Shown: positions 1 to 64,000 of the stretch, piece after piece
Layout of the letters: every line of letters starts with the position of its first letter
How positions within the stretch are numbered: position 1 is the first letter of the stretch
Assembly: GCA_027296055.1 (NCBI GenBank)
Contig: JAPUJT010000049.1
Coordinates: forward strand, 113,244 to 177,243
DNA from: Planctomycetota bacterium
GTDB taxonomy: Bacteria > Planctomycetota > JAPUJT01
Direction: 5' to 3'
DNA length: 64,000 nucleotides
Position numbers and translations under genes: made by a program
Notes under the pieces: model-generated
Told to the model about the DNA's origin: nothing
The model's input: the letters and a program-made list of their open reading frames with translations, nothing else
Database searches by the model: none

Positions 1-2
1 CG

Positions 3-2351
3 GGAACGACCGTCGACATCGGCGGCAACGCCCTCCTGAACCCGGCCTTCATCGACACCTCGACGGTGGTCGGAACCGTCCCTCCGGGCTCGGTCGGCAC
101 GGTGAACGTGTCGGTCATCAACATCAACGGGACGGACACCTTGCCGGGGGCCTTCACCTATCAGACGCCGATCATGACGGCCTACGATGACCAGAAGAAC
201 GAGCAGATCGTCTACATAACGAAGGGGCCCGGCGGCGGCCTCTGGATGAGCCTCGACGGCTCTTGCAGCGGTGGCACCTCGGGAGGAGTCCTCTACTTTG
301 ATGATGGGGGCACCCCCTCCATCTTGACAGACGATCGGACCCAGCTCTTCACAGCGGCGGATGGACTCCAGTCCACCGCCCTCGGCGAGATAGGGTTCGA
401 AGGGACCACTGGCGTCTGGATCACGAGAACCGGGTTCCAGTGCGGCGGCGTCGATGAGGGGATCGCCTACCTGGATCACAATGGGACAATCTTCGACAAG
501 TCTGACGACCAGTGGAGGTACTTCACACCGGCGAATACCCCGATGACGGAGCAGCGTGTAGGTGGCATTCACGTGATGAGCGGAGGAATCTGGATAGCCA
601 TGGTCGGAGGGGGTCTCGCCTACCTCGATCACGCCGGCACCCCGCTGGACGACACGGATGACCAGTGGACTCTCCGAAACGATTTCGACGGTCTCGGTAT
701 GTGGTACGACTGGATTCGCGACGTATATGTCGAGCCTATCACGGGCCACCTGGTCATGGGGTACGACACCAACACTTACCAGTTTCTCGATTTCAACGAC
801 TTGAATCCTGGGGACAAGATCTCGGACATCTGGTCGTCATCGCTGTTCATACCCGTCATGGGGCTCTTCCACGAGCAGGAGCCTACTGCCGCTAGCCAGT
901 TCTGGATGGGGGGTAGGTACTGGGGGATGGTCCTGCATGACGAGGGGGCGGACCCGATGTTGTCACAGTTCGACGACGTGGACCTGATGGAATTCACCAC
1001 GGGCGACGGGATGCTCAACGGTACGGTCCTCGGGATGCAGGTCCTCTCGAACGGCGTCTGGGTCGGGACGGAAGAGGGCCTCAATTTCCTCGAGCATATG
1101 GGGACGATATCGAGCATGGCCGACAAGTCGGACGACGTCTGGTACGACTACGCGGAGGCGGAAGGGCTCTCGAACCAGTACATGCGCTCGATGTACATCG
1201 ACGGCGCCTCGAACTTCTGGCTGGGCACTCAAGCCGGGCTCAACTACTTCGAGCACAACTCGACCCCGACCGTCAAGACGGATGATACCTGGACGACGAT
1301 CTTCTTCGATCTGCCGGACCGGCCCCGATACATCCAGGCGGACCCTGCCGGGGGCGTCTGGGTGGCCACGGAAGCAGGCGTGGTCTACATAACTGACAAT
1401 GGCACTCCCCGGGACGCTTCGGACGACTCGTTCATCTACTACACGACGGCGGACGGCCTCAGCGCCAACCAGATGGCTGGCGTCTATCCGCACCCGAACG
1501 GCTTGGGGGTCTGGATCATAGGCGCCGACATGTCGTACCTGGATCACGCCGGTACGCCTTTGAACAAGTCCGACGACACACTCACCGTGCTCACGCCGCC
1601 GTTTCCACCTCTGACGAATTACTGGGAGGATACGGTCCTCAGGATAGGGCCGACGGGCGGGCTCTGGATCGGCACCGAGCAGTTCGGCGTCTTCTACTTC
1701 GATGACATGGGAACGCCGGCGGACACGACGGACGATAGCTGGACACAGTACGCCCCGTCGGATGGTCTTCCGGGCGCGTACGTCGTAGACATCTCCTTCG
1801 ACGCGCCGGACGGGGTCTGGTTGGCCACGCTCGGCGGGGTCCTCTACATGGACACTCGCGGCACTCCGACGGTGAAGATCGATGACCTGAAGACGGTCTT
1901 CACGGCGCTCGATTCGGGACTGGCGGACACGGTCACGGCGTCGGTGCTGGTCGATGACTCCGGCAACGGAGTATGGTTCGGCACACTGAACGGCCTCAGC
2001 TTCCTCGATCATGGCGGGACGCCGGCCGTGAAGAGCGACGATCAATGGCAGACCTATACGACCGCGGACGGCATGATCTCGAACTTCGTCTGGACGATTC
2101 AGAGGGGAAGCGAGGGCCTCAACTGGTTCACCCTCTCGACGCAGTTCGGCGGGAACACCGATGGGATCGGCTTCCACAACGACTCCGGAACGCCGCTCGA
2201 CAAGTCGGACGATTTCTGGGGCCGTCTGGACAGCTCCGATGGACTGCCGGCGGTGGATTACAGGTCGGCTTACGTCACGGAGGCAACCGGCGGGCTCTGG
2301 ATCAGCGTCCAGAGTTACCCGACGAGCTACGTCATCTTCGTCACGCGGTAA
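3..2351 (+). CDS. Secreted IPT/TIG + beta-propeller (Reg_prop-like) repeat protein, 5' partial
   Basis: Frame is open to the window edge (GTTVDIGGNALLNPAFIDTS... IPT/TIG-like), followed by ~11 blades with GGxWxxT and xxxGTPxxxSDDxW motifs; stop TAA at 2349-2351. Confidence 0.85.
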   Translation, partial: GTTVDIGGNALLNPAFIDTSTVVGTVPPGSVGTVNVSVININGTDTLPGAFTYQTPIMTAYDDQKNEQIVYITKGPGGGLWMSLDGSCSGGTSGGVLYFDDGGTPSILTDDRTQLFTAADGLQSTALGEIGFEGTTGVWITRTGFQCGGVDEGIAYLDHNGTIFDKSDDQWRYFTPANTPMTEQRVGGIHVMSGGIWIAMVGGGLAYLDHAGTPLDDTDDQWTLRNDFDGLGMWYDWIRDVYVEPITGHLVMGYDTNTYQFLDFNDLNPGDKISDIWSSSLFIPVMGLFHEQEPTAASQFWMGGRYWGMVLHDEGADPMLSQFDDVDLMEFTTGDGMLNGTVLGMQVLSNGVWVGTEEGLNFLEHMGTISSMADKSDDVWYDYAEAEGLSNQYMRSMYIDGASNFWLGTQAGLNYFEHNSTPTVKTDDTWTTIFFDLPDRPRYIQADPAGGVWVATEAGVVYITDNGTPRDASDDSFIYYTTADGLSANQMAGVYPHPNGLGVWIIGADMSYLDHAGTPLNKSDDTLTVLTPPFPPLTNYWEDTVLRIGPTGGLWIGTEQFGVFYFDDMGTPADTTDDSWTQYAPSDGLPGAYVVDISFDAPDGVWLATLGGVLYMDTRGTPTVKIDDLKTVFTALDSGLADTVTASVLVDDSGNGVWFGTLNGLSFLDHGGTPAVKSDDQWQTYTTADGMISNFVWTIQRGSEGLNWFTLSTQFGGNTDGIGFHNDSGTPLDKSDDFWGRLDSSDGLPAVDYRSAYVTEATGGLWISVQSYPTSYVIFVTR

Positions 2352-2356
2352 GACAA

Positions 2357-2396
2357 AAGGGGACAGTCCCCAGGGAACACACACTTAATTCTCGTG
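2357..2396. repeat. GGGGACA-type short palindromic element (REP-like)
   Basis: ggggacagtcccc palindrome followed by agggaacacacacttaattc; matches motifs at 2911-3009 and 30292-30335. Confidence 0.5.
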
Positions 2397-2403
2397 CCGC
2401 GGG

Positions 2404-2910
2404 ATGGAGGGTGGAATGCAAAAGCGCTGGCGGTGGATCTGCATGTTTCTCGTGGTGGTCGCGGTCGCAGGCCTGGCCTGCCATAAACGGAGCAGCAAGA
2501 AGAAGAAACCGCCTCCGTCGGAGGGGGCCAGCGTACGCATCAACGGCAGCGTCGTCACGTTTGCCATCGTGGATCACTTCTACGACACTGTCTTTGGCGA
2601 GATCGTAATCAACATGTGGAGTTCCAGTCCCACCGGATGGGATATCTACATCTTCGCGGCTGGTCCCGACGCGAACCCTGGCTGTGTGAATAGCTGCGAT
2701 GACTTCGTATTCATCGAGGTGTACGATCCGTTCGGAGACGTATACTTGGAGGATTTCTGCTTCTACGATGTCTACCAGTGTTTCTCCTCGTACTCCACGA
2801 CACTGGGGACTTTCACCATCGGGACGTTCTCGGCCGACGTGGAAAACCTCTTCCCTCCGTGGGATGTCCTGGACCTGACGGGCGGGAGCTTCACGGCGGT
2901 CAGGAATTAA
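2404..2910 (+). CDS. Small lipoprotein, hypothetical
   Basis: Signal/lipobox FLVVVAVAGLAC; internal start at 2416 (MQKRWRW) also possible; stop TAA abuts the GGGGACA element. Confidence 0.75.
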   Translation: MEGGMQKRWRWICMFLVVVAVAGLACHKRSSKKKKPPPSEGASVRINGSVVTFAIVDHFYDTVFGEIVINMWSSSPTGWDIYIFAAGPDANPGCVNSCDDFVFIEVYDPFGDVYLEDFCFYDVYQCFSSYSTTLGTFTIGTFSADVENLFPPWDVLDLTGGSFTAVRN

Positions 2911-3021
2911 GGGGACACACATCCCTGGTCAACCACCGGGTATGCGAACGGCTCAGAGGCTTCCGTCCTCTGGTCATAGGCGCGTACGGCGGTCCGGGTG
3001 TATGTCCCCGAAACCAATTTA
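2907..3021. repeat. Long imperfect hairpin with GGGGACA/TGTCCCC ends between convergent genes (REP/BIME-like or bidirectional terminator)
   Basis: ggggacacacatccctggtc...ccgggtgtatgtcccc; GTATGCG/CGCGTAC inner stem (2940-2946/2981-2987); CAGAGG/CCTCTG apical stem (2954-2959/2967-2972). Confidence 0.6.
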
Positions 3022-6000
3022 TCGTGCGAAGCGGCGGACGCGGCGGTTGCCGGTGTCGCTCACGAAGATGTCTCCGGCAGGATCGATCAGGATGCCGGAG
3101 GGACCGCTGAGGGCGGTGAAGGCGGGGGGAAGGGCGTCCCCGTTGAAGTCCTGGCTATTGGTCCCGGCGATCTTCGTCACCAGGCCTGGCCCCACCAGGG
3201 TTCCCGCCACCGTGAGAGGCGTCACCTGGGGATTGTAGACCAGGACGCGGTGGTTCAGCGTGTCCACGATGAACAGGTTGCCCGCCGGATCCGTTGCGAC
3301 CCCCAGAGGGCTGTCGAGAAGGATGTCCCGAGGGGGGAGCCTATCTCCGTTGAAGCCCCCCAGTGACGTCTGCTGGCCCACGATGACACCCGAAACCAAG
3401 GTAAGGGGATTCACCTCGACGATCCGGTGGTTCATCGAGTCTGCGACGTAGAGGGTTCCCGTCGCATGCAGGTGGATGCCCGCGGGTTCGTCGAACTGAC
3501 CCACTCCGTTCCCCCGCTGTCCTAGCGGGTCTCCGGCCACGAGGGTGACGAATCCGGTGGAGTCGACGCGGCGTATCTGGTGGTTCTGCGTATCGGAGAT
3601 GAAGACATCTCCCAGGGGACCGACCTCCACATCGGTCGGAGAATGGAAGCAAGTCGACCGGGCGTCCACGTCGTTGATCGGTGATCCGGCGCAGCCGTTC
3701 CCCGCGATCGTGTCGATGTTGCCCGGCTCGATGTTTGTCACGCCGTTGACGGTGACAGGGGAGGTTCCCATGTTCACCACGCGAACCACGTGGTTATCCC
3801 TGTCGGCGATATAGAGGTTTCCCGCCAGGTCCAGGGCGAGGCCGGTCGGAGAGTTGAACGATGCGCCCGAGAGGGCGTCCCTGTCCCCCAGATAGGCGGG
3901 GATCCCGTTGCCGCCCAGGACCGTCATGGCTCGGGTCCTCGGGTCGAGCCGGAATATCCTGTGCGAGTGGCTGTTGCCCGCGTTGGTGTCGCTGAAGATG
4001 ACGTTCCCGACAGCATCCTGAGCGAGCGACACGGGCGCGACCACCAACCCGTTGCTCAGCCCGCCTGGATCTCCGGCGATCGATCTCACACTTCGGGGCT
4101 CGATCAGCTTCGGACCGAGACGCACATCATCGTCCGTCAAGTTGACCAGGCGCACCACCCCGTTGGATGAATCCGCCACGAACAGGTTGCCCGATGGCTG
4201 GAGTCCGATCCCCGTGGGCTCGTTCAGGGTGGTGACGAGGTTCGAGAGGCCGTCGCCGTTGAACCCCGGTTGACCGGAGCCGACGATTGTGCTGATGAAT
4301 CCCGGGTCGATCTGCACGCCTCCGATGGTGATGGAAAGCGGACCGCCGTTGACGATGCGCATCTTGTGATTGAGGCTATCGGCGATGAGCAGATTCCCGT
4401 CGGGGGTCACGGCGAGGTCCCGGACCTCGGACAGGCGGGCGGTGAGCGCCGTTCCCCCATCGCCGGAAGATCCGGGGATGCCCGCTCCCGCCACGGTGCG
4501 GATCGTCCCCGGAGGAACGCTGACTCCTAGCATCGAGGCAGTCGTAGCGCCGAGATTGATCGCCCTGATCCGGAAGTTGCCGGAATCGGCGATGAAGAGA
4601 TTACCCCTGGGATCCAAGGCAAGGCCCAGCGGAGTATTCAGTCGGGCGGCAGGGGCGGCGCCTCCATCCCCTCCGAATCCGGCGATCCCGTCGCCCGTTA
4701 TCGTCTGAACCGTCCCTGGCTCGATCGAAGTCCCGGCGACGTCGATCGGGTCGGACTGCGTGTTGACCGCTCGGATCACATGGTTGTCCTGCTCGGCGAT
4801 GAAGATATTGCCTGCCGAGTCGAGGACGACCGCCACGGGCGATCGCAGGAGGGCGAATGTCGGCGGCGCCCCGTCGCCGGCGTATCCCGGGACCCCGGCT
4901 CCCACCACGGTTTGAATCTCCCCTGGCAGCACCACTACGTTCGCGACCAAGAGAGGGGAGTCCTGATTGTTGATCACCCGGATCCGATGGTTCTGTGTGT
5001 CGGCGACAAAGAGGTTCCCGTCCCGGTCGAGCTCGAGGTCGACGGGGAAGGAGAACGTGGCCGATCCGGGAGGTCCCCCGTCCCCGGCGAAACCCGAGCC
5101 CCCGGTGCCGGCAATCACCTCCACGGTCCCGGTCTCCGCGTCCAGGCGGTAGATCCGGTTCGCCTTCCTCCCTCCGAAGTCAGGACTCGTCACATCGGTG
5201 AAGAACATGTTCCCCGCGCCGTCTATCACGATCCGGGCGGGAAAGGAGAACGCCGTCCCCTGTTCCTCCAGGGAGATTGACAGGGAGTTGATGTCCCCCG
5301 GATCGATGATGACGCCGCCCCACGTCCGGGTCACCGCGGTGGCGTTGATCGCCCGCACCCGATTCCCTCCGCCCTCCGAGACCAGAAGGTTTCCGTCCGG
5401 ATCGATGCGGATGCGGGTCGGGAAGATCAGGTTGGCGTCGGACGCGGGCGCTCCATCTCCCGTGCCCGGGTCGGCGACATCCGAGCCGGAAATCGTCTCG
5501 ATCGTATCGGGCGAGACGGTCACGGACCCTATCGTGAGTGGCGCTCCGGATGTATTGACCACCCGGATGCGACCGTTGCCCACATCGGCCAGATAGAGGT
5601 TGTCGGCCGCATCCAACGAGAGGCCGAGAGGCTCGTCGAGCCGAGCGAAGTTCGGGGCGCCCCCATCCCCACCGAACCCCCTCAGTCCGTTGCCCACGAT
5701 CGTAGCGATCCCGTTCCCGACGATGTTGATCCCCGCGATCGTGGTGAGAGTCGGGTCGGGGTTGATAACCCTGATGCGATTCTCGTCGGGCTGCGAGACG
5801 TATACCCGGCCGAAGCTGTCTATCGCCAGCCCTTGAGGTAGGCCGATCTGGGCGAGCCTGGCCAGCCCCCCGTCTCCGTTCGCCCCTCCGGGGACATAAC
5901 TCCCCGTCCCGGCGATCGTCTCGATCTCGAAGGGGTCGATCTGAACGCCGGCGATCGTGAAGGGCATCGGCTGCGTGCTGACCACGCGAACCCGATTGTG

Positions 6001-6942
6001 GAAGGTGTCGGCCACATAGACATTTCCCATCGGATCCAGGGCAATTCCGAAGGGCGCGGCGAGGACGGAGGTGACCGCCAACGACCCGTCTCCGATGTCC
6101 GGGAATGTTCGGCCGCCGCCACCTGCTATCGTGTCGATGAAGCCTGCAGCGGCCGTGACCACGCGAATCCTGCTGTTCAACAGATCGCAGACATAGAGGT
6201 CTCCGTTCGGAGCGAGAGCGAGATCGATGGGAAGATTCAGCTTGGCATCGGTGGCCAGGATGTTGTCTCCGTTGAATCCCGGCTCTCCGGTTCCCACATA
6301 GACCGAGGCGGTGTCCGAGGTCGGGTCGTACCTGAGGACCCGGTTATTGAAGGTGTCGCTCACATAGATCACGCCGCTGAGCGGATCCGCCACGAGCCCG
6401 TTCGGGAAGTTGAGGCTCGGTCCGACCACCCCTCCCGCCACCGTCGCAACGAATGCGTTCTGCGCCGAAAACGAGCCGGTCGTCACCGAGTCTCCACCAA
6501 GGTCCGTGAAGGTCTCTGTCGGGGTGATCCGGATCCGGACGTCGGGATGGTTCACGCTTCCGAGATCGATCAGGGAGTTCCAGACAAACGTATAGGCGAG
6601 GGATACGCGGGCCGTCTTGAGCCCGGTCACGCCGGAGCTACCGGCCCCCTCCGCTTGCGTGGCCTGCTCGAAGGTCATGCCACCGTCGGTCGAATACTCC
6701 AGGGTGACGTCCACCGGATCGGACTGAAGGTCGAGGACCTGAAACGGAAAGGTGAAGAGGTCGTTGTTCGATCCGGACGGTGTGGTGATGCTCACCGATG
6801 GAGGGGTATTCGGGGGACCCTCGTCATCGCTCTTCTGATTGGCTACGACGACCCAGACCACCCCGCCGGCTACGTACCCGCAGCCGGAGATGAGCAGCAG
6901 GATCACGGATAGGATGGAGATGGCCCGAGGACTGTTGATCAT
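3019..6942 (-). CDS. NHL-repeat lipoprotein
   Basis: Lipobox LLLISGCG; many GDGGPA...L..P.GLALD..GNLFIAD..NHRIRVVN repeats. Confidence 0.92.
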   Translation of the reverse strand: MINSPRAISILSVILLLISGCGYVAGGVVWVVVANQKSDDEGPPNTPPSVSITTPSGSNNDLFTFPFQVLDLQSDPVDVTLEYSTDGGMTFEQATQAEGAGSSGVTGLKTARVSLAYTFVWNSLIDLGSVNHPDVRIRITPTETFTDLGGDSVTTGSFSAQNAFVATVAGGVVGPSLNFPNGLVADPLSGVIYVSDTFNNRVLRYDPTSDTASVYVGTGEPGFNGDNILATDAKLNLPIDLALAPNGDLYVCDLLNSRIRVVTAAAGFIDTIAGGGGRTFPDIGDGSLAVTSVLAAPFGIALDPMGNVYVADTFHNRVRVVSTQPMPFTIAGVQIDPFEIETIAGTGSYVPGGANGDGGLARLAQIGLPQGLAIDSFGRVYVSQPDENRIRVINPDPTLTTIAGINIVGNGIATIVGNGLRGFGGDGGAPNFARLDEPLGLSLDAADNLYLADVGNGRIRVVNTSGAPLTIGSVTVSPDTIETISGSDVADPGTGDGAPASDANLIFPTRIRIDPDGNLLVSEGGGNRVRAINATAVTRTWGGVIIDPGDINSLSISLEEQGTAFSFPARIVIDGAGNMFFTDVTSPDFGGRKANRIYRLDAETGTVEVIAGTGGSGFAGDGGPPGSATFSFPVDLELDRDGNLFVADTQNHRIRVINNQDSPLLVANVVVLPGEIQTVVGAGVPGYAGDGAPPTFALLRSPVAVVLDSAGNIFIAEQDNHVIRAVNTQSDPIDVAGTSIEPGTVQTITGDGIAGFGGDGGAAPAARLNTPLGLALDPRGNLFIADSGNFRIRAINLGATTASMLGVSVPPGTIRTVAGAGIPGSSGDGGTALTARLSEVRDLAVTPDGNLLIADSLNHKMRIVNGGPLSITIGGVQIDPGFISTIVGSGQPGFNGDGLSNLVTTLNEPTGIGLQPSGNLFVADSSNGVVRLVNLTDDDVRLGPKLIEPRSVRSIAGDPGGLSNGLVVAPVSLAQDAVGNVIFSDTNAGNSHSHRIFRLDPRTRAMTVLGGNGIPAYLGDRDALSGASFNSPTGLALDLAGNLYIADRDNHVVRVVNMGTSPVTVNGVTNIEPGNIDTIAGNGCAGSPINDVDARSTCFHSPTDVEVGPLGDVFISDTQNHQIRRVDSTGFVTLVAGDPLGQRGNGVGQFDEPAGIHLHATGTLYVADSMNHRIVEVNPLTLVSGVIVGQQTSLGGFNGDRLPPRDILLDSPLGVATDPAGNLFIVDTLNHRVLVYNPQVTPLTVAGTLVGPGLVTKIAGTNSQDFNGDALPPAFTALSGPSGILIDPAGDIFVSDTGNRRVRRFAR

Positions 6943-7030
6943 GAATCTGGGTGATCCTATGAGTCGGGCAGAAGCCCTTCCCCCCCGAGTCGTGCATATC
7001 CATAGATAACCCGCGGAGGGATTCCCTGCA

Positions 7031-7064
7031 AGGGGAATGTGAGCCGGGTCACGTGTCCCCCTCA
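7031..7064. repeat. Possible GGGGACACGTG element at the gene 3' end
   Basis: On the minus strand the stop TGA of 7062..8621 is followed directly by GGGGGACACGTGACCCGGCTCACATTCCCC (weak inverted repeat). Confidence 0.35.
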
Positions 7065-8621
7065 GTGGCCGGATCCCGTCGCTCCGTCCGGGTTTGGGGA
7101 AATACCGTCCGTAGCGGGGAGAGCATAGACCACCACCGCCTCCGATGAGTGGGCTTCCCGAAGGCTTGCAGGCCTCTCACCCTTGAAGAACCAGGCGTTC
7201 CGGGGCTCCTTTCGCACGACAAGGTGAGTGGCCCGGCGCTCCCGGCAGTACTGGAAGAGAGCGCCGGCGTTGGTTCCCGTGGGCCAGGGGAGATGCTCAC
7301 CGTTCGCATAGAAGGCCACCCGGCGGGAGCGCGCACAGATCCGCGAGGACCCCGATTCGACTCCGATCGCCTGGGCCGCTGCCTTCATCCAGAGCTTGTC
7401 GACACGCTCTCTCTGGAACGCCCGCGCCCCGAGACCGGCAGCGAAGATGACCAGGAGAGTCCACCAGATCCGATGGGAGCGGTTCGCGAAGCGGCGTTCG
7501 AGGCGCCGGGCGATCTCGTCCAACCCGATCCCGCACCAGAGGCACGCGGGAGGGATCATCGCCGCGAGAAAGCGCGGGTTGGGGTAGTTCACGGCGATGC
7601 ATGCTACGTACCAGACCAGGAAGAAGATGAGGAGCCACTCCTTCCTGCCAGAGGGGGGCCGGAGCAAGAGACCCGAGAGGAACAGGCCGAGGGCAACCGG
7701 GTGAATGGCATGAGGAAACGCTTGCACAACGAGCAGGGCGAAGTCGTGAACGTACTTTTCGAGGAAGAGTCCTCGATTCCGTCCGATGACGGTGACGGCC
7801 TCGCCGACACTGATGCCCTCCTCGCCACCCAGGCCACGATACCCCTCCAGGGCAACCCCTTTTCTGGCGGCATATCGGGGCAGCCCACCGAGCAGCTCCG
7901 ATCCCTTTCGGGTGAACTGCAGATGTCCCGTCTCCGACTGGAGGAGGGCCGCGTACGGAGCCAGGGGCGCGAGGGCGAGCACGAGGAAGACGGCCAACGG
8001 GGCGATCTTCGTCCCGATACGCTGGGACCGGACGCGGAGCGATGGAATGGCTATCAGTCCGAACGGGGCAAGGAGGATCCCTTCAGGGCGCGTCAGGGTC
8101 GAGAGACCGGCCGCGACTCCGGCAAGGGCGATCGGGATGAGCTTCCCTTCGCCGGCGCCGATCCAGATCCCCGCGACGGACCCCAGGACCAGGAACAGGA
8201 ACAAAGATTCCGAGAGGACGTCGCCAGAAAGCGTCAGGAGGAAGGGGGCCAGGACGTAAACCACCGCCGCTCCGCGAACGGCCCGGGCTGGCAGCAGGGT
8301 CCGCCCCAGCAAGATGAGGGGAACGACGGCGATGGCCCCGAAGAGGATCGAGACGGCCTTCCCGGCCGTCACCGGATCGGAGAAGATTCCACCGAACACC
8401 GCGATCGCGGCGGGATAGAGTGGCGGATAATGTCCCGTCAGACTCTCCCGGACCTTTCCCTCTCGCAGAAGATCGGCCTGCTCGATGTAAACGACCCCGT
8501 CTTCCGCAATGATCGGAGTGACGAATCCCTTGTAGCCGCGAACGACGAGGGCGAGGACCACGAAGAGCAGGATCTCCAGGCCGAGAGACCTCTCCTGGGG
8601 TGGTTCCATGGGAACGCTCAA
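7062..8621 (-). CDS. GT39/ArnT-like polyprenyl-linked sugar glycosyltransferase (membrane)
   Basis: Multiple TM segments; N-terminal IIAEDGVVYIEQADLLREG...GHYPPLYPAAIAVFG typical of the GT-C fold. Confidence 0.8.
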   Translation of the reverse strand: MSVPMEPPQERSLGLEILLFVVLALVVRGYKGFVTPIIAEDGVVYIEQADLLREGKVRESLTGHYPPLYPAAIAVFGGIFSDPVTAGKAVSILFGAIAVVPLILLGRTLLPARAVRGAAVVYVLAPFLLTLSGDVLSESLFLFLVLGSVAGIWIGAGEGKLIPIALAGVAAGLSTLTRPEGILLAPFGLIAIPSLRVRSQRIGTKIAPLAVFLVLALAPLAPYAALLQSETGHLQFTRKGSELLGGLPRYAARKGVALEGYRGLGGEEGISVGEAVTVIGRNRGLFLEKYVHDFALLVVQAFPHAIHPVALGLFLSGLLLRPPSGRKEWLLIFFLVWYVACIAVNYPNPRFLAAMIPPACLWCGIGLDEIARRLERRFANRSHRIWWTLLVIFAAGLGARAFQRERVDKLWMKAAAQAIGVESGSSRICARSRRVAFYANGEHLPWPTGTNAGALFQYCRERRATHLVVRKEPRNAWFFKGERPASLREAHSSEAVVVYALPATDGISPNPDGATGSGH

Positions 8622-9877
8622 CGAGTCGCCTGCGATCTCGTGTGGTTCATGCTCTGAAAGAGATTGCCGTAGTCTCGCACGACTCGATCCCAGCTGTACT
8701 CCGAGACAACGGCCCGGCGAGCCGCCTCACCGAGCCGCTTCCGAAGGGATGGGCTGCGGAGGAGGAGGTCGAGCGCGAGGCAGAGCGGATCGACTCGCCC
8801 GGCCGGCACCAGGATGCCCGTCTCTCCCTGTCGGATCGCCTCGGGGATTCCATCGGTGCGCGTGGAGACCACCGGCTTCCCCGCCGCCATCGCCTCGAGG
8901 ATCGCCAGGGGGAGGCCTTCATAGAGGCTGGGGAGGCAAAAGATGTCGGCGGCCGCGTAAATCTCCGGCATCCGCTCATGCGGGACCTCGCGCAGAATTC
9001 GCGCCCGATCCGATATCCGAAGGCGTCGGATCTGAGATGAGTAGTCTCGACGTCCTCGCCCGACGAGGAGGAGATGGGCTTTGGGGTGTCGCGGGGCGAG
9101 CCGGGCGAAGGCCTCGAGGAGGTACTCCACGCCTTTCCGACCGACGAATCGCCCGGCGAAGAGGATCAGCTGCGCATCCTCGAGGCCGAGGTCCCGGCGG
9201 AAGGCGGTCCCGTCCACGCCGGGTCCGAATCGGTCCGGGTCGACGCCGTTGGGCACCCGCTGCGCCCGGGTCGCATAGTCCGTCGAGATCTGCCGACAGC
9301 CGTCACGGCTGACCGCCACCAACCGGTCGGAGAGGCGGGCCCCCATCACCCCTTCGAGGTACCGGAAGGGGAAGTCGATCCACTTATCGATCTGCTCGCG
9401 GAGCGTGAGCCCTCCACCCCGGTAGGCGCGGAGGAAGCGACTCTCTCTAAGAAAGGAGCATTGCATCGTGGTGACGATGCGCGGGCCGCGCCCCGTGAGG
9501 GCGCGTTCGATCCGCACGATGAGTGCCACCCATGCGCCCGAGAACTCGTGGGCGTGGACGATGCCGAATCGGTGACGCCGCCGTGTCTTCAGGTAGGCCA
9601 GCGCCGCCGCCCAGGGAAACAGCTTCTTCGGCCCCGTGACCCGTGTCGTCCCGGTCTCACCGGGGGTCGCTGCGCCTGCTCCGATCATGTGGACCGGGAA
9701 CCCCATCCTCAGGAGCCCCTTACGCTCCTCGCGGACCAGGACCCCTACCCCCCCGAGATCCTCGGGATCGTAACAGCTGCTGATCACGCAGATGGGGAGT
9801 CCTCCGGGCGCTCTCATCGACGCCTCGTCGCTAAATCTTCGAGGATGGCCAGATACTTGTCCGCCACGCTCTCCCAC
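8618..9877 (-). CDS. Glycosyltransferase family 4
   Basis: ILFAGRFVGRKGVEYLLEAFARL; EIYAAADIFCLPSLYEGLPLAILEAMAAGKPVVSTRTDGIPE. Confidence 0.92.
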   Translation of the reverse strand: MGERGGQVSGHPRRFSDEASMRAPGGLPICVISSCYDPEDLGGVGVLVREERKGLLRMGFPVHMIGAGAATPGETGTTRVTGPKKLFPWAAALAYLKTRRRHRFGIVHAHEFSGAWVALIVRIERALTGRGPRIVTTMQCSFLRESRFLRAYRGGGLTLREQIDKWIDFPFRYLEGVMGARLSDRLVAVSRDGCRQISTDYATRAQRVPNGVDPDRFGPGVDGTAFRRDLGLEDAQLILFAGRFVGRKGVEYLLEAFARLAPRHPKAHLLLVGRGRRDYSSQIRRLRISDRARILREVPHERMPEIYAAADIFCLPSLYEGLPLAILEAMAAGKPVVSTRTDGIPEAIRQGETGILVPAGRVDPLCLALDLLLRSPSLRKRLGEAARRAVVSEYSWDRVVRDYGNLFQSMNHTRSQATR

Positions 9878-11067
9878 GAGTAGAAGGATTCCACGCGCCG
9901 CCGAGCCTTCTCTCCCAGGCGGGCCGCCGTCTTCGGATCTCCGATGATCTCCTCGACCCGCCGGGCCATCGCGATCGGGTCTCCAGGTTCGACGAGATGG
10001 CCCGTGACCCGGTCCTCCACCACTCCCGGGATTCCGCCGACCCGGGTCGCCACGACGGGCCTCGCCGTCGCCATCGCCTCGAGGAGCACCAGGGGGAGAC
10101 CTTCGAACAGGGAGGGGATCAGGACGGCGTCGGCCGCATCGTAGAAGGGCGGAAGGTCGCGATTCCGGACGTGTCCGGCCAGGACGATCCGATCCTCCAC
10201 GCCCAGGCGTTGGGAGAATTCGAGGAGAGGTTTTTCATAACCTCGACCGCTCCCTACCACGAGGAGGCGGACGTCGCTCCGGGTCCGGCGGATCTCACGG
10301 AGAGCCACCAGGAGATCGTGCAATCCCTTGCGCATGCGGAAGGCGCCGACGAAGAGGAGGATCGGAGATCCGTTCAGCCCCAACCTCTCTCGCACGGCTT
10401 TCCCTCCTCCTGGCCGGAACCGATTCGAATCGACACCATTGGGAATCCACCTGAATCCAGCCGGTGGATCTCCTCCCATCCTTTCGCATTCCCGGAGACC
10501 GGACCTGCTGACCGCCGTGATCCCATCGGAGAGCCTCACGGCGATCCGATCGGCCAGGACATGGAGGGGACCTGTGAAGTACTTGTAGATGTACTCTCTC
10601 AAGACGGGCCGGACGCGAATTCCATCCGGAAGAATCCGTCCGCGGACCTGCCGGGCCTCCTCTCTGCTGGAGGCATGAAACGTCGTGATCAGCCGGGGGC
10701 GCCGGTTCCCGAGGGCCGCTCGCGCGAGATAGATGCCGGGCGCGCTCGCTTGATGGATGTGCAGGAGATCCAGGGTCCTGAACCGCAAAGGGAGGAGCAA
10801 GGATGCCCCGCCGAAGAGGGCCGGGCTGGCGCCGAGGCGGACGATCCCCTCCTCCCGATCCGCTGCCGTCCCCGAGGTATAGACGGTGACTTCGTGGCCC
10901 TTTCGCCGGTAGGCGTCTCTCAGGGAGGCGACGACCTCCCCGACCCCACCGATCCGGTCCGGAGGATAAGTGTCGGTCACCAGACCGATTCGCCACCGGG
11001 CTTCAGGACTTCCGGATGATCGCGTAGAGCGTGTAGCCCTTGTTATTTCTGTGTGATCCCCTGGCAT
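9814..11067 (-). CDS. Glycosyltransferase family 4
   Basis: IGLVTDTYPPDRIGGVGEVVASL; PSLFEGLPLVLLEAMATARPVVATRVGGIPGVVED. Start chosen at ATG 11067; the 11196 start in the ORF track is probably too long. Confidence 0.85.
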   Translation of the reverse strand: MPGDHTEITRATRSTRSSGSPEARWRIGLVTDTYPPDRIGGVGEVVASLRDAYRRKGHEVTVYTSGTAADREEGIVRLGASPALFGGASLLLPLRFRTLDLLHIHQASAPGIYLARAALGNRRPRLITTFHASSREEARQVRGRILPDGIRVRPVLREYIYKYFTGPLHVLADRIAVRLSDGITAVSRSGLRECERMGGDPPAGFRWIPNGVDSNRFRPGGGKAVRERLGLNGSPILLFVGAFRMRKGLHDLLVALREIRRTRSDVRLLVVGSGRGYEKPLLEFSQRLGVEDRIVLAGHVRNRDLPPFYDAADAVLIPSLFEGLPLVLLEAMATARPVVATRVGGIPGVVEDRVTGHLVEPGDPIAMARRVEEIIGDPKTAARLGEKARRRVESFYSWESVADKYLAILEDLATRRR

Positions 11068-11695
11068 CCCTCTCCGCCACCCGATGGGCCCACCGCCGGC
11101 CGATCGACGGGACGACCCGCCACGCCAGCCGGAGGAAGAAGTACCCTCGAAGAAACGCCAGGCCTCTCCAGTGGAGGAAGCGGACGTCCGACACACGGCC
11201 TGACGGGATCATGCGCCGGATCTCGTCCTCTCCGATTCCCCGGAAGCCGGCATCATGCCCCCACCGCACGTGGAGCCATCCCGTCAGGAACGCGGGGAAC
11301 ACCCGCATGCCGAGATGCGGAACGGAGATCAAGAGCGTCCCGCCGGGGCGGAGGACCCGCAGCGCCGACGCGATCAACTCCTCCCTCCTCCGGACGTGCT
11401 CGATCACCTCGAGGGCGAAGACCCAGTCAAACGAATTCGAGCGGAAGGGGAGGCGGGTTCCGTCCCCCCGAACATAATGGATGGGATACCGTCGCTGGGG
11501 CTGGATGTCCACACCCACCCGGAGTCCCCCGCCGGATCGGTAGGCGACGACGCCGTCATGGCAGCCGACATCCAGCACGCTTGCCCGCGGGGGAGGCGCG
11601 AGCCCGAGACGCCCCAGAGTCTCGGTCCGGTAGAACGAGCCTAGCCTCACCTGGATTCGTTCCTGGACAGGGCGAGGCGGTAGGCGGCATCCCAC
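11003..11695 (-). CDS. Class I SAM-dependent methyltransferase
   Basis: SVLDVGCHDGVVAYRSGGGLRVGVD; FDWVFALEVIEHV; LRVLRPGGTLLISVP. Confidence 0.85.
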   Translation of the reverse strand: MGCRLPPRPVQERIQVRLGSFYRTETLGRLGLAPPPRASVLDVGCHDGVVAYRSGGGLRVGVDIQPQRRYPIHYVRGDGTRLPFRSNSFDWVFALEVIEHVRRREELIASALRVLRPGGTLLISVPHLGMRVFPAFLTGWLHVRWGHDAGFRGIGEDEIRRMIPSGRVSDVRFLHWRGLAFLRGYFFLRLAWRVVPSIGRRWAHRVAERDARGSHRNNKGYTLYAIIRKS

Positions 11696-12837
11696 TCCCG
11701 GCCGACCCGCGAGATAGGAAATCGGTCGAGGGCCCCCTGGCGAGCGGCCGCCCCCATCCGGTCCAGCAGTTGACCGGATCGGGCCATCCGGCGAATAGAA
11801 TCGCGAAGGGTCTCCACGTCGCGTGGCGGGTAGAGGAATCCGTTCAGGCCATCCTCGATCGCCTCGTCGCTGCCGACACCGCGACAGGCGATGACCGGCA
11901 GTCCGCTGGACAGGGCCTCGAGATTCCCCACGGAGAGCCCCTCCTGGATGCTGGGGTTGATCATGAAATCCACCGACCGCAGGAACTCGGGCATCTCACG
12001 GTGGGGGACCGCGCCAAGGAGATGGACCTGTCTTCGTAACCCTAGCGAGCGGACCTCCTGCTCGATCCTTTGCCGCTCGGGACCGTCCCCGGCGATTCGC
12101 AGGGAGAGCTTGTCTCGCTCGGACGCGGGGATCCCGGAGAGGGCCCGGACCACGTCCCTGACCCGCTTTTCCGGGAGGAGCCTGCGCGCCACCCCGATGA
12201 TCCTCTCGCCGTTCCGATCCCGACGGCCCGGGAAAAAGGCCTTCGTGTCGACGCCGTTGCGTACGACGTCGATCTCCTCCATCGGCAGGCCGTAGCTCCC
12301 CGCCTTCTGTCGAAGGTATTCGCTTACCACGAGAGAGACATCGCTCCGTCTGTGCACGAACGAAAGGGCCCTTCGAACGATAGGTCGATCGGGCAGATGG
12401 AGATCCGCGCCATGACCGAGGGTCACGAGGGGAATCCGAACGAACGGCCTGGCGAGAGCCGCCGCCAGTCCGCCGGGGATGAACCAGTGGGCGTGAATCA
12501 GGTCGGCTCTCTCCCTGTGGGCAAACAGGGTGAGGTAGTAGATGCTTGCCAGGAGAAAGCCAGGAAGCTGCAGGCGGGCCAGGCGACTCTTCCGGATGGA
12601 CGGAAGCAATCCTTGCTCGCAATGGAGCATAGGGGCCGTTCCGGGGGAGTACGGGTACGCGACCACCCGGATCCCCTCCTCCTCGCGACGCACTTTCAGG
12701 CCCCGGGACAGGGAGGGCACGAGGACCGTCACGTCGTTGCCCCGATCCCTCACCGCGCGGATGTGATCCCGGAGATAGGCTCCCCACGCGGGATCACCGG
12801 GCGCCGGATAGGAAGAGGTGAGCATCAATATCCGCAT
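11647..12837 (-). CDS. Glycosyltransferase family 4
   Basis: MRILMLTSSYPAPGDPAWGAYLRDHIRAV; FMINPSIQEGLSVGNLEALSSGLPVIACRGVGSDEAI. Confidence 0.9.
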   Translation of the reverse strand: MRILMLTSSYPAPGDPAWGAYLRDHIRAVRDRGNDVTVLVPSLSRGLKVRREEEGIRVVAYPYSPGTAPMLHCEQGLLPSIRKSRLARLQLPGFLLASIYYLTLFAHRERADLIHAHWFIPGGLAAALARPFVRIPLVTLGHGADLHLPDRPIVRRALSFVHRRSDVSLVVSEYLRQKAGSYGLPMEEIDVVRNGVDTKAFFPGRRDRNGERIIGVARRLLPEKRVRDVVRALSGIPASERDKLSLRIAGDGPERQRIEQEVRSLGLRRQVHLLGAVPHREMPEFLRSVDFMINPSIQEGLSVGNLEALSSGLPVIACRGVGSDEAIEDGLNGFLYPPRDVETLRDSIRRMARSGQLLDRMGAAARQGALDRFPISRVGREWDAAYRLALSRNESR

Positions 12838-12846
12838 GGATTCTCG

Positions 12847-15800
12847 CTAACCGGTTGCACGGGCCGACGGGCGGGCGAGGTCGGGCATGCTGAGCCAGGC
12901 CTCGCGGAAGATACGCGCGTAGTCGCGCACGGAGTCCTCGAAACTTTCGTGGATCTGGAGCACCTCCAGGCTGTGGGCGGCCATCTTGCGGCGGAGGGCG
13001 GAGTCTTCGACGAGCCTCCCGAGCTTCGCCGCGAGCGTCTTCGAATCCCCCGCCTTGTAGAAGAAGGCGTTCCCTCCATCCTGGACCTGCTCGCGAATTC
13101 CGAAAGCGGGGGTCGTCACGATCGGCAATCCGCACGCCATCGCCTCCTGGATCACCCGAGGGAAGCACTCGATACGAGAGGTGCAGACGAAGACGTCCGC
13201 GGCGGAATAGTAGACTCCGACGTCCGGGGTCTCGGCGATGATCTGTACCCGAGCGGATCGCGCCTTGCCGAGAGACCGCCTCGCGTCCTCCAGGGCCCGG
13301 CTGTATTCCCCGGGTCTGTCTCCCACGATGAAGCACCGTACCCGGCTCGATTTCCTTCGATCCAGGTAGGCCATCGCCCGGACCAGATCGATCTGGCCCT
13401 TCCGCTCACAAACAGTCCCCACGAGGAGGAGGACGATCTCATTGTCCTTGATCCCCAGTCGCTTCCGCGCGGCGTCGCGGGGCCAGCGGGCCATCTGACC
13501 CGAGAGCCTCCCGGGATCGAGGCCGTTGTGAACCGCGCCGAAATTGTGCCGTAGCATCAGCGGCTTGTAGAGGCAGCGAGTCGCGTCGGAACCGAAGACG
13601 ACCCGGTACGGGTAGGCGAAGCAACCTCTTACGCGTTCCGCGACATCGGCGCCGAGGTCCTTCAGTCTCAGGTGCCACGGCTCGCTCTCGTGAATCGACC
13701 AGACGGATGGAATGCCCGCCCTGCGAGCGGCCTCGACTTCCAGATAGCTCAGGATCGTGTTGGCATGGACCGCCTCGACGCGCCACTCCTTCAGGCGTCC
13801 GACCAATCTCCCGAGCGCGCGCCGGTAGGTCTCCGTGTCGGTGTCAGTCTGCATCGGATAGGGCGTGATGTGGACCCGGATCCCCTTCTTCTCGTAGGAG
13901 CGACGCAAAGGCCCATCCTTCGGGCTGCAGACTATCGGGTCGATCACCCCTCGCTCCTTCAGCGCGACGATGAGCTCGAACTGGATGAGGGGGGCGCCTT
14001 CCCAGTCCAGCCGGTGGCTGCAGGCGAGGAGCTTCAGCGGACCCAGATCGCCGGGGGCGATGGTCCTCGCCTCGATCTCGAATCGGTACTCATCCAGCGA
14101 GAGGTTCGGATTGTAGTACGGATCTACCCGGTGGCCGTGGCGGGTCCGATAGGCCGAGATCTCGGAGAGGCGGTCGGTGAAGCCCCGGGAGAGCCCCTCG
14201 TGATGGATCAGCTCGGCCGTCGGGACATAGACAGTCCTCAATCCCTCGTCATGGAGGCGGAGGCAGTAGTCCACGTCGTTGAAGGCGACGGCGAACGTCT
14301 CCCCATCGAATCCTCCCATCCGGAGGTAGAGCTCTCGTGGCGTGAGCATGCACGCGCCCGTCACCGCAAGATAGTTCCGGGAGATGCGCGCCTGGCACAT
14401 ATAGCCGGGCGCCGAGCCCTGCAAGAGCTGGAAGGCGTGTCCCACGCCTCCGGGGCTGAACCCGTGGACGACCCCCGCGTGCTGGACCCGGCCATCCGGA
14501 TAGATGAGCCTGGCGCCGACGGCGCCTACTCCTTCCATATTCAAGTAACCGACCATCTGGCTGAGCCATTCGGGGCTTCTTACCTCCGTGTCGTTGTTGA
14601 GCAAGAGCACGTAGTCGGCGTTCACCTTGCGGACCGCCTCGTTATTGATCGCCGCGAAGCTCCACTTGCCGTCCCGGTCGGGAATCCTGAAGACCTTGTG
14701 TGGAAGGTTCCGGAGATAGTCGAGCGTCTCAGGTTCATCGCTCTCATTGTCGATGACGAAGATCTCGTAATTTCGGTAGGCGGTCATCCGGATCGACTGG
14801 ATGCACTTGCGGAGGACTTCTACCTGATTGCGAGTCGGAATCAAGATGGCGACGCTGGGGCCCTCGTCGGGAAATTGCAACCGGTAAACACCCAGCCAGC
14901 GGTTCCTCGCCCAGTCGGGATGAATCGCCTTCGCCGAGATGCCTCTCCGCTGGAGGGCCTCCTGCAGCGCCGCCCGACCGGCCTGGATCCCGAACGGCTT
15001 CGCGCTGCCCGTCGCCGCCACGGAATCGGGAGCTGCCCGCCAGTGGTACAAGATGGCCGGAATGTGTCCCACATGCCGGGCCTGCTCGGTGGCGCGAAGC
15101 GCCAGGTCATAGTCCTGCGCCCCGTCGAACTCGGATCTCGCCCCGCCGATCTTCTCGAACAGAGCCCGCCGTATCACCAGGAGATGGGTCAGATACATGC
15201 AGGAGAGCAGATGCTCCGGTGACCAGTCGGGCTTGAACTGTGGATCGTATCGCCGACCGTCCATATCCACCTTGTCGTCGTCGGAATAGACCAGATCGGC
15301 CTCGGGATGTTCGCTGCAGTAAAGGACCACGCGCGCCAGCGCATCGACGGTCAGCTCGTCGTCGTGATCGAGAAAGACAAGGAGCTCTCCGCGTGCCAGC
15401 CTGGCCGCGGAGTTGGTGGCGGCGCTGATGTGCCCGTTTTTGGTCCGCTCCACGATCCGGATCCGGGAGTCCTTCGCTGCCCATCGATGCAGCGTGCTCA
15501 GTACCTTCGGATCGGTACTGGCATCGTCGGCCACGCAGAGTTCCCAGTGCGGATAGATCTGACGGACGACGCTGCGTATCGCGCGATCCAACATGCCGGT
15601 GGGCGTGTTGTAGACGGGCATCAGGACGCTCACGAGTGGGGGATCGGTGACGCGAGCGAGATCTTCGCGAAGCAGCCTCTCTCTCCGATCGGTCCAGGCG
15701 TTGACGGTGATCCACGCGTCATACGGATCCAGCCGTCGTCCGTCGCTGTCGATGGAAACGATTTCCCCCGACCAGGGCTTGCGGGTGCGCGGGGGAGACG

Positions 15801-18800
15801 CCAGGGTGAAGCTCTCCGTCTCGAGATCGAGGTTGGGATTGTAAGCGGGATCGTCGACGAGGAGGTCCCGCCACCGAACTTTCATGAAGTCGATGGATGC
15901 CTGCAGGCGGGATCGCCGCTCCGTCCCGAGGTCGTCCAGCCAGGGGTGACGGACCACTTCCGCATGAGGCGTCCAGACCACCCTTCGATTCTTCTCCCCG
16001 ATGCGCAAGCAGAGATCGATGTCACCCAGGCGCTCGGGGAACCGGGTCTCATCCAATCCCCCGACCGACTCGAAGACTTCCCGGCGAAGTACAAGACACA
16101 TCCCGGAGACGGCGGAGAAGTCTTGCACGAGAGTCGCCTGCCCCTGCGGGCCGGCGAAGTCTCCTGGCTGACCCTCACAGGCGTTGCCGGCGACACCATG
16201 GGGCCCCATCCCGAGGATGACACCCGCATGCCAGATCGATCCATCCGCGTTGTAGATCTTGGCCCCCACGGCTCCAATCTCCGGGCGGAGCGCGTGGATC
16301 ACCATCTCGTGCAGCCAGTCGGGGCTCTTGATTTCGATCCCGCTCCCTACGAAACCTATCAGCTCGCCCCGGGATTTTCCCACGGCATGATTTCGCATCG
16401 CCGAGCGATTGAATTCTTTATCGGATTCTTTTTCGTATCGGATGACGGTGAGACTCTCTTGCCGGGAAAACTCCTCCAGCACCCTTTCCGTGGGGGAGTC
16501 GATTGTCCCACGGCTCACCAGGATCAGATCGTAGCTCGGGTAGCGGGTCTTCTGCAGAATCGTCTCCACGCTCCGCCGCAGTTGCTCGTCTGAACCCTCG
16601 GCAATCATGACGAGGGACACTCGAGGCGGTGGCTCTGGCAAGGAAAGCCGCGAAGAGTCATCAAGGATCTGTCCGGGGCCGGTCCTGGCCGCGATCCCCT
16701 CGCCATTGCGACTGTCTTCCAGGTTCCTCGGAGTCGATGCGCCCCCCGCTGCGCCAGATTGCGCGTGGTACAGGATATGGGGGATGTGTCTGATCCTCGA
16801 TGAGGGGAGTCCCCGAGAGATCTGAAGGGCGGAGGCCTCCACACCGGAGTTCTCGGCGAGATCGGCTCGATAGACCATCAGGTGATCGACATAGCTGTGG
16901 GAGCGGAGGAGATCCGGATTCCAGTCGGGCTTGAAGTACGGATCGTCTCGCCGTCCCCTGGAGTCGATCCGATCCTCGTCCGAATAGATCAGCCCGGCAT
17001 CGGGATGGGAGCCGATTTCCACCGCGACCATGTAGAGGGCGTGCTCGGCCAGGACGTCACCCGCCTCGACTCGTGCCACGAATTCGCCTTCCGGACGGGC
17101 GGTAACTCTCACGCGCCCGTCCTCGCGGTGGTGCTCCTCCACGACAGCGCGCACACGTGCGGAGGCGCCGGTCACGCACAGCTCCCAGTTGGGGTAGAGC
17201 TGTCTGGAGACGGACTCCAGCGTGCGACGGCACTCCCGCCGCGTCGCTCCGGCGGCCGGCAGCAAGACCGAGATCAGGGGCTTGGGCGCCAGCCGCTTGA
17301 TGTGCTCCCGGATCCTCATCCGATCCGCGTTGCTCAGCTCGTCGTGAGCTTCCATCCAGCGATCGTAGTCCGATAGGCGACTGCGGCGGCTCGTCTTCGC
17401 CTCCCGAAGCATCCAGTGCTTGAAAGTCGAGAAACCATCCCGCCGGGCGACACGGAGGCCTCTGAATGCCAGCCGCATGATTTTCAGCGGGTGAAATCGC
17501 AATCCGGTTGCTGTCTCCCAGGCGAGGAGAAAGGCAAGCGGGATCTGCCCGAGCTCACGGATCTTGATCTTTCCGAGCCGGAAGCGGCCGGGGCAGTCCA
17601 TCGGGTCCAGTCGGAGGCGGTGGACCTGATCCGGGAGGTGCACGAACAGCTTCGATCTTCCCGTCCGGAGAGGGGGGAGGATGGGTCGATCAACCTCGGA
17701 GAGCCCGTGGCCGCTGTCGATGTATAGCGTAGGCTCCAGTCGCCCTTCGTCGCATTCCGCACCGTACGAGATCGTCACCCACCCGGAAGGCAGGCGACCA
17801 CGAGATGAGTGCAAGTCGAACTGTGGGTCGCCGCCCGTGCTCCGGAACTGTTTCCCTTCCCGGACGAGCTGGCTTACTGGTTCAGGATGCATCCGGTGGA
17901 GTCGCGAGCGGAAGAGCCAGGAGATACGAGTCTTCAGGATGCTCATCCAGCCGGGGAAGAAGGTGCGCCGGCGTGAACGCAACGATCCGAGCAGCTCCGA
18001 GGTGATGCCGGCGACCTGCTCCAGTCGCTGGGAGACGTTTTCCAGGTCCGCCCTCAATTCCTCGAGGGCCGCCTCCTGCTTCTGCGACATCTCCCTGATG
18101 TCGGCCGACAGCGCCGCCCTCTCCTGGGCCTCACCCAGCTCCTCGAGCGTCTCTCGCTGGAGCCGCATCTCATCAAGGAGATCCCGAGAGTCCTTCTGCT
18201 TGGCGAGGACCTCCTTCATCGGTTTCCCGCTGGCGATCTCATCGCCGATCGATTCGACGCGCCCCAGGATCTCCTCGAGCCGCGACATCGGGACCGCCTC
18301 GGGTGTCCGGTCCATGTCGAAGCACTTACGAACACGCGATATGCTCCTTGCGCGTGGGGCCGCGACTACGAAGTGGCGGTAGACCGGCTCGACCCAGTCG
18401 CCGGAGTAAACCGCCGTGTTGTAGATCTCGTCCACCGTCGATCGGAGGGATTCGATCTCGGCGTTGCAGTCGCCCAGGGTTGTCCGCATCAGCCTGGCCC
18501 ACAAACGCAGGTTTCCGTGGGGCCAGATCTGCACGTGCCAGCCGGCCGACTTCAGCTTTTGAACCGTTTCTTCGAGGTCAGGAAGGACGCCAGGCGGATG
18601 CTCGACGAGCCATGGGTGGTCATTCCCACGGACATCGCGCAAGAGGGCGTTGAGTCGGGTCTGTTCCTGAACTACTTCGGGCGAATCGAAGGGGGCGCCG
18701 ATCACGATGCCGGTGCTCGATACTCGCATCATCTCATCCAGGAACGCATCGCGTTGGTCGACCGGGACATGCTGGAGGGCGTCCAGGGAGAGGGACACAT

Positions 18801-19083
18801 CGACCGCCCCTTTGAGGAACGAGACCTGGGTGGCATCACAGTTGACGAGTCGCTTCGAGTCAGCGATTGATCGAGGCGTCTCGCTGCCTACATAGACAAT
18901 GAAATCGTCCGGCAGGAATTTTTCGAGGTTCCCCAGGTTCCGATGTTCGGAGGCACCGACCTCCAGCAGCCTGAGTCCCTTCTTGCGACCCCTCCAGGCA
19001 CCAATGATGGCCGCCGCGAAGGCGTACCGTTGGTACTGGTCAAACGGCAACCGCAGAGTGGATGAGTTCGAGTTTCTCGACAT
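12847..19083 (-). CDS. Giant multi-module glycosyltransferase: SAM-methyltransferase-like + coiled coil + four GT2-type modules + GT4
   Basis: Methyltransferase-like N-terminus; GT2 modules at PLISVLLPAAG, PPRVSLVMIAEG, PLVSVLMPVYN, PSVAILIPTRN; C-terminal GT4 (VLLLVGTVCERKGQIDLVRAM...AMACGLPIVTTPAFGIREQV). Confidence 0.9.
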   Translation of the reverse strand: MSRNSNSSTLRLPFDQYQRYAFAAAIIGAWRGRKKGLRLLEVGASEHRNLGNLEKFLPDDFIVYVGSETPRSIADSKRLVNCDATQVSFLKGAVDVSLSLDALQHVPVDQRDAFLDEMMRVSSTGIVIGAPFDSPEVVQEQTRLNALLRDVRGNDHPWLVEHPPGVLPDLEETVQKLKSAGWHVQIWPHGNLRLWARLMRTTLGDCNAEIESLRSTVDEIYNTAVYSGDWVEPVYRHFVVAAPRARSISRVRKCFDMDRTPEAVPMSRLEEILGRVESIGDEIASGKPMKEVLAKQKDSRDLLDEMRLQRETLEELGEAQERAALSADIREMSQKQEAALEELRADLENVSQRLEQVAGITSELLGSLRSRRRTFFPGWMSILKTRISWLFRSRLHRMHPEPVSQLVREGKQFRSTGGDPQFDLHSSRGRLPSGWVTISYGAECDEGRLEPTLYIDSGHGLSEVDRPILPPLRTGRSKLFVHLPDQVHRLRLDPMDCPGRFRLGKIKIRELGQIPLAFLLAWETATGLRFHPLKIMRLAFRGLRVARRDGFSTFKHWMLREAKTSRRSRLSDYDRWMEAHDELSNADRMRIREHIKRLAPKPLISVLLPAAGATRRECRRTLESVSRQLYPNWELCVTGASARVRAVVEEHHREDGRVRVTARPEGEFVARVEAGDVLAEHALYMVAVEIGSHPDAGLIYSDEDRIDSRGRRDDPYFKPDWNPDLLRSHSYVDHLMVYRADLAENSGVEASALQISRGLPSSRIRHIPHILYHAQSGAAGGASTPRNLEDSRNGEGIAARTGPGQILDDSSRLSLPEPPPRVSLVMIAEGSDEQLRRSVETILQKTRYPSYDLILVSRGTIDSPTERVLEEFSRQESLTVIRYEKESDKEFNRSAMRNHAVGKSRGELIGFVGSGIEIKSPDWLHEMVIHALRPEIGAVGAKIYNADGSIWHAGVILGMGPHGVAGNACEGQPGDFAGPQGQATLVQDFSAVSGMCLVLRREVFESVGGLDETRFPERLGDIDLCLRIGEKNRRVVWTPHAEVVRHPWLDDLGTERRSRLQASIDFMKVRWRDLLVDDPAYNPNLDLETESFTLASPPRTRKPWSGEIVSIDSDGRRLDPYDAWITVNAWTDRRERLLREDLARVTDPPLVSVLMPVYNTPTGMLDRAIRSVVRQIYPHWELCVADDASTDPKVLSTLHRWAAKDSRIRIVERTKNGHISAATNSAARLARGELLVFLDHDDELTVDALARVVLYCSEHPEADLVYSDDDKVDMDGRRYDPQFKPDWSPEHLLSCMYLTHLLVIRRALFEKIGGARSEFDGAQDYDLALRATEQARHVGHIPAILYHWRAAPDSVAATGSAKPFGIQAGRAALQEALQRRGISAKAIHPDWARNRWLGVYRLQFPDEGPSVAILIPTRNQVEVLRKCIQSIRMTAYRNYEIFVIDNESDEPETLDYLRNLPHKVFRIPDRDGKWSFAAINNEAVRKVNADYVLLLNNDTEVRSPEWLSQMVGYLNMEGVGAVGARLIYPDGRVQHAGVVHGFSPGGVGHAFQLLQGSAPGYMCQARISRNYLAVTGACMLTPRELYLRMGGFDGETFAVAFNDVDYCLRLHDEGLRTVYVPTAELIHHEGLSRGFTDRLSEISAYRTRHGHRVDPYYNPNLSLDEYRFEIEARTIAPGDLGPLKLLACSHRLDWEGAPLIQFELIVALKERGVIDPIVCSPKDGPLRRSYEKKGIRVHITPYPMQTDTDTETYRRALGRLVGRLKEWRVEAVHANTILSYLEVEAARRAGIPSVWSIHESEPWHLRLKDLGADVAERVRGCFAYPYRVVFGSDATRCLYKPLMLRHNFGAVHNGLDPGRLSGQMARWPRDAARKRLGIKDNEIVLLLVGTVCERKGQIDLVRAMAYLDRRKSSRVRCFIVGDRPGEYSRALEDARRSLGKARSARVQIIAETPDVGVYYSAADVFVCTSRIECFPRVIQEAMACGLPIVTTPAFGIREQVQDGGNAFFYKAGDSKTLAAKLGRLVEDSALRRKMAAHSLEVLQIHESFEDSVRDYARIFREAWLSMPDLARPSARATG

Positions 19084-19124
19084 GAATACGCGGCAGGTTA
19101 CCCTCTCGTCCGTTCAGATTCAAC

Positions 19125-20084
19125 TCAAGCCAGTTTACAGAGCGCGGCCAGATTGCCGGCCCACATGGATCCGTCGAGATCTCTGGCATGGAGGCGAATG
19201 AACGAGACGTCCCGGCAGAGCGGATCCAGGGTCTCCTTCAGGCTGTTCAGTGTGAAAAAATTGACGTGAGTCCCTTCCAGCAGGTGCCAGGGAACGACGC
19301 CCAGATGGGCCAACATCGGAATCCCTGCCATGTCGGGCACGGTGATCAAAACCTGTTTCTCGGCTACTCGAAAGATCTCTTTCAACACCGCCTTGTAATC
19401 GCTTATGTGCTCGATCACTTCGATGGCCGAGACGCTCGCGAATGAGTTGTCCCCATATGACAGCGGGGTCGTTCCATCGTAGAGGGTTACATGGTCCTTG
19501 ATCCCGGGATCGAGGCTCTCGACGATGCGCGCTTGGTCCAACTCGATCCCGATGGCCTCCTTCCCCAGCTTTCGCAAGGTGCCGATCAAGGCACCCGACC
19601 CGCACCCGAAGTCCAGGATCGGCTCCGGTAGCGATCTTGCGATCCCCAGGACTTCGGGAGAAACCGTCGTCCCCGGGGGGCCGCTACCGTAAACTCCCTC
19701 GCGGTGATGAACGAAGTTGTCATGCAGCATGTTGTAGTAGTGTGGGAACGCGATCTGGTGGAAGGGTGCCTCGATGCCCTCGAGCCTGACGATCACAGAG
19801 TCGTCGAAGAGCAGATCGATCTCTTTCGGGACCGATTCTGTCGCGAATTCCAGAATGAAACCGCAGAGCGCATCTGCCCTTCCGAACGCTTCCACCACAT
19901 CCGGACGATGCGTCAAATACGCTGCGTGCAGGGGTAGGGGCTCTGGTGATCGGACGGCAATCCTTTCCAGAACCGCATGCAATTTGTGGAGGGACCAGCC
20001 GCAGATTCTTATGATCCCGTAGGGTTCCACGTAGATCGAATCAACGAACGATTGGTCGAACTTTTCCTTCACATCGAATCGCAT
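19125..20084 (-). CDS. Class I SAM-dependent methyltransferase
   Basis: PILDFGCGSGALIGTLRKLGKEAIGIELD; SVSAIEVIEHISDYKAVLKEIFRV. Confidence 0.85.
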   Translation of the reverse strand: MRFDVKEKFDQSFVDSIYVEPYGIIRICGWSLHKLHAVLERIAVRSPEPLPLHAAYLTHRPDVVEAFGRADALCGFILEFATESVPKEIDLLFDDSVIVRLEGIEAPFHQIAFPHYYNMLHDNFVHHREGVYGSGPPGTTVSPEVLGIARSLPEPILDFGCGSGALIGTLRKLGKEAIGIELDQARIVESLDPGIKDHVTLYDGTTPLSYGDNSFASVSAIEVIEHISDYKAVLKEIFRVAEKQVLITVPDMAGIPMLAHLGVVPWHLLEGTHVNFFTLNSLKETLDPLCRDVSFIRLHARDLDGSMWAGNLAALCKLA

Positions 20085-20211
20085 GGCTGCATCGACATCC
20101 TAGCTCGGAGAGACTGACCGTCCATTGTATTCCGGAAAGTCAACAGTTAGAATCCCCTGGAACAGTCCTCAACTGGCGAATCCCCCTGCTTAGAGACGAT
20201 CTGATCGCATC

Positions 20212-21582
20212 ATGAAATCCGTCAAGAGAGTGCTCTTCCTCACGCCCAGCGTCGTGGGCCGGGAAATGTCGGCGGTGGGAATGCGCCACTTCGAACTGGC
20301 CCGCGCCCTCTCGACCCATCACGAAGTCACACTCGCCGTCTCCCGACTCGAAGGCGAGCCGCCACCGGGCGTCAAGGTCGTCCCGATCGGTACGGAGGCG
20401 GAACTCTCACGTTTGGCGAAATTGTGTGACGTCCTCATCGTGCAGGGGGATCTGCTGCGGCGATACCCTGGCTTTCAGCCGCCCGATGTTCCACTCGTCG
20501 TCGACATGGCGTTTCCCACCCTGCTGGAAGGACTGGAGCGCCCGTTGAATCGAAACGGGAATGAGCGGGGCGCTGACTCACATCGGGACATGATCGAGTA
20601 CGAAGGATTCCTGAGCACGGTGAACCACCTCCTTCGGATCGGAGACTTCTTCCTCTGCGCTTCCGAGCGACAGCGTGACCTTGTCCTGGGGATGCTGCTG
20701 ACATTGAATCGTCTCAACCCGAGGACCCATCGAGACGATCCCTCCTTCGACGGACTCGTCGTCGTCGTTCCGAACGGTGTGCCCGACGAGGAGCCCCGGT
20801 CGGGAGAGAAGGGCCTCCGCGAGGGAGTAAAGGGGATTCGCCCGCGAGACACTCTTCTCTACTGGGGTGGGGGAATCTGGCCGTGGCTCGATCCCGTGAT
20901 CCTCGTGGAGGCGATGGCTGAGATCCGCAAGCAAAGGAGCGATATAAAGCTGTTCTTCGCCGGAACGGATCACCCTTCTCCGGACCGTTCTCTTGCCGAG
21001 ACGGCCAGGCGCACTCGCCAGAAGGCGCGCGAAGCGGGACTCGAGGGCAATTGCATATACTTCGCGAACTGGGTGCCGTATCAGGAAAGAGGATCGTTCC
21101 TGCTCGATGCCGACATAGGCGTGTCGGCCCACCGCGCCACCGTGGAGACGCGCTTCGCCCTGAGGATGAGGGTCATGGATTACCTCTGGGCGGGGCTCCC
21201 GATCATCACCACGGAGGGAGATGAGACGGCGCGTCTCGTGCGAGAGGAGAGGATTGGCGAAGTGGTCGCCCCCGGGGATGTGAAGGGATGGGTGAGCGCG
21301 ATACTGCGACTCGCCGGCAGCACCCGGATGAGACGGTCGTATGGCGATCGCTCGAGGCAGGTGGGGTTTGGCTACCGCTGGAGTCGGGTCGTCTCTCCCC
21401 TCGCCGATTTCTGTCGGTCTCCGGCGCGGGCAGGTGACCATCGCGGCGTCGCGAACAGGAGGGGGCTGCTGGGGGAGAAGATCCGTCGCTACGGAAGGAG
21501 GACCCTCCAGCTTGTCGCGGAAGGAAAGTTCCGCGACCTCCTTCGCGGGGTTCGCTGGAAAATACGGTCGAGAGATTGGTAG
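20212..21582 (+). CDS. Glycosyltransferase, GT4/GT1-like
   Basis: RVLFLTPSVVGREMSAVGMRHFELARAL; IGVSAHRATVETRFALRMRVMDYLWAGLPIITTEGDETARLV. Confidence 0.8.
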   Translation: MKSVKRVLFLTPSVVGREMSAVGMRHFELARALSTHHEVTLAVSRLEGEPPPGVKVVPIGTEAELSRLAKLCDVLIVQGDLLRRYPGFQPPDVPLVVDMAFPTLLEGLERPLNRNGNERGADSHRDMIEYEGFLSTVNHLLRIGDFFLCASERQRDLVLGMLLTLNRLNPRTHRDDPSFDGLVVVVPNGVPDEEPRSGEKGLREGVKGIRPRDTLLYWGGGIWPWLDPVILVEAMAEIRKQRSDIKLFFAGTDHPSPDRSLAETARRTRQKAREAGLEGNCIYFANWVPYQERGSFLLDADIGVSAHRATVETRFALRMRVMDYLWAGLPIITTEGDETARLVREERIGEVVAPGDVKGWVSAILRLAGSTRMRRSYGDRSRQVGFGYRWSRVVSPLADFCRSPARAGDHRGVANRRGLLGEKIRRYGRRTLQLVAEGKFRDLLRGVRWKIRSRDW

Positions 21583-21589
21583 GAAGACT

Positions 21590-22387
21590 TTGATCTCAGG
21601 AATCGTCGAGATCGTTCGCTACCGGGAGCTGGTGCTCAGCCTGATCCGTCGAGATCTAAAACGGCGGTACAAGGGCTCGATCCTCGGTTTCCTCTGGTAC
21701 CTGGTGAACCCACTACTGATCATGGGAATCCTCTGGGTCGTGTTCGGCTTCTTCTTCTCCCGCATGGGCGGAGTGGAGGCCTACGCCGTCTATCTGCTCT
21801 CCGCCCTCGTCGCGTGGAACTTTTTCACGCAGTCGGTGCTCACCTCTGCCACGAATCTTGCAACCTCCGGCGGGCTGATCCGAAGGGTCTACGTGCCCAA
21901 GGCGGTGTTCCCGCTCGCCTCGATAGGCGGAAGCGCGGTCAACTTCGTCCTCTCCCTGATACCCCTTTCTTTCGTGATCTGGGCGTATCAGAGACCGGTC
22001 GGGTGGTCACTGCTCTACTTTCCTGTCGGCCTTCTCTTCCTTCTCGCCTTCAGCACTGGCATGGCCCTCCTGATCTCGAGCATCAACGTATTCTTCCGTG
22101 ACGTTCAGCACATCGCCGAAGTCGTCTTTCTCGCCTGGTTCTACGCAACCCCGGTTATCTGGCCCGTCGGGATGCTGGAGGGACTCGACGTACCTGCCTA
22201 CATGACGGTTCTCCTCGACTGGAACCCGATGGCGGCACTGATCGAGTGCCTCCGCGCTCCGATCTATTCAGGGACGATGCCGAGCGCGCATGCCTTGAAC
22301 CTTGCGGGTGCTTCTGCCCTGGGTCTTCTCCTCGTGGGGATGGCCGTCTTTCGCAGGCTGGAATCGCGCTTTATCTATCACCTGTGA
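21590..22387 (+). CDS. wzm: ABC-2 type polysaccharide exporter permease (Wzm-like)
   Basis: LVLSLIRRDLKRRYKGSILGFLWYLVNPLLIMGILWVVFGFFF; TTG start at 21590 proposed from homology position; TGA overlaps the next GTG. Confidence 0.85.
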   Translation: MISGIVEIVRYRELVLSLIRRDLKRRYKGSILGFLWYLVNPLLIMGILWVVFGFFFSRMGGVEAYAVYLLSALVAWNFFTQSVLTSATNLATSGGLIRRVYVPKAVFPLASIGGSAVNFVLSLIPLSFVIWAYQRPVGWSLLYFPVGLLFLLAFSTGMALLISSINVFFRDVQHIAEVVFLAWFYATPVIWPVGMLEGLDVPAYMTVLLDWNPMAALIECLRAPIYSGTMPSAHALNLAGASALGLLLVGMAVFRRLESRFIYHL

Positions 22388-23175
22388 CGGGAATCGATGC
22401 GGACGTGAACGATAACCTGGCCGTCGAACTGAAGGACGTCGGGGTGCGTTATCGCCTCTCTCACGAGCGGGCCACCACGCTCAAGGAGACGGTGATCAAC
22501 TTCCTTCTGGGACGGCGCTACGTCTCCGAAGACCTGTGGGCTCTCCGTAACGTGAACCTCGAGATCGAGAAGGGCACCTGCGTCGGAGTGATCGGCCGGA
22601 ACGGCTGCGGAAAGAGCACCCTACTCCAGGTCGTGGCCAAGGTCATCGGCCCCACCGAGGGCGAGGTCTCCGTGAGAGGGGACATCTCGTCCCTCCTTCA
22701 GCTCGGAGCCGGTTTCGATCCGGAGTTGAGCGGGACGGACAACGTCTTCCTTAGCGGGTCTCTTCAGGGACTCTCTCGGCGCGCGATCCACGACCGCTAC
22801 CCGGAGATCGTGGAGTTCTCCGGGCTGGGTAGCTTCATCGACGTTCCGGTGAAGAACTTCTCCGCCGGCATGTACGTACGCCTCGGATTCTCCATCGCGA
22901 TCACCGTCGATCCGGACGTCCTGCTCATCGACGAGGCCCTCGCCGTCGGAGACGAGGCCTTTCAGCAGAAATGCCTGGAGAAGATCCGGGCGTTCCGGGA
23001 CAGTGGAAAGACACTCCTGATCGTCTCCCACGGGCTCGACCTCCTCGCCACCCTCTGCGACCGGGTGGTCCTGCTGGACCGGGGGCAGATCGTCTCGACG
23101 GGCGAGCCCCGGAGTATCATCGATCAATATCATCAAATGATTGCTGCCGCCGACGGGGTCGACGTGAGCTCGTGA
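22384..23175 (+). CDS. wzt: ABC transporter ATP-binding subunit (Wzt-like, short form)
   Basis: Walker A GRNGCGKSTLL, signature FSAGMYVRLGFSIA, Walker B VLLIDEALAVGDEAF; GTG start 22384 overlaps the wzm stop. Confidence 0.9.
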   Translation: MTGIDADVNDNLAVELKDVGVRYRLSHERATTLKETVINFLLGRRYVSEDLWALRNVNLEIEKGTCVGVIGRNGCGKSTLLQVVAKVIGPTEGEVSVRGDISSLLQLGAGFDPELSGTDNVFLSGSLQGLSRRAIHDRYPEIVEFSGLGSFIDVPVKNFSAGMYVRLGFSIAITVDPDVLLIDEALAVGDEAFQQKCLEKIRAFRDSGKTLLIVSHGLDLLATLCDRVVLLDRGQIVSTGEPRSIIDQYHQMIAAADGVDVSS

Positions 23176-23206
23176 AATGTCGTGGCGCCAGGGCGCGGCG
23201 CCCGGG

Positions 23207-24388
23207 CTACGAGGATCCTGGCGTTCCGGCCTTCATGATCAGGGCCGTCGTCGAGGCGATGGGAAACTGCCGACCCTGTGAGAGACTCATCACGATATCG
23301 TCGCCAAGCCACTCTTCGATGGGACGCTCGACGACCTCCTCGATGGACATCTTCGAGAACCTCTTCCTCTCGTCTTCCGGGAGTCCCTCGAGGTATAGCC
23401 TCAAGAACCACTGAAGAGTCCAGATCGGATGACCGGAGGTGGGGACGAACTGCGAGTCCACCACGGTCGATCGGCTGAACAACTTCCTGAGCCCGGTCCG
23501 TGTCATGTTGAAGAAATGTCCCGGGTAGTCGTGCTCAGGTTGCAGAAAGGCGGCGACACAGTACATCCGGCCGCCCGGCTTGACGACTCGCTCGAGCTCC
23601 TGGGCGCACCGAGACGGATCGGTCACGTGCTCCAGCACATTGAGGGACAGCGCTGCATCGAAGGTATTGTCCGGGAAGGGGAGCGCTTCGTTCACGGCCA
23701 GGACGTCCGTGGTCGGGAAGTCGAAAATCTCCGTCGTGACGACACAGGGGTCGCAGACCTCTCTCAGCCCAGCCCCGCAGTCCAGCACCATACCCCCCTG
23801 CGCCCTGATCTCTTCGATCAGGGACCGGGCAATATCGTCGTAGTCGTGCATCGAGACCGCCGTCGAGTCATGCACTCTCGGCGGCAAGTCGAGGTCCGGG
23901 GCAAGGAGATTGGCGGCTCTGAAATGCTGGTCAAAATCGGTCTCGCACTCAGGGCACCGGATGACGTCCTCGCCGATGACGAGCGACTTGTCCGTTCGAC
24001 AGACGGAACAGCGGATATGCGACCTCACCCACGCTTGCTTCTCTTTCCAGGCGGCGACTCCGGATTCCGCGGACTTTCGAGCTTCTTCGGTCACGGACAG
24101 CGTCAGACCTTCCAGCTCACGCCCGTTCGTACGGAGCTCCATCCGGAGCCCTTCATCGGGAATCCGATCGATGATCTCCGATAGGTGCAGGGTGAGACCG
24201 AACCCGGTGGCTCGCATACCGGTATGGGCGGCCTCAACATCACTCCGGACCACCGGTGAGAAGGAAAAGGACCGGCCTCCCAGAAGAAGCTCGTCGGGGA
24301 TCTTCGCCTCCTTGGCGGCGTACCAACCCTGGAGCCTGAAGCGCGACTGTCGAATCACGCCGTCTTCAGGTAGGTCCAGATGAAGCAT
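23207..24388 (-). CDS. SAM-dependent methyltransferase with zinc-ribbon-like CxxC pairs
   Basis: CSVCRTDKSLVIGEDVIRCPEC; VLDCGAGLREV; DAALSLNVLEHVTDPSRCAQELERVVKPGGRMYCV. Confidence 0.8.
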   Translation of the reverse strand: MLHLDLPEDGVIRQSRFRLQGWYAAKEAKIPDELLLGGRSFSFSPVVRSDVEAAHTGMRATGFGLTLHLSEIIDRIPDEGLRMELRTNGRELEGLTLSVTEEARKSAESGVAAWKEKQAWVRSHIRCSVCRTDKSLVIGEDVIRCPECETDFDQHFRAANLLAPDLDLPPRVHDSTAVSMHDYDDIARSLIEEIRAQGGMVLDCGAGLREVCDPCVVTTEIFDFPTTDVLAVNEALPFPDNTFDAALSLNVLEHVTDPSRCAQELERVVKPGGRMYCVAAFLQPEHDYPGHFFNMTRTGLRKLFSRSTVVDSQFVPTSGHPIWTLQWFLRLYLEGLPEDERKRFSKMSIEEVVERPIEEWLGDDIVMSLSQGRQFPIASTTALIMKAGTPGSS

Positions 24389-24405
24389 CGTTTTTATCTC
24401 GAAAG

Positions 24406-24783
24406 TCAGTCCTTGACGGGGACGGGCCGGCCCTGATCGTCGATGGCGACATAGATCACTTCCGCCTCGGTGACCTTTACCCGCTGCGAGTAGTCTTCAT
24501 GGCGCTGCGCTTCGACATCCACATGCACCGTCACAGAGCTTCGGCCTATCCGCACCGTGCTGGTGTAGAAGGAGACCAGGTCCCCCACCTGCACCGGCTC
24601 CAGAAACTCGACCTCCTTCATCGCCACCGTCACGAACTTCTTGTCGGCGTGCTTGCGGGCCTCGATCCCCCCCGCCTCGTCGACGTAGCTGAGGATGACG
24701 CCGCCGAAGATCGTCCCCTGGGCGTTCGTGTCCTTGGGGAGCATCACGACTCGGATGGCGGGGCTGCGATCCATGGTCTGCAT
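24406..24783 (-). CDS. Hotdog-fold acyl-CoA thioesterase (YciA-like)
   Basis: [33 protein letters not shown]...[15 protein letters not shown]. Confidence 0.85.
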
Positions 24784-24894
24784 GCTAGCAGGATCTCGCC
24801 AGGGGGCGCAACCGGGAAGAAGCCTGTGTAGGGATGAAATAGAAGGGAGGGCGCGGACCCTGACCTGGGACAGATCCCCCAGGGTTTCGACGGG

Positions 24895-26505
24895 CTACTC
24901 CTTCACGACGATGGAAGTCGGTGGGCTGGTCGACATCCCGAGGTTAAAGAATGGGCCGTTCGTGTCCGTGGACGTGTTTATCGTCTTGAAGTTGTAGTCG
25001 AGATTAGGGGGCAACCCCGCCGCGTTGAAGATGAAGGCCCGGCTCGTCGCGGGGGCGAAGCCGAATCTCCCCCCCGGGAATCCCCCGATGTCGATGCTGC
25101 CCGTCGTGGTCCCCAGGGCGGTGTCGAGGATGACCACCATCGAGCTGAACAGGTCAATGTTGCAGACGTACGCCTTGTCGTCGCCCGGGAGGCGGGCTAT
25201 CTCCAGAGCGTTGTTGAAGCCCGCCACGGAGCCCGTGACGGCCTTCGTCGCCACGGAGACCACTTCCACGCTTCCCGGCGTGAAGGCCATAATTTCCCCC
25301 GCGTTCGCGACGTAGGCGGTGTTCCCGCCCTGGTCGAAGGTGATCCCCAGGGGGCTGAGCCCTACATCGATGATGGTGGCTGTGACCGTCCTCGTGACCG
25401 GGTCGATGACATCGATGGGGTCCGGGGTGCCGTCTTGCGTTGCACCCCCGCAAAGGACCCAGACCTCGTCGCCCTGCGGGCGTCGGAACTCCACCTCGGT
25501 CACCCCGGCCGAGACGGGAATGTCCACAATCCACGTGTCGGTCGTCACGTCGATGATGGAGACGTCGCTCGATGTGACGTTGCCCACGTAGGCCTCCGTG
25601 CCGGACAGGTTGAAATCCACGGCCTGCGGACCGGTACCGACCGCAATCGTGCTCGTGACCGCATTGGTTGCAGTGTCGATGACCGATACGGTGTCCGAGC
25701 CCCTGTTGGCGACGTAGATCTTGCTCCCGTTCGGAGTGATGGCGATGTCGAACGGCCCCAAATCGACCGAAATGGTGGTCAGCTGCGACAGCGTGGTCAG
25801 GTCGTGGACCCGGACGTCATTTGTTGAAGGGTGGGTGAAGTAGATGGCGGGCGAGCCGCCGGGGGCGGTGACGGTGACGCCGGCTACCGGGCTCGTCCCT
25901 CCGTCCGCTGTGACGCGCACCTCCCACGTACCGGCGGTGATCCCCGTGGGGGCCGTGGCGGTGATCAGCGCGGTGGACATGACGGTGACGCCGGTGAGCG
26001 CGGTCGTCGCCGGATCGTCGAGCCGGGCGGTGACCGTCCCGATGAAGTTCGTCCCGTCGATGGTTACGGGGGTGGGGTTGGCATTCGATCCTATGCTGGG
26101 CGTGATGGCGATGGCCGTCGGCGCAGGAATCGTTGAGTCGATCACCCTGTACGGGACGGCGGAGGTGGAGTTGGTCCCGTCCGGCGTGGTCACCCGTACA
26201 TTGTAGACCCCCGGAGTGATCCCCGCAGGCACGCTGGCCGTGATCGCTGTTCCGCTCCCCACGGAGACGCCGGTGAGGGCGGTCGTCGCCGGATCATCCA
26301 GGGCGACCCCCGTCGCCCCGGTGAAGTTGGTGCCGGTGATCGCGACCGGGGTAGCGACGTTGTCCAGGCCGCTCGGCGGGACGATGTCGGTGACGGTCGG
26401 GGCGCTGGAGACCCTTCGCTTACTGCTGCTGCTCTTGCTGCAGGCTGGGCCGACGGCAAGGACGATTACGGCTGTTGCCAGAGCGATGATGCGAATGCGC
26501 CTCAT
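24895..26505 (-). CDS. IPT/TIG + YVTN beta-propeller lipoprotein
   Basis: Lipobox AVGPACSK; three IPT-like modules; YVTN-like repeats (IYVANRGSDTVSVIDTATNAVTSTIAVGTGP). Confidence 0.85.
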   Translation of the reverse strand: MRRIRIIALATAVIVLAVGPACSKSSSSKRRVSSAPTVTDIVPPSGLDNVATPVAITGTNFTGATGVALDDPATTALTGVSVGSGTAITASVPAGITPGVYNVRVTTPDGTNSTSAVPYRVIDSTIPAPTAIAITPSIGSNANPTPVTIDGTNFIGTVTARLDDPATTALTGVTVMSTALITATAPTGITAGTWEVRVTADGGTSPVAGVTVTAPGGSPAIYFTHPSTNDVRVHDLTTLSQLTTISVDLGPFDIAITPNGSKIYVANRGSDTVSVIDTATNAVTSTIAVGTGPQAVDFNLSGTEAYVGNVTSSDVSIIDVTTDTWIVDIPVSAGVTEVEFRRPQGDEVWVLCGGATQDGTPDPIDVIDPVTRTVTATIIDVGLSPLGITFDQGGNTAYVANAGEIMAFTPGSVEVVSVATKAVTGSVAGFNNALEIARLPGDDKAYVCNIDLFSSMVVILDTALGTTTGSIDIGGFPGGRFGFAPATSRAFIFNAAGLPPNLDYNFKTINTSTDTNGPFFNLGMSTSPPTSIVVKE

Positions 26506-26726
26506 GGGACTGCCTCATAATTTGCAAAGAGAATCTCCACCCCCGCAAATCCGCCAATAACAGGTAGGCGGATGACGCGAGAATTCTAATCTAATTCGCA
26601 AAGGGAGGACATTCCTTATTCAAGCGCTTCACGGGGGAGAGGCCATGATGGCACGCGATTCTGGCCGGGTCTCCTTGGCCCAACGACAGTTCAGCGAATA
26701 CGGCGCATTCCCTCATGAATTCCGAG

Positions 26727-28589
26727 CTAGGGGAAGGTGATGCCGGGGACGTTCGAGCTCGTCAGGTACATCATTCCAGTCGTCCCGTCATTCCCATCAA
26801 CGCGCATCCCGACAAAAAAGCCCGTCTCGCTATGGTAGTAGAGGGACCCGTCCCGGTGAGGACTCATCACCTTGCGGACCGTATGTACACCCCAGGTCGT
26901 CGATCCGTCCACTACCCGCCAATCGTTCAAGAACACATCTCCCTCTCTCACCGATGTGGGGCCGCAGATGATGGATTGCTCCCTGCTGGATCCCTCGTCC
27001 CCTGTTTTCAGCTCCCAGCGCACAGGTATCTCTCTCTCGGGAACTCCGCGGACGAAGTTGCCCCGGGAGTCGATGATGAAGTCGGTGAGTCTAGTCGGCA
27101 CCAAGCCGTCGGGAATGCTCCCGGTGATGCGGAACAATCCTGACTCCTCCTTGATCACGTATATCACTTCATAGATGCGGTCGTCATCACCTCCCGGCGT
27201 CTTGTACCCGACGTCGTAGACGAGATGGAGCCCGTCGGCGAGGGGAAGCTTGCCTCGCGGGGTTCCGCCCGGCAACAGCGCCCCGGCCAGGCCCACGAGG
27301 AAGACCACCGCAACCACAACTCCCACGGCCCGGACCACGGAGGAACTCAGGGGCATTGGCGGGTCTGTGGCTTCACCGAACCAGGCCAGCCTGCCCTTTC
27401 CTTGATGGTAGAGGTGTCCGATCAGAAAGGAGCCGGTGGTGAAAATGTAGAGATCGAAGAAGGAAGTCCCGACGGAGTAGATGAGCACACCAGTAGTTAT
27501 GCTCTTCAGCCCGACATGGATGCTGATCCAGAAGAGAATGCCGCCGACCACCGAGTGGACAACGTAAAGGATGCTCAGGATGAGGAAGAGGATGAGGTAG
27601 TCGGGCAAGACCTTCTTGATGGAGGAGACCAGGATTCCTGGCTTCATGGCATCCGAGATGGAGTTGAACATCGAATAGACGAGCAAGACCATGGGGAAGA
27701 CGAGAATCCCCCAGAGAACGGCAACGGCCTGGAGAGTGGCGACGAGCGTGCTCGGGCCCATGGCTCTCAAGATGAAGAATGGACCGAAGGGAACGATTCC
27801 CAGGACCGTGAATGTCAGGAGGGGCGAGATGAACGAATTCCAGAAGTCCGTGAGTACCGGCAATCCGGGAGGTTCCTTGGATCCCGCAGCAGCCACGCTG
27901 ATCACTCGGAACCAGTAGGAAGTGAGATACCCGACCACGGCCAGGGCGAGGATGCCGCCGAACATGCTCAACCGGGCTAACGTCATGGCGAGCCCGAATC
28001 CTAGCCCGCCAAAGAGGAGCATGGTACGCCCGCGTCCGACGAACGGATAGCCCAGGAAACCCGAGACATCCATCCAGAAGGGGACAACCGGGGCGGGCGG
28101 CGCGGCCTTGTCTTGCGGCTCGCCGACCCCGAGGACCGGTCGGTGCGGGGCCGCTTCTCTTCCGATTTCCCTCGGGGGGGGGCGGTCCTCGGCGGAGTCC
28201 TTCTCCCGCAGGATGGGGTGGCCAGGATCGAATCTGCTGAGCTGCTGCCGGCAGACGGAGGCTTCCTGCTCCTTCCCCAGCTTCTCGTAGGCCTCGACCA
28301 GTTCCGCCAGGGTGGACACATGGTCCGGGCGTCGTTGCACCTCTCCTTTCAGCCAGCCGAGCCGGGAAAGGAGCCTCTCTTCCTCCTTGGGAGTCAGGGA
28401 GATGGTGGACTTGGGCTGGGGGGCGGGCGTCTCCTGTCGCCGGCTCCTTCTCTCCGCCATCTCGAAGCAGGGCTCGCAGAAGAGATCCTCGCCCCTCGCC
28501 CGCATCTGGTCCCGGGGAAGAGTGGTGAGGCAGATCCCGCACAAGGCCTTGGGGACCCTTGCTTCGGGCAGGGGCGCGTTGGCGGCCAT
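26727..28589 (-). CDS. Membrane protein with N-terminal zinc-finger-like segment and Yip1-like TM domain
   Basis: CGICLTTLPRDQMRARGEDLFCEPCFE; multi-TM region; start MAANAPLPEAR at 28589 preferred over 28649. Confidence 0.65.
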   Translation of the reverse strand: MAANAPLPEARVPKALCGICLTTLPRDQMRARGEDLFCEPCFEMAERRSRRQETPAPQPKSTISLTPKEEERLLSRLGWLKGEVQRRPDHVSTLAELVEAYEKLGKEQEASVCRQQLSRFDPGHPILREKDSAEDRPPPREIGREAAPHRPVLGVGEPQDKAAPPAPVVPFWMDVSGFLGYPFVGRGRTMLLFGGLGFGLAMTLARLSMFGGILALAVVGYLTSYWFRVISVAAAGSKEPPGLPVLTDFWNSFISPLLTFTVLGIVPFGPFFILRAMGPSTLVATLQAVAVLWGILVFPMVLLVYSMFNSISDAMKPGILVSSIKKVLPDYLILFLILSILYVVHSVVGGILFWISIHVGLKSITTGVLIYSVGTSFFDLYIFTTGSFLIGHLYHQGKGRLAWFGEATDPPMPLSSSVVRAVGVVVAVVFLVGLAGALLPGGTPRGKLPLADGLHLVYDVGYKTPGGDDDRIYEVIYVIKEESGLFRITGSIPDGLVPTRLTDFIIDSRGNFVRGVPEREIPVRWELKTGDEGSSREQSIICGPTSVREGDVFLNDWRVVDGSTTWGVHTVRKVMSPHRDGSLYYHSETGFFVGMRVDGNDGTTGMMYLTSSNVPGITFP

Positions 28590-28887
28590 GGTCGGGCCTC
28601 CTGAGCAATCGGTCACGAGGTGTCTGTGCGAAATACCCCGATCACGCACGCGGCTGACTGCGGCATGATTCAGTTAGCTGGGCGAATAGCGTAGGCTAGT
28701 TGCCGCTTCAGAGAGATGCAAGAGCAACTCGCTGCCGCCGGAAGGAGATGAGACTGGTCAACTTCTACCAGATTCCGATACACTGTGTTCGGGCGATCGG
28801 CTAGGCTTGGGCAGGTCGTCTACCCTATGTGAGCCGGTCGTTCCCACTACGTCCCATCATGACAAACCAGGGTGCGGGAGAGATGCG

Positions 28888-30339
28888 ATGAGATCATCGG
28901 CATGGATCTGTCTGGTCGCTTGCCTCCTGGCGATTTTTGTCGCCCCGACTGCGCGGGCGCAGCAACGCCAACATCGGGCCTCGAGCCGACAGCAGGCGAC
29001 GGAGGGCCCCCGACCCATCTTCGCTGCCGAGAGAGTCGCCGCGATGCAGGCGCCTGACCCTTGCATCGACTGCGACGCGATCTACGCAGGCGACTGCGGC
29101 ACCGGCCTCTGGCGGATCGATCCGGTCGCCGGGACCTCCGTCCTGGTCGGACAGATGCCGGTCAACATGTTCGACATCGCGATCACTTCGGACGGTCGCC
29201 TGTTCGGGATATCGGGCTTGGCGGTTCTCTACGAGATCAGCGCGTGTGATGCTTCCGCGGTAGTCGTCCGTCCCGGCATTCTCTTTTCCAATGGGCTGAC
29301 GGGTGACGCCTCCACCGCGGACCTCTACAGCCAGGGTCCCCCCCTACGCCGGATCGTTACGAGCGGTACCTTCCCCTCGAGCATCGTCGGCGGCTCCATC
29401 GGCCCTGGGCCGCCCTTCTGGTGCGGGCCTTCATCCGGCGACATGGCGCTCAATCCGGCCGACGGGCTTCTCTACAGCGTGCTGACTTGTTCCAGTCTTT
29501 GTTTCGGGAGCACCCTCGTGGCGATCGATCCGGCCACGGGAGAAGTGGTTTCGGAGATTGGCTGCCCCGGAGGTGGTCTATTCGGCCTCTTCGGACTCGC
29601 ATTCGATCGAAACGGGGACCTTTGGGGTGGGAGGGGGTCTCCTGGGGCTAACCTCGTTCGAATCGATCTGGCCACGGGCGCAGGCACCTCTGTCTTGATC
29701 TCGGGGGGCTACAACTGCGCCTTCGGCCTCGCCTCCTGTCCCGGAGCACAGACTCAGCCGGCCATCTGTCCCCACAGTCAGGGCTTCTGGAGGAACCACG
29801 CGGCGGCCTGGCCGCTCGTCTCCCTGATGCTTGGCGCCGAGTTATATGACCAGAGCGAGCTACTCGAGATCTTGCGGATGCCCATCGAGGGAGACGCGAG
29901 CCTGATCCTCGCCCATCAGCTCATCGCCGCCAAGCTGAACGTCGCCAACGGCTCCGATCCAGTCCCCGCCGATCCGACGATCCTCGGCGCTGACACGCTC
30001 CTGGCCGGCTTCGCCGGAACGCTGCCGTACGAGGTCCACCCCTCATCCTCGACCGGTCAGGCCATGACCGCCGACGCGAGTCTTCTCGACGATTACAACA
30101 ATCAGATCCTCACTCCGGGTTGCTTCCGTCCCATCACGGCCCCCCTCCAGGACGGGGGAGGCGGCGGGTGCGCCGGCGCCATTGGCGTCGCCATGCCCCC
30201 GATCGAGATCTTCGGCGGCCTCCTGCCGTATCTACTGGTCGCTCTTGTATTCGTGGGGCTCCGCACTTCGAGGAGAAGGCGAGGGGAGATAAGGGGACAG
30301 TCACTTAATTCCGGACTAATTAAGTGTGTGTCCCTTTAA
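28888..30339 (+). CDS. Secreted protein with WD/NHL-like N-terminal repeats, SQGFWRNH...HQLIAAKLN domain and C-terminal TM + Arg cluster
   Basis: Signal peptide MRSSAWICLVACLLAIFVAPTARAQ; CPHSQGFWRNHAAAWPLVSLMLG...ASLILAHQLIAAKLNVANG; LLPYLLVALVFVGLRTSRRRR; tail encoded by the palindrome. Confidence 0.8.
   Translation: MRSSAWICLVACLLAIFVAPTARAQQRQHRASSRQQATEGPRPIFAAERVAAMQAPDPCIDCDAIYAGDCGTGLWRIDPVAGTSVLVGQMPVNMFDIAITSDGRLFGISGLAVLYEISACDASAVVVRPGILFSNGLTGDASTADLYSQGPPLRRIVTSGTFPSSIVGGSIGPGPPFWCGPSSGDMALNPADGLLYSVLTCSSLCFGSTLVAIDPATGEVVSEIGCPGGGLFGLFGLAFDRNGDLWGGRGSPGANLVRIDLATGAGTSVLISGGYNCAFGLASCPGAQTQPAICPHSQGFWRNHAAAWPLVSLMLGAELYDQSELLEILRMPIEGDASLILAHQLIAAKLNVANGSDPVPADPTILGADTLLAGFAGTLPYEVHPSSSTGQAMTADASLLDDYNNQILTPGCFRPITAPLQDGGGGGCAGAIGVAMPPIEIFGGLLPYLLVALVFVGLRTSRRRRGEIRGQSLNSGLIKCVSL
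30292..30335. repeat. GGGGACA palindromic element (REP-like hairpin / bidirectional terminator)
   Basis: aggggacagtcacttaatt-ccggact-aattaagtgtgtgtccct: near-perfect 18-19 bp arms with 7-nt loop. Confidence 0.75.
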
Positions 30340-30357
30340 TTATTGTCGTCTCGGCGC

Positions 30358-31284
30358 TCAGCGATTGAGCTTGTGTCGATCGCGCACCTGCATGGCGAGC
30401 GCCTCGTAAAGCCTACCTGCAAGATCCGGGCTCCTCTTGCCCTTCGCGATCCACTCGTCCTGCGCGGAGGCGAACGCATCGAACGCACCTTTGCTCTGGA
30501 TGAACATCAGGCCGTAGCCGATGAAGTAAGCCCCACGGGGATCTTCTGCCGGGTACGTCACGTGAGTCATCTGGTCCTTCAGGAACTTCTGAAGGGCGTC
30601 TTCCCGTAATGAATTATCATTCTCGTAAGGAAAGGCGTATCGCCGGCCGAGATAGACGGCCGCCGCCGCACCGAGCGGGTGCATCGGCTCGATCTTCTCT
30701 GTAAAGCGAAGTCCCCCTGGCCCGATCATGCCTGTCAGGTACTCCAGGACCCGCTCTTTGCTCTTGCCCAGCTCGACCGGAAACTCGGCATTTCGGCAGG
30801 ACTCCATGGCCATGGATGCCAGGCAGGTTTCGAGGATTCCCTTCCCGAACCCTCCGTCTTCCTTCTGACGCTTCAACAAGTTCTGCATCGCGAGCAGGGC
30901 GGGCCGCTTGATCGTGAAGTCCCGCGTGACAGCGTAAAGCTCGGCCATGATCATCGCCTCGAAGGCCCGGTCCGCGTCGCTGCGAGGGGCCCCATCCTCA
31001 TCCGGTGCTTCCAGCAGGAAGCCGAGTCCCTTCTTCATCCGATCCTGGAGCCCACCGTGCCTGTGAGTGTTTCCGGCTGCCGTGAGGACGAACATGGCGA
31101 GGGCCGTCATGCCGCGATCGCCGAGACTCTCCGGGGTCTCTTTCGGAGCGATCCAGCGCCCGTCCTCCTGCTGGGTCTTCTCCAGCTCAGCGTAGGTATG
31201 CTTCAGGAGCTTCTCGTGGGTCTGGTCGGTGTCCTGCGGGAGCAGGATGGGGAGCATCAGGAGGGCGTAGATCATGTATGTCAC
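30358..31284 (-). CDS. Alpha/alpha-toroid (terpene cyclase/prenyltransferase-like fold) secreted protein
   Basis: TYAELEKTQQEDGRWIAPKETPESLGDRGMTALAMFVL; LKRQKEDGGFGKGILETCLASMAM. Confidence 0.65.
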   Translation of the reverse strand: MTYMIYALLMLPILLPQDTDQTHEKLLKHTYAELEKTQQEDGRWIAPKETPESLGDRGMTALAMFVLTAAGNTHRHGGLQDRMKKGLGFLLEAPDEDGAPRSDADRAFEAMIMAELYAVTRDFTIKRPALLAMQNLLKRQKEDGGFGKGILETCLASMAMESCRNAEFPVELGKSKERVLEYLTGMIGPGGLRFTEKIEPMHPLGAAAAVYLGRRYAFPYENDNSLREDALQKFLKDQMTHVTYPAEDPRGAYFIGYGLMFIQSKGAFDAFASAQDEWIAKGKRSPDLAGRLYEALAMQVRDRHKLNR

Positions 31285-33029
31285 CCCTCGTGGATCGGGT
31301 CGCCGCGGTGCAGCCGCTGGGCGATCCGGAAGGTTTGCTCGCGGGCCCTCTTCGTCGGGAACTGAGAAGCGATCCAGCGCGCCGTCGCGGTCAGGGATAG
31401 GTGTGCTGCCTCGACATTCCCGCGGCGCTGCAGCCTCCTCCAGGCTACGTCGAGCTGCTGAAAGGGATGGAACCCGGCGTCCTCGCGAAGGATCACGTGA
31501 CCCAGGGTCGCGAGAAGCCTCTCCGGTGAGCCGCCACCCTTCAGATAGGTCCAGGCGATCGAGGCGGCCTCATCCACCGCCGCCCTCTGGTCGTAGACGC
31601 CGAGCAGCTCATCGAGGAGTCCGTCCGTCGCTGTGGTCCGGGATGGCTCGGGCAAGCTGGCAGGGGGCAGATTGAGGAAACGGTCGAGATAGACGGACAT
31701 CGCCCCGTCGAGGACGGCGCGGAAGAGATCGGCAGACGGCACTCGCCTCATCCCCTCCGCCACGGCGTTGGCGTATACCAGGGTGTGGTGAACCGTGTCC
31801 CAGTCCGGCGTCTCGTTGGCCGTCCCGAACCTCAGCACCCTGTGAGTGGCGGCGATCACGACCGCCTCGGCAAGGGAGACGGGAGGGGCGCCGTCCCGCA
31901 GCCGCGCGATGAGTTCCTTGGCCGCCGCGGCGGGGTCGTCCGAGAGGATCAGATCGACGAGTCGATCCTCGTCGGCGAGAGGAGCGTCACCCGAGGACTT
32001 CTTCTCATCGAAGGCCTTCGGGGAGATGTCCTTGCTCGCTTCCGTCACGATCTGGGCCAGGTCTACAGGTCTCCGCCATGAGGACGTCTCCTCCATCCGC
32101 TCCAGCTTCACGAATCCCGGAACGAGAGAGGTGAAGAGGAGGGAGACGGTCTCCGTCGAGGCGTCGTCGCCGAGGTGGTCCACGAGTTCGGCGCACTTGA
32201 GGGAGAAGTCGAGAGAATGACCGCGATCGGAGTAGCGGTGGTCGGTGCAGGCGGCGAGGACCGCATCGAGGGCGGCCCGAGGGCCGTGCTCCTCCACGAT
32301 CGTTCTGAGAATCCGCTCGGACCCGTCCGCGTCGCGGACTTCCACCGTTTCCCGGAACCAGCTTCGCAGCCCCTCGGGACTCCGGCGGCTGCCCGTGAGG
32401 TGTGGAAGCGGCCGGCGCGGGGGTTTGTCCTCGCATTCAGTCGAGATCCACGACATCGCCTGGATCAGAGCGCGCTGGCGGTTCGCCGGATCGAGGGTGG
32501 GGATCACACTTGCCATGCCGGCGAGAATGGAGAGACCCCCCCCCCAGCCGTCGGCCCTCTCGTTCGCCCCGAAGGCGGCGCCGAGGGCGATAGGGGCGCT
32601 CGTGGGAACGTCCGCCTCCAACATGCCGATCATCGATTTGGCGATGACGAGCCGGATGTTGTCCTTCAGGCCGCGCTCGAGACGGCCCAGTCCGTGGACT
32701 TGCGGGTCGATCTTCGGAATGGTTGTGTCGATCCGGACCTCGTCACCCTCGACGAAGACCCGGTAGCAACCGACGTCGTCCGCCCACGGATCCAGAGTCG
32801 CCCCGCAGGAGATGTCGAACCGGGCGTGGTGCCAGTGGCAGTCGAGGAGCCCGTCCCGGACGTCCCCCTCGTGGAGGGGGAAGCCCATATGGGGGCAGCG
32901 GTTGTCGAGGGCGTAGAATGCGTCTTCGTGCCAGAGGACGAGCACGGGCGTGCCGCCCACTTGCACGACCTTGCGGCCCGAGGCGCGAAGCTCCTCGGCG
33001 GATCCGGCGGATACATACTCTTCAGGCAT
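31281..33029 (-). CDS. Rieske [2Fe-2S] domain protein with long C-terminal helical domain
   Basis: CPHMGFPLHEGDVRDGLLDCHWHHARFD matches CxH...CxxH Rieske ligands; ~470-aa C-terminal extension. Confidence 0.85.
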   Translation of the reverse strand: MPEEYVSAGSAEELRASGRKVVQVGGTPVLVLWHEDAFYALDNRCPHMGFPLHEGDVRDGLLDCHWHHARFDISCGATLDPWADDVGCYRVFVEGDEVRIDTTIPKIDPQVHGLGRLERGLKDNIRLVIAKSMIGMLEADVPTSAPIALGAAFGANERADGWGGGLSILAGMASVIPTLDPANRQRALIQAMSWISTECEDKPPRRPLPHLTGSRRSPEGLRSWFRETVEVRDADGSERILRTIVEEHGPRAALDAVLAACTDHRYSDRGHSLDFSLKCAELVDHLGDDASTETVSLLFTSLVPGFVKLERMEETSSWRRPVDLAQIVTEASKDISPKAFDEKKSSGDAPLADEDRLVDLILSDDPAAAAKELIARLRDGAPPVSLAEAVVIAATHRVLRFGTANETPDWDTVHHTLVYANAVAEGMRRVPSADLFRAVLDGAMSVYLDRFLNLPPASLPEPSRTTATDGLLDELLGVYDQRAAVDEAASIAWTYLKGGGSPERLLATLGHVILREDAGFHPFQQLDVAWRRLQRRGNVEAAHLSLTATARWIASQFPTKRAREQTFRIAQRLHRGDPIHEG

Positions 33030-33151
33030 CGGGAGCCATCGTAGCCGTCGACCGGCTTGGGGACAAGGCCGAGGCGCGATAGAATGGGTCTTTCCAGATG
33101 GTCGACTCGGGACATTCGTGGACCGGGCTCGTGGGGGAATTGGAGGAGAAA

Positions 33152-35092
33152 ATGATTCGAGATCCCAGGTCGTCCATGGTCGCCGCGATGCTAACTCTTT
33201 CCCTGATCGTCTGTGGTTGCAACAGCAGTAGCGGCAGCAGCAATAGGAGTGGAGGGCTCGCGCCCCCCCAGGGCGTCACGGCGACGGCGGGTCTCACCGA
33301 CGTGACGATCATGTGGAACCCGGTATCCGGCGCCGATTCATACAACCTCTACTGGAGCACGACGGCGGGGGTGACCAAGGCGAACGGGACTCTTATCGCC
33401 GGCGTCGTCTCGCCCTTCATGCATACTGGCCTCATGAGCGGGACGACCCACTACTACGTGCTCACGACCCTGAGGGGCACGACGGAAGGCGTCGAATCCA
33501 TCGAGGTGTCCGCCACCCCGATGCTACCCAATCCGCCCAGCGTGGTGACTGCCACGGCGGGGATTGGCCAGGTGACGATCGAATGGGGGCCCGTTCCAGG
33601 GGCGGACTCGTACAACCTCTACTGGGCCACCGCGCCAGGAGTCACGACGGCGACCGGCACTCAAATCCCGGGCGTCCTGTCCCCGTACGATCACAACGGC
33701 CTGTTGAGCGTGTTGACCTACTACTATGTCCTGACCACTGTCCAGCAGACGGTCGAGAGCACCGAGTCCATGGAGGTGTTCGCGTCGCCGTTTGGTCCCT
33801 CGAATTTGGGGGTGCCGGACACGACCTTCGCCGGAGTTGGATGGACCAGCCACGACAGCGCGGCCGGAGGGCTCGGTGGGGACTGGGGTCGCTCGGTCGC
33901 CGTCGATAGTCAGGACAGGATCGTGATCGCCGGCCAGAGCACCAATGCGAACGGGAACGTCGACATGGTGATCTGGCGTCTCAACGATGACGGCACATTC
34001 GATACGACCTTCAACGGGCAGGGCTGGTTCTTCCAGGATGGTGCGGCGGGCGGCGGTGGCGGACGTGACATAGCCTGGGGAGTCGCCATCGACAGTGCGG
34101 ATCGGATTGTCGCCACCGGGCAGAGTCTAGGCGCCGCCTCCGTCGATGCCGATGTGGTCGTCTGGAGGCTCGAGACGGACGGGACGCTGGACACGACCTT
34201 CGGGACGGGCGGCTGGGTCGTCTTCGACAATCCGGCTCCCGGTTTCGACGAGGACGAAGCTTACGGGATCGCCCTGGATTCCATGGGCCGAATCGTGCTC
34301 GGCGGCGCGACGGGGCCGACGGGGGGGTCTTACGACATGGCCCTCTGGAGATATACCACGTCAGGCGTCCTTGACGCTTCGTTCGGCGCGGGAGGCATGG
34401 TCATCCATGTCGACGCGGCGGGCGGCGCTTCCGATGACTGGGCGGACGATCTGATCATCGACTCGGCGGGTCGCATCGTCGCCACCGGCGCCAGCTACAA
34501 CCTGAACGGCGATTCGGAGGCAGTCGTCTGGCGCTACAACGCGACAGGGTTGATCGACGCGACCTTCGGGACCGGAGGATTCGTCCTTCACGACAACGCC
34601 GCCGGAGGCATCGGCTGCGATATCCCCGGCGGGATCATCATCGACGGCACGGGGAGGATCGTGGTGGGGGGCCTCAGTCTGAGCCTCGCGGGCAATGAGG
34701 ACATGGTGATCTGGGGGTTCGATCCGTCCGGCGTCCTCGACCCGACGTTCGGCACGGCGGGGATCTCGATCCACACCGACGCCGCCGGAGGAGTGGGGAA
34801 CGATTGGGGCCTCGACATGGCTCGGCACACGGGGGGTCAGATCTTCGTCGTAGGCTCCAGCTTCAATCCATCCGGCGACACCGACATGGTGATCTGGGGG
34901 TTCGACTCGAATGGCATCCTCGATCCGGCGTTCGGCGCCAGCGGCACGATCGTCCATAACAATGCCGCCGGCGGTGACGCGGGGGATATCGCCTGGGGCG
35001 TCACCATGGATCGCCAGGGCCGGATCGTGGCGACGGGGAACAGCTGGGGACTCAACGGCAACCCCGACATGACCGTCTGGCGGTTCCGGTAG
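33152..35092 (+). CDS. FN3 (x2) + delta-60 repeat (x7) lipoprotein
   Basis: Lipobox SLIVCGCN; two FN3 modules; seven TFGTGGWVVxDxAAGG..D...IxxDSxGRIVVAGxS...DMVIWR repeats; start at ATG 33152. Confidence 0.88.
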   Translation: MIRDPRSSMVAAMLTLSLIVCGCNSSSGSSNRSGGLAPPQGVTATAGLTDVTIMWNPVSGADSYNLYWSTTAGVTKANGTLIAGVVSPFMHTGLMSGTTHYYVLTTLRGTTEGVESIEVSATPMLPNPPSVVTATAGIGQVTIEWGPVPGADSYNLYWATAPGVTTATGTQIPGVLSPYDHNGLLSVLTYYYVLTTVQQTVESTESMEVFASPFGPSNLGVPDTTFAGVGWTSHDSAAGGLGGDWGRSVAVDSQDRIVIAGQSTNANGNVDMVIWRLNDDGTFDTTFNGQGWFFQDGAAGGGGGRDIAWGVAIDSADRIVATGQSLGAASVDADVVVWRLETDGTLDTTFGTGGWVVFDNPAPGFDEDEAYGIALDSMGRIVLGGATGPTGGSYDMALWRYTTSGVLDASFGAGGMVIHVDAAGGASDDWADDLIIDSAGRIVATGASYNLNGDSEAVVWRYNATGLIDATFGTGGFVLHDNAAGGIGCDIPGGIIIDGTGRIVVGGLSLSLAGNEDMVIWGFDPSGVLDPTFGTAGISIHTDAAGGVGNDWGLDMARHTGGQIFVVGSSFNPSGDTDMVIWGFDSNGILDPAFGASGTIVHNNAAGGDAGDIAWGVTMDRQGRIVATGNSWGLNGNPDMTVWRFR

Positions 35093-35152
35093 GACGCTCT
35101 TCTCCCCTTTCCTCAGGGGGCCCGGAGGTAGCTTCGCCGTCCGGAGATCGAA

Positions 35153-35425
35153 ATGGATGAAAGGGTGTGTTCACACTGCGGGAGACAGTCCAAGGGCTGG
35201 GCGCCCAGGTGTCCGCAGTGCGAGCCCGAATCGCCGATACCTGTCCTTGGCCAGACCTCGGAGGATGGGGAATCGCTCTATCTCTTGGGAATGGGTCTTG
35301 CCCTGGTCGGATGCGCTCTGATAGGACTCGATTCGCCCCCCGAATGCGCCTCCATGCTCGTCCTCACCGGGTGCGCGGCGATGATCTCCGGGATCCTGAC
35401 GCTGAAACGTTGGGCGTTGGGCTGA
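35153..35425 (+). CDS. Small zinc-ribbon membrane protein
   Basis: CSHCGRQSKGWAPRCPQC followed by two hydrophobic segments. Confidence 0.55.
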   Translation: MDERVCSHCGRQSKGWAPRCPQCEPESPIPVLGQTSEDGESLYLLGMGLALVGCALIGLDSPPECASMLVLTGCAAMISGILTLKRWALG

Positions 35426-35442
35426 ACCCCGGATCGCGGTCC

Positions 35443-38400
35443 TTAGTTGATTCTCCAGACCACCATGTCCATGTTCCCGACGGCGTTCTCGCTGGAGCCG
35501 GCGACCAGGATACGGGACGACGGGTCGAGGATGATGGCGCGTCCCAGATCCTTGCCGCTACCGCCGGCGGCGTTGTCGTGGACGATCCATCCCTGGCCAT
35601 TGAAGCTCGCATCGAGGGTGCCGTCGGCGTTCAAACGCCACAGGGTCATGTCCTCGTTCGCTGCCGCATTTACACTGGATCCGGCCACGAGAATCCTGCC
35701 GGACGCCTCGAGTGTGAGGGCGTTCCCTTCATCCGCTCCGAGGCCCCCGGCTGCGTTGTCGTAAGAGACCCAGCCCTGACCGCCAAACGTCACATCGAGC
35801 GTTCCATCCACATTGAATCTCCAAGTCACCATGTCGATGTCCCCGAGGCCATTGGCGCTGCTTCCCGTGACGACGATTCTGTCGGTGGCGTCGACCGCGA
35901 CTCCGTGCCCTTCGTCGTTTGCCCCGCCCCCCGCGGCGCCGTCGTGGACGGCCCAGCCCTGACCATTGAAGGAGAGATCGAGGCTTCCGTCTCCATTGAA
36001 CCGCCAGACCGCCAGATCCTCGTTTCCTGCTAGGGACCGGCTACGCCCCGCGACTACCATCCTTCCCGCCGAATCCAGGGCGATGGCATTGCCGCGATCC
36101 CTCTTGTCTCCCCCCGCCGCCGTATTGTGGGTGACCCAGCCCTGGCCGTTGAAGGTCAGATCCAAGCTGCCGTCCGGGTCGTACCGCCAGATGACCATGT
36201 CGTCGTTTCCTCCCGACCGTCGGCTGAAGCCGGCGACGAAGATTCTCCCGGATGCATCGAGGATGGTCCCAAGTCCGACGTCCTCCTTGTTGCCTCCCCC
36301 CGCGTTGTTGTGAGACACGAAGCCCAGCCCGCCAAAGGCGAGATCCAGGCTCGCATCGGGGTTGAACCGCCAGACGGCAAGGTCGGCGAGGGTGCCGCCC
36401 GGTGCCCAGCTCGTTCCGGCGACGACCAGCCTGCCCGACGCATCGATGACGAGGCCGTAGCCGAGATCGGCCCCACTCCCTCCTGCTGCGTCGTTGTGGA
36501 CGACCGACCCCTGGCCATTGAATGTGAGGTCGAGAGAGCCATCGTCGTTGACACGCCAGATGGCCATGTCGTTGCTGCCGGCCGCGCTGATACTCGCACC
36601 AGCGACGAGGATCCTTCCCGAGGCGTCGAGGTCGACGCCTCTACCCTCATCGTCTCCGTTCCCCCCGGCCGCACCGTCATTCGATATCCATCCCTGTCCG
36701 TTGAACGTGATATCGAGCGACCCGACAGCGCCGAGGGCGCCAAGGACCTCGGCCGACTCGGCGCTCTCCGCCCCTCCACCGACCGCGTTCAGGGCCGTCA
36801 CGACGTAGTAGTACGTGGTCCCGCCGGCGAGTCCCGTGTGGAGATAAGGCGCCGTTGCCGCTGCGATCAGTGTTCCCGTCGATTTCGTCACGCCCGGCGT
36901 GTTGGACCAGTAGAGGTTAAAAGATGTGGCCCCCGCGACAGGGCTCCAGTCCACCGTGATGTCCGTTGAAGTGGACGTCGCGAAGACACCCGCCGGGGCC
37001 GCGATCGGCATCGCGAAGACTTCCGCCGACCCGGCGCTCTCGCTCGAGGCCGCCGCTGCCGTCGATATGTAGTAGTACGTGGTGGCGTTCGTGAGCCCCG
37101 AATGGAGATACGGCGAGGAGACGCCCGGAATGATCGTTCCCGTCGCGACAGTGACACTGGGGGTCGTCCCCCAGTAGAGGTTGTACGAGGTCGCTCCAGC
37201 CACCGGACTCCAGCTCAGATTCACGTCCGCGCTGCCGGCCGATGCGGCGAGACCGCCGGGGGCCGCGAGCGGGACGACGGAGACCTCGACCGACTCGATG
37301 CTCTCCGAGCCTGCCCCGACGGTGCTCAGAGCCGTCACCACGTAGAAGTAGGGGGTCCCGGCGGTGAGCCCCGTGTGGAGATAGGGCGCCGTCGCACTGC
37401 CGATCAGCGTCCCGGTCGCCTTCGTCACACCCGGCGTGATGGACCAGTAGAGGTTATAGGATGTCGCCCCCGCGACAGGGCTCCAGTCCACGGTGATATC
37501 CGTGGAGGTGGCCATGGCGGAGACGCCCACCGGGGCCGCGATCGGCATCGTGACGACCTCGACCGACTCGATGCTCTCCGCTCCGCCGCCGACCGCATTC
37601 ACCGCCGTGACGACATGGTAGTGAGCAGCTCCATCGGATAGACCGGTGTGGAGATAGGGGGCGGTAACTGCTGCGATCAGGGTTCCCGTGAGCTTGGTGA
37701 CCCCGGGAGTCACAGACCAGTAGATGTTGTACGAGGTCGCGCCGGCGGCTGGACTCCAATCGATGGTGACCTGTCCCGTTCCTGCAGATCCCGTCACTCC
37801 TCCGGGCACCGCTACGGGCATAGCGAAGACTTCCAACGATGGGGCACTCTCCGAGCCTGGAATCGTTGCCGTCACGATGAAGTAGTACGTCGTGCCGTCG
37901 ACCAGGCCCGTCAGCAGATAGGGAGAAGAGACCCCCGAGAGTGGAGTCCCGGTGATTGTCGTGACACCGGGGGTCACAGACCAGTAGAGGTTGTAACCCG
38001 TCGCTCCCACGACCAGGTTCCAGGCGATCATCGCCTGAGCCGTGCCGCCCGTGGCGAGGAGACCCGTCGGGCTCGCCAGAGGCGTCGAAGAGACCTCCGT
38101 CGACTCCGCGCTCTCCGAGCCGCCGCCGACCGAGTCCAGGGCGGTGACCACGTAGTAGTAGGCCGTGCCGCTCGTGAGACCCGAGTGGAGATGGGGAGAG
38201 GTGACGTCGGCCATGAGAGTGCCCGTCGTTCGGCTCACGCCCGGCGTCGTCGACCAGTAGACATTGTACGAGCCCGCTGCCGTCACGATGCTCCAGGAGA
38301 GGGTCACGTCCGTCATTCCCCCCGCGGCCACCACTCCCGTCGGAGCGGCGAGCGGCGTCGCCGACACCTCGGCGGACTCGGCGCTCTCGGCGCCGCCACC

Positions 38401-38982
38401 CACTGTGTTCGTAGCGGTGACGACGTAATAGTTAGTTGTGCCGTTCGGCAGGGCTCCGTGGAGATACGGCGCCGTCACGCCGGCCAGGAGGTTCCCGGTC
38501 GCCTTGGTGACGCCCGGATTCGTGGACCAGTAGAGGTTGTAGGAGCTGGCGCCGGTCGCTGGAGACCAGCCGACGGTGATCTCCCCAGTGTCACCTGTGG
38601 CGGTGACTCCGGTGGGAGCATCGAGCGGCATCGCAGAAGCCTCGACCGACTCGGTGCTCTCTGCCGAGCCGTTGGACGCCGTCACCACGTAGTAGTACGT
38701 CGTCCCGCCGGTGAGTCCTGTATGAAGGTAAGGCGCCGTGACCGCCGCGATCGAGGTGCCGGTCGTCTTTGTCACGCCCGGTGTGGTCGACCAGTAGATG
38801 TTGTGATCGGCAGCCCCCGGGGTGGGAATCCAGTCGATCAGGATCTGGCCGGGGTCATCCGAGCGGGCGGCGATGCCCGTCGGGGCGTTGGGCGTTGAAG
38901 ACTTGCGCTTTCCATGTCCTCCACCTCCGCAGGCGGAGAGAACATAGAGACCGATAATAGAAAGTATGAGGCGGTGACCCAT
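35443..38982 (-). CDS. FN3 (x8) + delta-60 repeat (x7) lipoprotein
   Basis: Lipobox GLYVLSACG; eight ~90-aa FN3 modules (APxGV...YNLYWSTTPGVTKATGT...PYLHTGLTxGTTYYYVVTA); seven delta-60 repeats. Confidence 0.9.
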   Translation of the reverse strand: MGHRLILSIIGLYVLSACGGGGHGKRKSSTPNAPTGIAARSDDPGQILIDWIPTPGAADHNIYWSTTPGVTKTTGTSIAAVTAPYLHTGLTGGTTYYYVVTASNGSAESTESVEASAMPLDAPTGVTATGDTGEITVGWSPATGASSYNLYWSTNPGVTKATGNLLAGVTAPYLHGALPNGTTNYYVVTATNTVGGGAESAESAEVSATPLAAPTGVVAAGGMTDVTLSWSIVTAAGSYNVYWSTTPGVSRTTGTLMADVTSPHLHSGLTSGTAYYYVVTALDSVGGGSESAESTEVSSTPLASPTGLLATGGTAQAMIAWNLVVGATGYNLYWSVTPGVTTITGTPLSGVSSPYLLTGLVDGTTYYFIVTATIPGSESAPSLEVFAMPVAVPGGVTGSAGTGQVTIDWSPAAGATSYNIYWSVTPGVTKLTGTLIAAVTAPYLHTGLSDGAAHYHVVTAVNAVGGGAESIESVEVVTMPIAAPVGVSAMATSTDITVDWSPVAGATSYNLYWSITPGVTKATGTLIGSATAPYLHTGLTAGTPYFYVVTALSTVGAGSESIESVEVSVVPLAAPGGLAASAGSADVNLSWSPVAGATSYNLYWGTTPSVTVATGTIIPGVSSPYLHSGLTNATTYYYISTAAAASSESAGSAEVFAMPIAAPAGVFATSTSTDITVDWSPVAGATSFNLYWSNTPGVTKSTGTLIAAATAPYLHTGLAGGTTYYYVVTALNAVGGGAESAESAEVLGALGAVGSLDITFNGQGWISNDGAAGGNGDDEGRGVDLDASGRILVAGASISAAGSNDMAIWRVNDDGSLDLTFNGQGSVVHNDAAGGSGADLGYGLVIDASGRLVVAGTSWAPGGTLADLAVWRFNPDASLDLAFGGLGFVSHNNAGGGNKEDVGLGTILDASGRIFVAGFSRRSGGNDDMVIWRYDPDGSLDLTFNGQGWVTHNTAAGGDKRDRGNAIALDSAGRMVVAGRSRSLAGNEDLAVWRFNGDGSLDLSFNGQGWAVHDGAAGGGANDEGHGVAVDATDRIVVTGSSANGLGDIDMVTWRFNVDGTLDVTFGGQGWVSYDNAAGGLGADEGNALTLEASGRILVAGSSVNAAANEDMTLWRLNADGTLDASFNGQGWIVHDNAAGGSGKDLGRAIILDPSSRILVAGSSENAVGNMDMVVWRIN

Positions 38983-39088
38983 TCAGACATCCTCCTGAAC
39001 CCGATGTTTGGGTAGATCACCCCCCATCCAGATTTACACCGATTTCTCGCATCCCGCCAGGTGAATTCACGATCGTGAGGCAGGCCGT

Positions 39089-39124
39089 CCGGAACCGGCC
39101 CCGGAACTGGCCCCGGAACTGGCC
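39089..39124. repeat. 12-bp x3 tandem repeat (CCGGAAC[C/T]GGCC)
   Basis: ccggaaccggcc-ccggaactggcc-ccggaactggcc. Confidence 0.8.
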
Positions 39125-39146
39125 ATGGGTAGGTAACGATTTCCAC

Positions 39147-39199
39147 TTGACGGGCGAACAAACGTATGCTATTTCTGAATTGAAGCAAACACTTGTTCG
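39147..39199 (+). promoter_or_regulatory. Candidate lexA promoter with two LexA-box-like sites
   Basis: TTGACG (39147-39152), 17 bp, TATTTC (39170-39175); CGAACaaacGTATG (39155-39168) and CAAACacttGTTCG (39186-39199) resemble CGAACN4GTTCG. Confidence 0.55.
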
Positions 39200-39237
39200 C
39201 CAATCTTTTTGTCTCGAGTATCGGGGAGGGCCCTGCC

Positions 39238-39897
39238 TTGAAGGACCTGACGCACCGTCAGAAGGAGATCCTGGACTGGATCCTGGACGTGGTGGAAGAG
39301 AAGGGGTACTTCCCCTCCTTCCGCGAGATCGGGCTGGCCTTCGAGTTTCGCTCGACGGCCACCGTATCGAAGCACATCAACGCCCTGGTGAAGAAGGGGT
39401 ACCTGATCCGGGAGGGTAACCTCGGCACCTGGGAGGAGGTCGTCAAGCCCGTGGACGGCCCGGTCCGGAAGAGGACCCGGATCTACCCGGCGGCGAAGAC
39501 GAGGCGCCGGAAGGGGATCCCCATCGTGGGGCGAGTGGCGGCGGGCCGGCCGATCCTGGCGGAGGAGCATATCGAGGATCGGCTCGACCTCGGAGACTTC
39601 TACGGTGGAGAGGATGTCTTCGCCGTCCGCGTCGAGGGAGAGAGCATGCGGGACGCGGGAATCCTCGATGGGGATCTCGCCATCGTCCGCTCCCAGAGTC
39701 GCGTGGCGAACGGCGAGATGGCCATCGCCTACCTCGGCGAGGATCAGGAAGTGACGGTAAAGGTCTTCCGGACGAAGGGGGATCGCGTCGAGCTTCTGCC
39801 AGAGAACCCGGACTATCCGCCGATCCGCGTGGAACCGGATGACCCTCACTTCCGCATCGGCGGCAAGGTGATCGGGGTGGTGCGATCCTACCGGTAA
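39238..39897 (+). CDS. lexA: LexA repressor
   Basis: LTHRQKEILDWILDVVEEKGYFPSFREIG; cleavage-site-like VAAGRP; catalytic GESM and VTVKVF. TTG start at 39238 proposed because the 39193 start lies in the operator. Confidence 0.92.
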   Translation: MKDLTHRQKEILDWILDVVEEKGYFPSFREIGLAFEFRSTATVSKHINALVKKGYLIREGNLGTWEEVVKPVDGPVRKRTRIYPAAKTRRRKGIPIVGRVAAGRPILAEEHIEDRLDLGDFYGGEDVFAVRVEGESMRDAGILDGDLAIVRSQSRVANGEMAIAYLGEDQEVTVKVFRTKGDRVELLPENPDYPPIRVEPDDPHFRIGGKVIGVVRSYR

Positions 39898-39913
39898 CTT
39901 CCCGGAGGAACCG

Positions 39914-40165
39914 ATGCAGGTGGTGGAGCTTCACGAGGCGGTGAAGGTGCGGGCCGATTTCCAGGGGGGAAGGATCCGACCGCTGATGTTCCGGCGTGGC
40001 GAACGGGTCTACCCGATCCGCCGGGTGAACACTTCCTGGGAGGACCGGGAGGGAAAGCACATGAACTACTTCTTCGCCGTCAGCATCGGTTCGGGTGACG
40101 TCTACCAGCTATCTCTCCGCACCGGCGACATGATCTGGTACCTGGAATCGATCATGATGGAATAA
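39914..40165 (+). CDS. Small conserved-looking hypothetical between lexA and dinB
   Basis: ATG with upstream GGAGG; compact RPLMFRRGERVYPIRRVNTSW...YFFAV; collinear with lexA/dinB. Confidence 0.7.
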   Translation: MQVVELHEAVKVRADFQGGRIRPLMFRRGERVYPIRRVNTSWEDREGKHMNYFFAVSIGSGDVYQLSLRTGDMIWYLESIMME

Positions 40166-40183
40166 GGTGACTGTCCCCGTTTT
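40163..40183. repeat. GGGGACA-type half element overlapping stop of 39914..40165 and start of dinB
   Basis: TAAggtgactgtccccgtttt; contains the GTG start at 40167. Confidence 0.4.
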
Positions 40184-41375
40184 GCTACATGTGGATATCG
40201 ATGCGTTCTTAGCCTCGGTGGAGCAGGTGCTGAACCCGCAACTGGTGGGCAAGCCTGTGATCGTGGGCGCCGGGGTGATCGCCTCCTGCTCTTACGAAGG
40301 ACGCCGCCGCGGTCTGAAGAACGCGATGCGGATCCGGGACGCGCTCCGGATCTGCCCCGACGCGATCGTCCTCGAGGGGCGGGCCCGTATCTACCGCTGC
40401 TTCGCCGAGAGGATCTTCGATATCTGCAGGGACTACGCACCTGCGGTGGAAACCTACCTCGACGAAGCGATCTGTGACTTCTCCGGCACGGCCCTCCTCT
40501 ACGGGGACCCGATGAAGCCGGCGTTGGCGATCCGTCGTCGGGCACGGGAGGAGACGGGGCTCGCCGTCACCATAGGGATCGGAACCAACCGGATGGTGGC
40601 CAAGATGGCCAGCAAGGCCGCCAAGCCTGACGGCCTCACCCGCGTCCTCCCCGGCGACGAGGACGAATTCATCCGGGCTCTCCCCATCCAGGACCTCCCC
40701 GGCGTCGGCCCTCGGACCGCCGAGCTCTTCTCCCGGATGAACATCCACACGATCGGAGAGCTGCGAGCGCTCTCCGAAGATGCGCTGCGCGTCCTTCTCG
40801 GCAAGAACGGCATTTTCCTGTATGAGAGGTGTCGAGGCCGGGATACGCCGATCGTCTGCGAGCGGGAGGTGCCGAAGTCGATTTCCCGGGAGACCTCTTT
40901 CCATCAGGACACGATCGACCCGGCCGAGATCCAGGGAATGCTCTCCTACCTTTGCGGGAGGGCGACCAAGACGCTCCGCGACCTCGGGCTGCTCGCCCGC
41001 ACCGTAGGCGTGAAGGTGCGATACTCCGACGGGCAGTCGGAGGCCGTCTCGAGGAGCCTCCCGGAGCCATCCGCCACGGACCGGGAGTTTCAGAAGGCGG
41101 CCGGGGTCCTCCTTCGGAAGGCGCACGCCCGCCGGGCGAGCCTACATCGGGTGGGCATCCAGATCTCGGGGATCTTCGCCAGTGCATCGGATCAGCCGGG
41201 CCTGTTCGATCCGGAGGAGCGGAGGAGGTGGCGCCGGCTCGACCGATGCCTCGACACCGTGCGGGACCGATTCGGCTACTCATCGATCGTCGCCGGAGGA
41301 GCGATCGAATTCCTCGGGCAGCTCCGCCACGACTCCCACGGCTACATCCTCCGCACCCCTTCGCTCACGAGGTAA
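40167..41375 (+). CDS. dinB: DNA polymerase IV (Y-family)
   Basis: LLHVDIDAFLASVEQ; CSYEGRRRGL; YLDEAICDFSG; GIGTNRMVAKMASKAAKPDG; LPGVGPRTAE. Confidence 0.95.
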   Translation: MTVPVLLHVDIDAFLASVEQVLNPQLVGKPVIVGAGVIASCSYEGRRRGLKNAMRIRDALRICPDAIVLEGRARIYRCFAERIFDICRDYAPAVETYLDEAICDFSGTALLYGDPMKPALAIRRRAREETGLAVTIGIGTNRMVAKMASKAAKPDGLTRVLPGDEDEFIRALPIQDLPGVGPRTAELFSRMNIHTIGELRALSEDALRVLLGKNGIFLYERCRGRDTPIVCEREVPKSISRETSFHQDTIDPAEIQGMLSYLCGRATKTLRDLGLLARTVGVKVRYSDGQSEAVSRSLPEPSATDREFQKAAGVLLRKAHARRASLHRVGIQISGIFASASDQPGLFDPEERRRWRRLDRCLDTVRDRFGYSSIVAGGAIEFLGQLRHDSHGYILRTPSLTR

Positions 41376-41403
41376 TCGAGAGGCCGCGGAAGGACCGGGA
41401 CAC

Positions 41404-41691
41404 TCATCCGATCAAGACGGACGGAGCGCCCTGGAGGATCGTCGCTCCGCAGGCGGCGAGGTCGGTGACGCGGGCGGCGGGCCGGCCGCCGATCAGGACC
41501 GTGGGGCTGCCACTGACGATCGGGCCGGGGGGATGGGGCCCGGCGAGCGGCGGCATCGCGCAGGTGTGGAGGTCGCCGAGGGCCGCGGCGGGCCTCCCTT
41601 CGATCAGGACCGTGGGGTTTCCGGGACCGGAGACGAGGCCGGGGTGACTGGTCGCATCGCCCATACGGGCTGCCGGCTGGGACATGGGCAT
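41404..41691 (-). CDS. PAAR-motif protein
   Basis: PAARMGDATSHPG...PTVLIEGRPAAALGDLHTC...SPTVLIGGRPAARVTDLAACGATILQGAPSVLIG. Confidence 0.85.
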   Translation of the reverse strand: MPMSQPAARMGDATSHPGLVSGPGNPTVLIEGRPAAALGDLHTCAMPPLAGPHPPGPIVSGSPTVLIGGRPAARVTDLAACGATILQGAPSVLIG

Positions 41692-41766
41692 ACACCTTCT
41701 CAGCGGAGTCGCGATGTTATCCGACCTCTACTCCCGCGCTTCCGATAAGTCTCCAGCGAACCGGAT

Positions 41767-41850
41767 TTGACACCTTTCAGAGCGGTGTGGTAAGTTATCC
41801 GGATTCGCCCATCTGGCGATGGCATATCAGGATAAGAAACAGGAGAACCA
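41767..41850 (+). promoter_or_regulatory. Candidate sigma70-type promoter and RBS of the kinase gene
   Basis: TTGACA (41767-41772), 18 bp, TAAGTT (41791-41796); AGGAGA just before ATG 41850. Confidence 0.4.
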
Positions 41851-44800
41851 TGTTCACTGACGAAGACCAACTACTAGCGGATGCCCTGCAGCAGGCCAAC
41901 ATCCTCACCCCTGATGACATCGAAAAGGCGAAGCAGGTCCAGGAGAAGTTCGGGGGAGCCTGGACTCTTCGAGAGGTCCTCCTGGCCAGACGGCTGGTCG
42001 ACGAGGATCAGCTCGCTCGGGTCGAAGATGGGGGAGCGACCGCGGGCGAATCCTCCGACGACAGCGCGGGGACACTGTTGCTCGGGGACGAGCCGGCGGA
42101 TGGGAATACGCCGGACACCCTCATCACGGGAGAAGAGGCAGGGACGCTCATCACCGATGAGACCGCCCCGGGCGGGAAAGACGAGGCGACTCTGATCGGC
42201 GACCCGCCGCCAGTGGGCGAGGACGAAGCGACCCTGGCGGACAGCCCGCCGGCCGGAGGCGATGATGAGGCGACCCTGATCGGCGACCCGCCTCCGGCGG
42301 GCGACGATGAAGCGACCTTGGCTGACGCCCCGCCGGCCGGAGGCGACGATGAAGCGACCCTGATCTCGGGCGGAGCTGGAGTGAGCGAGGATGACCCGAC
42401 GTTCGTCTCGGGAGATCAGATAGCGGGTGCTCCACCGAAGGGCGACGAGGAATCGGAGACCTTGATCACGGAGCCGTCCCAGGCCGCGACCCCTCCACCG
42501 GATGTCGACGACGAAGACATGGAGACGATGCTCCACGTCAAGGAATCGCTCGAAGATGCGGAAACGATGATGTCGGAGGGAACGAGCGCCCCGACGGAGG
42601 CCGACCTCGACGACGGCGCCACGATGGTCACGGAGGTGAAGCTCTCCCCGGAAGACGAATCCCTAGAGGACGAGATCTTCGCTGCGATCTGCATAGAGAT
42701 GGGTATCGCGACGGACGAGGAGATCATCGCAGCCCGGGAAAAGCAGATGGACCGCCGCAAGGCCGGCGAGCCCCACCGTCTCGGCGCCCTCCTCGTGGAT
42801 GAAGGGGTCCTCGAGCACGACCAGGTCTCCAAGATCCTCCAGACGCAGTACACGCGTGTGCTCGCTTGCCCAAAGTGCGGCAAGCGCACCACCGCCACCG
42901 ACACCAGCCCGGGCACACTCTGCGCCTGCTCACGCTGCGCCGCCGAGATGTCCGTTCCGGACGGCACCGCCGAAATCTCCCAGATCCAGGTCAAGGAGTA
43001 CCTCGAATACAAGAGCCGCGGCCCGATCTCGGTCTCGTCGGTGGACCAGGCGGCGGATCGGAGCAGCGGAGCGGCGAAGATGATCGGCACCACGATCGGT
43101 GGCTGCAAGATCACGAAGAAGCTGGGCGAGGGCGGCATGGGGGCGGTCTACAAGGGAGAGCACGAGACCCTTCGCCGCGAGAGCGCGATCAAGATCCTTC
43201 CGGCGGCCTACGCGAACAACCCGACCCTGGTCGCCCGCTTCTTCCGCGAGGCGCGCGCGGCGGGGAAAATCCGTCACCCGAACATCGTCGAGGTCTACAA
43301 CGTCGGGCAGGACGCCGGGCTCCACTTCATCGAGATGGAGTACGTGAAGGGCAAGAGCGTCAAGCAGATGATGGACGACGGCGATCTGAAGAAGGAGGAC
43401 GGCACGATCAATCTGGATGAGTGCATCCGGATCATGAAGGACACGGCCATAGGCCTCGTCGCCGCCCACACCGCCGACGTGATCCACCGAGACATCAAGC
43501 CGGACAACATCATGGTCAACCTCGAGGGCCGGGTCAAGATCGCCGACTTCGGCCTCGCTCGCAGCGTCGAGGGAGAGAGCATGGATCTGACCAAGACCGG
43601 TCAGATCATGGGTACCCCCACCTACATCTCGCCGGAGCAGGCGGATGCGGCGAAGACGGATCAGAGGACCGACATCTATTCGCTCGGGGCGACGTTCTAC
43701 CACCTGGTGACGGACGAGAAGCCGTTCACCGGCGATTCCCCGATGGTGATCCTCCTCAAGCACATCAACGAGGAGCCAACTCCCCCGGATCAGTACAACC
43801 CGGACCTCGCCCCGTCTCTCGTCTCGATCATCGACAAGATGATGGCCAAGCGCCTCGACCAGCGCTACCAGACGATGAACGAGGTGATCAAGGACATCGA
43901 GTCCTTCCAGGGCGGGGCGACGATATCCTACAAGATAAAGAAAAAGAAAAAATTTCCCGTCAAACGCGTCGCCGCTGCGATCCTCATCGCCTTCGCCTCG
44001 GTCGTCGGTATCTTCATGTGGAAGGTGGGCCAGATCTCCGGCGAGGAGCGGCAGGCGACGGCGATCTACAACGAGGCGGAAGACATCTGGCAGGACGGGG
44101 TGGGGATTTTGGACGACGCCTACGCGAAAGTGCAGGAGGCCCTGGCCCTCTACGCGGACCTCGAGGTGGCGAGCAATCTCAAGATCGAGATCGAGATGGA
44201 GAGGAGCTACCGCGCCGCCATGGATCCCGCCAGAAAGGCCTTCGAGAAGAAAGACTGGTCTGTTGCGAAGGATTCTCTACGCCGGGCCGCGGGGTTCAAG
44301 CGGACCGAGGAGGTCGACGAGAAGCTCGCAATAGCCGTCTTCGAGGAGAAATTCGAACAGGGAGTAGACGAGGCTGGCAGGGGGCTCTACGGTCCGGCGA
44401 TAGCGACGTTCACCGACGCGCTGAAGCTCCCCAAGACACCTGACCAGGAACAGAGGGCTGACGCGGCCATGAAGACCGCGGTCGTTAGCCTGAACAACCA
44501 GAACTTCGATACGTACATCAAGGCCGCCAGGGTCGCTCTCTCCAAGGCCCAGCTCGAGGACGCGAGGAAGAGCCTTGTCGAGGCGGTCAAGATTTTTCCC
44601 AATCGCGAGGAAGTAACGACTTTGGAAACGGACATCAACGCACGGGCCAAGACGATTCGCGTGGAGAGGGAATTCCGGGAAGCGTTCTTGAACGGAGCCA
44701 ATTCCCTTGGAAACCAGGACTACGCATCGGCGATCACGTTCTTCGAGGACTGTCAGGATCACTTGAACAAGGCGCCGACTCTGAAGGAACCTCTCGCAGA

Positions 44801-45854
44801 GGAGATCGCCGACCTGGAGCGGAAGCTCAGGACGGCGAACTACGGGCTTCAGATGGAGGACGGCAGGAAAGCAGAGGAGAAGGTCGGGAAGAGCTGGAAG
44901 ACGTCGATGCGGCACTACAAGGCGGCCCTGGAGTTCGCGACGGATCCCGAGAAGAGGAACACGAATCGTTCGATATACAATCTGGGCTTGAAGGCGGCCG
45001 AGGAAGCGTGGGAAATAAAGGATCTGGACGAGGCCAACCTGGCCCTCGACGACGCCCTCAACGCCAGGCCCGGCGACGAAGATGCCACGGCCCTGAAGAC
45101 CGAAGTGAAGAGGTTCTCCCTCACGCCGGAGGGGATGGTCTACATCCCCGGGGGTCGGTTCAACGCGGGAACCCAGCACGAAGACCTGACGAAGAAGAAC
45201 CCCCTCCGGGTGAGGACGGTGGTAAAGCCCTACTACATGGACGATAACGAGGTGACGAACCGGCAGTTCAAGGAGTTCATCGACGATGGAGGCTACGAGA
45301 AAGAGGAATTCTGGGACAAGAAGGGCTGGGCCGAGCGAGACAGGTTCAAGGTCACGGACAAGAGCGCTCACGGACCTAAAGCCTGGCCGACCGCAGGACA
45401 GTACGGGGGTTACCACGACAATCCGGTCCTGGGCGTCACCTGGTACGAGGCGACGGCCTACGCCAGGTGGGCGGGGAAGAGGCTGCCCTCCGATGACGAG
45501 TGGGAGTTCGCCGCCGGATACGATCCTGTGACCCGCAAGAAGCGAGATTTCCCCTGGGGCTCAGAGTGGAACAATCGCTTAGGAAACTTCGCGGCGAGAG
45601 AGGCCGTCTCGGTGGCCAGGTTCAAGAGCCAGGACGTGAGTCCGTGGGGATGCTACAACATGGGCGGCAACGCCATGGAGTGGACCGACACCTGGGACCC
45701 CAAAAAGAAGAGCACAAAGCCCGGGAGTCTTCGAGGCGGTTCCTTCATGACGGCGAATACGTCCCTGCATGCAATGACCACGAACGTTCGCAGTTCCCGC
45801 TCCCTCTCGCGAAACCCTGCGGTTGGTTTCCGCTGCGCGCAGGACGTGGAGTGA
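41850..45854 (+). CDS. Ser/Thr protein kinase with N-terminal acidic T-L repeats, CxxC zinc-ribbon, TM, TPR-like region and C-terminal FGE-sulfatase domain
   Basis: LGEGGMGAVYKG...AIKIL; VIHRDIKPDNIMV; DFGLARS; TM VAAAILIAFASVVGIFMW; GMVYIPGGRFNAGT...VTWYEATAYARWAGKRLPSDDEWEFAA...GGNAMEWT...RGGSF...GFRCA. Confidence 0.93.
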   Translation: MFTDEDQLLADALQQANILTPDDIEKAKQVQEKFGGAWTLREVLLARRLVDEDQLARVEDGGATAGESSDDSAGTLLLGDEPADGNTPDTLITGEEAGTLITDETAPGGKDEATLIGDPPPVGEDEATLADSPPAGGDDEATLIGDPPPAGDDEATLADAPPAGGDDEATLISGGAGVSEDDPTFVSGDQIAGAPPKGDEESETLITEPSQAATPPPDVDDEDMETMLHVKESLEDAETMMSEGTSAPTEADLDDGATMVTEVKLSPEDESLEDEIFAAICIEMGIATDEEIIAAREKQMDRRKAGEPHRLGALLVDEGVLEHDQVSKILQTQYTRVLACPKCGKRTTATDTSPGTLCACSRCAAEMSVPDGTAEISQIQVKEYLEYKSRGPISVSSVDQAADRSSGAAKMIGTTIGGCKITKKLGEGGMGAVYKGEHETLRRESAIKILPAAYANNPTLVARFFREARAAGKIRHPNIVEVYNVGQDAGLHFIEMEYVKGKSVKQMMDDGDLKKEDGTINLDECIRIMKDTAIGLVAAHTADVIHRDIKPDNIMVNLEGRVKIADFGLARSVEGESMDLTKTGQIMGTPTYISPEQADAAKTDQRTDIYSLGATFYHLVTDEKPFTGDSPMVILLKHINEEPTPPDQYNPDLAPSLVSIIDKMMAKRLDQRYQTMNEVIKDIESFQGGATISYKIKKKKKFPVKRVAAAILIAFASVVGIFMWKVGQISGEERQATAIYNEAEDIWQDGVGILDDAYAKVQEALALYADLEVASNLKIEIEMERSYRAAMDPARKAFEKKDWSVAKDSLRRAAGFKRTEEVDEKLAIAVFEEKFEQGVDEAGRGLYGPAIATFTDALKLPKTPDQEQRADAAMKTAVVSLNNQNFDTYIKAARVALSKAQLEDARKSLVEAVKIFPNREEVTTLETDINARAKTIRVEREFREAFLNGANSLGNQDYASAITFFEDCQDHLNKAPTLKEPLAEEIADLERKLRTANYGLQMEDGRKAEEKVGKSWKTSMRHYKAALEFATDPEKRNTNRSIYNLGLKAAEEAWEIKDLDEANLALDDALNARPGDEDATALKTEVKRFSLTPEGMVYIPGGRFNAGTQHEDLTKKNPLRVRTVVKPYYMDDNEVTNRQFKEFIDDGGYEKEEFWDKKGWAERDRFKVTDKSAHGPKAWPTAGQYGGYHDNPVLGVTWYEATAYARWAGKRLPSDDEWEFAAGYDPVTRKKRDFPWGSEWNNRLGNFAAREAVSVARFKSQDVSPWGCYNMGGNAMEWTDTWDPKKKSTKPGSLRGGSFMTANTSLHAMTTNVRSSRSLSRNPAVGFRCAQDVE

Positions 45855-45866
45855 TGCGGTCGTAGG

Positions 45867-47231
45867 CTACTTCTTTCCCTTCCCTTTCCCCTTGCCCTTT
45901 TCGGCGCCCTGATCGCTGTTGTCTCCGTTGCCCTTGGCTCCGCCCTTGCCCGGTGGCGGTCCGCCACTTCCCTTCTGCGACCCGCCGCTGCCGGCTGAGC
46001 CCCCCTTGGGGGGGGGAGTGCCGCCCTTCTTCGGAGGTGGGCCACCGGCCTGTCCCGAACCGCCGGGAGGGGTCCCTGTTGACTTGCCAGCCTGACCCGA
46101 TCCCTTCGGCGGGGGTGCCCCCTTCTTGGGCGGTTTGGCAGGAGGCGCGCCCTTCCGTGGCGTCTCGGGAGCGGCTCCACCCTTCCCTGGATTCCGAGGA
46201 GGAGGTGTGCCCTTCCCCGGGCCCGGAGGAGGAGGTGCGTCGCTCGCCCCCGGCTTATCGCGGCCGGGGGGCGTACGCTTCGGCGGGGCCTCCGCGCGAC
46301 CTGGGGGGGAACGCTTCGGCGGGGCCTCGGCGCGCCCCGGTTTATCGCGGCCGGGAGGAGTTCGCTTGGGAGGACCCTCCGCGCGACCTGGGGGAGTACG
46401 CTTCGGCGGGGCCTCGGCGCGCCCCGGTTTATCGCGGCCGGGAGGGGTACGCTTCGGAGGACCCTCCGCGCGGCCCGGTTTTCCGGCTCTTCCCGGGGGC
46501 GGGGTCTTTCGTGGCTCGCGCCCGGGTGTATCGCGGCGGGGCCCGACTCCTGGTCTACCCTCTGTCGGGCGGGGCTTCCCACGCTCGCGGGCGCGGCCAG
46601 TAGGCTTGCCGCGCTCCGTGCGAGGGTACCGCTTCCTGTACTTCGGCTCCCGGACCCTCGTCACGTCGCGGAATGAACGCCTCCCGCGCATGTACTCCCC
46701 CGGCTCGTAGCCGTACCTGTGATGGGCGACGTTCAGCTCGACGAGGTACCGGAACTCCTGATCGCTCAACCGGATATGTTGCGGTTCGTGACCATGTCTC
46801 CAGTAGTAGTCGTATGCCCGCTTGTACCGCGCGCCGATGTGGGCCGTTCGAGGGACGTCGAGGTAGAAGACCAGGGGGTCCAGGCCGACGTGATAGGTGA
46901 TATCGTACCAGCTCTTGTGATACGTCCCCCTCAGCTCAGCGATCTCCGTCCAGTGCCTTCCTGAGTACCACGCCAGGTGCAGGACGACGCCGATGTCATC
47001 GTCCGAGATACGGTACCTCCTGCTCAGCAGGGCATAGTCCGGCTCCAGCTCCGCCCAGTAGTCGATGTAGACGAGGCGTGGGTGGTGAGGCGCGACCGAT
47101 ACCTCGACCGTGCCTCGATGACGAGGACCTGGCACGGGGACGGGGCGCGGGCCGTGGAAGCCGCGATGACACCCGGTGGAGATGAAAAGGAGCATCACCC
47201 AGAGGGCCAATCCGAATCGCCGCATGTCCAA
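45867..47231 (-). CDS. Lipoprotein with basic Pro/Gly/Lys-rich repetitive C-terminus
   Basis: Lipobox LLFISTGCH; C-terminal PKRTPPGRDKPGRAEAPPKR repeats and Lys-rich tail. Confidence 0.75.
   Translation of the reverse strand: MDMRRFGLALWVMLLFISTGCHRGFHGPRPVPVPGPRHRGTVEVSVAPHHPRLVYIDYWAELEPDYALLSRRYRISDDDIGVVLHLAWYSGRHWTEIAELRGTYHKSWYDITYHVGLDPLVFYLDVPRTAHIGARYKRAYDYYWRHGHEPQHIRLSDQEFRYLVELNVAHHRYGYEPGEYMRGRRSFRDVTRVREPKYRKRYPRTERGKPTGRARERGKPRPTEGRPGVGPRRDTPGREPRKTPPPGRAGKPGRAEGPPKRTPPGRDKPGRAEAPPKRTPPGRAEGPPKRTPPGRDKPGRAEAPPKRSPPGRAEAPPKRTPPGRDKPGASDAPPPPGPGKGTPPPRNPGKGGAAPETPRKGAPPAKPPKKGAPPPKGSGQAGKSTGTPPGGSGQAGGPPPKKGGTPPPKGGSAGSGGSQKGSGGPPPGKGGAKGNGDNSDQGAEKGKGKGKGKK
46244..46480. repeat. 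Tandem repeat with ~87-bp period inside the basic lipoprotein gene
   Basis: cgcgccccggtttatcgcggccgggagg recurs at 46331 and 46418, with a variant near 46244. Confidence 0.7.
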
Positions 47232-47363
47232 CCCCTTTCAGCAGGAGGAGAGAAGGCAAATTGATCGTGGTCTGATTATATCCCGACTCTTTCGCATTGG
47301 TCCACATCGAGAAGGCAAACCGTATGCCAGTGATGACCCGGAAGCGGGGTAGAAAGAAGCCGG

Positions 47364-49403
47364 CTATTTCGATGAAGCGGCCAGCGAGTTGCCGTACCGG
47401 GTGATGGCGAGGAGAGGGAAGTAGATGCAGTAGTAATGGTAGCGGAGGTAGAAGGCGCCGGGGAAACCGGTGCCCGTCCACTCCTCTTCTTCCCAGACGC
47501 CCTGGTCGTTCTGTGTGCGTCGGAGAAACTCGATCCCTTGCCGGACGATGGGCGCCTTCTCGTAGCCGCTTGCGATCAGGCCAAGCAGGGCCCACGCCGT
47601 CTGCGAGGCTGTGCTGATGCCCCGGCCTGCCTGCTTCGGGTCATCGTAGCTGAGACAGCTCTCTCCCCACCCCCCGTCCGGATTCTGCCTCGTGGCGAGG
47701 AACCCGACCCCCCGGCGGACCATCGGCGATTCGCGATCGAAATCGATCGTCTGCAGCGCGGCAAGGACAGACCAGGTCCCATAGATGTAGTTCACTCCCC
47801 AGCGGCCGAACCACGATCCGTCCGATTCCTGGACCCGCTCGATATAGGCGATCGCCCTCTTGACCGGCTCGTGCTCCTGAGTGAAACCGAGCCTTCCCAT
47901 CATCTCCAGCACGCGGGCCGTCACGTCGGGTGTGCTCGGGTCGAGCATGTTCTTGCAGTCGTTGAAGAGCAGGTGATCGTAGATCGGATTGTCGACGTTC
48001 TTCTCGAAGGCGCCCCAGCCCCCGTCGTCGTTCTGCATCCCCAGCAGCCAGCGGAGTCCTCGGAGGAGGGTTTCCTTCCGTTCCGGATCGGAGAGCGACT
48101 GGTTCGACAGGGCCATGAGAACCACGGCGGAATCATCGATGTCCGGGTAGAAGTCGTTGTGGAACTGGAAGGCCCAGCCGCCGGGCTCGAGGTCCGGGTC
48201 CTTGACCGACCAGTCTCCCTTCCGTCGGATTTGGTTCGAGGCGAGGAACTGAGCGCCCCGTTCCAGGGCGTCCCGGCTCTCCTCCCGGTGCCCTTCCGAG
48301 AGGGCCAGCATCACCCAGGCCGTGTCCCAGACGGGGGAGACGCAGGGTGCCTGGCGGATCACATCCCCATCCTCGATCTGAAATCGATCGAGGGCGGCGA
48401 GGCCCTTGACGATGGCCGGATGATCCAGCGAGTAGCCCAGGGTCTTCAACGCCATCAGCGAGTTGGAGATCGCGGGGAAGATCCCGCCCCAGTCGCCGCT
48501 CTCGTCCTGGTGATCGAGGATCCATCGCTCCGCCCGTCTCAGTGCTGCCCCGCGCGAGGGCTTGATCGGACTCTTCTCCAGGACCTTCAAGATCTTGTCG
48601 GCCTGGGCGAAGAGATTCTCCCAGGAGATGGGCTTCAGGTCCTTGTCGAGGGAGTAGTCTTCCTGGTCGCGTGGAATGACGTAGATGTCATCCAGTTCCG
48701 CCTCCGGCGGAAGCGTGTGGGATGGACGCATCGCGTTGATCACCAGGAGAGGGACGGTGTAGGCGCGCGCCCAGCAGGCGAACTCGTAGATATTGAAGTA
48801 GAGCCCCTTTGGCATGAAGATCATCTCGATAGGCATCTGGGGAATTCCGCGCCAATCGAACTGACCGAAGTAGGCGAGGTAGATCTTCGTGAGCATCCTC
48901 GCCTTCATGACGCCTCCCGCGTCGAGGATGAAGCGGCGGGCCTTCTCCAGGGCAGGCTCGTCGGGCCGATGTCCAGCCAGCTTCAAGGCGAAGTACGACT
49001 CGATCGTCGCCGAGGGGTTCCCCGGTCCCCCGTGGCAGATGTTCCAGGAGCCGTCCTCCAGCTGGCGATTCAATATGTGGTTGGCGAGCTTCCGGACCAT
49101 CTCGGGCCGCGAGATGTCCATGAATCGAAGGAGGAGTATGTACTCCGCGTTCAGGCTGACGTCCGCCTCCAGCTCACCGAGCCAGAAGCCCTCCCCCGGA
49201 TCCTGCAGTGTCCGTACGTGAACCTCCGCCTTCCGGACCATCTCGCGGACGTCGTCAGGGAAGTCTGGCGTCCGCCCATGCAGGGTCTGCGCACGATCCA
49301 GTCCATCCAGGACGTCCTGGGGAATCGGGTTCTGGTTTTGGGTGGAAGACCGGAGGAAGCTCAACCTCCGACCAGGGAGAAGCGATCGGGATGGGAAGCG
49401 CAT
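47364..49403 (-). CDS. shc: Squalene-hopene cyclase family
   Basis: QW-type motifs (QDEDGGWG-like), FYPDIDDSAVVLMAL (DxDD acid motif), QNPDGGWGESCLSYDDP. Confidence 0.9.
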   Translation of the reverse strand: MRFPSRSLLPGRRLSFLRSSTQNQNPIPQDVLDGLDRAQTLHGRTPDFPDDVREMVRKAEVHVRTLQDPGEGFWLGELEADVSLNAEYILLLRFMDISRPEMVRKLANHILNRQLEDGSWNICHGGPGNPSATIESYFALKLAGHRPDEPALEKARRFILDAGGVMKARMLTKIYLAYFGQFDWRGIPQMPIEMIFMPKGLYFNIYEFACWARAYTVPLLVINAMRPSHTLPPEAELDDIYVIPRDQEDYSLDKDLKPISWENLFAQADKILKVLEKSPIKPSRGAALRRAERWILDHQDESGDWGGIFPAISNSLMALKTLGYSLDHPAIVKGLAALDRFQIEDGDVIRQAPCVSPVWDTAWVMLALSEGHREESRDALERGAQFLASNQIRRKGDWSVKDPDLEPGGWAFQFHNDFYPDIDDSAVVLMALSNQSLSDPERKETLLRGLRWLLGMQNDDGGWGAFEKNVDNPIYDHLLFNDCKNMLDPSTPDVTARVLEMMGRLGFTQEHEPVKRAIAYIERVQESDGSWFGRWGVNYIYGTWSVLAALQTIDFDRESPMVRRGVGFLATRQNPDGGWGESCLSYDDPKQAGRGISTASQTAWALLGLIASGYEKAPIVRQGIEFLRRTQNDQGVWEEEEWTGTGFPGAFYLRYHYYCIYFPLLAITRYGNSLAASSK

Positions 49404-49499
49404 AGGCGTTCGTCGATGTCGGACTGAGAAGGCCCCCCGGAAGCGGCCCCGTGTCTCTCCTTGAAGTCGCCGGAATGTTAGCCGTCCCTCCGGGCCCCA

Positions 49500-50258
49500 T
49501 CAAGGGGAACCGAGGCGCGCGCGCAGAGTCTTCCACCTCTCGGGCCATCGGGGGGGAAGATCGGGGTTCTCGGCGATGAGGGTCTCGATCACCTTCCGCG
49601 CATCGTCCCCTCTCCCCTCGTCCAGGTAGACCTCGGCCAGGGCGATCCGATTGGGTGGGTGATCCGGCGCGATCTCGAACGCCTCTTCCAGATTCTCCAG
49701 GGCGAGCTCCGTATCCCCCACGCTGATCGGAAAGCCAGGGGCCTGATGATAGAGCTGACCGAGGAGGAGCAGGGGAGCGGCGTTCTCGAACGTCCGATCC
49801 AGCCGGACCGCCTCGGTGGCCTCCGTCTCGATCGTCGAGACGAGCTGTCTCCCCCCGACGCTTCGGGTCTCTGCGAGGAGTCCGGCTGCGAGGGCGAGGA
49901 AGTACCGGGCCTCGACCCGTCGGGGCTGGAGGACCTTGGCTCGCTTGCAGTTCTGAAGGGCCTCGGCGGATGTGGTTGCCTGGACCTCCTCCGACGGGGT
50001 CGCCTGGGCGATCCGACAGAGAGTTCTCGCCCCCTTCCAGAGTGCGGCGAAGGTCTCACCATCTCGCTGGATCGAGACGCGGTAGAGGTGAGCCGCCTCG
50101 TCGAGGGCTTCGAGATCTCCTGGGCGGGGCTGGATCGTGTCGGCCTTCCCGAGAGGATCCTCGACCTTCCAGTACGGGCCGTTAGCCTCGCTCGGAGGCT
50201 CCGGCGTGGCCGCACAGGCGACGAGCAGAAACAAAAGGATCGTGGGCGTCGGCTTCAC
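49500..50258 (-). CDS. TPR/TatT-like lipoprotein
   Basis: LLFLLVACAA; ENAAPLLLLGQLYHQAPGFPISVGDTELALENLEEAFEIAPDHPPNRIALAEVYLDEGR. Confidence 0.65.
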   Translation of the reverse strand: MKPTPTILLFLLVACAATPEPPSEANGPYWKVEDPLGKADTIQPRPGDLEALDEAAHLYRVSIQRDGETFAALWKGARTLCRIAQATPSEEVQATTSAEALQNCKRAKVLQPRRVEARYFLALAAGLLAETRSVGGRQLVSTIETEATEAVRLDRTFENAAPLLLLGQLYHQAPGFPISVGDTELALENLEEAFEIAPDHPPNRIALAEVYLDEGRGDDARKVIETLIAENPDLPPRWPERWKTLRARLGSP

Positions 50259-51097
50259 TCGGCTTCCTCACCATAAAGACGGACCGCTTCCGCGAACGCC
50301 TTCGGGTCCAGCGTTACGAGTCGATCAATCCGGAACTCGGCGCAGATCTCGGCGCCTCGCTTCGTCTCCGAGAGGCGTTTCAAGGCCGCCCGGGTCTTCG
50401 CGATCCGGGGGTCCTTCCTCTCGGGCCCGATAGCCACGACCGGTTCCGTCGGCAGCTTCTCCGAGCGGAAGATCTCTTCCAGCTTTTCCAGGAGGCCCTT
50501 CATCTTCCCCAGAGTCCCGAGTTGCTCGTCGTCCAGCAGGATGGCCCCGTCCCCTTCCCGCGCCGTCTTGCGGATCGCCCTCAGGGGCTTGCGCGTCTCT
50601 TCCACCTGAAGGGCATGTTTGCCTTTCCCCCGCAGGATGACCCGCGGAAGAAAGGCCGGATCGAACAGATGATTGCTCACGATCTTGACGCCCTTCAGCG
50701 ACTCGAGGTTCGAGTGCCGCCCCTTCTTCGCCAGGATGTGAAAGGTCTGCGTCGACTTCCCCCGGCGCACGACCTGAAGGAACGGGTCGAGCTGGAGGCT
50801 CTCTCTGTATCGCAGGTAGAAGGAGAGGCTGACGATCCCCAGAGGCGGGCTCTCCTTCCGGATGTAGTCGAGGGCGGGTTCCGCCTCGGGGAAAAAGATG
50901 CACCGGATCGTGCCCTCCGGGAGTCCTCCATCGATCTCGATGCATCGAGCAAATGCCTGCATCGTCTTCTTCGCCTGCTCGGTCGTGCCGGGCGATCCGG
51001 GGTGACAGACCACGATCCGGATCGGCTCGATCTCCTGCATCGGCGAGAGGAGCCAGAAGGGTATCAACGCGGCTGCGAGATGCCTCTTGGACAGCAT
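50255..51097 (-). CDS. PhnD-like periplasmic phosphate/phosphonate-binding-type protein
   Basis: Signal-like N-terminus; PPLGIVSLSFYLRYRESLQLDPFLQVVRRGKSTQTFHILAKKGRHSNLESLKGVKIV. Confidence 0.6.
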   Translation of the reverse strand: MLSKRHLAAALIPFWLLSPMQEIEPIRIVVCHPGSPGTTEQAKKTMQAFARCIEIDGGLPEGTIRCIFFPEAEPALDYIRKESPPLGIVSLSFYLRYRESLQLDPFLQVVRRGKSTQTFHILAKKGRHSNLESLKGVKIVSNHLFDPAFLPRVILRGKGKHALQVEETRKPLRAIRKTAREGDGAILLDDEQLGTLGKMKGLLEKLEEIFRSEKLPTEPVVAIGPERKDPRIAKTRAALKRLSETKRGAEICAEFRIDRLVTLDPKAFAEAVRLYGEEAE

Positions 51098-51100
51098 CGG

Positions 51101-51565
51101 TCAGGTGAGATCCCAGAGCGGCAAGTTCACTTCGGGGTCGAGGCGTCTTTCCAGCCGGCCTTCGTGGCGGGTGATGACGAACTCACCCGTGACGCAGATC
51201 GTTCCCCGGAAGAGATGGCCCGCGTGGACCCCGGTAGGGGAACCGAGCACGACGTGCGCGTGGATGAGCGGTTCTCCGTCCCTCCAGCCGATGTTCCCCG
51301 TCAGACCCACGAGCTCGAAATTCCCCGTGAGGGAGATGCGGTCGTATTCCTTGCTGGAGACGTTGAAGTAGCCGATCTCCGGATCCGACACCGCCCCTAT
51401 CGCCGTGATGCTGGCGGCGCCGATCTCTTCATCTCGGGCGATGCTTCGCAGCGACTCCATCACCTCGTCCCCGACCTTCAACTGGAGGAAGTGGGTCTCC
51501 CCCCTCTTTTGGTAGATCAAGTTGGCGCTCCCAAAGAGTAATCGAGGATCAGCCACACACGACAT
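51101..51565 (-). CDS. PCC/DUF296-domain protein
   Basis: HFLQLKVGDEVMESLRSIARDEEIGAASITAIGAVSDPEIGYF...GEPLIHAHVVLGSPTGVHAGHLFRGTI; start ATG 51565. Confidence 0.8.
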   Translation of the reverse strand: MSCVADPRLLFGSANLIYQKRGETHFLQLKVGDEVMESLRSIARDEEIGAASITAIGAVSDPEIGYFNVSSKEYDRISLTGNFELVGLTGNIGWRDGEPLIHAHVVLGSPTGVHAGHLFRGTICVTGEFVITRHEGRLERRLDPEVNLPLWDLT

Positions 51566-51638
51566 CGACTCATCATCTTGCCAACGACGCCCCCGGGTCG
51601 CAAGATGGCTCGGAGTCAGTCTGGAAAGGAACCGAGCC

Positions 51639-52496
51639 GTGAAGCCCGAGCCCGCATCGTTGCGAGAGCTGTACGATAACCACCCGCTCACCGAGGCGTC
51701 GATCCTCGAAAGAGTGCGGAAGGAGGGGAAGGACCTCAACGCCCTCACCGAGGAGGACCTCTGCCGGGACCCACAGGGTGGCATCACGGATCAGAACCAT
51801 ATCGGCGGCGCCGATGCCGTCCGGCGGCTGGCGGCCGAGGCGGAGGTGACCGGGTCGTCCGTCGTCCTCGACATCGGCTGCGGGCTCGGCGGACCCGCCC
51901 GTGTCCTGGCCGATAAATCGGGCTGCCACGTCGTGGGCATCGATCTGACCCTTTCGCGTCTCGCCGCGGCGATTCGTCTCACTCGAAAGATATCGATGAA
52001 GGGCAGGGCAAGCTTCGCCGCCGGAGACGCCCGTCACCTGCCTCTGCTCGAGGGTCGTATCGACGTGATATGGGGTCAGAGCGCCTGGCTCCACATCCCG
52101 GAAAAGAAGCGACTCCTCGAGGAGTGCTGGAGGGTCCTGTGCCCAGGGGGAATGATCGCGATGGAAGACACCTTTCTGGGAGACGCGCCCGGGGGGGGGG
52201 CGGCGGATCAGGTGGATCGTCTCTCCCGGATCTGGATGGCCCATCTGATCTCCCTGCGGGGATGGACCGATCTCATCTCGAGGTCAGGATTCGAGGTGAC
52301 GTCCACGGCTGATCTCACGCCGCTCCTGTCGCGTTCGGCAACCCGCATGCTGCGCGTCCTGGGGGGAACGGACTGGCCGGATGAAAAGGAGGCATGGGTC
52401 ATTGCCGACCGCCTCGCAGCGAATGGTCGAATCGTCTATTCCCGCGTCCTCGCCCGGAAAAGGGAGAAAGGGGGACAGGCACCTCTTTCGAGCTAA
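51639..52496 (+). CDS. SAM-dependent methyltransferase (UbiE/glycine-sarcosine MT-like)
   Basis: VVLDIGCGLGGPARVLADKSGCHVVGIDL; LPLLEGRIDVIWGQSAWLHIPEKKRLLEECWRVLCPGG; GTG start 51639. Confidence 0.85.
   Translation: MKPEPASLRELYDNHPLTEASILERVRKEGKDLNALTEEDLCRDPQGGITDQNHIGGADAVRRLAAEAEVTGSSVVLDIGCGLGGPARVLADKSGCHVVGIDLTLSRLAAAIRLTRKISMKGRASFAAGDARHLPLLEGRIDVIWGQSAWLHIPEKKRLLEECWRVLCPGGMIAMEDTFLGDAPGGGAADQVDRLSRIWMAHLISLRGWTDLISRSGFEVTSTADLTPLLSRSATRMLRVLGGTDWPDEKEAWVIADRLAANGRIVYSRVLARKREKGGQAPLSS
52471..52496. repeat. GGGGACAGGCACCT-type half element at convergent gene ends
   Basis: gggggacaggcacctctttcgagctaatttcgcggg; encodes the C-terminal GGQAPLSS tail and the stop codon. Confidence 0.45.
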
Positions 52497-53128
52497 TTTC
52501 GCGGGAGGCCCATGGCGTCCAGCTCGCGCTTGAGGTCCTGGACGTGGGCCCACATGTCGGGCTTCAGGCGGGCGTTGTAGAGGAGCGCCGCCGGATGGTA
52601 GAGGACCATGAATCGGCGGTCCGGGTAGGCGGGCAACGCGAAGAACTTTCCCGCCTCGTCCGCCATCGCGAAGTCCTTCTTCTCCGGATCCAGATGACGT
52701 AAGGAGGTCGCCCCCAAAAGAATGATGATCGCGGGGTTCGCCAGGGAGATCTGCTTTTCGAGGAAGGGGAGACACGCCTGTGCCTCCGCCTTCCCCGGCG
52801 TCCGGTTCTCGGGAGGGCGACACTTCACGACGTTGGCGATCAGCATGTCCCGGTTCGTGTCGATGCCGACCGATGCCATCACCTTGTCGAAGAGCTTACC
52901 CGCCTTTCCCACGAAGGCGGCGCCCTGCCGGTCCTCCTCCGCGCCCGGACCTTCCCCGATGGCCATGATTCCGGTGCCAGGCCGGCCCCGATCGACGACG
53001 ATCTGCTGCCTCGACTCGGCGAGGCCGCACTTCGTGCATCCCGAACCCGCCAGGCGATCTTTGAAATCCGCATAGGTGGGCGCCCCGAACAGCAGATTCC
53101 GCTGCTCGTCGAACAGGTCGAACTGCAT
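52493..53128 (-). CDS. Type-4 uracil-DNA glycosylase (Fe-S)
   Basis: CTKCGLAESRQQIVVDRGRPGTGIMAIGEGPGAEEDRQGAAFVGKAGKLFD; VVKCRPPENRTP; VLYHPAALLY. Confidence 0.9.
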   Translation of the reverse strand: MQFDLFDEQRNLLFGAPTYADFKDRLAGSGCTKCGLAESRQQIVVDRGRPGTGIMAIGEGPGAEEDRQGAAFVGKAGKLFDKVMASVGIDTNRDMLIANVVKCRPPENRTPGKAEAQACLPFLEKQISLANPAIIILLGATSLRHLDPEKKDFAMADEAGKFFALPAYPDRRFMVLYHPAALLYNARLKPDMWAHVQDLKRELDAMGLPRN

Positions 53129-53487
53129 CTCTCCCCCTCCGTGCTGCAGTCACCAATCCGCCAGCATCTTTAACTGATGGGGCCGACATGCTTCGCGCCG
53201 GGGCCACAACGAGATTTCGCCATGAACCTATGAATTCCTGCCAGTCCGACCCCACTTTGAATCTGACTTCCGGCCTCAGGCACGGGCGTTTATTCCCAAC
53301 GACTGTCCAGGCTTAGATCGATCCCGGTTCCATTCCGGGACAGGCGGCACGCCGCTTGCTCCTCAGTGTGTGTGAGAGAAGACAATTCGCCGGGCGGTCT
53401 CGGATTCTCCTCCCCCAGTGCCGGGGCCGCCCACCTTGATCGCTCGGGGGGGTGGGAAATCCCGGGCCAGGACGCCAGGAGGTTGCC

Positions 53488-53715
53488 ATGAGTAGTGAGC
53501 CTAAAACGAGACTACGAAGAAGGCCCGGGAAGAGCGTCGGCGCCCACGGTTCATCGCTCTGCCCCTTGTGCGGCACCTTGGTTCCGCCGGAGTTGCTCGA
53601 GCTGCACGCCTGGGCGGAGGACTGGGTCCTGGAGACGATCCGCGAGAAGAACCCCTCCTGGGTAGATTCCGACGGCGCGTGCGAGAAGTGCGTGGAGTAT
53701 TACCAGAAGCTGTAG
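53488..53715 (+). CDS. Small zinc-ribbon-like hypothetical protein
   Basis: CPLCGTLVPPELLELH...ACEKCVEYY; ATG with AGGAGG upstream. Confidence 0.65.
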   Translation: MSSEPKTRLRRRPGKSVGAHGSSLCPLCGTLVPPELLELHAWAEDWVLETIREKNPSWVDSDGACEKCVEYYQKL

Positions 53716-53742
53716 ATCGGTCCCTAAATCTTGCCTCACACG

Positions 53743-53780
53743 AGGGGAAGGTCCTGTAGAAGGTGGGACCTTCCCCCTCT
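53743..53780. terminator. Hairpin, candidate terminator
   Basis: GAGGGGAAGGTCC-tgtagaaggtg-GGACCTTCCCCcTC, 11-bp perfect stem. Confidence 0.6.
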
Positions 53781-53845
53781 CCTTTGCCCCCGAGTGGACA
53801 CCGGCGCCGTTTGGCCGGACAATAGTCCCGGAAGGAGGCGATGTC

Positions 53846-54856
53846 ATGAGCGCCGAGCCGCACGATGGGAAAAAGGAACAAGACCCCTCTCAGGGGCTGA
53901 GCAAGTCGAGGGGGCTTCTCGAGGCCCTCTCACGTGAAATCTCCGGGCTGGCCAAGCTGGTGGGCCCGTCCGTCGCCCGGGTCGAGGTGATGCGACCTCG
54001 CGGGACATCCTCTTCACGGGGACCCATATCCGGGAACGGTTCCGGCGCCGTGATGGCGTCGGACGGTTTCATTGCGACCAATAGCCACGTGGCCGGAGGG
54101 TCGATCGCCTGCCAGGTCTCTCTCCCCGACGGCTCGACGTATCTCGCGGACGTCGTGGGGGATGACCCTTCGACCGACCTGGCGATCCTCCGGGTCGACG
54201 CGACAGACCTCTCTCCGATTGCTCTGGGCGATTCGAATAGCCTGGAGGTAGGAGAGTGGGTGATGGCGATCGGCAACCCTCTCGGCCTTCAGAACACTTA
54301 CTCCACCGGGATCGTGAGCGCCCTCGGCCGCTCCCTCCGATCCGAGTCAGGCCGGAGGATCGAGGGCGTGATCCAGACGGACGCCCCACTGAACCCGGGA
54401 TCGTCCGGAGGTCCCCTCGTCGACGTGAGGGGAAAGGTGATCGGGATCAACACGGCGATCGCCTTCCCCGCGCAGGGCATCTGCTTCGCCGTCCCTGTGA
54501 ACACCCTGAGGTTCGTCTACGAGGAGATCCGGCGCCACGGGCGGGTCTTGAGGGGATACATCGGCGTGAGCGGGATGACGGTCGTCTTGCCCAGAAAGAT
54601 CCGGGACGGGGCGGAGCTCTCCGGAGAGGGCGGTGCCCAGGTCGTGGAGGTCCTGCCTGATGGACCGGCCGCTGCCGCCGGAATTCGTCCGGGGGACATC
54701 ATCGTGTCCCTCGAGGGAAAGCGGATCGAAAGCGTCGACGACATCCATCGAGGTCTGAGAGCGGGGAGCATCGGAAAGTCCCTGGAGGCGGAGGTCATCC
54801 GATCGGGACGCTCCCGATCCGTCAAGATCCGGCCGACGGAGGTCCCGGCCCCATAG
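53846..54856 (+). CDS. HtrA/DegP-like trypsin-like protease with PDZ domain
   Basis: TNSHVAGG, DLAILRV, GSSGGPLVD, PDZ GPAAAAGIRPGDIIVSLEGKRI. Confidence 0.9.
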   Translation: MSAEPHDGKKEQDPSQGLSKSRGLLEALSREISGLAKLVGPSVARVEVMRPRGTSSSRGPISGNGSGAVMASDGFIATNSHVAGGSIACQVSLPDGSTYLADVVGDDPSTDLAILRVDATDLSPIALGDSNSLEVGEWVMAIGNPLGLQNTYSTGIVSALGRSLRSESGRRIEGVIQTDAPLNPGSSGGPLVDVRGKVIGINTAIAFPAQGICFAVPVNTLRFVYEEIRRHGRVLRGYIGVSGMTVVLPRKIRDGAELSGEGGAQVVEVLPDGPAAAAGIRPGDIIVSLEGKRIESVDDIHRGLRAGSIGKSLEAEVIRSGRSRSVKIRPTEVPAP

Positions 54857-55817
54857 CCGGAGCCGCGGAACGTCGGGCACACCAGCGAAGATCGCTCCAC
54901 CCGAACCGACCGGGCGCTGGCAGGCCGCGGCGAATCTGCTCTTCCGAAAACGACAGCTTCGGACGGAGTCGATCGGGCAAGGGGTCGCAGGGGGGGTGGG
55001 GCTCCACCAAACCCTCCGTGAGGATCCGCACCTGAGCGAGGGAGACGAGCGGAATCGTCATCGCTCTCTCGCAGACCCAGCCGATCAAACGGTGAAGCGC
55101 CACAGGCAACGGAATCATCCGGGGCCGCTCACCCACGACATCCGCCACACGACGGACGGCCTCCGGCATCGTCAATTCTTCAGGACCCAGAACGGCAACG
55201 GTACTGCGCGAAAGATCCCCATCGATCAAGGAGGCCTCGAGCACGCGACCGACCTCCTCGATGGCAACGGGCCGCATCGGGAGGGCGCGAAAGCCCACGA
55301 GACCAAAGATGGGAAACGTGTGAAAGGCCCGGCTGAGGTGATCGAGCATATGATCCCCGCGGCCGTAGATGACTCCCGATTTGATGACCGTGTAGTCGAG
55401 TCCCGACGACCTGACGATCTCCTCGGCGGCCCACTTCGATTCGTGGTACGGGGAGCCACAGTCAGGCCTCGCTCGAAGGAAGCTGAGGAGGAGGACCTTG
55501 CCGACGCCGGCCCGTCGGGCCGCGTTCACGACGTTTCGAGTCCCTTCGACATGCACCCGGCGATACGTCTGCTCGCCCATCTCCCGATTGATCCCCGCGC
55601 AGTGAGCCACTCCGTCACAGCCGGCGAACGCCTCGGTCAGCTTCGTCTCGTCTCCGATGCCGATCGGGGCGAGGGTCGAGCCGGGCAGGGTGCGTATGTC
55701 CTCATCCCTGCGATCGATGCCGCGTGAGATCAGTACGACGGAATGGCCGCGCATCGTGAGCCGGCGCGCCAGGTGGGCTCCGACGAGGCCCGTGCCTCCG
55801 GTGATAGCGATCTTCAT
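54822..55817 (-). CDS. NAD(P)-binding epimerase/NDUFA9-like SDR
   Basis: MKIAITGGTGLVGAHLARRLTMRGHSV; YHESKWAAEEIVRSSGLDYTVIKSGVIYGRGDHMLDHL; start ATG 55817. Confidence 0.85.
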   Translation of the reverse strand: MKIAITGGTGLVGAHLARRLTMRGHSVVLISRGIDRRDEDIRTLPGSTLAPIGIGDETKLTEAFAGCDGVAHCAGINREMGEQTYRRVHVEGTRNVVNAARRAGVGKVLLLSFLRARPDCGSPYHESKWAAEEIVRSSGLDYTVIKSGVIYGRGDHMLDHLSRAFHTFPIFGLVGFRALPMRPVAIEEVGRVLEASLIDGDLSRSTVAVLGPEELTMPEAVRRVADVVGERPRMIPLPVALHRLIGWVCERAMTIPLVSLAQVRILTEGLVEPHPPCDPLPDRLRPKLSFSEEQIRRGLPAPGRFGWSDLRWCARRSAAPAMGPGPPSAGS

Positions 55818-56803
55818 TTCAGACCTCCCCTGTTTCTTGCCGGCAAGAGCCAGCCGAGGAGCCCGCAAAGGGAAAAGCCGAGGCCATTCAGGAGTCCGTG
55901 AGTCACCGCCATCGTCGGGATATCGATGGTCGCGACATCCATGTACTCCCCGACGGCATAGATGCCCGCGAGGATCATGCCAACCAGTACCGTTCCGGAC
56001 GAGACGGCCAGGAGAGCTTGCGAGATGAGCGGCCGGGCCCTGGCCCCGCGTATGAGTGTGAGCATCGAGAGCGTCCCGAGAGAGGCCATGAGCACCGTCG
56101 ACGCGACGAGCTTGAGCACAGGCAAGTGTAGTACGAACCCCGCGGCGACGAGCGGGGTGCCGGCAACGATGCCGATCGTGGCCGCTACCCAGAGTCGGCG
56201 TGCCCAGATGGAGGAACGTCCGATGGCCTCTCCCACCGCGTCGGCGATGAGGGGGGCGGCGAATCCCGCATAGTGGAAGTGAACCGCCGCGAGGAGGATG
56301 AGCGGCTCCTCGTATCCGGACGGGGACAGCCCGTAGCGCGACACGAAGAGCCCGGCCCCGCCGACGGGGAGCAGCATGAGACCTGCGGACTGGCCGGCTC
56401 TATCCCTGTCGAGGGCGCGGAGCCGGAAGCATCCCGCCAATCCCGCGAGGGCGGTCAGAAGGACCCATCCGATGGAGCACGCGCCTGCCGTGACTCCAGT
56501 AGGGAATCCGTAGGAGGCGGCGACCAGGAGCGTCGCGACGGGCTGCAGGCGAATGGCGGCATGAAGCAGCTTTCGACCCCATCCCTCCCCGCCCGATCGG
56601 GCGGCGAGCCGGAGACCGAGAGGGACGATCGCCGTCGGAGCGAGCAGGAAGAGGGCGTCGATGAGTCCGAACGGTATCTCGGCCTGCCATGTGCGGAAAA
56701 GGACGAACAGCCAGGTGAGGATGCCGGCAAGCGCGGCCACCAAAGCGGATCCCCAGCCGAGGCGTTCTCCTTCCGTAGTGGAAGTCGTCTCCGGATGCAT
56801 CAT
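55814..56803 (-). CDS. YndJ-like integral membrane protein
   Basis: Multi-TM; AAVHFHYAGFAAPLIADAVGEAIGR. Confidence 0.7.
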   Translation of the reverse strand: MMHPETTSTTEGERLGWGSALVAALAGILTWLFVLFRTWQAEIPFGLIDALFLLAPTAIVPLGLRLAARSGGEGWGRKLLHAAIRLQPVATLLVAASYGFPTGVTAGACSIGWVLLTALAGLAGCFRLRALDRDRAGQSAGLMLLPVGGAGLFVSRYGLSPSGYEEPLILLAAVHFHYAGFAAPLIADAVGEAIGRSSIWARRLWVAATIGIVAGTPLVAAGFVLHLPVLKLVASTVLMASLGTLSMLTLIRGARARPLISQALLAVSSGTVLVGMILAGIYAVGEYMDVATIDIPTMAVTHGLLNGLGFSLCGLLGWLLPARNRGGLK

Positions 56804-56806
56804 CGG

Positions 56807-57211
56807 TCAGATCATCCTCAGAGCGGCCAGACCCAGCGTCACCGTCATGTACGCAGGCGCCAGGATGAAGGCCAGGTCGACAAGTCGGTTCATTCGCCTC
56901 AGTTCGCGATCGTAGTAGAAGAGCTGCACCGGGAGTCGCAGGAGCCAGAAGGCGGAGATTCCTCCCGCGACGAACCGGCCGAGGGGCGGTCCGGAGGCGA
57001 GCTCGGGGGCGAAGGCGAGGCAGGCGACACCGAACTCGATGACGACGAAAACGATGAAGATCGAGTGAACGATGAAGATCTGCCGGACGATGGGCGAGAC
57101 CCTGGACAGGTTCTCACTGTACTGCAGCTTCCTCGGCACGAAGAGGTTGGCCGCGGCGATCAGGAGATGGATGACTCCGGCCACCTGGATGGCGGGCACG
57201 AGCAAGTTCAT
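56807..57211 (-). CDS. Small integral membrane protein, hypothetical
   Basis: MNLLVPAIQVAGVIHLLIAAANLFVPRKLQY; four hydrophobic segments; overlaps the upstream stop by 4 bp. Confidence 0.75.
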   Translation of the reverse strand: MNLLVPAIQVAGVIHLLIAAANLFVPRKLQYSENLSRVSPIVRQIFIVHSIFIVFVVIEFGVACLAFAPELASGPPLGRFVAGGISAFWLLRLPVQLFYYDRELRRMNRLVDLAFILAPAYMTVTLGLAALRMI

Positions 57212-57627
57212 GGCATCCTCCCGGTCGGTCGTTCGCAGGCGCCCTCGTCGCAGCGTCGGCGAGAGGCCACCTGGCGGTAAACCCAACGCACCAGCTTCAT
57301 TCCGAACGGGAGGCGGCTGGCGAGGCGAAGCGGCCAGAGCCACCAGATCGCCCGGATGAGATACACGACTCCATCCGCTCCTCCCAGAACCTCGCCCGTA
57401 GCGGTCAGGACTCGCATCTCGCTCAGCAGTTGCTCCTCCGGTAGTCCGAGTCGTTGGCGGACCCAGGGTGTCTGGAGGGGGGCGAGGCGAAATCCTGCTC
57501 TCTCGAGTCGACCGCGGAACCGCTCGACCAGCCTTATGCAGAGGGGGCAGGATCCGTCGTACAGGACCCAGGCCTCCCCCTGGGATAGGTCAGTTTTGTC
57601 AGTTGTTTCTGTATAGACTGAAATCAT
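57208..57627 (-). CDS. DCC-family (DUF393) thiol-disulfide oxidoreductase-like protein
   Basis: WVLYDGSCPLCIRLVERFRGR DxxCPLC motif. Confidence 0.88.
   Translation of the reverse strand: MISVYTETTDKTDLSQGEAWVLYDGSCPLCIRLVERFRGRLERAGFRLAPLQTPWVRQRLGLPEEQLLSEMRVLTATGEVLGGADGVVYLIRAIWWLWPLRLASRLPFGMKLVRWVYRQVASRRRCDEGACERPTGRMP
57606..57623. promoter_or_regulatory. Candidate operator of the GbsR-like regulator at the DCC gene start
   Basis: TTTCTGTATAGACTGAAA imperfect dyad, similar to the 58212-58237 sites. Confidence 0.4.
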
Positions 57628-57661
57628 TGGCCTTAAAAATAGGCGCCGACAGCGCCCCTCC

Positions 57662-58198
57662 TTATCCTGCCTTCCAACCGATCAGCTTCGTGACCTTTCC
57701 ACCCATCTTGGCGAGCTTGCGCAGGGCGCCGGGGGGAAGCCGTCGAATCTCCCCGTAGCAAGCCGTCGTTGTCTCGAAGAACTCGAGCATTTGACCCAGC
57801 TGTCGCGCCGTGTAGGCGTCTGCGGGCTTCTTCTGGTTCAGGTCCTGGACCGTCTCTCTCAGGACTGCCAGGGTCGGATCGATCTCGCGGCGCTTGCGCT
57901 CGTCCATCACCACCTGGAAGAGCCGCCAGACGTCTTTGAGCGATTCGAAGTGGTCCCGGCGATCGCCCATCACGTGGACGATCTTCACCAGACCCCAGCT
58001 TTGTAGCTCCTTGAGGCTGGTGCTCACGTTCGAGCGGGCCACCGAGAGAGTATTTGCGATGTCCTCGGCGTGGAGGGGCTGCGGGGATAGGTACAGGAGG
58101 GCGTGGACCTGGGCCACGGTGCGATTGACTCCCCAGCGGGTCCCCATCTCCCCCCAGTGGAGGATGAATTTCTGGACCACGGAAGAGAGCTTGGGCAT
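57662..58198 (-). CDS. GbsR/MarR-family transcriptional regulator
   Basis: FILHWGEMGTRWGVNRTVAQVHALLYLSPQPLHAEDIANTLSVARSNVSTSLKELQSWGLVK. Confidence 0.9.
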   Translation of the reverse strand: MPKLSSVVQKFILHWGEMGTRWGVNRTVAQVHALLYLSPQPLHAEDIANTLSVARSNVSTSLKELQSWGLVKIVHVMGDRRDHFESLKDVWRLFQVVMDERKRREIDPTLAVLRETVQDLNQKKPADAYTARQLGQMLEFFETTTACYGEIRRLPPGALRKLAKMGGKVTKLIGWKAG

Positions 58199-58211
58199 TG
58201 GTTTCTCCTGT

Positions 58212-58237
58212 TTCTGTCCTTACAGAATATACTGTAA
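58212..58237. promoter_or_regulatory. Two overlapping perfect palindromes upstream of the gbsR-like gene (autoregulatory operator candidate)
   Basis: TTCTGT-CCTT-ACAGAA (58212-58227) and TTACAG-AATATA-CTGTAA (58220-58237). Confidence 0.6.
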
Positions 58238-58271
58238 TATTGGTTGGAAGTCAATGGGAAAGCCGATGGCG

Positions 58272-59150
58272 CTATACGAGGAAACGGATCACCAGTGGCA
58301 GGTAGAAGAGGCTGGCGATCGTGCCGATGAGCACCGCCGCCGATACTCGCTCCGGGTCCGAGTTGAACCGGAGAGCGATCGCCGCGTTGATCATGGCGGG
58401 GGGCATCGCCGAATAGAGGATCACGATGGAGCGCGTCAGGCCCTCCAGATTCAGGACGTAGGCGAAGGCGATCCCGAGGAGAAGCCCTCCCACCGCCCGC
58501 GTGGCCGCGACGACGGTCGCCTCGCGGATCGAATCGAGTCGCGTGTCGGCAAGTTGCATGCCCAGGGCGAGAAGCACCAGGGGGATCGCCGCACCGCCGA
58601 GTAACGTGATCCCCTGATCCAGGGAGTCGGGGAGATCCAGGCCCGATCCCTTGACGACGAACGCAGCCACGGTGGCCCAGAGGACGGGCTCGGTGAGGGT
58701 GCGCTTCCAGGCCGCACGCCCCGCGGCGATGGCGATCCCGACGGTGAAGAGGAGCGCGACGACGACGATGTAGAAGATCACGGCTCGCGCCATCCCCTCA
58801 GGGCCCCATAGAAACAGGACGATGGGGAACGGAATGTTGACGGCGTTCATGAACATGATGGGGAGGTAGAGTCCGCGGGAAGGAATCCTGGTCGCACGGA
58901 GGATCAGCCACCCGAAGACCCCCGACAGGACGACGATGCCGACGGCGCTGATGACGATCCACTTCACATCGTCGCCGGACATCTCGGAGTGGGTCAGCAC
59001 GCTGAAGATGAGGCAGGGGGCCGCCACGACCATCGCGACCTCTGCCAGCGGTTCCGGCTTCATCCCGCGGATCCTCCGGAGGATGTAACCGATGGCGACG
59101 ATAGAGAACGGAATGAGAACCGCCTGCAGGATCGGCATCATCCCCGCCAT
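58272..59150 (-). CDS. Auxin efflux carrier (AEC) family transporter
   Basis: Multi-TM; N-terminal LIPFSIVAIGYILRR; NAVNIPFPIVLFLWGPEG; SAMPPAMINAAIAL. Confidence 0.85.
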   Translation of the reverse strand: MAGMMPILQAVLIPFSIVAIGYILRRIRGMKPEPLAEVAMVVAAPCLIFSVLTHSEMSGDDVKWIVISAVGIVVLSGVFGWLILRATRIPSRGLYLPIMFMNAVNIPFPIVLFLWGPEGMARAVIFYIVVVALLFTVGIAIAAGRAAWKRTLTEPVLWATVAAFVVKGSGLDLPDSLDQGITLLGGAAIPLVLLALGMQLADTRLDSIREATVVAATRAVGGLLLGIAFAYVLNLEGLTRSIVILYSAMPPAMINAAIALRFNSDPERVSAAVLIGTIASLFYLPLVIRFLV

Positions 59151-59323
59151 CGTCGCGCCCCTTGGTTGGGATCGGAGAAACGTCGGACCGGTGAGAACGC
59201 CAAAGCGTATCTCCCGGAGGTCCCGAGTGCAAATCGGGTCCGCTTGCCGGGCCCCCGCGCTCCGCTATAATCGGCCCGTTCCTGAGGTCCATAGAAGAGA
59301 AGATCTCCAACGAGAGAGATGCG

Positions 59324-60313
59324 ATGAAGGCCCTGGTCACCGGAGGAACCGGGTTCGTTGGGGCGAGCCTGGTGCGGGAGCTGATCGCGCAATCGTGGGA
59401 GGTCCGCGCCCTGGTCCGGAAGGAGAGCCCTGGCGGAAATCTTGAAGGCCTGGAGGTGGAGAGGATCCAGGGGGATCTCCTCGATCCGACCTCCCTGGAG
59501 AAGGCGATGAAAGGGTGCGACGCGCTCTTTCACTGCGCCGCGCATTACGCCTTGTGGACCCCCAAGCCGGATCTGCTCTACGAGAGCAACGTCACGGGAA
59601 CCGCCAACATCCTCGAGGTGGCGGGCAATCTTGGCATCGAACGCATCGTCTACACCAGCACCGTCGCCGCCGTTGGCCGACCCGAGAACGGATCTCTCGG
59701 GACCGAAGAGCACTTCGTGAATCCCGACAAGGCGGTCGGCCATTACAAGCGATCGAAGGTCCTGGCGGAGCAGAAGGTGCGGGAGGCGGCCGGGAACGGG
59801 CTCCCGGTGATCACGGTGAATCCGAGCGCTCCGGTGGGGCCGTTCGACATCAAGCCGACGCCCACGGGGCAGATGATCCTCGACTTCGTTCGCGGCAAGG
59901 TGCCCGCCTATATGGACACGGGCCTGAACCTTGTCGACGTTCGCGATGTGGCGCGGGGCCATATTCTGGCCCTGGAAAAGGGACGGCCGGGGGAACGCTA
60001 CATCCTGGCGAATCGAAACATGACCCTGAAGGAGATCTTCGATCTGCTGGGGACGCTGACGGGGATCCCTTCTCCTCGCGTTCGACTCCCCTACTTCGTG
60101 GCCCTTGCGGCTGCATTCTTCGATGAGGCGATCACGGGGAGGGTTCTCGGTCGGACGCCCCGTGTGACGGTTTCCGGGGTCCGGATGACGAAGAACAAAA
60201 TGTGGTACGATGCTTCGAAGGCGATTCGGGAGCTTGGCTTCCGGCAGAGTCCGGTCGAGCAGGCCCTCCGGGACGCTGTCGACTGGTTCAGACAAAACGG
60301 CTACGCGAACTGA
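59324..60313 (+). CDS. hpnA: Hopanoid-associated sugar epimerase (HpnA-like)
   Basis: MKALVTGGTGFVG; YKRSKVLAEQKV; VNPSAPVGPFDIKPTPTGQMILDF; YMDTGLNLVDVRDVARGHILALEKGRPGERYIL. Confidence 0.85.
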   Translation: MKALVTGGTGFVGASLVRELIAQSWEVRALVRKESPGGNLEGLEVERIQGDLLDPTSLEKAMKGCDALFHCAAHYALWTPKPDLLYESNVTGTANILEVAGNLGIERIVYTSTVAAVGRPENGSLGTEEHFVNPDKAVGHYKRSKVLAEQKVREAAGNGLPVITVNPSAPVGPFDIKPTPTGQMILDFVRGKVPAYMDTGLNLVDVRDVARGHILALEKGRPGERYILANRNMTLKEIFDLLGTLTGIPSPRVRLPYFVALAAAFFDEAITGRVLGRTPRVTVSGVRMTKNKMWYDASKAIRELGFRQSPVEQALRDAVDWFRQNGYAN

Positions 60314-61218
60314 TGCCGCAGGATTTCGCCGACTTCTTCAAGCTCCTCTTCTCCACGGTCATCCTCCGTCCGTATGTCTTCATCTTCCTGGCCATCTACC
60401 TGGTCGCGGCGTTCCTCCACCTCGGGTGGAGGAGGACGGTGCTCTTCACGGTCGTCGGGTATCTGATCGCCTGGACGGCGGAGTTCTCATCGATTCACAA
60501 CGGGATTCCGTTCGGGCTTTACAATTACATCTCGGAGCCGACGATCGACAAGGAGCTGTGGGTCTTCGGCGTCCCGTTCATGGACTCCCTCTCCTTCGTT
60601 TTCCTCGCCTACGCCTCCTACAGCGTGGCCCTTCTCGCCTCGACCCCCATTGCGGTGCGAGAGCGGGGTGTCTACCTGGCCGAGACGCATCGGATTCGCC
60701 GTTCATGGCGCGTGTGGATCCTCACCGCGGTCTTTTTCGCCTTCATCGACGTCGTGATCGATCCCGTTGCTTACCACGGGGACCGGTGGTTTCTCGGAAA
60801 GATCTATAGCTATCCAGAGCCTGGAATTTACTTTCACATACCGCTGACGAACTTTCTGGGCTGGTTCGTGGTGGGGATCCTGATTTTGAAGATCTTTCAC
60901 CTCGCGGAGCGCGGGCTACAGGCAGCGGGGCTGATGCCCGTATTGTCTCCCAGATACATCTCCTGGAGGGTCTACCTCGCGCCGCTCCTCTACTTGGGAG
61001 TCCTCGTATTCAATCTGGGTGTGACCTTCTGGCTGGGTGGCCACTCCGAGGGAGAGGAGCGCCAGGAGTTCCTCCTGATGGGGATCGTCGGGACGTTCAT
61101 ATTCATTCCTGTCCTCGTTCTTCTCATCGCTGGTCTGTTCGATCCATCCCGGCGCGCAACCCCCCACGATATCGAAGAGCACATCCAGGACTTCCCCGAC
61201 TCCTCCCTGAGCCACTAG
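60313..61218 (+). CDS. Carotenoid biosynthesis protein (DUF422/CruF-like)
   Basis: LIAWTAEFSSIHNGIPFGLYNYI; IDVVIDPVAYHGDRW...IPLTNFLGWFVVG; ATG overlaps the upstream TGA (TGATG). Confidence 0.8.
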   Translation: MPQDFADFFKLLFSTVILRPYVFIFLAIYLVAAFLHLGWRRTVLFTVVGYLIAWTAEFSSIHNGIPFGLYNYISEPTIDKELWVFGVPFMDSLSFVFLAYASYSVALLASTPIAVRERGVYLAETHRIRRSWRVWILTAVFFAFIDVVIDPVAYHGDRWFLGKIYSYPEPGIYFHIPLTNFLGWFVVGILILKIFHLAERGLQAAGLMPVLSPRYISWRVYLAPLLYLGVLVFNLGVTFWLGGHSEGEERQEFLLMGIVGTFIFIPVLVLLIAGLFDPSRRATPHDIEEHIQDFPDSSLSH

Positions 61219-61272
61219 CTTCCGAGTTTGGTGCGCGTCACGAAACTCCGAGTGTCGGAGGGGTGGGCTAGA

Positions 61273-62418
61273 ATGAGATACAACATGGAACAGGAAAGCA
61301 GGGCTTCCGTATTACTAGACGCCAGGAGGCTGAGCGTCGAGATCCGGCGTCTCTTCATCGAAGATGAAGAGATCTATCGCGCCCTCTCTCAGCTTCCGGA
61401 AGAATCTCTCCCCGACCGGGTCCGTCGCGCGCTCAAGGTGGGCCTGATCGCCTTGAGAGATGCCGAGACGGTCTCCAAAGTCGACTACGTCGAAAGCTCC
61501 TTCCAGGACATGCGTCGTGAGATGGAATCCAGCCTCGAGCGGCACCTCGGCGAGGAGGGTTCCTTGATCATCCGGCACTTGAACCCGAGTGACGAGGAAT
61601 CGATTCTCGGGAGGTTCCGGAAGCGGATCGAAGACCTCATCGACGCGAATCGGGACGGGAGCCCGTTCGCCGACATCAAGAAGACCCTTCAGGGAGAATT
61701 CAAGGAACTTCACGCAAAGCTGGAGTCGCGCCGCGCCGTGAAGGAGGAGCGGGAGAAGGGGACCCAGAAGGGCCTCGATTTCGAGGGGTTCGTCTACGAG
61801 ACCCTCCTGGGTCTGGCGGGTCCTCTCGACGATCGGGTGGAACCGATCGGGACGAGGCCAGGGCCACTGGGAGATGTGGGCGATGTCCTCATCACGCTCA
61901 ACCCGGCGCATACGGGTGGACGCGAGGTGCGCGTGGTCGTCGAGGTAAAGAACCGGGGCATCTCGCTTCGGGGAAAAAACTCGATCTTCGAGGAGGTGGA
62001 GAGGGCTCGAGAAAATCGTGGGGCCCACTACTCGATGATCGTGGTCCGCGCCAAGGAGGCCCCGACGGAGATCGGCGCCCTGCGGATCGATCCCAAGGGG
62101 GCCATCATCTGCACCATCGAGGAGGATGGAGACCACCTGGCTCTGGAAGTGGCCTACAAGCTTGCCCGCGCCGAGGCGATTCGTATCTCCTCGGAGGGCG
62201 AGGGGCAGTTCGACCCCCAGCAGATTATCGCCGCCCTGGAGAAAGTCCGTTCCAAGCTCGAGATGATCAAAGGAATGAAATCCAGTCTCAGTGGGGCGGA
62301 GAGGAGCCTCCGACAGGTCAAAGATGATCTCGATCTGTTCCGAGACGGGGTCCGTGAGATCCTGGATCGGGTCACCGCTTCGTCCCTGGCCTCCCATCCG
62401 GCCCATCCCGCCGCCTGA
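61273..62418 (+). CDS. Coiled-coil protein with PD-(D/E)XK nuclease-like core
   Basis: GLDFEGFVYETLL...GPLGDVGDVLITLN...REVRVVVEVKNRG: E / D-x(n)-ExK arrangement; helical N- and C-termini. Confidence 0.65.
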   Translation: MRYNMEQESRASVLLDARRLSVEIRRLFIEDEEIYRALSQLPEESLPDRVRRALKVGLIALRDAETVSKVDYVESSFQDMRREMESSLERHLGEEGSLIIRHLNPSDEESILGRFRKRIEDLIDANRDGSPFADIKKTLQGEFKELHAKLESRRAVKEEREKGTQKGLDFEGFVYETLLGLAGPLDDRVEPIGTRPGPLGDVGDVLITLNPAHTGGREVRVVVEVKNRGISLRGKNSIFEEVERARENRGAHYSMIVVRAKEAPTEIGALRIDPKGAIICTIEEDGDHLALEVAYKLARAEAIRISSEGEGQFDPQQIIAALEKVRSKLEMIKGMKSSLSGAERSLRQVKDDLDLFRDGVREILDRVTASSLASHPAHPAA

Positions 62419-62512
62419 CCCGGCCTTCCGCTCCGTTGCAGGAGCCCCTCCCTGTCCCGTAAGATGGGGCCACCAATCTTGATTCACCCTGACTCGAGCC
62501 CAGGAGGATGCC

Positions 62513-63664
62513 GTGAACGCGAACCGCCTTCTCATCAGCGTCTTGTTTGCGACCGTTCTATGTTCAGGAGATGGAATCGTTGCTCAGGATGCGCCGGACA
62601 CGATTGATCCCGATGAGATTCTCGCCACGGCGAGGTTCCTCGCCTCGGACGAGCTGGCCGGGAGGAACTTCGGATCTCCGGAAGGGAGGATCGCGGCGGT
62701 CTACATCGCGAGCCGGTTCGAGGCCTTGGGGCTCGTGCCGGCGGGTGACGAGGAGAGTTATTTCCAGTCGGTGAAGAAGGGGCAGAACGTCATCGCAAAG
62801 TTGCCAGGGAGCGGCGACCCGGAGCGGTCCGGAGAGGTGATCGTCGTTGGAGCGCACATGGATCACCTTGGCGTGGGAGAAAACGGCGTCTGGAACGGCG
62901 CCGACGACAACGCTTCTGGCGTTGCGGTGCTCATCGCCGTCGCAGAAGCCCTCTCCCGCGGCCCGCGTCCTGCCCGTACCGTGATATTCGCCACTTTCGA
63001 TGGGGAGGAGAAGGGGCTGATCGGGTCACGACATTACTGCGAGAAGCCTCCCGTTGCCCTGGAGAAGACGGTGTTGATGATCAACCTCGACATGGTGGGA
63101 AGGGACTTCATGGACTTCTTTCCGATCTTCCTCTTCGCCGTGGGATCGGAGAGCTCCCCCGCTGTCCGGGAAGTCCTCGAGGCCAAGAACAAGGAAGGCC
63201 CCGGATTCCGACTCCTGGAGTTCACCGCCGCGCTCCTCGGTCAGTTCTGGGCATCTTCCGATCACCTGCCGTTCTGGGAGGCGAAGGTCCCCTTCCTCTT
63301 CCTCTCCACCGGCATGCACAAGGAATACCACAAGCCGGAGGATGACACGGATCTCCTCAAGCCCAAGAAGATGGCCAGGATTGCGGGCATGGTCACCGAG
63401 ATCGTCCGGACGATAGCATCGGCCGAGGATCGGCCGATGTATCAAGAACTCGATCAGGTGATAACGAAGGAGGACCGCGCAGGGATCGAGGCGATCCTGG
63501 GACCGGCGATCAAGCTCGGTCCGATGATGGGACTGCAGCCGGACGCGCTCGAGAGGCTTGGAAAGATCGAGAGCCGCGTCAAGGATGACGAACACGAGTG
63601 GTCGGAGGCGGAGGTCAACGATCTATGCAAGGAGCTTCGAGCCCTCCTGACGCGAATGCGCTGA
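62513..63664 (+). CDS. M28-family metallopeptidase, secreted
   Basis: AHMDHLG, GADDNASGVA, DGEEKGLIGS, NLDMVGR, SSDHLPF metal-ligand motifs; signal peptide; GTG start. Confidence 0.9.
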   Translation: MNANRLLISVLFATVLCSGDGIVAQDAPDTIDPDEILATARFLASDELAGRNFGSPEGRIAAVYIASRFEALGLVPAGDEESYFQSVKKGQNVIAKLPGSGDPERSGEVIVVGAHMDHLGVGENGVWNGADDNASGVAVLIAVAEALSRGPRPARTVIFATFDGEEKGLIGSRHYCEKPPVALEKTVLMINLDMVGRDFMDFFPIFLFAVGSESSPAVREVLEAKNKEGPGFRLLEFTAALLGQFWASSDHLPFWEAKVPFLFLSTGMHKEYHKPEDDTDLLKPKKMARIAGMVTEIVRTIASAEDRPMYQELDQVITKEDRAGIEAILGPAIKLGPMMGLQPDALERLGKIESRVKDDEHEWSEAEVNDLCKELRALLTRMR

Positions 63665-63670
63665 CGGCCC

Positions 63671-64000
63671 TCAAAGCTCCAACCATCGACCCCTCCCTCC
63701 CCGGAGGATCTCCGGCGCATGCCTTTCCAGCAGGAACAGGTACTGATTGTGCGATTCGTAGAGGGAACGGTGAGGGAAGGAATAGGCCGAGATATCCTTC
63801 TTCTGAGCCAGAGCGGTGAGCGCGGGTGAGAGCGCTGGGCCCTTCGCCTTCTCGACGAGGCGCTGGGCCAGCATTTGCATCGCATCGGCTGAACGGGCCA
63901 CTTTGATCCCGTCGAGTCGGAATCTTCCCTGCCAGAACCGAAATCGGAGCTTCGAATCCGTGTGGTAGAGGTCGATGACGACCTCGTTCCGGTGAACCGT
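63671..64000 (-). CDS. Hypothetical protein, 5' partial at window edge
   Basis: Frame stays open from the TGA at 63671 through 64000 (TVHRNEVVIDLYHTDSKLRFRFWQGRFRLDGIKVARSADAMQML...). Confidence 0.65.
   Translation of the reverse strand, partial: TVHRNEVVIDLYHTDSKLRFRFWQGRFRLDGIKVARSADAMQMLAQRLVEKAKGPALSPALTALAQKKDISAYSFPHRSLYESHNQYLFLLERHAPEILRGGRGRWLEL

Follow-up and report, generated by a model that had tools for sequence, protein, structure and literature searches.

A probable pseudo-glycosyltransferase pair beside an intact GT2 pair in a predicted surface-polysaccharide protein of a Planctomycetota bacterium

Introduction

Two GT-A domains of family GT2 are combined in one chain in K4 chondroitin polymerase (K4CP, 2z86) and in heparosan synthase 2 (PmHS2, 8vh8), and both domains are active in each of these enzymes. 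Tandem GT2 pairs are also found in proteins that are encoded in surface-polysaccharide clusters and annotated as glycosyltransferase family 2; we take them to resemble the RfbC-type proteins of Myxococcus. In these proteins an A module is followed by a B module, and many carry a leader domain in front of the pair.

The pseudo-glycosyltransferase domains that we found documented are those of animals. COSMC, a GT31 pseudo-glycosyltransferase, has lost both the DxD and the xED motif and serves an active relative as scaffold and chaperone (PMC7185993). In the bi-domain exostosin EXTL3, the GT47 domain has probably lost its activity yet is retained (PMC9178029). We found no precedent for dead domains in bacterial O-antigen synthases in the open-licence literature, which is weak evidence of absence. 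Here, we describe a protein with two tandem GT2 pairs that is encoded in a window of 64,000 nucleotides (the whole stretch of DNA analysed) from a Planctomycetota bacterium.

Results

The protein comprises 2078 amino acids (aa) and is encoded by a single open reading frame (12847..19083 (-), based on the ORF call and Pfam domains). It begins with a methyltransferase-like domain (aa 1-246, 18346..19083 (-)), for which the PF08241 match (E 8e-4) lies below the cut-off and which has homologues in 21 other genomes. This is followed by a probable coiled coil, a heptad-like charged segment read off the sequence alone (aa 268-366, 17986..18282 (-)), and by a leader domain (aa 396-601, 17281..17898 (-)) without Pfam match. 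According to Pfam, this one frame also encodes four GT2 modules, with a GT4 at the C-terminus. The modules alternate between type A and type B: M1 (A, aa 602-819, 16627..17280 (-)), M2 (B, aa 820-1100, 15784..16626 (-)), M3 (A, aa 1149-1408, 14860..15639 (-); PF00535, alignment to K4CP with E 7e-21) and M4 (B, aa 1409-1682, 14038..14859 (-); PF13641, best stretch 1409-1629). The GT4 is a GT-B glycosyltransferase (aa 1683-2067, 12883..14037 (-); PF00534, E 4e-31).

The SAM motif of the methyltransferase-like domain looks degenerate when aligned with its homologues. VGASEHRN with an insertion replaces the family motif VGGRT, the aspartate of LVD is changed to glycine and LEH to LQH.

The neighbourhood of the gene contains a Wzm-like ABC-2 permease (21341..22387 (+); PF01061, partial score for NF050109), the true start of which is probably further downstream, a Wzt/TagH-like ABC ATPase (22246..23175 (+); PF00005, partial scores for NF010065, NF010066 and NF050108), several GT4s and methyltransferases. 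A permease and an ATPase beside glycosyltransferase genes are the arrangement of a Wzm/Wzt ABC-dependent cluster, with NCBIfam matches below the equivalog cut-offs. An Rfam search gave no match. A homologue of the protein, L127 (open frame of 1421 aa), is encoded in G004, a genome of the same phylum, and consists of methyltransferase-like domain, A, B and GT4, with no dead pair. In G004, similar transporter genes lie near L127, and beside them a pair with a dead A module is encoded in a gene of its own (L003; L152:5395-7332 (+)).

To characterise the modules, we aligned M1 to M4 with 87 related A-B pairs from named GTDB genomes and from the phylum of the window. M1-M2 fit the tandem GT2 pair family in their A-B order and in the motifs YSDEDKID, FKPDWN, QHAGV (WHAGV in M2) and NPNL. 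Every motif quoted in the first-pass annotation was found on the minus strand within the frame, namely CVTGASARV (17152-17178), RVEAGDVL (17050-17073) and YSDEDRIDS (16960-16986) in M1 and LVSRGTIDS (16495-16521), FVGSGIEI (16330-16353) and HAGVILGMG (16204-16230) in M2. The stretch flagged in that annotation (15830-17290) takes in M1 and the larger part of M2. M3 carries VADDAST, FLDHDDEL and AQDYDLALR, and M4 carries VIDNESDEP, LLNNDTEV and FNDVDYCLR. In the reference pairs, module A conserves DD in 83/87, the first D of DxD in 84/87 and the xED aspartate in 84/87, and the D of NND in module B is conserved in 85/87.

Neither M1 nor M2 has the nucleotide-binding aspartate (DDxS/VDN) or the DxD-type metal ligand of a competent GT2. 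M1 has GASA in place of DDxS, EAGD in place of DxD and a gap at the xED aspartate. In-frame deletions have removed the NGHIS...NSA helix (donor helix) as well as GG.. and QDYDL (xED helix), while LYH has retained its histidine and DxDD its final D. In M2, VDN is changed to VSR and NND to GSG, and HHES..RG is gone. At the site of the catalytic base (xED), however, M2 retains the two aspartates of ND-x-D, which reads GDIDLC. Furthermore, M2 has gained three arginines at donor-site positions (VDN to VSR; FNYSAxNN to FNRSAMRN). Taken alone, M1 scores 21.4 bits against PF00535 compared to a curated cut-off of 23.3, and M2 scores 30.3.

We then counted residues in family columns with at least 90% conservation across thinned canonical pairs. 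M1 kept 6/27 motif residues versus 28/35 other residues (Fisher p = 8e-6) and M2 kept 4/16 versus 30/40 (Fisher p = 8e-4). The motif residues of the second pair are almost complete (M3 27/27, M4 15/16), in line with its earlier description as intact. The loss in M1 and M2 is concentrated at active-site columns, beyond what is expected by chance. The first-pass annotation had proposed that M1-M2 lost their sugar-nucleotide and metal ligands with the rest of the domain conserved, and the alignment with the 87 pairs and the confident predicted fold described below bear this out. Its statement that the motifs were replaced holds for DDxS/VDN and DxD/NND in M1 and M2, but not for the surviving xED aspartates of M2.

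Sequence searches of the PDB with M1-M2 gave only matches with E>=0.08, so that the structural comparison depends on a predicted model. The AlphaFold2 model of M1-M2, built with 36 aligned sequences, shows a GT-A fold (pLDDT 86.2, pTM 0.86), and that of M3-M4 reached a pLDDT of 91.3 and a pTM of 0.90. The two helices that bear the deleted motifs (donor helix and xED helix) are absent from the M1 model. Foldseek ranked PmHS2 and K4CP at the top for both pair models.

We inferred a B-only tree with masked motif columns and an A+B tree with the catalytic motif columns removed; both contain long branches, and their bootstrap was not fully settled. In the B-only tree, M2 is sister to the B module of L031, which comes from a metagenome-assembled genome assigned to Myxococcota (support 95/94), a grouping that the A+B tree did not recover. 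This B module is dead as well (VVTDQV, LLSSGLKV) and has none of the donor-site arginines of M2; the A module of L031 is intact. Since M2 has a dead module as its nearest relative, a recent decay of M2 appears less plausible, and as the A module of L031 is intact, the death of M1 could be of later date. Most simply, B probably died first and was followed by A; two separate losses of B, in M2 and in L031, are possible.

The main doubt about a dead pair concerns M2, which could retain activity in view of its xED aspartates and its new arginines. M2 would then transfer sugar as a GT-A enzyme that needs no metal, with basic residues in the place of the ion and the xED aspartate as base, and M1 alone would be dead. 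Metal-independent GT-A enzymes that function without DxD are known from GT14 and bacterial GT6 (PMC7185993). However, M2 has lost the uridine aspartate together with the NND triplet and HHES..RG, and its dead sister in L031 has no such arginines. We regard an active M2 as unlikely.

A second alternative, to which we give the same low weight, is recent neutral decay, in which the block would be redundant, functionless and heading for loss. This would agree with L127, which does without either module, with the intact counterpart of M1 in L031, which indicates that the death of M1 may be recent, and with the degenerate appearance of the methyltransferase-like domain in the same protein. It is at odds with a frame that is open across 2078 codons, with the retention of most conserved non-catalytic residues in M1 and M2, with the confident predicted fold and with a dead B module that is common to the distant relative L031.

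Among 103 pairs examined, which were picked by similarity to M1-M2 so that the counts are not frequencies, nine have a clearly dead A module (M1 included) and three a dead B module (M2 included). Both modules are dead in M1-M2 only. The death of a single module recurs in the family: on a 47-row tree, the fewest changes needed were six for the deaths of A and three for those of B. In L084, L085, L003, L116, L117, L120, L123 and L128, which belong to several lineages, A is dead or largely missing and B intact; the reverse, an intact A and a dead B, was observed in L031:3937-4764 (+) (LLSSGLKV) and L075:4929-5750 (-) (FLDAGLKP). L065 and L091 (+ strand) from Opitutales/Opitutia contain two A-B pairs per chain, whose four modules all scored intact.

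No orthologue with this double-dead pair was found among 392 genomes from the phylum. The window's own class is represented by one genome, the class of G004 by two, that of G032 by two and that of G281 by 20. The double-dead block is known from one genome, the only one that represents its class. A plasmid search with M1 gave 55 records, all under 60% identity.

With regard to the origin of the dead pair, L127 aligns to residues 4-241 (34% identity) and 1121-2067 (41%) of the protein. M3-M4 group with the L127 pair in the A+B tree (support 100/99). The leader domain matches the segment that precedes A in L034 from Anaeromyxobacter (93.8 bits, phmmer) and in L033 from Methylothermaceae (66 bits). 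Leader domains of this type precede A-B pairs in Myxococcota and Proteobacteria and are a feature of a subset of the pair family. Together, the absence of the dead block from L127, the grouping of M3-M4 with the L127 pair and the leader match suggest that a complete foreign unit of leader, A and B (about aa 396-1110) was most likely inserted after the probable coiled coil and ahead of the live pair. We favour an insertion in the lineage of the window over a loss in that of L127, although this preference is based on one block-free homologue, L127, with 34-41% identity. Even if L127 had lost such a unit, two separate pairs would still be required.

The first-pass annotation had instead explained the first pair as a tandem duplication of the neighbouring one, followed by motif loss. 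The identical A-B order, the common conserved motifs and an identity of 36% would fit this explanation. When M1-M2 and M3-M4 were constrained into one clade, however, the log-likelihood was 49.7 lower (p-AU 0.0089). As M3-M4 are closer to the L127 pair and the leader travels with the block, a duplication of M3-M4 is very improbable, and we discarded it based on the tree, the AU test and the architecture of L127.

Translation of the three coding-strand frames at five lesions gave only stops or unrelated peptides without the motifs in the other two frames; a compensated frameshift is thus not the cause at these sites. An assembly or sequencing artefact, whether through a chimeric contig or through errors at the motif sites, could be suspected in a draft genome of 206 contigs with 5.6% contamination and a single copy of the block, but is equally far-fetched, given that the gene shows no stop or frameshift and an even G+C content at the three codon positions along its whole length, dead block included, and that a similar lesion occurs in an independently assembled B module.

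Discussion

Based on sequence, predicted fold and analogy, M1-M2 are probably a pseudo-glycosyltransferase pair, an inserted unit with a non-catalytic role beside the live M3-M4-GT4 part. The protein would build a cell-surface polysaccharide that is probably exported by the nearby Wzm/Wzt-type ABC transporter. Judged from the intact motifs of M3-M4 and from what is known of the family, catalysis would be performed by the live GT2 pair together with the C-terminal GT4, and both GT-A domains of M1-M2 appear to have lost glycosyl transfer. By analogy with COSMC and the GT47 domain of EXTL3, M1-M2 may serve as scaffold or in acceptor/carbohydrate binding and would most likely hold the growing chain or acceptor end beside M3-M4-GT4; alternatively, they could act as a structural spacer or interaction surface. 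It may further be speculated, very tentatively, that pairs of this family repeatedly turn one or both GT2 members into chain holders for live domains, and that the foreign pair inserted here became a chain-holding or length-setting unit.

The closest relatives of M1-M2 are the tandem GT2 pair proteins, which have the same order of A and B, share YSDEDKID, FKPDWNP, QHAGV and NPNL and are 33-46% identical over the aligned rows. Unlike in these proteins, both active sites of M1-M2 are erased, and the pair resides inside a larger protein that also contains a live pair and a GT4. K4CP and PmHS2, the best structural matches of both window pairs, likewise combine two GT-A GT2 domains per chain, but their identity to the window pairs is only 10-16%, and M1-M2 are without the motifs. 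COSMC resembles M1-M2 in the retention of a GT-A domain without DxD, but it is a eukaryotic protein in its own right and belongs to another family. Moreover, xED aspartates persist in M2, and a role of M1-M2 like that of the chaperone COSMC is putative. In EXTL3, as in the window protein, a probably inactive glycosyltransferase domain resides beside an active one in the same chain; EXTL3 differs in being an animal protein of GT47/GT64 with a single inactive domain. If M1-M2 are indeed non-catalytic, counts of GT2 domains would overestimate the number of sugars added by a synthase. A bacterial pair family with separate deaths of A and B would lend itself to the question of why dead glycosyltransferase domains are kept in polysaccharide assembly.
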